From: Patescibacteria group bacterium
Lineage (GTDB): Bacteria; Patescibacteriota; Patescibacteriia; Patescibacteriales; JAQVLT01
Reading direction: 5' to 3'
DNA: 33,912 nt
NCBI GenBank assembly: GCA_028704015.1
Contig: JAQVLT010000010.1
Coordinates: 1-33,912, forward strand
The notes beneath the pieces are model-generated. The model was not told the DNA's origin and searched no databases. It was given only the letters and a program-made list of their open reading frames with translations. Both the position numbers and the translations under genes were made by a program. Positions 1 through 33,912 of this stretch are shown piece by piece (position 1 is the first letter of the stretch; the number at the start of each line of letters is the position of its first letter).

Positions 1-657
<657 letters not shown>

Positions 658-723
658 TTATGTTTACATGATAAGTGAATTATCATAGATTAATTTTACT
701 TTTATCTTTATACTTTTAACTTT

Positions 724-1014
724 CTACTCAATCACCGCCAAGATATCGCTTTCGCTAATTACCAAATATTCTTCGCTGTCAACTTTGATTTCATCCGGAG
801 AATATTTTTTGAACATTACTTTGTCGCCGACTTTGACAGTCATTTTGGCGCGTTCGCCGTTATCCAATAATTTTCCTTCGCCCACGGCAATTACCTCGCC
901 TTTTTCCGGCTTTTCTTTATCAACGGTGTCCGGCAAAACAATCCCTGATTTAGTCACTTCGCTTTCCGTAATTGCTTTTACAATCACATTGGCGTTTAAT
1001 GGTTTAAGTTTCAT
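724..1014 (-). CDS. groS: Co-chaperonin GroES (10 kDa)
   Basis: This 96-residue protein caps the GroEL ring. The start is MKLKPLNANVIVKAI; the longer reading frame to 1047 begins inside the word repeat and would add eleven junk-like residues, so the ATG at 1012-1014 is chosen. The mobile-loop region lies around KSGIVLPD (residues 22-29) and the barrel motif GEVIAVGEG follows. Length and order match the family. It is the first gene of the groES-groEL pair, with a promoter at 1285-1312 and a CIRCE operator between promoter and gene, so repression by HrcA and induction by heat or misfolded protein are expected from what is known of this operator. Confidence 0.96.
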   Translation of the reverse strand: MKLKPLNANVIVKAITESEVTKSGIVLPDTVDKEKPEKGEVIAVGEGKLLDNGERAKMTVKVGDKVMFKKYSPDEIKVDSEEYLVISESDILAVIE

Positions 1015-1047
1015 AACACGTAGCGCATAACACATAGCACATAACAA
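1015..1047. repeat. Degenerate word repeat upstream of groES
   Basis: Imperfect tandem words ACACGTAGCGCATAACAC and ACATAGCACATAACA abut the groES start codon. They are of the same type as at 623-657. They lie in the predicted groES leader RNA. Confidence 0.65.
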
Positions 1048-1099
1048 TACTGTGCCATGATTATGTTTTTAAATTTTTAATTATAATTTTTAAAAACTT

Positions 1100-1238
1100 G
1101 TCATTGCAAGCCTGCCTACCGGCAGGCAGGGAGCAAAGCGACGCGGCAATCTTTAATATTTGAATGTGTAATAATACTCTTAATTTACCAATAAACAAGT
1201 ATAATAGATTGCTTCGTCGTGCGACTCCTCGCAATGAC
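1100..1238. repeat. Pair of facing REP-like elements in the groES leader, one with a nested palindrome
   Basis: The right element (1206-1238) reads on the minus strand GTCATTGCGAGGAGTCGCAC followed by GACGAAGCAATCT. The left element (1100-1152) reads on the plus strand GTCATTGCAAG, then a 20-base palindrome of the CCTGCC..GGCAGG type (1111-1130), then GAGCAAAGCGACGCGGCAAT and CT. The two elements therefore face each other and can pair over their ends (GTCATTGC with GCAATGAC, GGCAATCT with AGATTGCT). GTCATTGCGAG...GCAATCT elements are widespread dispersed bacterial repeats. Here the pair sits in the untranslated leader between the CIRCE operator and groES. Confidence 0.8.
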
Positions 1239-1246
1239 AAATAACA

Positions 1247-1273
1247 TTAGCACTCTCAATATTCAAGTGCTAA
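1247..1273. promoter_or_regulatory. CIRCE operator (HrcA binding site) of groES-groEL
   Basis: TTAGCACTC, nine-base spacer, AAGTGCTAA. This matches the CIRCE consensus TTAGCACTC-N9-GAGTGCTAA with one mismatch in the right arm. It lies just downstream of the predicted -10 box on the minus strand, the usual place for HrcA repression of chaperonin operons. No hrcA gene is in the window. Confidence 0.93.
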
Positions 1274-1284
1274 ATTGTTATAAT

Positions 1285-1312
1285 ATTTTAACACGTAAAC
1301 GATAGTTGTCAA
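1285..1312 (-). promoter_or_regulatory. Promoter of groES-groEL
   Basis: On the minus strand there is a perfect -35 TTGACA (1307-1312), a 16-base spacer and a -10 TAAAAT (1285-1290, five of six matches). The CIRCE operator begins about 12 bases downstream. Confidence 0.8.
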
Positions 1313-1340
1313 GGTTAAAAAATTTTCCTAAAAAACAAAT

Positions 1341-1367
1341 AAAAATCCAGATTTTTTCCGGATTTTT
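1341..1367 (-). terminator. Rho-independent terminator after the ATP synthase operon
   Basis: On the minus strand an AAAAATCC / GGATTTTT stem is followed by TTTTTATTTGTTTTTT. It lies 22 bases after the stop of the carbonic-anhydrase-like gene and would end the ATP synthase transcript before groES. Confidence 0.75.
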
Positions 1368-1389
1368 ATTAAATATTTACGAGAATCTG

Positions 1390-1824
1390 TTAAACAATCA
1401 CGAATTCAATATTAGCGGAATCGTCGGTCAATCTGGCGAAAACCATAGTAACTTCCAAATTCGGATAAAGTGAATTTATTTTTTCTTTGGTTTTTTGCAA
1501 TTCTTCCTTGTGAAAGCTTTCTTCCGCCATCGCGTCGCCGTTAAATTTTCCTGATCCGCCGTAAGCGCCACAGTCCTGATGATGAACGACAATAATTTTT
1601 TTTACGTGATGCAAATCATTGGATACGGCCAAAGATTTTAAAGCTAAGTCATCGTCGGCTATAATTGCTTGGCCAGCGCCCGGAATGGCAATTAGATCAA
1701 AATTATTAATACCTAATTCTTTCCCAAAAAATTCCTGCGTTTCTTTCTGAAAACGAAAATCCATGCATAGTACTACTGCAGTATCAACAGCGTGAATACC
1801 TTTAAATTTAAATTCTATTTTCAT
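1390..1824 (-). CDS. Beta-carbonic-anhydrase-like protein
   Basis: This 144-residue protein has the spaced metal ligands expected of the beta-carbonic anhydrase fold: CMDFR (Cys20, Asp22, Arg24) and HHQDCGAYGG with His and Cys in the H-x-x-C arrangement (residues 81-90). In true enzymes Cys, His and Cys bind zinc and the Asp-Arg pair gates the site, giving reversible CO2 hydration. The protein is shorter than typical enzymes (about 200 residues), so it may be a reduced member or have a different activity. It follows atpC by 63 bases on the same strand and lies before the terminator, so it is probably the last gene of the ATP synthase transcript. A link between CO2/bicarbonate or pH balance and the proton pump is only inference. 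Confidence 0.7.
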   Translation of the reverse strand: MKIEFKFKGIHAVDTAVVLCMDFRFQKETQEFFGKELGINNFDLIAIPGAGQAIIADDDLALKSLAVSNDLHHVKKIIVVHHQDCGAYGGSGKFNGDAMAEESFHKEELQKTKEKINSLYPNLEVTMVFARLTDDSANIEFVIV

Positions 1825-1854
1825 AAATTCTATAGCAATCTTTAATAAATTTGA

Positions 1855-1892
1855 GGCATTTGCATTTATTTGTAGATTTGCATTATTTTATT
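1855..1892. repeat. Dispersed 38-base repeat, copy 1
   Basis: The core ATTTGTAGATTTGCATTATT and its left flank GGCATTTGCATTT match the sequence at 13274-13311 at 35 of 38 positions on the plus strand. This copy covers the stop codon of atpC. The other copy abuts the start of the dCMP deaminase gene. Confidence 0.75.
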
Positions 1893-2331
1893 CTTTTTTA
1901 TCCAAAATATTTTTCATCTTTTTCCAACGTTGCGCGGCTTTAGTCTTAGCCATTTCTCGAGCAATAATCGCGCTCAAATTGGCAAATTCAACATGATCAA
2001 TTTTTTCCACATTTTTCTTGGCTTCTTCAGCGCGTTGTCTTGCCTCTTCAGCTTTTTCCAGATTTATTTCTTCAGCGCGCTCAGCTGAATCAGCCAAAAT
2101 AACAACTTTATCTTTAAAAACTTCAATAAATCCGCCGGTAACGGACATCACTTCCCTATTTCCGTCGTTTTTGACAACTTCAATCACGCCCGGCAATAAA
2201 ACCGAAACCAAAGGAATGTGCCCGGGCAAAACCGTAATCTCGCCTTCTTTAGTCGGCACAGTCACCTGTTGGATTTCTTCCTTCAAAACAATCCTTTCGG
2301 GAGTGGTAATTTCAAATTTAATGTATGACAT
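1888..2331 (-). CDS. atpC: ATP synthase F1 subunit epsilon
   Basis: This 147-residue protein is the epsilon subunit of the F1 central stalk, which contacts the c-ring and can inhibit ATP hydrolysis. MSYIKFEITTPERIVL begins the N-terminal beta-sandwich. GEITVLPGHIPL (residues 30-41) and VTGGFIEV (about 64-71) are family signatures. A charged Glu/Lys-rich C-terminal helical pair follows. The frame extends upstream to 2355, but the extra eight residues come from AT-rich spacer, so the ATG at 2329-2331 is used. It is the last ATP synthase gene of the operon. Confidence 0.94.
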   Translation of the reverse strand: MSYIKFEITTPERIVLKEEIQQVTVPTKEGEITVLPGHIPLVSVLLPGVIEVVKNDGNREVMSVTGGFIEVFKDKVVILADSAERAEEINLEKAEEARQRAEEAKKNVEKIDHVEFANLSAIIAREMAKTKAAQRWKKMKNILDKKE

Positions 2332-2334
2332 ATT

Positions 2335-2447
2335 AAGAATTTTTAATTTTTGCAATTTTTAATTTTGTAAATAATTTTTAATGTCTAATTTTAAATATTA
2401 AAAATTCAGATATTATTTAAAAATTATAAAATTAAAAATTAAAAATT
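2335..2447. repeat. Inverted word-repeat spacer atpD-atpC
   Basis: The left arm holds repeated AATTTTTAATTTTTGC-type words, and the right arm holds AAATTATAAAATTAAAAATT and related words. The arms are largely complementary, so the spacer RNA can form a long imperfect hairpin. Confidence 0.6.
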
Positions 2448-3839
<1,392 letters not shown>

Positions 3840-3859
3840 TTAAAATTTAATTTTTACAT

Positions 3860-4828
3860 TTAATTTTTTAAAGCATTGGCGCCGGCGGAAATTTCTGCAA
3901 TTTCATTGGTAATAATCGCTTGGCGCGCTTTATTGAAAGATAACGTTAATTCACTAACCATATCAGTCGCGGCTTCTGTCGCCTGATGCATCGCCGCCAT
4001 GCGGGCGCTATGCTCAGAAGCGTTTGATTCAAGCATTGCTTGATAAAGCTGTATTTCAATCAAACGCGGAATCATTTCATCCAAAACTTCCATCGGGCTT
4101 GGTTCAAAAGTGTATTCAAATGAAAATTTTTCAGTTTTTAAATGTTTTTCTTCTTTGCCTTTTACAAATTCTTTATCCAAACCGACGCGCGTATCCTTGC
4201 CGACAATACCCAAATAATCATCTTGAGCTTCAATATCAATTGGTAACAATTGTTTAACGCGCGGAACTTGCTTAGTGGCGCTGACAAAGTCGGTGTAAGC
4301 AACCATAACTTTGTCATATTTTTTGTTTAAAAAATCAGTAATAATCATTTTGGCAACCGGAATAATTTCGCCGACTTCATCAATCAAATCTTTCTTGGGA
4401 AATTCAGCGGCGATGTTGTAACCATAATAACGGTAAACCGCTTCGCCTTTTTTGCCAATAACCACAAAGTCGGTTTCAATCGCGACTTTTCCGTCTTTGG
4501 TTTGATATTTTTCAATGGATTTTTGGACTTTATTAATCAAAGCGGTATTCAAACTGCCGCACATGCCGCGATTAGAAGAAATTAAGATTACGCAAATCTT
4601 TTTTATTTCGTCTCTCTTTTTTAAAAGCGGATGCAATTCTTCCTTGCCGGACGCTTGTGACAAATTCAATATCGTTGACCAGCTTAAATTCGCATAAGTC
4701 CTGGTCCGAAGTACCGCTTCAATCGCGCGCCGCATTTTCGCCGCCGCTACCATTTCCATCGCCTTAGTAATCTTTTTGGTGCTGCCGATTGATTTTATTC
4801 TACGTTGTATTTCTTTGGTGTTAGCCAT
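3860..4828 (-). CDS. atpG: ATP synthase F1 subunit gamma
   Basis: This 322-residue central rotor shaft connects catalysis in alpha3beta3 to c-ring rotation. The N-terminal helix MANTKEIQRRIKSIGSTKKI and the C-terminal helix RQAIITNEIAEISAGANAL are the family signatures. At 322 residues it is some 30-40 longer than typical bacterial gamma subunits; the extra length lies in the middle Rossmann-like domain, where Lys/Glu-rich loops are visible (around residues 195-235). The gene starts 76 bases after atpA, and the spacer is an inverted word repeat. Confidence 0.96.
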   Translation of the reverse strand: MANTKEIQRRIKSIGSTKKITKAMEMVAAAKMRRAIEAVLRTRTYANLSWSTILNLSQASGKEELHPLLKKRDEIKKICVILISSNRGMCGSLNTALINKVQKSIEKYQTKDGKVAIETDFVVIGKKGEAVYRYYGYNIAAEFPKKDLIDEVGEIIPVAKMIITDFLNKKYDKVMVAYTDFVSATKQVPRVKQLLPIDIEAQDDYLGIVGKDTRVGLDKEFVKGKEEKHLKTEKFSFEYTFEPSPMEVLDEMIPRLIEIQLYQAMLESNASEHSARMAAMHQATEAATDMVSELTLSFNKARQAIITNEIAEISAGANALKN

Positions 4829-4904
4829 ATCAAGTAAAAAGTAGAAAGGTTAAAGGTTAAAGTATTAGGCAAAAAATATGCTTTCTACTTTTTCCTTTTA
4901 CCTT
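4829..4904. repeat. Inverted word-repeat spacer atpA-atpG
   Basis: The left arm has AAAAAGTAGAAAGG and TTAAAGGTTAAAG words; the right arm has CTTTCTACTTTTTCC and TTTTACCTTTTACC words. The arms are near reverse complements, giving a possible stem of about 30 bases between the two genes. Confidence 0.7.
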
Positions 4905-6419
4905 TTACCTCGTCGTTTTATACTCATTAACCAATTTAGTCATTTTTTCCGTTAAAGCGTCTTCCAAATCTTTCTTTTCCGTGATTTCTTTTAAAATCTC
5001 GGCGCCGTTATCATCGGCGTATTTGTATAAACCGTTTTCAAATTCATTTATTTTATCAACCGCGACATCATCAAGCAATCCGGCAGTCAAAGCGTAAAAA
5101 ATCAAAACCTGTTTGGCAACCGACAATGGCACATATTGCCCCTGTTTTAATATTTCCATCAATCTTTTACCTCTTTCAAGCTTGGCCTTAGTATCAGCGT
5201 CCAAATCAGAACCGAATTGCGCGAAAGCGGCCAATTCGCGGTATTGCGCGGCTTCCAAACGCATCTTGCCAGCTACTTTTCTCATCGCTTTGATCTGCGC
5301 GGCGCTGCCGACGCGAGAAACGGAAAGTCCGGCGTTAACCGCGGGACGATTGCCTTGATAAAACAAATCGCCTTCTAAATAAATCTGTCCATCAGTAATG
5401 GAAATTACGTTGGTGGGAATATAAGCGGAAACATCGCCGGCTTGAGTTTCAATAATCGGCAAAGCAGTGATTGAGCCGCCGCCAAAATCTTTGTTCAATT
5501 TGCAAGCGCGCTCCAATAATCTGGAATGAAGATAAAAAACATCTCCCGGGTAAGCTTCGCGTCCCGGAGGTCGGCGCAAAAGCAAAGAAATTTCGCGATA
5601 CGCTACCGCATGTTTGGATAAATCATCGTAAATTATTAAAACATCTTCACTTTTGTCCAAGAAATATTCCGCCATCGCGCAACCGGAATAGGGAGAAATA
5701 TAGAGAAGCGATGCCGGATCAGAAGCGCCGGCCAAAACAATCGTAGTGTAATCCATCGCGCCGGCAGCCTCCAATTTGGCCACAATACTTGCCACTTTTG
5801 ATTCTTTCTGTCCGATGCCGACATAAATACATTTCATGTTCTGTCCTTTTTGATTGATAATCGCATCAATGGCAATGGCGGTTTTACCAATTTGGCGGTC
5901 GCCAATAATCAACTCACGCTGTCCGCGGCCGATTGGAATCATCGCGTCAATTGCTTTGATGCCGGTTTGCACCGGCTCCTTAACTGATTGGCGAGTAATA
6001 ACACCGGGAGCGATTTTTTCCACCGGATAGAATTTTTTTGCTTCAATTTTACCTTTACCGTCAAGCGCTTCGCCCAAAGGATTAACCACGCGGCCGATTA
6101 AATTTTCGCCAACCGGAACTTCCAAAATACGGCGCAGGCATTTCACTTCATCACCTTCTTTGATGCCGAAACAATCGCCAAGAATGATTACACCCACGCG
6201 GTCTTCTTCAAGATTCAAGGCAACGCCATTAACCTTCTCGCCTTTTTGCGTGGTGAATTCCAACATTTCCGACATCATCACATCGGAAAGTCCGGTGACT
6301 CTGGCAATGCCATCGCCAACCTCAGCCACTCGGCCGACGGTTTGTTCCTTGGTTTCCAAAGTTAAATCGGTTATCTGTTTTTTTAATTCATTAATTACGA
6401 AATCTTTTGTGCTGGACAT
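4905..6419 (-). CDS. atpA: ATP synthase F1 subunit alpha
   Basis: This 504-residue non-catalytic nucleotide-binding subunit forms the F1 hexamer with beta. The P-loop GDRQIGKT is at residues 173-180 (Ile in the position that is usually Thr, Walker A still intact). The segment [15 protein letters not shown] and the [15 protein letters not shown] stretch, which carries the arginine that reaches the catalytic site, are present. Length matches the family. It is separated from atpH by an inserted acetyltransferase gene. Confidence 0.98.
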
Positions 6420-6444
6420 AGTATTAAATATAAAGTTTAATAAA

Positions 6445-6957
6445 TTATTTAGTTGTTTTAGCTACTTTTTTAAGAATAGCTGATTTTTCAGAAATTGGCT
6501 CATAGCCAACTTTTTTCCAAAATTTTAAACTTGCTGTAAGAGATTCAACTACAAGATTGTCAAGTGAATATTCTGCGTCAGTAAATAATTTTTCCAAATT
6601 TTTTACCAATTTCTCACCTACTCCCCGTCTTTGAAATTCCGGATCAACCATAATATCTTTAATTACATGGACGGTCTGCAATGTCGGAGTATCTGGAGCA
6701 TACAATTTATCAACTGCTATCGAACGTAAGAATCCAATTACTTTATCTTGAAGTTTTGCAACTTGATACCAACCATATTCTGGATTTTGATTTTTACCAA
6801 TAACTTTAAATTTTTTTAAAAAATCTATCAATGCATAACCTTCTTGCAAATAATTAGGCCTTTCTGATTCTAGTTGAAAAATTTCTAAAGTAGATAAATC
6901 TTCTTTATTTTTTTCTAGTCTTTGAACGTTTGTACTAGCATCAATACGCTCTGTCAT
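6445..6957 (-). CDS. GNAT-family N-acetyltransferase inserted in the ATP synthase operon
   Basis: This 170-residue protein carries the GNAT acetyl-CoA motif [21 protein letters not shown], with the QRRGVG pyrophosphate loop near residues 112-117. A further GNAT-like segment, [12 protein letters not shown], lies near the C-terminus. GNAT enzymes transfer an acetyl group from acetyl-CoA to an amine on a small molecule or protein; the substrate cannot be read here. The N-terminal 45 residues are polar and unassigned. It lies between atpH and atpA with about 25 bases on each side, a place where no gene normally occurs, so it looks like an insertion into the operon that kept transcription intact. 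Confidence 0.85.
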
Positions 6958-6982
6958 AAAATTATATAATCCAAAGTATTTT

Positions 6983-7381
6983 TTAACTAATTTTTTCTTC
7001 TATTGTTTTCATTTTACCTCTTAAACTCGCATCAACAATTTTATCGCCATATCGCAAAACCACTCCGCCCAATAATTTTGAATTTACTTTTTGTTTAATA
7101 ATAACATCGTTAGCGCCGGATAATTCAATAATATAATTATTCAATAATTTAACGATTTTTTGATCCAATTCACGCGCGCTTTCAATTTCCGCGTCAACTA
7201 TCCCCTCTTTTTCGTTCCAAACAACGTTAAATTGAGAAATTATTTTATCAAGCTTGGCTAAATCGCCATTTTTTTTGAGCAACTCGCCAAATTGTTTGGT
7301 AACATGCTTAACCTCGCTGTCTTTTTTGTCTTTGACAGATTCATATAAGGCTATTGCATATTGCTTCGGATTTATTTTCAT
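6983..7381 (-). CDS. atpH: ATP synthase F1 subunit delta (OSCP), short form
   Basis: The peripheral-stalk subunit joins the b-subunit to the top of F1. MKINPKQYAIALYES is the typical N-terminal helix, and the C-terminal domain ends with VNSKLLGGVVLRYGDKIVDA (a G-G-x-x-x-R-x-G-x-x-x-x-D signature) and SLRGKMKTI. At 132 residues it is clearly shorter than the usual 175-180; the loss is in the N-terminal helical domain and linker. The frame is open up to 7441, but the ATG at 7379-7381 has a clear AGGAG ribosome site just upstream (TAGGAGTATAT-ATG), which fixes the start. Confidence 0.92.
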   Translation of the reverse strand: MKINPKQYAIALYESVKDKKDSEVKHVTKQFGELLKKNGDLAKLDKIISQFNVVWNEKEGIVDAEIESARELDQKIVKLLNNYIIELSGANDVIIKQKVNSKLLGGVVLRYGDKIVDASLRGKMKTIEEKIS

Positions 7382-7387
7382 ATATAC

Positions 7388-7516
7388 TCCTACGAAATAC
7401 AAATCTCTACGAATATACGAATATAATAATTTGCGAATCATTTAAGGCAACGTCTTTAATTTAATACAACATGTCAATTCGTATTTGTATATTCGTAACT
7501 ATTCGTATTTCGTAGG
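7388..7516. repeat. Inverted word-repeat spacer atpF-atpH
   Basis: The left arm has CCTACGAAATACAAAT, CTACGAATATACGAAT and TTTGCGAAT. The right arm has ATTCGTATTTGTATATTCG and CTATTCGTATTTCGTAGG. The two arms are almost full reverse complements with a 35-40 base loop, so a hairpin of more than 35 base pairs is possible. The atpH ribosome site lies in the left arm. Confidence 0.75.
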
Positions 7517-7520
7517 GAAT

Positions 7521-8012
7521 TTATTTATTTAAAACTTTTTTTATCAATTCAACATCTTTTTTGTCGTCCATCTTTTCACCTAATATTTTTTCTACCGTAG
7601 CGATTACCAAATCCATTGTCTCCTGTTTTATTTCTTTTAACGTCTGGGCTTTCTCAGCGCGCATCTGTTCTTTTTCTTTATTGATTATCTGACCGATTTC
7701 CTCTTTGGCCTTCGCTATCGTCGCTTCTTTTTTTACTTCTGCCTGTTCACCTGCCTTGGCTAAAATTGCCGCCGCTTCCTTGCGTGATTCCGCGATTACT
7801 CTTTTGTGCTCTTCTTCGGTTCTGGCTAATTTCTCTTCAATCGCCTTCGCTTCATCCAGACTCTTCTCTATTTTTTTAGTCCTTTCTTGCATTACCTTAA
7901 ACAAAGGTTTTAGAGCGAAAAAATACAAAACCGCAAAAACAATCGCAAAATTGACCATTTGCGCGATCAATAATTTATAATCAATATTAAATGTTGAGAT
8001 AAGCGATTCCAT
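7521..8012 (-). CDS. atpF: ATP synthase Fo subunit b
   Basis: This 163-residue peripheral-stalk subunit has one membrane helix near the N-terminus (about residues 14-33, QMVNFAIVFAVLYFFAL), then KPLFKVMQERTKKIEKSLDEA and a long charged helix rich in Glu, Lys and Ala that dimerises as a coiled coil. Length matches the family. It lies between atpE and atpH in the usual order. Confidence 0.96.
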   Translation of the reverse strand: MESLISTFNIDYKLLIAQMVNFAIVFAVLYFFALKPLFKVMQERTKKIEKSLDEAKAIEEKLARTEEEHKRVIAESRKEAAAILAKAGEQAEVKKEATIAKAKEEIGQIINKEKEQMRAEKAQTLKEIKQETMDLVIATVEKILGEKMDDKKDVELIKKVLNK

Positions 8013-8017
8013 TTTAT

Positions 8018-8100
8018 TTCTAACAGCTAATAGTAAATAGCAAAAAGTAAATAGCTAAAATTTTATCCCTATTTACTGATTACTAATTACTATTTACTTA
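8018..8100. repeat. Inverted word-repeat spacer atpE-atpF
   Basis: The left arm has CTAATAGTAAATAGC and AAAAAGTAAATAGC; the right arm has CTATTTACTGATTACTAATT and ACTATTTACTTA. The arms are complementary. The right-arm words recur at 32454-32491 before dnaX. Confidence 0.7.
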
Positions 8101-8165
8101 TAAATAATAATCTTTCCCCTGCCCTCGCTTTTTTGCGCAAAGGCAGTTCGAAAAACTACTACTTT

Positions 8166-8381
<216 letters not shown>

Positions 8382-8382
8382 T

Positions 8383-8482
8383 TATTTAGAAATTAGAAAT
8401 TAGAAATTAGAAATTTGGTTACTATTTATCTAATTTTGAATTCCCAATTTCATTCTTAATTCATTATTTTTAATTTGTAATT
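8383..8482. repeat. Inverted word-repeat spacer atpB-atpE
   Basis: The left part holds AAATTAG words in tandem (four copies at about 8388-8416); the right part holds CTAATTTTGAATTCCCAATT and TTAATTCATT. The arms are partly complementary. Confidence 0.65.
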
Positions 8483-8486
8483 TTTT

Positions 8487-9344
8487 CTAGTGTTCTTCCG
8501 CCGTCGTATTTATCGTCAAGTATGCCAGAATTAACATAGCGAAAATCAGCGCTTGAATCAAGCCGACCAAAACTTCCAGAAACATAAATGGGATAGGCAA
8601 ACCCCAAGCCAAAATTGCCGACATTGACGCAAGCAAAACTTCTCCGGCAAAAACGTTCCCGAATAAACGGAAAGACAAACTGGCGACTTTGGCGATTTCG
8701 CCGATTATTTCAATCAAACCGACAAAAGCTTTGATTGGATTCACTATAATAACGGTTGGATCTTTAAATATTTTTTTAGGAATTTCCGCTAAAACTTTCA
8801 AATTGATAAATTTATTAAAATGCTTCCAGATACCAATGGCAACGATTCCGAAAATATGGCTGGCAACCAAGCCAATGATTGCCAAGGCTAATGTCGTATT
8901 CAAATCGGCTGTGCCGGCGCGCATGTACGGCACAAATACTTTTTCCCCGTGTTCCGCAACAACTTGCCCCACCGAACCTACGCCCGGCAAAAGCCCCAAC
9001 CAATTATTGATTAAAATAAAGAGAAAAAAACCGAAAACTAAAGGAAAAAATTTCATTGACTTAGCGCGCGAGCCGGTAACCGAATCAAAAATTCCCAAAA
9101 ATCCCTCAACAACCATTTCAAAAGCGTTCTGAATGCCTTGCGGTATTAATTTAGCTTTGGATTTCACTGCCAAGCAAAGAAGAATTATGATTATCACCGC
9201 CAGCCAGGAATTAAGCAATGCGTTGGTTATGGTAAAATTGCCGACATGATAAATCGGTTCGGCATACAAAGTGTTTTCGTGCAATATTTCTTCATGACCG
9301 CCGTTACTGACTTCGGTTAAATTTTGTTCTTCAACTTGAGACAT
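8487..9344 (-). CDS. atpB: ATP synthase Fo subunit a
   Basis: This 285-residue integral membrane stator subunit forms the ion half-channels facing the c-ring. The essential arginine is Arg226 in SLSFRLFGNVFAGEVLL, and Gln264 in GLIQALIFAMLILAYLTI matches the second conserved polar site. Five to six membrane segments are visible. A 30-residue stretch around GSVGQVVAEHGEKVFVPYMR lies in an extracytoplasmic loop. The frame is open to a TTG at 9371, but the ATG at 9342-9344 (MSQVEEQNLTEV) is the better start. Confidence 0.96.
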   Translation of the reverse strand: MSQVEEQNLTEVSNGGHEEILHENTLYAEPIYHVGNFTITNALLNSWLAVIIIILLCLAVKSKAKLIPQGIQNAFEMVVEGFLGIFDSVTGSRAKSMKFFPLVFGFFLFILINNWLGLLPGVGSVGQVVAEHGEKVFVPYMRAGTADLNTTLALAIIGLVASHIFGIVAIGIWKHFNKFINLKVLAEIPKKIFKDPTVIIVNPIKAFVGLIEIIGEIAKVASLSFRLFGNVFAGEVLLASMSAILAWGLPIPFMFLEVLVGLIQALIFAMLILAYLTINTTAEEH

Positions 9345-9379
9345 CAGTATAAAATTAAAAATAAAAGACAAAAAATATT

Positions 9380-9664
9380 TTATTTTTTAATATTTGAATT
9401 ATTTTTATTTTCTTTCTCAATCTTTTGATATTCTTTATTCACTTCCATTACCAATCCGAATATTGAAATCAAAAACGAAATTCCCATCGCAATAATGAAT
9501 AAAAGCGGTGCGGTGCCGTAAACTTTATCAAGCCACCTGCCCAGCGGGACGCCAATTATTATTGGGAAAAATATCCAGGAACTGAATTTGGCAAACATAA
9601 TTATTGCCGGCTGCCACCAAGCTTCTTTATCGTTTTTTTCATTGTTCATATCCGATATTGCCAT
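9380..9664 (-). CDS. ATP synthase accessory membrane protein, AtpZ/AtpI type
   Basis: This 94-residue protein has two predicted membrane helices (about residues 22-40 and 52-73), and between them the GVPLGRWLDKVYGTAPLLF segment typical of the AtpZ/AtpI (F0F1 ATPase subunit I-like) family. These proteins help assemble the c-ring or move magnesium/calcium. It is the first gene of the ATP synthase operon, 35 bases before the atpB start, which is the standard position. The second ATG (six codons later) is an alternative start. Confidence 0.85.
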   Translation of the reverse strand: MAISDMNNEKNDKEAWWQPAIIMFAKFSSWIFFPIIIGVPLGRWLDKVYGTAPLLFIIAMGISFLISIFGLVMEVNKEYQKIEKENKNNSNIKK

Positions 9665-9788
9665 ATATTCTGAAATAAAACAAAATAACTAGGGGTTTCC
9701 CCCTGGCTCTGTTCTCTTTGCCGAAAATGGATATTCACTGTTATTTTCTCAAATAAAAAATAAAAAGTCAATAAGCGTTATTCACAAT
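9665..9788. other. Spacer upstream of the ATP synthase operon
   Basis: This 124-base spacer separates the tatD stop from the first ATP synthase gene; both are on the minus strand. On the minus strand a TTGACT box (9766-9771) followed 17 bases later by GAAAAT is a weak promoter candidate. A small GGGG-TTT-CCCC hairpin lies near 9693-9703. Confidence 0.35.
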
Positions 9789-10640
9789 TTATATAGAGAA
9801 AAGTTCCTTGGCATTAGCCGTGGTTATTTCCGCCACTTTTTCTACGGTTAAATTTTTTATTTCCGCAATTCTTTGCGCGACATGCTTTACCAAAACCGGT
9901 TCATTCCTTTTACCGCGAAAAGGTTCCGGTGTCATGTACGGGCAATCGGTTTCTACCATAAATTTTTCAAACGGCATTTTTCTGATTAGGTCGTCCCACA
10001 TTTTGCTAAAAGTAATTAAACCCGTAAAAGAAATTATTAAACCGAGAGAAAAATATTTCCATGCTAAATCTTCATCTCCAGAAAAACAATGCATTACGCC
10101 CCAAGCATTGTTTGTTGGGAATAATTCTTTATTTTGTTTTTTAAAATCTTGCAAAATCGCAAGCATGTCATCATGCGCCTGGCGGCAATGTATAATAACA
10201 GGCAAATTCAATCTTCTTGCGAGAATTAATTGCTGGATAAAAATTTCCTTTTGCTTATTTTTTATTGCCTTCACATCGCCGGTTAAATTAATATGATGAT
10301 AATCCAAACCGATCTCGCCTATTGCTACTACTTTTTCAAACCGGGCCAATTTTTCGTAGTTGTCATAGCTAAACTCTTCGGACTTGGTAACAAAATCATA
10401 TTCATTATTTTCATCTTCGGCATGAACCGCTTCCAAATGTATTGGATGCAAACCTATAGCCGTATACACTCCTTTTTGATATTTATTTGCAAAGTCAAGC
10501 GCTCTTTTTGAGGTTTTATATTCTGTGCCAACCAAAATCATCCAAGTATCCTCATTTAGAGCGCGATGAATTACTTCGTCAGAATCAGTGATAAATGCAT
10601 TAAAATTAACGTGCGCATGTGTATCTATTAACTTAGGCAT
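9789..10640 (-). CDS. TatD-family metal-dependent deoxyribonuclease
   Basis: This 283-residue TIM-barrel hydrolase has the metal ligands in order: DTHAHVNF (the HxH pair, His8 and His10), AIGEIGLDYH with the bridging Glu, PVIIHCRQAHDD, MHCFSGD and MVETDCPYMTPEPFRG with the final Asp. TatD proteins are magnesium-dependent 3'-5' exonucleases or D-aminoacyl-type hydrolases; DNA repair and turnover are the usual assigned roles. The protein is 15-25 residues longer than typical, with an insert around EAVHAEDENNEYDFVTKSEE. It is transcribed away from secE. Confidence 0.92.
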   Translation of the reverse strand: MPKLIDTHAHVNFNAFITDSDEVIHRALNEDTWMILVGTEYKTSKRALDFANKYQKGVYTAIGLHPIHLEAVHAEDENNEYDFVTKSEEFSYDNYEKLARFEKVVAIGEIGLDYHHINLTGDVKAIKNKQKEIFIQQLILARRLNLPVIIHCRQAHDDMLAILQDFKKQNKELFPTNNAWGVMHCFSGDEDLAWKYFSLGLIISFTGLITFSKMWDDLIRKMPFEKFMVETDCPYMTPEPFRGKRNEPVLVKHVAQRIAEIKNLTVEKVAEITTANAKELFSI

Positions 10641-10714
10641 ATAATAAACTATTTTTAAAAATATTAATAATTATATGATAATTTTACCATTTAATAATAA
10701 AACTTCAAGAGTTC

Positions 10715-10748
10715 TTGACAAGACTAAGTTTATTCTGTAATATATAAA
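10715..10748 (+). promoter_or_regulatory. Promoter of secE-nusG-rplK-rplA
   Basis: A perfect -35 TTGACA (10715-10720) is followed by an AT-rich TGTAATATATAAAT stretch. With a 15-17 base spacer the -10 is TGTAAT or TAATAT. The secE ATG lies about 55 bases downstream. Confidence 0.6.
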
Positions 10749-10755
10749 TATACAA

Positions 10756-10780
10756 ACGCCATCCACAGGCGCTTTTTAAT
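10756..10780 (+). promoter_or_regulatory. Small hairpin with T-run ahead of secE
   Basis: CGCC-ATCCACA-GGCG followed by CTTTTT lies between the predicted promoter and secE. It resembles a weak terminator or leader hairpin. A role in attenuation is only a guess. Confidence 0.35.
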
Positions 10781-10801
10781 TACTTAAATTCTATACATAA
10801 T

Positions 10802-10993
10802 ATGGGCACTAAAATAGCTAATTACATCAGAGAATCAATAGAAGAGATGAAAAAAGTCACTTGGCCTACCAAGAAAGAAACCACCAATTATACATTATTG
10901 GTTATCTTTTTTAGTTTAGGTGTGGCCGCTTTTTTAGGTGGTTTAGACTATATTTTTACTAAAATTTTAGAATACGTAATTAATCGCTATTAA
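10802..10993 (+). CDS. secE: Preprotein translocase subunit SecE
   Basis: This 63-residue single-span membrane protein clamps SecY in the secretion channel. The amphipathic EEMKKVTWPTKKETTNYT motif (about residues 14-31) is the SecE signature, followed by one membrane helix (about 32-56). Length matches the short bacterial form. It is the first gene of the secE-nusG-rplK-rplA run. Confidence 0.97.
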   Translation: MGTKIANYIRESIEEMKKVTWPTKKETTNYTLLVIFFSLGVAAFLGGLDYIFTKILEYVINRY

Positions 10994-11050
10994 TATATTC
11001 TAATCCGTCTCTCGCTCCAAAAAGCGTTGTCGCGGATTACTATAATAATT

Positions 11051-11596
11051 ATGGCTAAACAAATATTAAATCAAGGCCGACGCTGGTATGTTATTCACAC
11101 CTATTCAGGATATGAAGAAAATGTCGCGGAAAATTTACAACAAAGAATTGAATCCATGGACATGGAGGATAAAATTTTTAATATTTTAATTCCGAAGGAA
11201 AAAAAGATTAAAATAAAAAACGGCAAACGAAAAGTAATTGAAGAAAAAATATTTCCCGGCTATGTCTTAGTAGAAATGATAGTAAACGATGATTCTTGGT
11301 ATGTTGTTAGAAATACGCCAAACGTCACCGGATTCATCGGCACCGGCACAATTCCTACGCCAATCAGCGAAAAAGAAGTTAAAGCACTGCAAAAGAGAAT
11401 GGGCGTGGAAGAGCCAAAATTCAAAATCGACGTTTCTATTGGCTCTCCTGTTAGAATTACTGACGGCCCATTTAAAAATCTTGAAGGCAAGGTAACGCAA
11501 GTTGACGAAGCAAAAGGAAAAATTAAAGTTCTAGTTTCAATGTTCGGCCGCGAAACACCGGTAGAATTAGACTTTTTACAAATCAAAAAGCTTTAA
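11051..11596 (+). CDS. nusG: Transcription antitermination/elongation factor NusG
   Basis: This 181-residue factor binds RNA polymerase and couples it to the ribosome or Rho. The NGN domain begins RRWYVIHTYSGYEENVAENL and includes the KIFPGYVLVEM segment. The KOW domain holds GSPVRITDGPFKNLEGKV. The open frame starts at a TTG (11027), but the ATG at 11051-11053 gives the usual short lead-in MAKQILNQGRRWYV. Standard location after secE. Confidence 0.97.
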   Translation: MAKQILNQGRRWYVIHTYSGYEENVAENLQQRIESMDMEDKIFNILIPKEKKIKIKNGKRKVIEEKIFPGYVLVEMIVNDDSWYVVRNTPNVTGFIGTGTIPTPISEKEVKALQKRMGVEEPKFKIDVSIGSPVRITDGPFKNLEGKVTQVDEAKGKIKVLVSMFGRETPVELDFLQIKKL

Positions 11597-11722
11597 GCTT
11601 TTAGCTTTTAGCTTTTAGTAAATAAAAATAGCTTTAATTTGATACTGTAATTCTAGGGGGTGTAAAAACACAAGCTTCTTCCTTGGAAAGCTAACAGCTC
11701 AAAGCTTAAAGCTCAAAGCTAT
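11590..11722. repeat. Inverted word-repeat spacer nusG-rplK
   Basis: The left arm repeats TTTTAGC (AAGCTTTTAGCTTTTAGC and more), overlapping the nusG stop. The right arm has AAAGCTAACAGCTCAAAGC and TTAAAGCTCAAAGCT. They are reverse complements of the same AAAGCT word, so the spacer can fold back on itself. A small GTGT-AAAAA-CACA hairpin sits in the middle. Confidence 0.65.
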
Positions 11723-11725
11723 CTT

Positions 11726-12148
11726 ATGGCTAAAAAAATTAAAACAATTATAAAATTACAAATTCCAGCCGCGCAAGCCAATCCGGCGCCTCCGGTTGGC
11801 CCGGCATTAGGTCAGCACGGCTTAAATATTCAGGAATTCTGCCAAAAATTTAACGAAGCTTCCAAGAGCAGAATGGGAGACATCGTGCCTGTTGAAATTA
11901 CAGTTTTTGAAGATAGAACTTACACCTTTATCATGAAAACCCCTCCGGCAGCAGAATTAATCAAAAAATATGCCAAAATTCAGAAAGGTTCAGGCAAGCC
12001 GAATCTGGAAAAAAATGGCACACTCACTAAGGATCAAGTACGTGAAATTGCGCAAATTAAATTGCCTGATTTAAATACCGATGATGTAGAGCAAGCCATG
12101 AAAATGATTGAAGGCACTGCCAAACAAATGGGAGTGGAAGTAAAATAA
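11726..12148 (+). CDS. rplK: 50S ribosomal protein L11
   Basis: This 140-residue protein of the ribosomal GTPase-associated centre binds the 1070 region of 23S rRNA and is the site of stringent factor activation. [19 protein letters not shown] is the N-terminal signature. The C-terminal RNA-binding domain includes [20 protein letters not shown] and [26 protein letters not shown]. Length is exactly typical. Confidence 0.98.
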
Positions 12149-12149
12149 A

Positions 12150-12235
12150 TTTGAGATCTTTAAGATAATTAAGAAAATTAGGATTATTGGGATAACAACA
12201 TCCTTACGATCTTAAAAATCTTAATGATCATAAAA
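12150..12235. repeat. Inverted word-repeat spacer rplK-rplA
   Basis: GATCTTTAAGATAATTAAG and AAAATTAGGATTATTGGGAT on the left face ACATCCTTACGATCTTAAAA and ATCTTAATGATC plus AAAAATCCTAAT on the right. The arms are near reverse complements. Confidence 0.65.
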
Positions 12236-12311
12236 ATCCTAATAAATAACTTGTGGGAGAATTGCGAAGTTAAAAATTATAAAGCCAAAGTATTAAGTCC
12301 CATTTTTTGGA

Positions 12312-12343
<32 letters not shown>

Positions 12344-12367
12344 GATTTCGTCCGCACCACGAAAATT

Positions 12368-13105
12368 ATGACAAAAAATAAAAAATCCGCCTCACGCGAG
12401 GCGAAGAAACCAGCTTCAAGCGATATGGTTGAACAAGAAAAAAAATCAACGGAAATTTCTAACGACAAAAATAAAATTTATCCGATTACTGAGGCAATTG
12501 AGTCAACCAAAAAATTAACTAAAACAAAATTTGATCCTACCATTGAAGTGCATTTTCGACTTGGCATTGATACCAAAAAAGGCGAACAGCAGGTCAGAGG
12601 TGCGGTAGCGTTGCCTCATGGTATTGGGAAGACAATTAAGGTGGCGGCTTTTGTAACTCTAGACAAAGAAAAGGAAGTTCGTGAAGCCGGAGCAGACATT
12701 GTTGGCGGAGAAGACCTAATCGCTCAAATCAAAGCTTCAGAGAAAACGGATTTCGAAGTTGCGGTTGCTGAACCTATCATGATGAAAAATCTATCGCAAA
12801 TCGCTAAAATATTAGGTACCAGAGGTTTGATGCCTTCTCCAAAAAATGAAACAGTTACGCCAAATCCCGCAAAAGCCGTGCTTGAATTAAAAAAAGGAAA
12901 AGTAAGCTTCAAAAATGATGACACCGGCAATGTTCATACTGTTATTGGTAAAGCAAGCTTTTCTTCCGAAAAATTGGTTGAAAATTTTAACACAATTTTA
13001 GATGCAATAAAGAAAGCTAAACCTTCTTCTTCAAAGGGCGTCTATATAAAAAATATTTCTATCAGCTCAACGATGGGCCCGGGAATAAGAGTGCAAATCG
13101 CCTAA
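12368..13105 (+). CDS. rplA: 50S ribosomal protein L1 with an unusual N-terminus
   Basis: This 245-residue protein of the ribosomal L1 stalk normally also represses its own mRNA. KFDPTIEVHFRLGIDTKKGE, QQVRGAVALPHGIGKTIKVA, GTRGLMPSPKNETVTPNPA and the end KGVYIKNISISSTMGPGIRV are L1 signatures. The first 40 or so residues (TKNKKSASREAKKPASSDM and onwards) are Lys/Ser/Glu-rich and unlike the usual L1 start. A palindrome, CGCCTC-ACGC-GAGGCG, lies in this extension at 12388-12403. The frame is open to 12224, but that part is word-repeat spacer with poor protein character, so the ATG at 12368 is chosen. The usual downstream neighbours rplJ-rplL are absent. Confidence 0.95.
   Translation: MTKNKKSASREAKKPASSDMVEQEKKSTEISNDKNKIYPITEAIESTKKLTKTKFDPTIEVHFRLGIDTKKGEQQVRGAVALPHGIGKTIKVAAFVTLDKEKEVREAGADIVGGEDLIAQIKASEKTDFEVAVAEPIMMKNLSQIAKILGTRGLMPSPKNETVTPNPAKAVLELKKGKVSFKNDDTGNVHTVIGKASFSSEKLVENFNTILDAIKKAKPSSSKGVYIKNISISSTMGPGIRVQIA
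12388..12403. repeat. Small palindrome inside the rplA N-terminal extension
   Basis: CGCCTC-ACGC-GAGGCG, a perfect 6-base-pair stem, is much more GC-rich than the A-rich surroundings. It encodes part of the non-conserved extension (SASREAK). Confidence 0.6.
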
Positions 13106-13120
13106 CTTGAATCAAATAAC

Positions 13121-13147
13121 AAAAATCCCGATTATTCGGGATTTTTT
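13121..13147 (+). terminator. Rho-independent terminator after rplA
   Basis: AAAAATCCCG-ATTATT-CGGGATTTTTT is a strong 10-base-pair stem with a T-run, 15 bases after the rplA stop. Confidence 0.9.
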
Positions 13148-13162
13148 GTTTGCATTTTATTG

Positions 13163-13195
13163 CTCGTTGTTACGTGTTATGTGCTATGTAATAAG
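13163..13195. repeat. Degenerate word repeat between rplA and the dCMP deaminase gene
   Basis: GTTACGTGTTATGTGCTATG is the reverse complement of the words seen before groEL and groES (CATAACACGTAAC). Confidence 0.6.
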
Positions 13196-13273
13196 TGATT
13201 TGCCCTCCCCCCTACTCTTTGCTAAAATAATAAGGCACAATAATTATTATCCACATAAACTATGAATTTTCGC

Positions 13274-13311
13274 GGCATTCGCATTAATTTGTAGATTTGC
13301 ATTATTTTTTT
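13274..13311. repeat. Dispersed 38-base repeat, copy 2
   Basis: It matches 1855-1892 at 35 of 38 positions, with the core ATTTGTAGATTTGCATTATT identical. It directly abuts the dCMP deaminase start codon. Confidence 0.75.
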
Positions 13312-13839
13312 ATGCCTCGATTACAAAATCCAAAAACAGATCGCCTAAGCTGGGACGAAATGTTTATGAACCTGGCTTTATTAACCTCTCAACGTACCGC
13401 CTGCCGGTATCATGAATGCGGCGCGGTATTTGTTGATGCAAACAAAAGAATTATCTCAATCGGCTATAACGGCCCAACCGAAGGCGACTATCATTGCACC
13501 GAAGTCGGTTGCGCCAAAATTGATGGCGACCCAATGACAGGAGAGATAAAAAGATGCCGCGGAGCCCACGGCGAGATGAACGCCATTGTAAATTGCCAAG
13601 ATACCACCCGCCTAAGAGGAGCGACGCTTTATTCCGCAACACTCCCCTGTTATGACTGCATGAAAGTATTAAATAATGCCGGCATTAAGGAAATAATATA
13701 TTTTGAAGAATATGAACGCATAAAAGACGGCATTAAGGAAACTGAAAAAGAAAATGAATCGCACGAATTGGCCAAAAGCCGAGGCATAAATCTAAGAAAA
13801 TACGACGGGCCTATCTATATCATTAAAAAACACCAATAA
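13312..13839 (+). CDS. dCMP deaminase (ComEB-like)
   Basis: This 175-residue zinc enzyme turns dCMP into dUMP, the substrate of thymidylate synthase. The zinc and catalytic motifs are AHGEMNA (His86, Glu88) and LPCYDC (Cys113, Cys116). An extra Cys/His-rich segment between them (YHCTEVGCAKIDG, RCRG) resembles the additional zinc site of dCMP deaminases. The open frame begins at a TTG inside the 38-base repeat; the ATG at 13312 (MPRLQNPKTDRLSWDEMFM) fits the family. It opens the deoxynucleotide cluster. Confidence 0.93.
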   Translation: MPRLQNPKTDRLSWDEMFMNLALLTSQRTACRYHECGAVFVDANKRIISIGYNGPTEGDYHCTEVGCAKIDGDPMTGEIKRCRGAHGEMNAIVNCQDTTRLRGATLYSATLPCYDCMKVLNNAGIKEIIYFEEYERIKDGIKETEKENESHELAKSRGINLRKYDGPIYIIKKHQ

Positions 13840-13881
13840 ATAACCAATTAGTAATAGATATTTTAATTGAAATTTGTTTAT

Positions 13882-14304
13882 ATGGTTGAAAAAATTCAAA
13901 AAATTAGCGTAACAGCTTTTATCCTGTTTAATAATAAAGTATTAATATTAAAACGGTCAAAACAAGAAAAATTTTTACCTAATTATTATGAAATGCCTGG
14001 TGGCAAAGTTGAATTTGGTGAATCGCCAGACATGGCATTAATAAGAGAAATCAAAGAAGAGACAAATCTTAGTATAGAAATAATTAAACCGTATTCTTTT
14101 TTTTCTTATATTTCCGATAACAACCAAAGACATACTGTCGACATTCAATTTATAACTAAAATTAAAAGCAATGAAGCTGACGTTAAATTGTCCAACTCAC
14201 ATGATGACTATAAATTAATTGAAGTTGATGAAATAAATAATTATCAAATTTCCGATTATATGAAAATTGCTATTAACAAAGGTTTTAATGAAATAAAATT
14301 ATGA
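13882..14304 (+). CDS. Nudix hydrolase (MutT-like)
   Basis: This 140-residue Nudix protein carries a full Nudix box, GKVEFGESPDMALIREIKEE followed by T-N-L (about residues 41-63), which binds magnesium and cleaves nucleoside diphosphate-X bonds. The N-terminal strand KISVTAFILFNNKVLILKR is typical of MutT-like sanitising enzymes. The substrate cannot be read, but the setting between two deaminase-type genes suggests a (deoxy)nucleotide triphosphate. Its stop overlaps the next start (ATGA at 14301-14304), so the two are translationally coupled. The TTG at 13867 is an inferior start. Confidence 0.9.
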   Translation: MVEKIQKISVTAFILFNNKVLILKRSKQEKFLPNYYEMPGGKVEFGESPDMALIREIKEETNLSIEIIKPYSFFSYISDNNQRHTVDIQFITKIKSNEADVKLSNSHDDYKLIEVDEINNYQISDYMKIAINKGFNEIKL

Positions 14305-14849
14305 TTTTAGGCATACAAAAACTTCACGAATTAGTAAAAGAAGTTAAACTAGTGAAAAATCTTTGCGATCGCGAAATGAATAATCCCGAAGGCGCGGGTT
14401 TTGATTTGCGTCTGGGCGAAGTTTACGAGCTTGAAGGAGATGGCTTCCTGGGAGTTGAAGAAAGAGATACGCCAAAAGTAAAATCATTAGGCAAATTTAA
14501 TCCGGAAAAAATAAACGATGAAAATTATTTTATTTTTGAACCTGGGAAATATTATTTAATCAAAACGATAGAAAAAGTTAATTTACCGACCAATTTGTCA
14601 GGAATAATTTTTCCTCGTACCACCATGTTTCGCTCCGGCTTAGGATTGTTTAACGGCATAGTCCAACCCGGCTACTCGGGAGAATTAACTTTTGGGGTAT
14701 GTAATCTAGGCAAATCAAATATCAAAGTTTCTTTTGGCGCGCGCGTCGTGCACATCACTTTTCACGAAGTCTTGGGAGAAGGCAATCAATATCGCGGCCA
14801 ATGGCAAGGCGGACGCGTAGCGACAGACGGTAAAGAAACGCAAATTTAA
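14301..14849 (+). CDS. dCTP deaminase/dUTPase-fold protein with altered catalytic residues
   Basis: This 182-residue protein is of the trimeric dUTPase/dCTP deaminase superfamily. The core SGIIFPRTTMFRSGLGLFNG corresponds to the Dcd S-S-x-A-R-x-G-L loop and keeps the Arg. GIVQPGYSGELTFGVCNLG corresponds to Dcd motif D-P-G-W-S-G-x-x-x-L-E-x-x-N. The C-terminal YRGQWQGG resembles the Dcd tail Y-x-x-Q-x-G. At the place of the Dcd catalytic Glu there is Gly (FGVCN), and at the dUTPase catalytic Asp position there is Gln (VQPGY). Ordinary catalysis is therefore doubtful, or a different residue is used. It is coupled to the Nudix gene by an ATGA overlap. Confidence 0.8.
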   Translation: MILGIQKLHELVKEVKLVKNLCDREMNNPEGAGFDLRLGEVYELEGDGFLGVEERDTPKVKSLGKFNPEKINDENYFIFEPGKYYLIKTIEKVNLPTNLSGIIFPRTTMFRSGLGLFNGIVQPGYSGELTFGVCNLGKSNIKVSFGARVVHITFHEVLGEGNQYRGQWQGGRVATDGKETQI

Positions 14850-14859
14850 TTTCAAAAAT

Positions 14860-15429
14860 ATGAAATTAAATCCCAAAATAGAAAAAATAATCAAAGAAGA
14901 ATCCATGAAACTTCTGGAAAAATGCAAAGTTAACTGGGATATCCCCCATACGCTTGATACGGTAAAATGGATGAAAAAATTAATCAAAAACGAAGGTGGA
15001 AATGAAAAAATTTTAATTACCACGATGTATCTTCATGATACCGGCTATCCCTATCTGAAAAATTATAATTTTTCAGAACTAATAAAAAGCAAAGAAAATC
15101 ATGCGACAATTGCCGCGGAAAATGCAAAATATATTTTGAACAAATTAAATTTTACCAAAAAAGAAATCGCCTGCATTGCACACTTGATTAAATATCACGA
15201 CAAGCATAAAAATATAAAAACAAAAGACCGACAATTAGTAATGGAGGCGGATGCTTTAGCAAAAATTGATTGGTATATAGTAAAACCGAATCTTGATAAA
15301 GCTAACACGCAAAAATATTTTGATTATTACAAGAAAGAATGTCTGCCACACTTTAAAACCCAAACAGGTAAAAAACTAATTAAAACGATATTAAGTAGAG
15401 CGGAAAATTATTTAGCTAATTGGAAATAA
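14860..15429 (+). CDS. HD-domain hydrolase
   Basis: This 189-residue protein has the HD metal set: His30 (DIPHTLD), the His59-Asp60 doublet in MYLHDTGYP, His81 (ENHATIAAENA) and later IAHLIKYHDKHK plus a C-terminal Asp in EADALAKIDW. HD proteins are metal-dependent phosphohydrolases; many act on (deoxy)nucleotides or ribonucleotide signals. Its place in a dNTP cluster suggests a nucleotidase, but the exact substrate is not shown by the sequence. It begins 10 bases after the previous stop. Confidence 0.82.
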   Translation: MKLNPKIEKIIKEESMKLLEKCKVNWDIPHTLDTVKWMKKLIKNEGGNEKILITTMYLHDTGYPYLKNYNFSELIKSKENHATIAAENAKYILNKLNFTKKEIACIAHLIKYHDKHKNIKTKDRQLVMEADALAKIDWYIVKPNLDKANTQKYFDYYKKECLPHFKTQTGKKLIKTILSRAENYLANWK

Positions 15430-15476
15430 TTTAATTATAAGAATTAATTAATTTATAATTCGTAATTAAAAATTGT

Positions 15477-16469
15477 ATGCAACATCCAGAATATCAATAT
15501 TTAAATCTATTACAAGACATTCTTGACAATGGATCTGACAAAAAACTTTTTTTCACTCCCGAAGTTATTGAGCAATACAAACAGAAAGGTCAGGAACCGC
15601 CTTATATTAGATCGGTTTTTGGCCGTCAAATCAGATTTGATTTATCAAAAGGATTCCCCCTGCTAACAACAAAAAAAGTTTTTATCCGCGGCATTATTGA
15701 AGAATTGCTTTGGTTCTTGAGCGGTAGTTCAAATATTAAATATTTGGTGGATCATGACGTACGCATTTGGGATGACTGGGCATGGAAAAGATACCACAAA
15801 TATTGTCTGCAAAATTGTCCGGAAAAAGATTTGAGCCAGGAAGAATTTATAAAAAAAATCAAAGAACTGCCGGCAGATGACGAATTTGTAAAAAATTGGG
15901 GTGATCTAATAGTTGTTTACGGAAAAATGTGGCGTCGCTGGCCCGCTTCTGACGGCCGAGAAATAGACCAGCTCGGCTGGGTAATTCAAGGGCTAAAAGA
16001 CAAACCCTATCGAAAATCATACGTTGTTTCCGGCTGGAATCCTGATTTTATTTACGCCATGGCTTCCAAGGGCAATGCCAATGAAGTTCCGCCTTTCTGC
16101 CACACTACATTTCAATTTAACGTCACAAATGATAAACTCAATTTAGGGCTTTACCAACGTAGCGCCGATGTTTTTTTGGGCGTACCATTTAACATCGCTA
16201 GCTATGCACTGCTTTTGCAGATGGTATCGCAAGTTGTCGGAATTGAGCCGGGAGATTTTGTTCATACTTTTGGCGATGTTCATATTTATTCCAATCACTT
16301 TGACCAGATAAAAGAACAATTGTCTCGTGAACCAAAACCATTCCCAACAATGAAATTAAATCCTGAGATTAAAAATATAGATGATTTCAAGTATTCTGAT
16401 TTTACTTTGGAAAATTACGATCCACATCCGGCGATAAAAGCGGAAATAGCTAACATCGGCGGCTTCTAG
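15477..16469 (+). CDS. thyA: Thymidylate synthase ThyA
   Basis: This 330-residue folate-dependent enzyme methylates dUMP to dTMP. The phosphate-binding Arg loop [20 protein letters not shown], the catalytic Cys208 in [30 protein letters not shown] and [14 protein letters not shown] are all present. It is longer than E. coli ThyA (264). The extra residues lie around 105-145 ([18 protein letters not shown] and onward), the same place as the insert of the long Lactobacillus-type enzymes. It needs DHFR to recycle dihydrofolate, and that gene follows directly. Confidence 0.97.
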
Positions 16470-16522
16470 CGAACTAGAAGTGCAAACTTTTTAAACTTTC
16501 ACCTTTAACCTTTTAACTTCGT

Positions 16523-16996
16523 ATGATTTCAATGATTTGCGCGGTTGGCAAAAATCGTGAAATAGGCTATAAAAATAAATTGCTCTGGGATATCCCCGAT
16601 GACATGAAGCATTTCAGAAATATTACTCGCGGCCATACGGTAATAATGGGGCAAAAAACCTACGAATCCCTGCAAATCAAGCCTTTGCCTAATCGCAAAA
16701 ATATTATTTTAACTTTTGATAAAAATTTTGAAGCTCCCGGCTGCGAGATCGCTTTTGATTTAGAAAAATTGGCTGAAGAATACAAAAATTCGTCGGAAGA
16801 AATTTTTATCATCGGCGGTGGCACAATCTACAAGCAATTCCTCCCCTACTCGCAAAAATTATATTTAACACTAGTTGATGACGCACCCGAGGCTGACGTT
16901 TATTTTCCTGATTTTTCTGAATTCAAAAATGTTATCAGTGAAGAAAAAAAAGAATACAATGGAATTAAATATAAATTTGTGGAATTAACAAGATAA
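16523..16996 (+). CDS. folA: Dihydrofolate reductase
   Basis: This 157-residue NADPH-dependent enzyme regenerates tetrahydrofolate from the dihydrofolate made by ThyA. ISMICAVGKNREIGYKNKLL, the catalytic acid Asp27 in LWDIPDDMKHF, GHTVIMGQKTYESL, PLPNRKNIILT and EIFIIGGGTIYKQFLP are the family motifs. Length is typical. It follows thyA by 53 bases. Confidence 0.97.
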   Translation: MISMICAVGKNREIGYKNKLLWDIPDDMKHFRNITRGHTVIMGQKTYESLQIKPLPNRKNIILTFDKNFEAPGCEIAFDLEKLAEEYKNSSEEIFIIGGGTIYKQFLPYSQKLYLTLVDDAPEADVYFPDFSEFKNVISEEKKEYNGIKYKFVELTR

Positions 16997-16999
16997 ATT

Positions 17000-17371
17000 A
17001 TGGGTATTAAAGTTGAATTCAATCCGGATTTAGCGCTACGGAATATCTCGGAATATAAAACCGGAAATAAAAAATTAGAAGAATGCATTCCGGAAAATTT
17101 GGAAATCGGAAAAATCTATGATTTTCTCAAGAGCGGACAAAGATTGTTCTGGTTAAATAACGATAAATTTTGGGGTAATGGCCAAATCCCGCTTTGCGAA
17201 ACCGACGGCAGCGAACACTTATCTCGTCCCTTGGCAAGCATAAAAATTTTAGAAGTTACTCATTTTTTGGACAACGACGGGAAAATTCAAACTAAAGGAA
17301 AATATAAAGTCATGGATGTGTTTGATATTAATGATAAAAAAATAAATTTTGAAGCTTGTAGACGAGTTTAA
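17000..17371 (+). CDS. Hypothetical protein of the dNTP cluster
   Basis: I do not recognise this 123-residue protein. It has a conserved-looking core, GKIYDFLKSGQRLFWLNNDK, then WGNGQIPLCETDG, LSRPLASIKILEVTHF and TKGKYKVMDVFDIND, which reads as a small mixed beta domain with several Trp/Phe and Gly. No membrane segment or signal peptide is seen. It starts three bases after the DHFR stop and ends just before the next Nudix gene, so it is clearly in the same operon. Confidence 0.75.
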   Translation: MGIKVEFNPDLALRNISEYKTGNKKLEECIPENLEIGKIYDFLKSGQRLFWLNNDKFWGNGQIPLCETDGSEHLSRPLASIKILEVTHFLDNDGKIQTKGKYKVMDVFDINDKKINFEACRRV

Positions 17372-17375
17372 TAAT

Positions 17376-17849
17376 ATGGAAACAAGAATAATAGTAGCGG
17401 GAATAATACAAAATGATGAGCAAATATTATTAGGCAAAAAAACCAAAGGACAACCGCCATATCCTGACGTATGGCATACAATAGGAGGCGGTATTTATGA
17501 AATTGAAAAAGGCATGCAGTTAATAAGTTCTGAAGATTATGACAATCTGTATTTTCATAATGAGCTAAAAAGAGAACTTCTGGAAGAGGCAAATATTTCA
17601 ATCAAAAATATCTCCTGCATTATTCCCCGATATCGGCAAAATCCAAGAGAGGCGGTAACAAAAAATAAAGACGGCGAAGACACTCATTATATTTTTCTGG
17701 AATATTTTTGCGAATTGGATTCAGGAAATCCCGCGCCTGGCGATGACATAGCAGAATTGTTATGGATAAACAGAAAAGAGCTTGAAAATATCAATTTAAC
17801 CCCTCCTAGCCAAGAAATGTATAAGGAATTAAGATGGCTAAACAATTAA
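17376..17849 (+). CDS. Nudix hydrolase with an expanded Nudix box
   Basis: This 157-residue protein begins METRIIVAGIIQNDEQILLGKK. The Nudix region starts WHTIGGGIYEIEKG and ends RELLEEANI, so the REx2EE part is intact, but about 15 residues (around LISSEDYDNLYFHNEL) are inserted between the glycine loop and the catalytic helix. This spacing departs from the strict GX5EX7REUXEEXGU pattern. The likely reaction is hydrolysis of a nucleotide or nucleotide-sugar pyrophosphate. The ATG at 17376 starts four bases after the upstream stop; the TTG at 17349 would overlap it. Confidence 0.82.
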   Translation: METRIIVAGIIQNDEQILLGKKTKGQPPYPDVWHTIGGGIYEIEKGMQLISSEDYDNLYFHNELKRELLEEANISIKNISCIIPRYRQNPREAVTKNKDGEDTHYIFLEYFCELDSGNPAPGDDIAELLWINRKELENINLTPPSQEMYKELRWLNN

Positions 17850-17850
17850 T

Positions 17851-18285
17851 ATGCTCAAAAAAATAAATAGAATTTATATCTCCGGCGCCCTAACGCACGC
17901 CTCTGACAAACAAAGATTAATTTACGAAAAACTCGCTGAAATTTGCCAAACTTTTTGTGATGTTTATGTACCGCACAAAAAAGGGACTGATCCAATTAAT
18001 AATCCAGAAATAACTCCTTCCGAAGTTTGGCGTCAAGACCACCGAGAAGTAGCCACTGCTGATTTGATCATCGCTTATGTCGGCGAACCATCGCTGGGTA
18101 CTGGCGGCGAACTGGAAATTGCGCGCATTACGAATTCGGACATAATTCTTTGGAATTTCAAAGGACAAAAAGTGAGCCGCATGGCGCTCGGCAATCCGGC
18201 GGTTATAGAAAGAATTGAAGTAGAAAACGAAGATGATTTATTAAATAAAATATTGATAACTATCAAGGCGAAATATTTCAATTAA
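17851..18285 (+). CDS. Nucleoside 2-deoxyribosyltransferase-like protein
   Basis: This 144-residue protein begins KKINRIYISGALTHASD and contains DHREVATADLIIAYVGEPSL followed by GTGGELEIA. That is the D..x(aD)LiIa...GtxxElgiA pattern of the nucleoside 2-deoxyribosyltransferase superfamily, whose Glu is the nucleophile on the deoxyribose. Such proteins swap or remove bases from deoxynucleosides or deoxynucleoside monophosphates. It starts one base after the preceding stop. Fold assignment is fairly secure; substrate is inferred from the dNTP setting. Confidence 0.72.
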   Translation: MLKKINRIYISGALTHASDKQRLIYEKLAEICQTFCDVYVPHKKGTDPINNPEITPSEVWRQDHREVATADLIIAYVGEPSLGTGGELEIARITNSDIILWNFKGQKVSRMALGNPAVIERIEVENEDDLLNKILITIKAKYFN

Positions 18286-18313
18286 TTAATAGGAAATCTT
18301 TATTCAAATTTAT

Positions 18314-18874
18314 ATGAAAAAAAATAAAAAATTAATTATAGGATTAGTCGGTCAAATCGCCTGCGGCAAAGGTGCGATTGCTAAATATGCCCAAGAAAAA
18401 TATAAAGCATCAAGTTATCGTTTCTCCACAATCTTAAGAGATGCGATGGATATCTTGTGTATTGGCAAATCTCGAAAAAATATTAACGATTTTTCAGAGT
18501 TTATCCGCAAAAGATACGGCGAAGATACTTTTGCAAAAGTAATTTACAAACAAGTTGTCGAAGATAATAATAAAATAATTATTGTTGATGGCATAAGAAG
18601 ATTGATGGACATAAAATATTTGAAAAAATTGCCTGAATTTAAATTGGTCAAAGTAACCGCGGATATCAACATCAGGCTGGAAAGACTGCGAAGTAGAAAT
18701 GAAAATATTGGTGATGACAAAAGAACATTAAAATCTCTCATGGCTGACCAAAGCCGAGAAGCTGATGCGCAGATCCCGCAAGTAATGAAACAGGCTGACC
18801 TGGAAATTGTTAACGAAGGAACTTTCCAGGATCTACAAGATGCTACTGATAAAATTATTAAAAAATATTTATGA
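18314..18874 (+). CDS. P-loop kinase, probably nucleotide or nucleoside kinase
   Basis: This 186-residue protein has a P-loop GLVGQIACGKG (residues 10-20), a Walker-B-like KIIIVDGIRRLMDI and an Arg-rich lid segment RLERLRSRNENIGDD. The layout matches the dephospho-CoA kinase/deoxynucleotide kinase group. Flanked by a deoxyribosyltransferase-like gene and Tmk, a (d)NMP kinase role is likely; a CoA-pathway role is the alternative. Its stop overlaps the tmk start (ATGA at 18871-18874). Confidence 0.78.
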   Translation: MKKNKKLIIGLVGQIACGKGAIAKYAQEKYKASSYRFSTILRDAMDILCIGKSRKNINDFSEFIRKRYGEDTFAKVIYKQVVEDNNKIIIVDGIRRLMDIKYLKKLPEFKLVKVTADINIRLERLRSRNENIGDDKRTLKSLMADQSREADAQIPQVMKQADLEIVNEGTFQDLQDATDKIIKKYL

Positions 18875-19455
18875 AAGGGAAATTCATTGTAATTTATGGA
18901 ATAAATAATCTGGGAAAAACTACGCAGGCTAAATTATTAGTTGAAAATTTAAACAACCAAAATATCAAAACGGAATACATCAAATACCCAATTTACAGTA
19001 TGGAACCGGCCGGAAAATTAATTAATAGCTATCTGCGCGAAGGAAACCCAGACAATTTTTCGCCACGAGAATTGCAACTGCTTCATTATATAGACCGAAT
19101 AACTTTTGAGCCTATTTTGAAAGAAAAGCTGAGCCAAGGAATTAATATCGTTGCTGAAGATTATTTTGGCACCGGCATGGCCTGGGGAATGAGCGCGGGT
19201 GTAGATGAAAAATTTCTCTCATATTTATATAAATTTTTATATAAAGAAGATTTAGCGATTCTCTTGGATGGCGAACGTTTTAAAAATGCCGTTGAAAAAA
19301 ATCACAAACACGAAGAAGATGATAAATTAACCAAAAAATCACGCGAAATTCATCTGTATTTAGCGAAAAAATATAAGTGGAAAGTTGTGAATGCTAATCA
19401 AAATATTAAAAAAGTACAAAGTGACGTTTGGAATAAAATTAAACTATTAATTTGA
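18871..19455 (+). CDS. tmk: Divergent thymidylate kinase
   Basis: This 194-residue protein phosphorylates dTMP to dTDP if it keeps family activity. The P-loop is GINNLGKTTQAK (residues 10-21), where most relatives have G-x-D-G-x-G-K-T/S-T. The NIVAEDYFGTGMAWG segment stands where Tmk has D-R-x-x-x-S-x-x-A-Y-Q, but the Arg is not seen. IKYPIYSMEPAGKLINSYL and FSPRELQLLHYIDR fit the Tmk dTMP-binding region. It closes the dTTP cluster. Confidence 0.8.
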   Translation: MKGKFIVIYGINNLGKTTQAKLLVENLNNQNIKTEYIKYPIYSMEPAGKLINSYLREGNPDNFSPRELQLLHYIDRITFEPILKEKLSQGINIVAEDYFGTGMAWGMSAGVDEKFLSYLYKFLYKEDLAILLDGERFKNAVEKNHKHEEDDKLTKKSREIHLYLAKKYKWKVVNANQNIKKVQSDVWNKIKLLI

Positions 19456-19498
19456 CAGTCTTGAATTTATATAATATTTTACTTTTAGAAATAAACTA

Positions 19499-19511
19499 CC
19501 CCTCTAAGGGG
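19499..19511 (+). other. Small hairpin in the leader of the 42-residue ORF
   Basis: CCCC-TCTAA-GGGG lies 28 bases upstream of the small ORF start. It could be a leader or processing hairpin; no further support is seen. Confidence 0.3.
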
Positions 19512-19539
19512 CTTCACAACTAGGCGAAAGGATAAAAAA

Positions 19540-19668
19540 TTGGGAAGGAAAGTGCCAGTCACGCCTTCAAAAGAGGCAATGAAGAAAGACGCGAGCTTGT
19601 GCGTCAGAATCTGGGCACTCACGCCCACGGAACGTGAGGAGCTTGGCCTAGAAGACTATAAGGACTAA
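19540..19668 (+). CDS. Small GC-rich ORF, 42 residues, function unknown
   Basis: A TTG start with an AAAGGA ribosome site seven bases upstream opens a 42-residue frame. It includes KVPVTPSKEAMKKDASLCV, RIWALTPTEREELGLEDYKD and ends in TAA at 19666-19668. An internal ATG would give 29 residues. Its codons are GC-rich compared with the AT-rich genes on both sides, like the small genes at 22126-23416. It is followed by a strong terminator. The same stretch has many short inverted repeats (for example GACGC/GCGTC and CTCACG/CGTGAG), so a structured RNA is a possible alternative. I do not recognise the product. Confidence 0.5.
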   Translation: MGRKVPVTPSKEAMKKDASLCVRIWALTPTEREELGLEDYKD

Positions 19669-19690
19669 GCTATCCACGAGAATACAATTC

Positions 19691-19730
19691 CGCCCGTAGC
19701 ATTCATCACGAATCGCGACGGGCGTTTTTT
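19691..19730 (+). terminator. Rho-independent terminator after the 42-residue ORF
   Basis: CGCCCGT (19691-19697) pairs with ACGGGCG (19718-19724) and is followed by TTTTTT. It ends the transcript before gatB. The rest of the 341-base gap between tmk and gatB shows only AT-rich sequence. Confidence 0.88.
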
Positions 19731-19796
19731 CTTGCTTTTTATCTATTTTTGAGATAATATAAAAATAACAAAACCCTTATTACTTATTACTATTTT

Positions 19797-21308
19797 ATGA
19801 AATACGACGCTATAATCGGCTTGGAAATACACGCAGAACTAAAAACTAAGTCCAAAATGTTTTGTAGCTGCAATAATGATGCGCAAGGCAAAGAGCCGAA
19901 TTCCGTGGTATGCCCGATTTGCCTAGGACATCCAGGCACTCTCCCCTACCCGAATAAAGAAGCGATTGAATGGACAATTCTTTTGGGCTTGGCTTTGCAT
20001 TGCAAAATTAATGAACTCTCAAAATTTGACCGCAAAAATTATTTCTATCCCGACCTGCCAAAAGGCTATCAAATCTCGCAATACGATTTGCCTTTTTGTT
20101 ATGACGGTTATTTGGAGGTTAATGACGGAACAATCAAAATCACCCGCATTCATCTAGAGGAAGACACAGGAAAAAATATTCATCCGGCCGGAAAAAATTA
20201 TTCTTTAATTGATTTTAACCGCGGCGGCACGCCCTTGATTGAATTGGTGACCGAGCCGGTGATTGAAAACGCGGCGCAAGCGAAAAAATTCTCGCAACGC
20301 TACCAACAAATTTTACGTTACCTGAATATTTCTAATGCTGATATGGAAAAAGGCGAAATGCGCTGTGAGGCGAACGTCAGCGTGCAAGAACATGGCAAGT
20401 GGAAATATGAGGGCGATTGCCAAATTAAGCCGATTGGTGATTATAAATTGAATCCAAAAATTGAAGTAAAAAATATCAATTCATTTAAAGCCGTGGAAAA
20501 AGCGATTGATTACGAAATCAAACGCCAAATCAAAGCCATTGAGGATGGCGAAAAATTAATCCAGGAAACACGCGGCTGGAACGAAAATAAGGCAGAGACG
20601 GTCAGCCAGCGCGTCAAAGAAACATCAGCTGATTACCGCTATTTTCCTGAACCGGACATTCCACCGATAAAAATTGACGGCCAATGGATTGAGGAAATTA
20701 AAGCGAAACTAATTGAACTGCCACCGGCGAAACTAAAAAGATTTCAAGAAGAATATGAACTCTCGCCGGACGACGCGGAGATTTTGGTAAGCGACAAGAA
20801 ATTAGCCGACTACGCCGAAAAGGTAATCTCAGAATTGCGCGCCTGGATTGATGCAAATGGCGACACTTGGGAAAGACAGAAAAAGAAATTGGCTAAGGCG
20901 GTGTCGAATTGGCTGCTTTCCGAATTATTCAAACACTTGAATGCCGAGGGAAAAAATATCTGCGATATAAAAATTACGCCGGAAAATTTTGCCGAGTTTA
21001 TTTGCTTGGTTTATCAAGGCAAAGTTAATTCATCCGCCGCGCAACAGATATTGGAAGTAATGTACAAGCAAGGCGGTGATCCGACAAATATTATGGCGGA
21101 TTTGGGTTTGGAACAAATTGATGATGAATCCGAATTGGAAAAAACCATCCAAGAAATAATTGCCAAAAACCCAGCACAAGTTGAACAATACAAAAACGGC
21201 AAAGAAAACGTAAAACAATTCTTAATCGGACAGGTAATGTCAGCCACGAAAGGTAAAGCGAATCCGAAAAAAGTAACTGAACTACTTAAAAAACATCTTG
21301 CTGGATAG
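19797..21308 (+). CDS. gatB: Asp-tRNA(Asn)/Glu-tRNA(Gln) amidotransferase subunit B
   Basis: This 503-residue subunit of GatCAB binds misacylated Glu-tRNA(Gln) or Asp-tRNA(Asn) and activates it for amidation. IGLEIHAELKTKSKMFCSC with the downstream VCPICLGHPGTLPYPN gives the zinc-binding cradle. FYPDLPKGYQISQYDLPFC, MRCEANVSVQ, TRGWNENKAETVSQR and DYRYFPEPDIPP are family signatures. The C-terminal YqeY-like tail ends KGKANPKKVTELLKKHLAG. After the TAG stop the same frame continues with a second version of that tail (see 21309-21401). The gene fits a bacterium that makes Gln-tRNA indirectly; gatA and gatC are outside the window. Confidence 0.97.
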   Translation: MKYDAIIGLEIHAELKTKSKMFCSCNNDAQGKEPNSVVCPICLGHPGTLPYPNKEAIEWTILLGLALHCKINELSKFDRKNYFYPDLPKGYQISQYDLPFCYDGYLEVNDGTIKITRIHLEEDTGKNIHPAGKNYSLIDFNRGGTPLIELVTEPVIENAAQAKKFSQRYQQILRYLNISNADMEKGEMRCEANVSVQEHGKWKYEGDCQIKPIGDYKLNPKIEVKNINSFKAVEKAIDYEIKRQIKAIEDGEKLIQETRGWNENKAETVSQRVKETSADYRYFPEPDIPPIKIDGQWIEEIKAKLIELPPAKLKRFQEEYELSPDDAEILVSDKKLADYAEKVISELRAWIDANGDTWERQKKKLAKAVSNWLLSELFKHLNAEGKNICDIKITPENFAEFICLVYQGKVNSSAAQQILEVMYKQGGDPTNIMADLGLEQIDDESELEKTIQEIIAKNPAQVEQYKNGKENVKQFLIGQVMSATKGKANPKKVTELLKKHLAG

Positions 21309-21401
21309 TATAGATCGATCCCGCCGTTAGCGGGAGCAGCCACAAAAGGCAAAGCGAATCCCCAAAAAGTGCAGGAAGTAATAAAAAAATTATTAAAATA
21401 A
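21309..21401 (+). pseudogene. Second in-frame copy of the GatB C-terminal tail behind the TAG stop
   Basis: Directly after the gatB TAG the same frame reads YRSIPPLAGAATKGKANPQK then VQEVIKKLLK and a TAA (21399-21401). The KGKANP..KV..(x)6-7 KKLLK part duplicates the end of GatB (SATKGKANPKKVTELLKKHL). Thirty codons are open. The joint carries a hairpin TCCCGC-CGTTA-GCGGGA (21319-21335). This looks like a 3'-end duplication or palindrome insertion that left the old tail stranded; readthrough of the TAG is the alternative. Confidence 0.7.
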
Positions 21402-21402
21402 C

Positions 21403-21431
21403 TTGACAATTATATTAATTTGTGATAATAT
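21403..21431 (+). promoter_or_regulatory. Promoter of the 203-residue hypothetical gene
   Basis: A perfect TTGACA (21403-21408) is followed by TGTGATAATAT; GATAAT (15-base spacer) or TAATAT (17-base spacer) is the -10. It begins immediately after the duplicated gatB tail. Confidence 0.6.
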
Positions 21432-21463
21432 ATTATATTAATAATAATTAAACTTAAACTACT

Positions 21464-22075
21464 ATGGGACACGAAAATAATCTTCAACAAAATAATCTTC
21501 AACCTATAAATCCAATGGAAGATTCTATGGGAAAAATAGAAAATATGGCTCATAAAGTTATGGAACCATATAAACTGCAAGAAATGGCAAAAATCAATAG
21601 TAAATTGCAGTCATACCAAAAAGATCTTTTGGATATTGCAACCATATCTCCAGAAAATTCAGAATCAATAAAACAAAAATTTTTAGCTAATCTTGAAAAA
21701 ATTAAAGAGCTAGAAATGGGAGAAAACCAATTAAACTTTCCTCAAGAAGAGTATGAATTTACCATGGAGAAGATAGTTGCTTTAAGAAAAAATTATGAGG
21801 CGGCGATAAATAATTTGGGCGGCGAAAAAGCCGATCCAATCAGAGAGATTATAAGTCAATTTGATTTTGGCGAGAATCAAGAGTTGGTTGCAAGAATTTT
21901 AGAGGAATTAGATTACACAAAAATTGTCGAGGACACATCCAGATTGCCAGAAATTCTTGAGAAAATAATTCTTCCGTCAGTGAAAAATTATGTATCAAAT
22001 CTTAAGGTTGGTGAGGTTGACGCAGCTGATATAGAAGATCAGGTTGTACAAGCTGTAAGTGCTATGAGAAAATAA
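21464..22075 (+). CDS. Hypothetical coiled-coil-rich protein
   Basis: I do not recognise this 203-residue protein. It is acidic, helical and Gln/Asn-rich at the start (HENNLQQNNLQPINPMEDS), then Lys/Glu-rich with heptad-like spacing (QEMAKINSKLQSYQKDLLDI, NLEKIKELEMGENQLNFPQE). No signal peptide, membrane segment or cysteines are seen. It has its own promoter and a shared bidirectional terminator, so it is a single-gene unit. Confidence 0.72.
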   Translation: MGHENNLQQNNLQPINPMEDSMGKIENMAHKVMEPYKLQEMAKINSKLQSYQKDLLDIATISPENSESIKQKFLANLEKIKELEMGENQLNFPQEEYEFTMEKIVALRKNYEAAINNLGGEKADPIREIISQFDFGENQELVARILEELDYTKIVEDTSRLPEILEKIILPSVKNYVSNLKVGEVDAADIEDQVVQAVSAMRK

Positions 22076-22100
22076 TAAAATTTTATTCCAAAATAAAAAT

Positions 22101-22134
22101 AAGCGAGCTCGTGATGGGCTCGCTTTTATTTTTT
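22101..22134. terminator. Bidirectional rho-independent terminator
   Basis: AAGCGAGC and GCTCGCTT form an eight-base-pair stem, with T-rich tails on both strands. It serves the 203-residue gene (plus) and the converging 133-residue gene (minus), whose stop codon lies inside it. Confidence 0.9.
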
Positions 22135-22527
22135 GCCGCTTGCCTGAAACAGGCTCCAACATATCATTGTGCGGAGCCTTTTTAATGTTCTTTTTCTTTG
22201 TTCCGGACAGCGATTAAAAACCAAATCAAAAGTGAACATCGCCCGTGCTATAGGCCATAGACGTTCAATTTTGCCGGCGCATTTATCTGCGATCTCCTGT
22301 GCGTAAGGCAGGTAATCGCGTATTTTTAGAAAACTTACCAGAGTCTTTTTCCACTGGCTCGTGGAAACGCGAACAAATTCATAGTTCGCAAACGCTCGAA
22401 GTAAGTCGACCAGCTCCCTTTCGGATAGCTCGCCTCTATCCCTCATAAGAATGAGGTGAGCATAAATGGCGGGATTCGTCTCAGGCGTGATCCCCTCGCC
22501 TTTTCTCTTGAATGGCAGAACAGCCAT
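22126..22527 (-). CDS. Hypothetical basic helical protein
   Basis: I do not recognise this 133-residue, GC-richer gene. The protein is basic and mostly helical: NPAIYAHLILMRDRGELSER, LVDLLRAFANYEFVRVSTSQ and EQRKRTLKRLRTMICWSLFQ. The start is fixed by an excellent ribosome site, AAGGAGGTGAGCGAAG-ATG, stronger than in most neighbours. A TTGACA (minus, at 22608-22613) with a poor -10 lies about 80 bases upstream. The codon choice (GCC, CTG, CGC) differs from the AT-rich core genes, which suggests a different origin. Confidence 0.75.
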   Translation of the reverse strand: MAVLPFKRKGEGITPETNPAIYAHLILMRDRGELSERELVDLLRAFANYEFVRVSTSQWKKTLVSFLKIRDYLPYAQEIADKCAGKIERLWPIARAMFTFDLVFNRCPEQRKRTLKRLRTMICWSLFQASGKK

Positions 22528-22646
22528 CTTCGCTCACCTCCTTTCTTGAGTATTTTTTAATGAACTGCAATATTCAGATTTAATAACGTAACAAATAAAC
22601 TAAACTTTGTCAATCGCGTGCTAAAATTAGCTAAAAATAAATTAAC

Positions 22647-22675
22647 TTGACAACACGTTTTTTCTGATTTATACT
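22647..22675 (+). promoter_or_regulatory. Strong sigma-70-type promoter ahead of the cysteine-rich locus
   Basis: Perfect -35 TTGACA (22647-22652), 17-base spacer and -10 TATACT (22670-22675). Transcription would start around 22682, just before the 26-codon leader ORF. Confidence 0.85.
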
Positions 22676-22704
22676 ATTAACAATTTGAGTATTCAACAGA
22701 AAAA

Positions 22705-22785
22705 ATGACCAAAAAATTCAATCAAAAAGTAAAAAACTTCTACACCTTCTTGGCAGTAATGCCTAAGAGGAACCATATTTTCTAA
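22705..22785 (+). CDS. Possible leader peptide, 26 residues
   Basis: ATG to TAA encodes MTKKFNQKVKNFYTFLAVMP followed by KRNHIF. The ORF lies between a strong promoter and a terminator-like hairpin whose A-run begins at its stop codon. That layout is what ribosome-mediated attenuators look like, although no run of one regulatory codon stands out beyond many Lys, Asn and Phe. It may instead be a small stand-alone peptide or a chance ORF in a short RNA. Confidence 0.45.
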   Translation: MTKKFNQKVKNFYTFLAVMPKRNHIF

Positions 22786-22820
22786 AAAAATATCCCGTCT
22801 ATTGGACGGGATATTTTTTT
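22784..22820 (+). terminator. Terminator or attenuator between leader ORF and cysteine-rich genes
   Basis: ATATCCCGTC (22790-22799), loop TATTG, GACGGGATAT (22805-22814) and a run of seven T. No promoter is evident between it and the gene at 22866, so transcription probably passes through it conditionally. Confidence 0.85.
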
Positions 22821-22865
22821 AGACAGTATTTTGATTGAACCTTTTATTTCAAGGGAGCTCTCGCG

Positions 22866-23180
22866 ATGTCATGCAAATTTTATACCGAATACGCCTGCAC
22901 CAGAGGGGCATGTGCTAATTGCCCCATAGGACCGGCTAAGGATTTAATGGGTTTTGATGCCAGGTGGATGGTAAAAACTGCGGCGGGATGGATGCCCAGA
23001 CCGCGCATAACCCCAGATGAGATGAAAGAAAGAAACCATCCCACGGACAAAAACCAACGAAAAACACAAACTCTTTGCGCAAAGTCCGAGCAATGTTTTA
23101 ACGCAATAGTCGGTTGCGACGGACTTCGTGAAGACTTTTGCAATGTTTTTCATCCCAGAGATACGGAGGGAAAAAAATGA
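22866..23180 (+). CDS. Cysteine-rich small protein A
   Basis: This 104-residue protein has eight cysteines, at residues 3, 11, 16, 19, 71, 77, 84 and 92, in two groups: MSCKFYTEYACTRGACANC at the start and LCAKSEQC...GCDGLREDFC near the end. A Pro/Arg/Trp-rich middle (ARWMVKTAAGWMPRPRITP) separates them. Such groups usually bind zinc or an iron-sulfur cluster, or form disulfides; there is no signal peptide, so metal binding in the cytoplasm is more likely. The ribosome site is AAGGGAG. Its TGA overlaps the next ATG (ATGA). GC-rich codons set it apart from the neighbours. I do not recognise the family. Confidence 0.78.
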   Translation: MSCKFYTEYACTRGACANCPIGPAKDLMGFDARWMVKTAAGWMPRPRITPDEMKERNHPTDKNQRKTQTLCAKSEQCFNAIVGCDGLREDFCNVFHPRDTEGKK

Positions 23181-23416
23181 GCTGCCCAATACCAGACGTT
23201 AAAGGTGAATGCGACATCCCGGCATATCGAGCTCTTTGGCCGGGAAATAAGGCATGCGGTAAAGGTGTTTGCTACGTCCGCACATATGTCCCTGCGGTAC
23301 GGGACCTTATCGCAAAACACGGGTCAAGCATCACCCCGGAGGCCTTGGCCGAGTTGGCACCCGCTCTGAAAAAAGCAATGCAGGAGGCCATTGCCAAAAA
23401 ACGTCTGGTGTCGTAG
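23177..23416 (+). CDS. Cysteine-rich small protein B
   Basis: This 79-residue protein starts MSCPIPDVKGECDIPAYRAL and continues WPGNKACGKGVCYVRTYVP, with cysteines at 3, 12, 27 and 32, then a helical tail (TPEALAELAPALKKAMQEAI). Like protein A it begins with MSC, and it is translationally coupled to A by an ATGA overlap with a GGAGGG ribosome site seven bases upstream. The open frame further upstream is a shadow of gene A. Four clustered cysteines suggest a single metal site. Function unknown. Confidence 0.75.
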   Translation: MSCPIPDVKGECDIPAYRALWPGNKACGKGVCYVRTYVPAVRDLIAKHGSSITPEALAELAPALKKAMQEAIAKKRLVS

Positions 23417-23449
23417 ATCGCGAGATCGCACCAGAAATCAAAAAGCGAT

Positions 23450-23479
23450 GAGGTTCCAAAGAAATGGAACCTCTTTTTT
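23450..23479. terminator. Bidirectional rho-independent terminator
   Basis: GAGGTTCC (23450-23457), loop of eight, GGAACCTC (23466-23473), then TTTTTT. It ends the cysteine-rich locus; miaA on the other strand ends at 23478. Confidence 0.9.
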
Positions 23480-24425
23480 ATTTTAAAAATTTTTTTGTAA
23501 TTTTATCCGCCTCTTTAAAATCTTTAATCCAACAAATTTTTTTTCCCTGTCTTTCCCAGCGTCTAAACCACGACATCTGCCGTTTGGCAAATTGGCGGAT
23601 CGCTATATTCAGCTTTTCCACCATTTCTTCGTAAGTTAACTTTTTTTGTAAATATTGAGAAACGAATTTGTATTCCAGACCAAAACTCTCCAATCTTTTC
23701 CAACTAATGCCTTCTCTGTGCAATCTTTTTACCTCGCCAACCATATTTTCTTTTTCTAATCTTTCAATCAATCTTTTATAAATCCTGTCACATAAAATTT
23801 CCCTCGGCCAATTTAATCCAAGAATTAAATAATCGCGATTAGGTGTCGAACACCCTATGGGGTGTTCGACGCCTTTTTTTGTTGCGCTAATAATTTCAAC
23901 ATATCTAATCATTCTTCTCTTATTATTCCTTTCGCTGTTATTTAATTTCAAAGCGAATTTCTTGTTTAATTTTATTAATTTTTCAAATAATTCCGCAACA
24001 GTTAATCTTTCCAATTTTTTCCTTAACTCTTTGTTCGGTTTAGCGGAAGACAAGTTGTAATTATCTACTATCGTCTGTAAGTAAAGACCGGTACCACCGA
24101 CGATTATGGGCAGCTTTTTACGCTCCAAAATGCCCTCTATGGCGCGCCAAGCCATTTTTTGATATGTAGCCAGACTAAACTGGGTATTCGGCCCTATAAC
24201 GTCAATAAGATGATAAGGAATTTTGACCGTTGACAATTGACCGTTGACAATTGACTTAATTTTGTACTCCTTTAAATCTTTGCCTGTACCGATATCCATG
24301 CCTTTGTAAACCTGCCGGCTGTCCGCGCTAATAATTTCGCCGCCGTATTTCGCCGCCAATTCAACGCCCATTTTTGTTTTTCCGCTGGATGTTGGTCCAA
24401 GAATAACGATAATTTTTTCTCTCAT
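23478..24425 (-). CDS. miaA: tRNA dimethylallyltransferase MiaA carrying in-frame repeat insertions
   Basis: This 315-residue enzyme puts a dimethylallyl group on A37 of tRNAs that read UNN codons, the step before MiaB. The P-loop is GPTSSGKT (residues 10-17). GGEIISADSRQVYKGMDIGT, IIVGGTGLYLQTIVDNY and the late RQFAKRQMSWFRRW are signatures. The ATG at 24423-24425 is used; an in-frame ATG four codons upstream is possible. Two coding stretches are made of repeat sequence: a tandem 14-base unit at 24223-24255 (SIVNGQLSTV) and a 32-base palindrome at 23842-23873 (GVEHPIGCSTP). Both fall between conserved blocks and keep the frame. Confidence 0.94.
   Translation of the reverse strand: MREKIIVILGPTSSGKTKMGVELAAKYGGEIISADSRQVYKGMDIGTGKDLKEYKIKSIVNGQLSTVKIPYHLIDVIGPNTQFSLATYQKMAWRAIEGILERKKLPIIVGGTGLYLQTIVDNYNLSSAKPNKELRKKLERLTVAELFEKLIKLNKKFALKLNNSERNNKRRMIRYVEIISATKKGVEHPIGCSTPNRDYLILGLNWPREILCDRIYKRLIERLEKENMVGEVKRLHREGISWKRLESFGLEYKFVSQYLQKKLTYEEMVEKLNIAIRQFAKRQMSWFRRWERQGKKICWIKDFKEADKITKKFLK
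23842..23873. repeat. Palindromic element inside miaA
   Basis: GGTGTCGAACACCC, loop TATG, GGGTGTTCGACGCC: a 14-base-pair stem with one G-T pair. On the plus strand it is followed by seven T, like a terminator pointing against miaA. It is translated in miaA as a symmetric peptide (GVEHPIGCSTP) in a variable loop. Confidence 0.85.
24223..24255. repeat. Tandem 14-base repeat inside miaA
   Basis: TTGACCGTTGACAA occurs twice back to back (24223-24236 and 24237-24250) and is followed by TTGAC of a third copy. It lies between the conserved DIGTGKDL and YHLIDV blocks of MiaA. Confidence 0.85.
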
Positions 24426-24452
24426 TATTTTATTCATAATTCACAATTCAAA

Positions 24453-24477
24453 ACCTGCCTGCCGGTAGGCAAGGTTC
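24453..24477. repeat. CCTGCC-GGTAGGC palindrome between miaB and miaA
   Basis: AACCTGCCT-GCC-GGTAGGCA followed by AGGTT folds into a stem with one bulge. It is of the same family as the palindrome nested in the groES leader at 1111-1130. Confidence 0.65.
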
Positions 24478-25749
24478 TTAATTCACTAGCTCCCCTTCCA
24501 ATCCGAAATCTTTCACATTATTTATTTTAACTTTTATAAATTTTCCAATTAAATTTTCTTTTCCCTTTCTACTTTCTACTTTTACCATTTTTTCTGTTCT
24601 CGTTTTGCCCCACAACTCGCCTTTTTTATTTTTTCCTTCAATCAAAATTTCAACGACTTTACCAATATATTTTTTATTATTTTCCAAGGCGGTCTGGCGC
24701 AAAATTTTCATTAGCTCCTCTTCTCTTCTCTTTTTTTCCGCTCTCAAAACATTATCCTCCATTTTGGCAGACACCGTGCCCGGACGCGGACTGTACTGTG
24801 CGATATACGCCATATCAAATTTAACTTTTTTGAACAGTTTTGCGGTATTATTAAATTGTTTCTTCGTTTCACCAGGGAAACCCACAATAATATCAGTAGT
24901 GATTGAAGCATCGGGCATAGATTTTTTAATCTTCTTAATTAATTCCAAATAATGCTCAATTGAATATTTTCTATTCATTCTTCTTAAAATTTCATTGTCG
25001 CCCGCTTGCGCCGGCAAATGAATATGCCGACAAACTTTGTCGCATTTTGAAATCGTTTTAATCAATTCCCCGCTCATATCTTTGGGGTGGCTGGTGGCGA
25101 AGCGGACCCAGAAATCTCCGGGAATGTCATTCACGGCTTTTAAAAGTTCGGGGAAATAAACTATTTTTGGTTTTGAAACGTAGCTATTTACATTTTGCGC
25201 GATCAAAATTATTTCTTTGTATCCATTCTTCACCAAATTTTTTACTTCTTTGATTATCTCGCCAGCCGGACGATACACTTCCCTTCCCCGCGCGTAAGGC
25301 ACCACACAATAGGTGCAAAAATTATTGCAACCATTGCCGATTGGAACGAAGGCAGTGATCTTGGAATTATATTTAGGCACGATATTTAAATAATCATTTT
25401 TGCGTAACGCGGAACGCATAACGCGTAATTTTTTTATCAAACCAGATAATTCCGTGATCGGAAGCCAAATGTCTACGTAATTTTTTAATCGTTTCTGTAC
25501 ATCCTCTCTCAAAGACAAACAACCGGTTAAAATTATTTTGGCTCGTGGATTTTCTTTTTTTATTCTGGGAATCAAACCATAAACGCGATCTTCGGCTGAT
25601 TGGCGGACGCCGCAAGTTGTCACCACGACCAAATCAGCCTGCAATTCATTTTTCGCCGGCCGATAACCGTATTTTTCCAAATAACCGGCAATTCGTTCGC
25701 TATCCGCTTTATTCATCTGGCAACCGATTGTAATAATAAAATACTTCAT
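24478..25749 (-). CDS. miaB: tRNA methylthiotransferase, MiaB type
   Basis: This 423-residue radical-SAM enzyme adds the 2-methylthio group to isopentenyl-A37 of tRNA. The first iron-sulfur site uses Cys10, Cys46 and Cys77 (TIGCQMN, TTCGVRQ, LTGCLSL); the radical-SAM triad is Cys141, Cys145 and Cys148 in NGCNNFCTYCVVPYARG. HPKDMSGELI, TDIIVGFPGET and AYIAQYSPRPGT are signatures, and a TRAM domain forms the end. A word-repeat stretch is translated at residues about 108-120 (KLRVMRSALRKND). MiaB and MiaA work in sequence, so their adjacency is functional. Its ATG overlaps a TAA of the frame upstream (TAATG). Confidence 0.93.
   Translation of the reverse strand: MKYFIITIGCQMNKADSERIAGYLEKYGYRPAKNELQADLVVVTTCGVRQSAEDRVYGLIPRIKKENPRAKIILTGCLSLREDVQKRLKNYVDIWLPITELSGLIKKLRVMRSALRKNDYLNIVPKYNSKITAFVPIGNGCNNFCTYCVVPYARGREVYRPAGEIIKEVKNLVKNGYKEIILIAQNVNSYVSKPKIVYFPELLKAVNDIPGDFWVRFATSHPKDMSGELIKTISKCDKVCRHIHLPAQAGDNEILRRMNRKYSIEHYLELIKKIKKSMPDASITTDIIVGFPGETKKQFNNTAKLFKKVKFDMAYIAQYSPRPGTVSAKMEDNVLRAEKKRREEELMKILRQTALENNKKYIGKVVEILIEGKNKKGELWGKTRTEKMVKVESRKGKENLIGKFIKVKINNVKDFGLEGELVN
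25401..25428. repeat. Word repeat translated within miaB
   Basis: On the minus strand ATTACGCGTTATGCGTTCCG and CGTTACGCA repeat the word GCGTTA/GCGTTC, the same style as the TTACGTGTTATG words at 13163-13195 and before groEL and groES. It encodes RVMRSALRK in a variable region between the MTTase domain and the radical-SAM domain. Confidence 0.6.
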
Positions 25750-26240
25750 TAATTTTTTTTATCATTTATAGGTTTAATTTCTGCATAAAAAACATGCAAA
25801 TCGGGATAATTTTTTTGATTATAAATATCATGACGCGTCCAATTAAAAATCTTTCTTCCTTTTTCTTCGGCATTAGCCCAATATTACATTTCTTTATTTT
25901 CGGTTAATAATCTGTAAAATAAAACTTTCTTTTCTTCATCCGACATTTGTTGCATAAACATTCTAGCTGCTAAATAAAGTAATGTTGTTTCGTTAGTCAT
26001 TCTCTTAAGTGAATTTTCATTAGAAATATAAGTAGAAAAATCTATATCTTCTTCATTATGCCGCCGAAAAAGTTTTAACTTTTTACCACCATATTCAAAG
26101 GAAAACACATCGGCACCGGGATAGTTGCTATCGGGCTCTTCTATCTTCACCTTTGACAAAATTGCTGATATTATTTCTGCTTCATTCCGCCTTAACACAT
26201 CTCTCTGAGTATTATTTTGTACTATCATTTCCTCAAACAT
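25749..26240 (-). pseudogene. Hypothetical gene split by an in-frame TAA, coupled to miaB
   Basis: The ATG at 26238-26240 opens 118 codons (MFEEMIVQNNTQRDVLRRNE, then a C-terminal part with TLLYLAARMFMQQMSDEEKK) to a TAA at 25884-25886. In the same frame another 44 codons follow (YWANAEEKGRKIFNWTRHDI, then YNQKNYPDLHVFYAEIKPIN and DKKN) to a TAA at 25749-25751 that overlaps the miaB ATG as TAATG. The second part has normal protein composition and a coupled junction, so the gene was probably about 163 residues and now carries a nonsense change, a sequencing error, or a readthrough stop. I do not recognise the family. If only the first part is made, the CDS is 25884-26240. Confidence 0.65.
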
Positions 26241-26255
26241 AATATAATTATACTT

Positions 26256-27491
26256 TTAAAATTCTATGCTGTCACCCGCCATGTAGCCCATGCTCCAGCA
26301 AAGCTGTAAATTATAGCCGCCGGTTGGCCCATCAAGATCCAAAATTTCACCGGCTAAAAATAAATTTTTGTAAATTTTTGAATTCATGGTCCGGGGATTA
26401 ATTTCTTTTACATTAACCCCTCCGGCAGTAAGCATCGCTTTATCAAAATCTTTTAAACCAATGACTCCGAAGTTCAGACCCTTAATCGCTTCCGCCAAGC
26501 TCTGGCGTTCGGATTTGGAAATTTCAGTAATTTTCTTTTCTTTGTCAACGCCGGTTAACTTCATAATCGCGGCGGCTAATTTCGGAGCGATCACGCCTGA
26601 TAAATAATTTTTTAACATTTTATTATTGCTGTGGTGAAAATCTTTTTGCAGTTGATTTTTTAAATCTTCCGCCGACACTTCCGGCAAAAAATCCAATTTA
26701 AGCGTTACTGAATCCGACAAAAGCGAACCAACGAGACTGCTTAAATTCAAAATAAGCGGACCGCTCAAACCGTCGGCGGTAAAAATAATCTCTCCTATTT
26801 TGCTTGTAATTTTTTTATTATCGCGATAAACGCTAACTTGAACATTTTCCAAGCTCAATCCTTCTAAACTTTTTACCATTTTTTCTTTTACTACTATCGG
26901 GACTAATGCCGGTCTGGGTTTAATTATCGTATGTCCCAATTTTATGAGCCATTTGTAAGCATCACCCGTGGAACCGGTTTCCGGGTAAGCTTTACCGCCG
27001 GTTGAAATAATAAAATTTTTAGCAACAATTTCTCGCCCATCGCGCAGAACAACTTTTTTAATTTCGCCTTTCTCAGAGATAATCTCTTTCGCCTCCACTC
27101 CCAATAATAAATCAACTTTTTTTAATTTCAAATATTTTAAAAAGACATCTCTGACATCGGCGGCTTTATTGCTTTGTGGAAAAACACGGCCATTGTCTTC
27201 AACTTTAGTAGCTAACCCAAGTTTTGTAAAAAAATTCAAAGTATCCGAAACACCAAACTTTTTAAATGAATAAATCAAAAATTTTCCGTTTCGGCCGTAC
27301 GCGCCAAGCATCTCTTTCTTGTCCGCCATGAGATTGGTAAGATTACAGCGGCCATGCCCGGTTAATAATAATTTTTTTCCAAAAAAATTATTTTTTTCAA
27401 GCAAAACTACGCGCGTGCCTCTTTCGCTCGCTCTTGCCGCGGCCATCATCCCGGCCGGCCCGCCGCCAATTATTGCTACATCGTAAATCAT
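26256..27491 (-). CDS. BaiN/HI0933-family NAD(P)/FAD-dependent oxidoreductase
   Basis: This 411-residue flavoprotein begins YDVAIIGGGPAGMMAAARAS (dinucleotide-binding GGGPAG) and has the family stretch FGKKLLLTGHGRCNLTN. The end is LFLAGEILDLDGPTGGYNLQ followed by LCWSMGYMAG, the second FAD contact. Family members are assigned as FAD-binding reductases of unknown substrate (YhiN, BaiN). The start is the ATG at 27489-27491; the open frame reaches a TTG at 27503, which would overlap the upstream gene. It begins four bases after the cyclophilin stop. Confidence 0.92.
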   Translation of the reverse strand: MIYDVAIIGGGPAGMMAAARASERGTRVVLLEKNNFFGKKLLLTGHGRCNLTNLMADKKEMLGAYGRNGKFLIYSFKKFGVSDTLNFFTKLGLATKVEDNGRVFPQSNKAADVRDVFLKYLKLKKVDLLLGVEAKEIISEKGEIKKVVLRDGREIVAKNFIISTGGKAYPETGSTGDAYKWLIKLGHTIIKPRPALVPIVVKEKMVKSLEGLSLENVQVSVYRDNKKITSKIGEIIFTADGLSGPLILNLSSLVGSLLSDSVTLKLDFLPEVSAEDLKNQLQKDFHHSNNKMLKNYLSGVIAPKLAAAIMKLTGVDKEKKITEISKSERQSLAEAIKGLNFGVIGLKDFDKAMLTAGGVNVKEINPRTMNSKIYKNLFLAGEILDLDGPTGGYNLQLCWSMGYMAGDSIEF

Positions 27492-27495
27492 TATT

Positions 27496-28197
27496 TTATT
27501 CAATTACTTCAACTTTTTGCATAACCACATCTTCAAGCGGCCGATCATTAGAATCAGTCTCAGAAGCGGCAATGGCATCAACCGTTTCCATTCCGTCTGT
27601 CACACGGCCAAAAATAGTATAATTATTTGGCAATGGATAATCTTTGTGCATGATAAAAAATTGGCTGCCATTGGTATTTGGTCCAGAATTAGCCATTGCT
27701 AATGTTCCACGCACATAACCGCGCTGATACGACGCGGTTTCAGGGTTTAGCTCGTCGTCAAATTTATAGCCCGGACCGCCGCGACCGGTGCCAGTGGGAT
27801 CGCCGCCCTGTATCATAAAACCGCTAATTACGCGATGAAAAATTACATTGTCATAAAATCCTTTTTTCACCAAATTAATAAAATTTTCAACAGTTTTTGG
27901 CGCGTCTTCGGAAAAAAGTTCCAAAGTAATTTCTCCTTTGTTAGTTTGAATTTTTACGATTGGCATAATATTTTTTTTAATTTTAGTTGTTGTTGAACTT
28001 GCTGCTTGCCCCGAAGAGGTGGCAATGCTCATCCCGCTGTCTTCTGGTTTATTTTGTTCGAAAATATTTATTTTTGTTTCTTCTAATTTTGGTTCACTTG
28101 CTTTATTTTTATTGGAAAATAATAAAATTAATCCTCCAATTAAAATTATTACTATCAACGAACTAACTATAATTTTTTGTTTATTACCTTTTATCAT
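27496..28197 (-). CDS. Membrane-anchored cyclophilin-type peptidyl-prolyl isomerase
   Basis: This 233-residue protein has an N-terminal membrane helix (about residues 9-27, IIVSSLIVIILIGGLILLF), a low-complexity Glu/Ser/Thr linker, and a cyclophilin domain from about residue 78. The catalytic Arg is in FHRVISGFMIQGGDPTGTGR; GTLAMANSGPNTNGSQFFI is the second signature. It would face the outside of the cytoplasmic membrane and help fold exported proteins. It is first in the run leading to miaB-miaA. Confidence 0.94.
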   Translation of the reverse strand: MIKGNKQKIIVSSLIVIILIGGLILLFSNKNKASEPKLEETKINIFEQNKPEDSGMSIATSSGQAASSTTTKIKKNIMPIVKIQTNKGEITLELFSEDAPKTVENFINLVKKGFYDNVIFHRVISGFMIQGGDPTGTGRGGPGYKFDDELNPETASYQRGYVRGTLAMANSGPNTNGSQFFIMHKDYPLPNNYTIFGRVTDGMETVDAIAASETDSNDRPLEDVVMQKVEVIE

Positions 28198-28273
28198 AAC
28201 AAATTATAGATTAATTATTAGACTTAGAATAAAATAATAATACCAAAAATAAAAACAAATTTCAATAAAAAAA

Positions 28274-28298
28274 CCGGGGTCTGGTAAAACGGCCCCGG
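28274..28298 (-). terminator. Terminator after the helical-repeat gene
   Basis: CCGGGG and CCCCGG (28274-28279 and 28293-28298), with TTTTTTTATTGA following on the minus strand. Confidence 0.85.
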
Positions 28299-28311
28299 GA
28301 CGTGATTGTTT

Positions 28312-29724
28312 TTACGGAATAGCGGCGGCTTGCTCCATCGCCGCTAGTTTCTCCGCGATTTCTAGGGCAAGCCCTAGATATATCCCGTAATCCTTGTCTC
28401 GCTCAAGGCATTGCTTGAGCATGCTTTCAAGATCCTCCTTGGCGGGATGGCCAGAAGGTAAAAGGGGAATCACCTTCCATGCCAGAGTGGGGTTGCGTTC
28501 TGCCACGGACTTAGCGAAAAATTGGACCGCCAAATTTTCTCTATCCACGCCCGGGGACATTTCTTTTAAAACTTCAAGCGCCCCAGCCAGTGAATTGTGG
28601 CGACGGTTGTAAAAGCAGAAAAACAATCTTTCCAAGTCGCCATATTGGAGCTTCCGGCCAAGTTTCTCGGCCGTAATTTTGCCCAAATCCAGCCAACCAT
28701 TGTCCAGGCAAAGCCATAATATAACCTCCAAGGAGAAATTTTTTGCTTCGTCCTTGAACAAAAGCTCTGCCAGCTCCAAGGCCCTTTGGACGTCCTGCGC
28801 CTGGAGATGACCGTCCAAGAAGAACGAGATTAACTTTAAAATCAACTCGTCCCTTTCGGATCCTTTCTCGATCTGCTGGACAGCCATAAGGGCTACTTCG
28901 CCCTTTCCTTTAGCCATCGCCGCTTTGCAGATCTTCCAGAAATCAGGCCCTTTATTGAGAATCTTCCCCCATGCTAGAGCATGATCAAGCTCGCCTTCCT
29001 GTTCTGCCTTCTTGAAGGCCAGAGAGAATAAATCCTTTTGGGGCCTTGCGGCAGATATGAGCGGGATTACCTTTGCCGCAATGGCTAAATAGCCCATCTC
29101 TATCGCACACAGGGCGAAGCACTCAAGGTGTCCATCCTTCTCTGTTCCCGGAGGCAATGCTGTCGCCGCAGGTATTCCTACTTCCTGCCAGTCACCCCAC
29201 AAGAGCGAATTTTTCGAAATCCATTTCAGAATATCGCTCTTTATCTCGCCCCTGCCGGGGAGTAAGGCGACGGTTTTAAGGGTCAACTCGAGCCGGGATA
29301 TAATTTCGTCTTTTTCCCATGTTTTGTCAAAAATCACGTCAACAATAACACGGGCTAAGGTTTCCGTATATCCGGCCTTGTCGCTGCCATCCGGGAGCAT
29401 TTTGATGACCTTTAGGGCCATCTCCCACCCTTCCTCAGTGAAAGCATGGATCAAAAGTCGATCCAAGAAGACTGGCTGTTCGCCCGCCGGCATCTTCTCT
29501 ATTATCTCTTTAGCATCGCTTGCCCAAAGTTTCTTGAGCAACAGGGATTCAACAGCTGCCCTGTAAAAGAGTGCGCTATTTACTTCATTATCACGCCACG
29601 GAGGAAACAAGCTGGGGAAATTTTTGAGAACATACAGGGCATTAGATTGGTTGGTTCCCATATTTGCCAAAATCGCCGCGATAACAATCTGGATGACCTT
29701 GGGATCTACTGGCTTCTGATTCAT
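28312..29724 (-). CDS. Large helical-repeat protein, GC-rich, function unknown
   Basis: This 470-residue protein has no obvious enzyme motif. It is made of repeated helix pairs joined by loops of the type LLPxGxxK: VIKMLPDGSDKAGYTETLAR, TVALLPGRGEIKSDILKW, ATALPPGTEKDGHLECFA, QQIEKGSERDELILKLI, LKEMSPGVDRENLAVQFFAK and IPLLPSGHPAKEDLESMLKQ. Spacing is irregular, about 35-60 residues, like TPR/HEAT-type scaffolds. No signal peptide is seen. A GGAGAGAGGAG ribosome site precedes the ATG. It is distinctly more GC-rich than its neighbours and stands alone between two terminators, so it looks like an acquired single-gene unit. Confidence 0.75.
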   Translation of the reverse strand: MNQKPVDPKVIQIVIAAILANMGTNQSNALYVLKNFPSLFPPWRDNEVNSALFYRAAVESLLLKKLWASDAKEIIEKMPAGEQPVFLDRLLIHAFTEEGWEMALKVIKMLPDGSDKAGYTETLARVIVDVIFDKTWEKDEIISRLELTLKTVALLPGRGEIKSDILKWISKNSLLWGDWQEVGIPAATALPPGTEKDGHLECFALCAIEMGYLAIAAKVIPLISAARPQKDLFSLAFKKAEQEGELDHALAWGKILNKGPDFWKICKAAMAKGKGEVALMAVQQIEKGSERDELILKLISFFLDGHLQAQDVQRALELAELLFKDEAKNFSLEVILWLCLDNGWLDLGKITAEKLGRKLQYGDLERLFFCFYNRRHNSLAGALEVLKEMSPGVDRENLAVQFFAKSVAERNPTLAWKVIPLLPSGHPAKEDLESMLKQCLERDKDYGIYLGLALEIAEKLAAMEQAAAIP

Positions 29725-29974
29725 GGCAAAGGCTCCTCTCTCCCTAAGATTTTATACTGGCTATAAACGTTTAAACCACGTTTTTTCAAATGTGCTGATG
29801 AATACAAATTAATACATTTTGAGCAAACAGTCAAACTTGAATTCCTTAACAAACCCAGAAGAATGCTTTAATATCTAATATTTAGAAATTAAAACAAACC
29901 TTATTACATCGATACGGAATGCTCTAAAAAAAGGTACAAACAAAAAATCAAGAATAAATCCCCATAATCTAAAA
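29725..29974. other. AT-rich spacer without a convincing gene
   Basis: I see no ORF or RNA gene here on either strand. On the minus strand TTGAAA followed 17-18 bases later by TTATAG/TATAGC (about 29762-29790) is a weak promoter candidate for the helical-repeat gene. Confidence 0.4.
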
Positions 29975-30002
29975 ACCCCGGCGCCCTCTGTGCGACCGGG
30001 GT
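29975..30002 (-). terminator. Terminator after the class IV aminotransferase gene
   Basis: ACCCCGG (29975-29981) pairs with CCGGGGT (29996-30002); on the minus strand TTTTTAGATT follows. It is 20 bases after the stop. Confidence 0.85.
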
Positions 30003-30022
30003 CCAATCTTTATTAGAAGCCA

Positions 30023-30841
30023 TTAAAATCCTAATTTCTGATAATACTCTTTAAATAATTTTTGTATAATTTTAATTTTTTGAAAATCAGAACTCACGTC
30101 TATTTTATCAATTTGCTTAATCGGCATCACATTTCTGGTAGTGCTACTGATAAAAAATTCGTCATATTGTTTTATATTTTTAAAAGCGATATTTTCTTCT
30201 TTGATTTTAAACTGCCCTTTCACCGATTCTATAATTAATTTTTTGGTTATGCCGGCAAGGACTTTTCCCTTCGGCGGCATAATCAGAGTATTACCTTTAA
30301 CGGCAAAAAAATTAGTCTGCGTTCCTTCGCGGATATTTCCATTATTATCAATCATTAGCGCTTCCATCGCGCCGCTTTCCCTTGCTTGGCGGTAAGCCAA
30401 AAAACTTAATAATAAATCTTTGGTTTTGGAATTAGGAATTCGCCTTTTGCCCTGATAAGTTATTACTTTAATGCCGTCGCGATAAATTTGCTTGGAATAA
30501 AATGTCAGGCCGGCAACTGGAAAAATAAATAATTTTGCCTCCTGATTTTTTTCCGCGTCGCCGATTAAAATTATCTTTAGCAACGCATCTTTTAATTTAT
30601 TTTTTTTAACACATAAATCAAGCCAATCCAAAACTTCTTCTTTCTTAAATTTATGCCCGAGATTTATAATTTTGGCGGATTCAAACAAGCGGTCAACATG
30701 GTATTCGGGAAAAAATATTTTTCCTTGAATAACTTTAATAGAACTATAAACGCAGAAATCAAAAAAATATGCCTTGTCCATCACCGAAACATTGGCATTT
30801 TTTTTATCAATAATTTTTCCATTATAAACCGCGTACTTCAT
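30023..30841 (-). CDS. Class IV (PLP-dependent) aminotransferase
   Basis: This 272-residue fold-type IV PLP enzyme is of the branched-chain aminotransferase / D-amino acid aminotransferase / aminodeoxychorismate lyase group. The N-terminal YAVYNGKIIDKKNANVSVMD and VYSSIKVIQGKIFFPEYHVD, the SKTKDLLLSFLAYRQARESG stretch (the Lys that holds PLP is the likely Lys here), and EALMIDNNGNIREGTQTNFF are typical. The substrate is not clear from sequence; folate use by ThyA makes ADC lyase conceivable. The ATG at 30839-30841 or two codons earlier (30847) is used; the frame to 30880 starts at a TTG. Its start overlaps the end of the DUF1294 gene by about 20 bases. Confidence 0.86.
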   Translation of the reverse strand: MKYAVYNGKIIDKKNANVSVMDKAYFFDFCVYSSIKVIQGKIFFPEYHVDRLFESAKIINLGHKFKKEEVLDWLDLCVKKNKLKDALLKIILIGDAEKNQEAKLFIFPVAGLTFYSKQIYRDGIKVITYQGKRRIPNSKTKDLLLSFLAYRQARESGAMEALMIDNNGNIREGTQTNFFAVKGNTLIMPPKGKVLAGITKKLIIESVKGQFKIKEENIAFKNIKQYDEFFISSTTRNVMPIKQIDKIDVSSDFQKIKIIQKLFKEYYQKLGF

Positions 30842-31088
30842 AAACATGGAAAATAACGTACAACCAAACAACAAAGGCAAAATACGTTATTAATATGTAG
30901 CTTAATTTCCTATTCTTGTGCCGGATGATATGCATGAGAAAAACAACTGACAACGCTCCGCCGGCAAATTCCAAAAAATGAAGAAAAATTTCCGGTATCC
31001 TCCTCTTGCCGGACAAAACCCTGAATTTGTCAAAAGAAAACGCCAATGCCGACAAAATATTAATAACAGCCAAATAAAAATACAACAT
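30822..31088 (-). CDS. DUF1294-family small membrane protein
   Basis: This 88-residue protein has three hydrophobic segments and the DUF1294 pattern: FDKFRVLSGKRRIPEIFLHF, GGALSVVFLMHIIRHKNRKL and a final helix with YFAFVVWLYVIFHV. The family has no known activity. Its end overlaps the start of the aminotransferase gene, which suggests translational coupling. Confidence 0.85.
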   Translation of the reverse strand: MLYFYLAVINILSALAFSFDKFRVLSGKRRIPEIFLHFLEFAGGALSVVFLMHIIRHKNRKLSYILITYFAFVVWLYVIFHVYEVRGL

Positions 31089-31092
31089 CGTT

Positions 31093-31758
31093 TTACAGCT
31101 TAAAATTATTTATTATCAAAACAAAATTAAAGCCTAAATATTTTGCAGCTTTGCGACAGAAAGCCATGCGGTCGTTAAAGATTTCAAAATATTCCATGAT
31201 GCTCGTTATTTTCCGATCTACGTTTAATTTTAAAATTATTTCTTTTTTTGATGTGTTAACCAGCAAATCATTTTTTACTACCGCGTAGTTTACCCGATCA
31301 TGTATATCTAATTCAATATTTTTTATTGAAGTTTTTCTAACTCTCGTGCGATGCACGTCCGATTTATCAGCAAGAACTAAAATTGCGCTGATTTTATGCA
31401 CAATATTTAGTTCGTCTTTGTCATGTGTGGCTATCGCCTGCATGACCCTGGTCACTTCCTCGGGGTTATTTTCTTCACCAATAAAAAGCTGAAAAAATAA
31501 ATTAGCGCTCAAATAATTGTGCTGGGTGCGGCCTAAAAAATTCCCCATGTCATGGCAATAGCCGGCGATTCCGGCGAGTTCCTGCTCGCGCGCGCTTAAT
31601 TTAATCTGTCGCGCGACTGATTTGGCGCGATCAGAAACTAGATTAGCATGCCGAAAACCATGGTCGGTGTAATTTATGCTGTCCAAATAATGATCAGTTT
31701 GCTTGATAAAATTTTTAATCTGCGAGTTGTTTTTTACATTGTTTAGAGATAATTGCAT
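31093..31758 (-). CDS. HD-domain phosphohydrolase
   Basis: This 221-residue protein carries the HD set: His37 (HGFRHANLV), His69-Asp70 (GYCHDMGNFLGR), His80, His112 (IATHDKDE) and Asp131 (LADKSDVHRTRVR). The DKSD-x-x-R-x-R-V-R pattern suggests a metal-dependent phosphohydrolase acting on nucleotides or signalling compounds. It differs from the HD gene in the dNTP cluster. It ends four bases before the DUF1294 start, in one transcript. Confidence 0.83.
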   Translation of the reverse strand: MQLSLNNVKNNSQIKNFIKQTDHYLDSINYTDHGFRHANLVSDRAKSVARQIKLSAREQELAGIAGYCHDMGNFLGRTQHNYLSANLFFQLFIGEENNPEEVTRVMQAIATHDKDELNIVHKISAILVLADKSDVHRTRVRKTSIKNIELDIHDRVNYAVVKNDLLVNTSKKEIILKLNVDRKITSIMEYFEIFNDRMAFCRKAAKYLGFNFVLIINNFKL

Positions 31759-31871
31759 ATTTTTTTGTTAAAGAGATTTATTATTAGAGGTTGTAATTAA
31801 TATCCAAAACAAGCCGAAACAAGAAAGGTGGAGCACTTTTCTTTGTAATCTAAAATTTTAATTTTTGAAAT

Positions 31872-31994
31872 TTATTTTTTCTTTCTCTTGGCATTTTTTT
31901 TCTCAAGCATAAGCCGCTTTATTTCAAGCCGCTTTGCAGTTTTATGAGAATGGGTTTTTCTGTATTTCCCAACGCCAGTGCTTCTTTTTGCCAT
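31872..31994 (-). CDS. Small very basic protein, 40 residues
   Basis: The ATG at 31992-31994 opens 40 codons: MAKRSTGVGKYRKTHSHKTA then KRLEIKRLMLEKKNAKRKKK. Nineteen Lys/Arg/His in the 40 suggest an RNA- or ribosome-binding peptide, in style like small ribosomal proteins, but I cannot match it to one. Codon use is ordinary for the window. It lies just downstream of tRNA-Gln on the same strand. Confidence 0.55.
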   Translation of the reverse strand: MAKRSTGVGKYRKTHSHKTAKRLEIKRLMLEKKNAKRKKK

Positions 31995-32023
31995 ATGAAT
32001 ATTTTAAGATTAAAAATTAATTG

Positions 32024-32094
32024 CTCGGGGATAGGGATTCGAACCCCAATAAACAGGACCAGAACCTGTTGTCCTACCGTTAGACGATCCCCGA
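32024..32094 (-). tRNA. tRNA-Gln (anticodon CTG)
   Basis: The minus strand folds as a normal tRNA: acceptor TCGGGGA / TCCCCGA with G discriminator, D-arm with AACGGTAGGA, anticodon stem ACAGG / CCTGT with loop TTCTGGT (anticodon CTG, reads CAG), T-arm with GGGGTTCGAATCCCT. CCA is not encoded. The stop codon of the GIY-YIG gene is only three bases from its 5' end, so the mRNA and tRNA are probably one transcript cut by RNase P. The first 24-26 bases are repeated at 32354-32413. Confidence 0.95.
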
Positions 32095-32097
32095 AAA

Positions 32098-32352
32098 TTA
32101 TTTCTTTGTAGTAAATTTTTTAATTATTTCTCTTTTTTCATTTACGCCAGAATAACTTTTTAAATATTTTTCTCTTTTTCTGGCAGATTTTATATCTGGA
32201 CATTGTTCTATATATATTACTATCCAGGGAATTTTTCTGCTTGTAAATTTACTTTTGCCATGATTATGCTCGTTCAATCTTTTGGTAACATCATGTGTTA
32301 TCCCTACATAATGCGAAAAGTCAATTAAACTTTCTAAAATATATAAAAACAT
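32098..32352 (-). CDS. GIY-YIG endonuclease-domain protein placed between tRNA copies
   Basis: This 84-residue single-domain protein has the GIY-YIG motif as LYILES (residues 3-8) and HYVGITHDVTKRLNEHNHGK (14-33), then KFTSRKIPWIVIYIEQC and RKREKYLKS, like the stand-alone YhbQ/UvrC-type group. These domains cut DNA and occur in homing enzymes and repair factors. The start ATG is one base from the end of a partial copy of tRNA-Gln, whose GGTAGGA serves as the ribosome site; the stop is three bases before the intact tRNA. See the finding on this element. Confidence 0.88.
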   Translation of the reverse strand: MFLYILESLIDFSHYVGITHDVTKRLNEHNHGKSKFTSRKIPWIVIYIEQCPDIKSARKREKYLKSYSGVNEKREIIKKFTTKK

Positions 32353-32353
32353 A

Positions 32354-32413
32354 TGTCCTACCGCTAGCCTGCCCGCGGCTGCGCCTTGGGCGCGGCCAGG
32401 GACGATCCCCGAA
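32354..32413 (-). repeat. Partial copy of the tRNA-Gln 5' end, split by a palindrome
   Basis: On the minus strand it reads TTCGGGGATCGT, then a 34-base GC-rich palindrome (32368-32401, stem GGCTGCGCC with GGCGCGGCC-type arms), then CTAGCGGTAGGACA. The two outer parts match bases 32070-32095 (the 5' end of tRNA-Gln with one flanking base) at 25 of 26 positions. Confidence 0.9.
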
Positions 32414-32453
32414 TAATTTTAAATTTAAGAATTAAGATTTATGAATTTTTTAA

Positions 32454-32491
32454 TTACTAATTACTGTTTACTATTTACTGATTACTAATTA
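32454..32491. repeat. Word repeat downstream of dnaX
   Basis: AATTACTAATTACTG and TTTACTATTTACTGATTACT words in tandem, nearly identical to 8071-8099 in the atpE-atpF spacer. Confidence 0.65.
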
Positions 32492-33912
32492 CTACTTCAC
32501 AATTTTTCCGCCAAAAGTTTTTAATAAATTATCAATTGAACTGTCTTTTGGTTTTTCTTCTGATGGAACCGCTTCGGGATTACTAGGAATTGCATCACCA
32601 CCATTGCCATTATTTTCATCCGTAATATTAGCCATACTCAAACTCTCGTCAACAATTGCCGAAATTACCAAGGAATTGCCGTAGACTTCCCTCAAAACAT
32701 TTTCAACCATTGCTTTTATCTGTTGATTGGTCACGCGCTCTTTATGAAATTTGTATTTAAAAGCCAGGCAAAGCTGATTACCGTTAAGTCCGCGCGGTTC
32801 GCAAGCGCGCAGGATAAATGACAATGAATGATTATATTTTTTTATTTTGACCAGTACCTCGCTCCATTTCTCGCGAATCTCATTTTCGGAAATGTTTACT
32901 GAAATATTATTATTAGCTACGGGTTGAATCGGTTTACTATTTGATAAATTGTTCGTCGCCCTATTTGCCATTGGTGTAAACCGCGCGGTACTAACGGGTG
33001 GATTACTGGCAACATTTCTGCCTAGACATAATTCAATGATAGCTAATTCCAAGGGCAGCTGCGCAATAAAATTATCTTTAAGCTTGTTTTTCGCTTCATT
33101 GAATTTATTAATATAAACTACAATATTGCTTATTTCCAAATTCCTGCTCAAATCATTAATTTTTATTTCCATTGATTCGCCCAGTTCCAAACTTAATTTG
33201 CCGGAAAGAGCCGGACTTATTTTACTTATTAAAATTTTTCTCAATATTTCAACCAGATTGTTTAAAAAATTCTTTAATTCAACTCCTTCATCAATCAAAT
33301 TATTTACCAATTTAATGCCCCCGGCAGGATCTTTTTTTATTAAAATTTCAATCAGATTTAAAATTTCATTAATATCGCTCCGAGGTATTACCAAATCCGC
33401 CTCTTCTTGCGTAATTTCTTTTCCACCAATAGAAATTAATTGGCCAAGCAAACTTTCCGCGTCTCGCATGTAACCGTCAGACTGGCGAGCAATTGATTCC
33501 AGAATATTCTTATCAATATTTATACCATCTTCTTTGACAATAAAAGACAATTTTTTTGTTACGTCGCCCATGCTAATTCTTTTGAAATCAAACCTTTGAC
33601 AGCGAGAAATTATAGTACTAGGAACTTTGTGAACTTCGGTAGTGCAGAGAATAAAGACAACATTTTTTGGCGGTTCTTCCATAATTTTCAAAAGTGCGTT
33701 GAAAGCGGAAATTGAAAGCATGTGTACTTCGTCAATTATAAAAACTTTGAATTTATTTTTCGCCGGTGTCACGCGCGCCGAAGCGATAATATTATCGCGC
33801 ACATTATCCACGCCGGTATTGCTTGCCGCATCAATTTCAATCATATCCAGACTGGAGCCAGCTGTAATCTCCGTGCAAGCCGTACAAGTATTACATGGCT
33901 CAAAATCTCCAT
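32492..33912 (-). CDS. dnaX: DNA polymerase III subunit gamma/tau, C-terminal part; gene runs off the right edge
   Basis: The clamp-loader ATPase loads the beta clamp. The window starts within the zinc module (FEPCNTCTACTEITAGSSLD), followed by MIEIDAASNTGVDNVRD, Walker B VFIIDEVHMLS, NALLKIMEEPPKNVVFILCT and the SRC sensor motif (TIISRCQRFDF). A lid and collar domain follow, then a Pro/Asn/Ser-rich linker and a small C-terminal domain. The P-loop lies beyond the edge. The ATG at 33842-33844 is not a start. The 80-base spacer to the next feature is a word repeat. Confidence 0.96.
   Translation of the reverse strand, partial: GDFEPCNTCTACTEITAGSSLDMIEIDAASNTGVDNVRDNIIASARVTPAKNKFKVFIIDEVHMLSISAFNALLKIMEEPPKNVVFILCTTEVHKVPSTIISRCQRFDFKRISMGDVTKKLSFIVKEDGINIDKNILESIARQSDGYMRDAESLLGQLISIGGKEITQEEADLVIPRSDINEILNLIEILIKKDPAGGIKLVNNLIDEGVELKNFLNNLVEILRKILISKISPALSGKLSLELGESMEIKINDLSRNLEISNIVVYINKFNEAKNKLKDNFIAQLPLELAIIELCLGRNVASNPPVSTARFTPMANRATNNLSNSKPIQPVANNNISVNISENEIREKWSEVLVKIKKYNHSLSFILRACEPRGLNGNQLCLAFKYKFHKERVTNQQIKAMVENVLREVYGNSLVISAIVDESLSMANITDENNGNGGDAIPSNPEAVPSEEKPKDSSIDNLLKTFGGKIVK

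Follow-up and report, generated by a model that had tools for sequence, protein, structure and literature searches.

GIY-YIG genes inserted inside bacterial tRNA genes with regeneration of the interrupted tRNA: a tRNA-Gln locus of a Patescibacteria bacterium and its relatives

Genomic islands of the integrase type require an integrase and rebuild the 3' end of the tRNA gene. A different solution has been described for fungal mitochondria, where a LAGLIDADG or GIY-YIG ORF carries a foreign gene end (the mORFs of Allomyces atp6 and of Glomus atp6, atp9, cox2 and nad3); expression of the resulting hybrid has been reported, with the native end left next to the ORF (PMC3630166). Phage SegB is a free-standing, intron-free GIY-YIG nuclease that lies beside tRNAs of many isotypes and cuts inside tRNA genes (PMC13096335; NAR 2008 36:2094 cited therein), and a microhomology between the 3' end of segB and the 5' end of tRNA-Tyr has been reported (PMC13096335). 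Finally, rRNA introns with homing endonucleases have been described for Patescibacteria, also called the CPR (Kanai group, cited in PMC10714607).

Here we describe a GIY-YIG locus in a window, i.e. the whole stretch of DNA analysed (33,912 nt), from a Patescibacteria group bacterium. On its minus strand the order is dnaX, an old 5' part of a tRNA, a GIY-YIG ORF and tRNA-Gln(CTG), with the following features:

32023..32094, minus strand: intact tRNA-Gln(CTG), regarded as the rebuilt functional gene (ARAGORN; Rfam RF00005, 56.6 bits)
32098..32352, minus strand: ORF of 84 aa, a bare GIY-YIG nuclease domain (PF01541, E=7e-15)
32354..32412, minus strand: old 5' tRNA part (bases 1-25), whose end is the inferred insertion point (from the sequence)
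32367..32400, minus strand: GC-rich palindrome of 34 nt in the D-loop of the old copy (from the sequence)
32492..33910, minus strand: dnaX, whose place upstream of tRNA-Gln(CTG) is conserved within the order

The order of partial copy, ORF and intact tRNA-Gln given in the initial annotation was borne out base by base, and so were its two spacings, with 1 base between the old copy and the ATG and 3 bases between the stop codon and the intact tRNA. The copy itself, which had been put at about 26 bases with 25 of 26 matching, is real, but we count 24 identical bases out of 25 over bases 1-25 (one C placement is ambiguous). It consists of TCGGGGATCGTC, the palindrome and TAGCGGTAGGACA, and its gapped alignment score was 17. 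Bases 1-25 of the intact gene are taken to be the copy that the element carries. Entry in the D-arm, as had been supposed, does not hold, since the junction falls at base 25/26, on the border of D-arm and anticodon arm; it is the palindrome that sits in the D-loop. That the palindrome arrived after the insertion is possible, not shown. In Gln elements the D-arm sequence TAGGA of the old copy may serve as a ribosome site, as the initial annotation had proposed. A promoter scan gave weak matches only, and tRNA was the sole Rfam match in the window, with no intron family.

The window protein belongs to the GIY-YIG superfamily, which is defined by a two-tyrosine motif, a catalytic Arg and Glu and an alpha/beta fold; this rests on the invariant Y, YxG, R and E, the PF01541 match and a confident structural model (AlphaFold2, pLDDT 95). 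Y4, Y15, G17, R25, H29 and E61 are invariant among its relatives, the catalytic residues included. It is a GIY-YIG domain only, without a further recognition domain. The nearest solved structures were UPF0213, SLX1 and I-TevI. Among these, the UPF0213 family (1zg2, the best PDB match, and 1ywl) contains the closest relatives in both structure and sequence, although the tree of matches was weakly resolved; we know of no tRNA linkage for UPF0213. An NCBIfam search returned nothing at E 0.01. The ORFs are under purifying selection (median dN/dS 0.15), and none of 117 pairs had a dN/dS of at least 1.

Analysis of the same genome revealed PF01541 matches at six places, one of which is a UvrC-like long frame and five of which are free-standing genes. 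Four of these five lie between a complete tRNA and a fragment of the same tRNA, the targets being Gln(CTG), Gln(TTG), Val(TAC) and Asp(GTC). A 5' copy is present upstream at the window Gln(CTG) locus, at Gln(TTG) and at Val(TAC), and at Asp(GTC) the order is complete tRNA, ORF, copy of the tRNA 3' end. The genome yields no more than 44 tRNA matches over its 1.08 Mb, so that chance would place about 1-2.5% of genes this near a tRNA (our own arithmetic); the arrangement is thus not a chance one. Among the 30 tRNA loci fetched (14 others were left out), Asp(gtc) and Val(tac) occur once each and no second Gln(ctg) is present, so the rebuilt genes are probably essential. At the Asp locus (L002), two more tandem damaged tRNA-Asp copies are found upstream of the intact tRNA-Asp, at about 180-380.

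The initial annotation had suggested looking for the ORF next to other tRNAs, and we found members of its family at nearly all isotypes and in several phyla, which is wider than had been supposed. For Patescibacteria, searches with PF01541 (57 genomes from the class) and with profile A1 (96 genomes from the phylum) led to 189 places that were examined in sequence. A tRNA or tmRNA gene was found within 150 bp at 86 of them, on the same strand in all 86, and a tRNA lay downstream of the ORF at 67 loci (17 isotypes). Each downstream tRNA was then aligned with the 240 nt upstream of the ORF, with insertions allowed and with mispaired isotypes as the null. A 5' copy with a score of at least 12 preceded the ORF at 49 of the 67 loci (73%; null 3.7%) and one with a score of at least 16 at 39 (null 0.75%); a second alignment test without large insertions agreed, and the copies can also be read by eye. 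In a tree of 134 proteins the tRNA-linked rows cluster (13 label changes, as compared with 39.5 after shuffling), and a single tRNA-linked row occurs among the 52 rows that make up two other parts of the tree. Other members of the large tRNA-rich part are located in 23S or 16S rRNA genes or adjoin tmRNA.

Several other placements deserve description in their own right. GIY-YIG ORFs of the tRNA-rich group lie inside or at rRNA genes at L010 (16S) and at L032, L038 and L043 (23S). Downstream of tmRNA, a GIY-YIG ORF occurs at L044, L080, L096, L108, L115, L198 and L220; at such loci a long hairpin of variable sequence directly follows the tmRNA CCA, an infC-like gene comes next in several, and no 3' duplication was found when it was sought there. 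At L194 and L199, near position 1738 (ORF orientation), GIY-YIG ORFs are located at the start of RNase P RNA and are flanked by inverted arms; these look like insertions in the P3 loop of RNase P RNA, not duplications. Separately, a 36-nt copy of the 5' part of tRNA-Lys(ttt), without a mismatch, precedes this tRNA by about 190 nt at G024:C2:570438-570737 (L138, L141, L144); this is possibly a decayed element minus its ORF.

A similar picture was observed outside Patescibacteria with the window protein alone as query, which gave 81 loci, 80 in named genomes and one on a viral contig. The named genomes belonged mostly to Bacteroidota, and further to Scalindua, another Planctomycetes genome, Ignavibacteria, Nitrospirae, Neomarinimicrobiota and Patescibacteria. 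A tRNA was present within 180 bp at 71 of the 81 loci, always on the strand of the ORF. Where the tRNA lay downstream, a 5' copy was detected in 52 of 57 cases (91%; null 6.4%), and with a score of at least 20 in 41 (null 0.6%). The mirror form, in which tRNA and ORF are followed by a 3' remnant, showed a 3' copy in 10 of 15 cases (null 0). It is thus a recurrent observation that ORFs have entered tRNA genes and that the tRNA is regenerated, be it from the 5' or from the 3' side, and elements rebuilding the 3' half go beyond what the initial annotation had described. Elements were also found in isolates, i.e. Terrimonas pollutisoli (L274, score 48), Leptobacterium flavescens (L262, score 21) and Algoriphagus sediminis (L256, score 22), and therefore they are not a binning artefact. 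Viral contigs yielded the one relative mentioned above, and phage relatives were limited to Rhizobium phages (43% identity); with so few matches, no vector could be identified.

Examination of the junctions revealed that the old copy begins at tRNA base 1 and ends at a point typical of the isotype. The junction was at base 25-26 in seven of eight Gln(CTG) loci, several of them from different families, and at 41-45 in all four Glu elements; other isotypes had it around the anticodon arm. In addition, the nearest protein relatives from other genomes shared the tRNA isotype in 76 of 146 cases (13.2 when shuffled, with a maximum of 28), as expected for target-specific homing lineages.

The existence of empty tRNA-Gln(CTG) sites in relatives, another point on which the initial annotation had said its reading could be checked, was also established. 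The family rank comprised the window's own genome only, and dnaX served as the anchor for locating empty sites in relatives from the order; dnaX and tRNA-Gln(CTG) were syntenic in all 11 relatives fetched. At L152, L154 and L155 the tRNA follows dnaX by 7-13 nt without copy and without ORF, L157, L158 and L160-L162 also lack the copy (by eye), and L153 retains an old copy with palindrome and has no ORF. Three within-genus pairs show the same. For tRNA-Lys(TTT), an empty site in G191 corresponds to an occupied one in G156, with both flanks conserved. The Thr-Tyr spacing is 49 nt in G012 versus about 595 nt in G054, where old copy and ORF are present. For tRNA-Pro(CGG), the flank is directly next in G218, whereas G204 has the ORF and a 3' remnant starting at the anticodon. 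The gene is thus present in some genomes, at or next to its presumed target, and absent from the matching site of close relatives, as is characteristic of free-standing homing endonucleases, and the proposal of a nuclease-only element with a carried tRNA 5' segment that leaves the old 5' end upstream is supported by both the empty sites and the fixed junctions. Elsewhere downstream of dnaX, in G061 (L159), we observed a complete tRNA-Gln within the D-loop of another tRNA-Gln, with inverted arms ccccgctaaatt and aatttagcgggg.

The palindrome of the window also has many counterparts. Inserts of 10 nt or more were present in 74 of the 91 5' copies that scored 14 or higher. They are GC-rich palindromes with few exceptions; their commonest position is exactly behind base 22 or 23, in the D-loop, and some copies have them in the anticodon and T loops too. 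The 20-mer CCTGCCTGCCGGCAGGCAGG was found in old tRNA copies of both Bacteroidota and Patescibacteria and at 18 exact dispersed places in the window's genome; near-matches to it lie at 1111-1130 and 24454-24473 of the window, and palindromes of this type occupy the D-loop of old copies in several phyla. A position this constant speaks for a preference for the site or for selection, and it is possible that the palindrome breaks the homology between the tRNA halves, so that recombination does not remove the ORF. At the same loop position, the palindromes often form double hairpins that are unrelated in sequence (L035, L055, L072, L074, L082, L086, L092 and L113), with the insertion point TTTT/C in four Glu copies; they are reminiscent of the double-hairpin elements of fungal mtDNA.

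The same architecture, again beyond the initial annotation, was found with an unrelated nuclease. A search for PF14528 in 78 genomes of the order, with large intein-like frames left out, gave nine free-standing, tRNA-linked LAGLIDADG ORFs and one further match in 23S. In eight of the nine, the stop codon either coincides with the 5' end of a tRNA on the ORF strand (His, Ser, Leu or Gln) or falls within that end, and the remaining ORF is placed after tRNA-Leu. At L156, a dnaX-tRNA-Gln locus, a LAGLIDADG_3 ORF (PF14528, 5e-9) separates the old 5' part from the new tRNA-Gln at nearly the same junction as that of the GIY-YIG ORF, and an old His 5' copy is present at L166. A simple test detected no copy at the other LAGLIDADG loci; what these share is the position, the strand and the junction. 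GIY-YIG is thus not a requirement for the architecture.

We consider, with a probability of roughly 0.78, that the window holds an intron-free and integrase-free homing element that cuts a tRNA gene and brings the replacement half. In this model, a GIY-YIG nuclease of about 80-85 aa would cut the tRNA gene at a fixed place, namely base 25/26 in Gln and the anticodon-arm region in Glu, Leu, Lys, Arg and Pro. The break would be repaired with one side anchored on a template that bears the element, so that the ORF is copied in together with a complete replacement tRNA half. The other broken end would be joined illegitimately, either before the ORF (5' type, as in the window) or after it (3' type). 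For the 5' type, transcription from the old promoter (for the window probably that of the dnaX operon) would run through old 5' part, ORF and new tRNA, and RNase P would free the regenerated tRNA from the transcript. Such read-through and release would account for the strict strand agreement of ORF and tRNA; in most cases the stop codon lies within a few nucleotides of the new tRNA or inside it, and therefore transcription of the tRNA must start either upstream or within the ORF. Cutting, repair route and RNase P release are inferred, in the absence of cleavage, mobility or RNA data, and site-specific cutting of the empty allele is suggested by the fixed junctions only. It also counts against the homing reading that the rebuilt tRNA still has the presumed target, with no diagnostic resistant base found in it by eye, and that a GIY-YIG-only protein offers no further domain by which a tRNA gene could be recognised.

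The alternative that both copies derive from one gene as a large target-site duplication, with both strands of the tRNA nicked 25-70 nt apart by the nuclease or by some other activity, the ORF DNA ligated and the gap filled, appears unlikely but cannot be dismissed. Fresh copies at L047 (Lys), L051 (Ala) and L061 (Phe) include 20-46 nt of 5' leader and reach through it to the ORF, which fits a same-locus donor or a local duplication, and local duplication therefore remains a rival. On the other hand, at the Glu locus L072 the old acceptor strand (GGCCCTA) differs from the new one (GCCGCCT), there is full identity over bases 8-35, and it is the new 5' strand that the present 3' strand pairs with; the LAGLIDADG locus L156 is similar. 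These two loci support import of the new half rather than local copying. Moreover, copy length differs by isotype, and known GIY-YIG enzymes cut with a short stagger.

Homing with an imported half also has to be compared with explanations that involve no mobile nuclease of this kind, all of which we regard as very improbable. In a decayed tandem tRNA array the partial copy would be a dying second tRNA and the ORF would have landed between two tRNAs, and L082, L213 and L215 are indeed within tRNA clusters; but the copy lacks the 3' part, lies directly before the ORF and has the same end base in unrelated genomes (in seven of eight Gln elements, from different families), and relatives have a single tRNA and no copy. 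The decayed cluster, which the initial annotation had named as a possible refutation, was rejected on the fixed end point and these copy-free relatives. A resident tRNA-operon gene, transcribed along with tRNAs and with a role for its product in tRNA processing or DNA repair, would fit the common strand and the purifying selection and deserves as little credence; it was rejected in view of its patchy presence and the empty sites, and because the unrelated LAGLIDADG family shows the same architecture, to which may be added the many isotypes, the partial copies and the fact that other GIY-YIG groups of the same genomes almost never adjoin tRNAs. Least probable of all is a self-splicing intron or integrase element that has lost its other parts. 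CPR rRNA genes do carry introns with homing nucleases (PMC10714607) and tRNAs are classic integrase targets, but no intron family matched at the 49 loci searched or in the window, where the ORF takes nearly all the space between the copies and leaves no room for an intron core, and an intron remnant was thus rejected. An integrase remnant was rejected as well, because there is a single ORF between the copies, no integrase is present, and the copied part is the 5' part of the tRNA, whereas integrases rebuild 3' ends.

More generally, we think it highly probable that these are cross-phylum minimal mobile elements, made of one nuclease ORF of ~80 aa and half a tRNA, which have neither intron nor integrase nor transposase and invade tRNA genes that are essential and often present in one copy, have the tRNA regenerated from either side, use at least two unrelated nuclease families and recurrently show GC-rich hairpins in the displaced half, at constant places in its loops. 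The family of selfish elements is widespread, apparently undescribed and probably very common, and would represent a selfish element at the core of the translation apparatus that has been unnoticed until now; to our knowledge, its members are among the smallest homing elements. Gene invasion without introns or inteins would be possible if the invader brings the missing half, a solution that we found reported only for fungal mitochondrial protein genes. In Bacteroidota and Patescibacteria, the elements would also account for many of the tRNA fragments and of the genes annotated as 'GIY-YIG nuclease family proteins', and they offer a route for horizontal replacement of tRNA halves. As element-bearing isolates are on record, these ideas are directly testable.

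The initial annotation had proposed that a nuclease-only element rebuilding the 5' end would be new. In the literature searched, outside which many subscription papers and all preprints remained, no description of half-tRNA-regenerating bacterial elements was found, and to that extent the proposal stands; the elements are not wholly without parallel, however, because the fungal mORFs and phage SegB precede them. Islands of the integrase type resemble them in that a carried segment rebuilds the target tRNA and a partial copy is left, but the window element has no integrase, and in the nuclease elements described here it is usually the 5' half that is rebuilt. SegB is a different and larger protein than the 84-aa window protein. 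It further differs in belonging to phage tRNA arrays, and the part of the source available describes no pattern of half-tRNA duplication (PMC13096335). CPR rRNA introns likewise place homing nucleases in RNA genes of Patescibacteria, but they are self-splicing and reside in rRNA, whereas the tRNA elements have no intron. The likeness to the mORFs is that the tRNA elements, too, carry a restoring copy of the invaded gene part, with the native part left beside the ORF; whereas mORFs concern the 3' end of mitochondrial protein genes and have larger ORFs, the tRNA elements occupy bacterial tRNA genes in many phyla, restore mostly the 5' half, and combine ORFs of ~80 aa with hairpins in the old copy.
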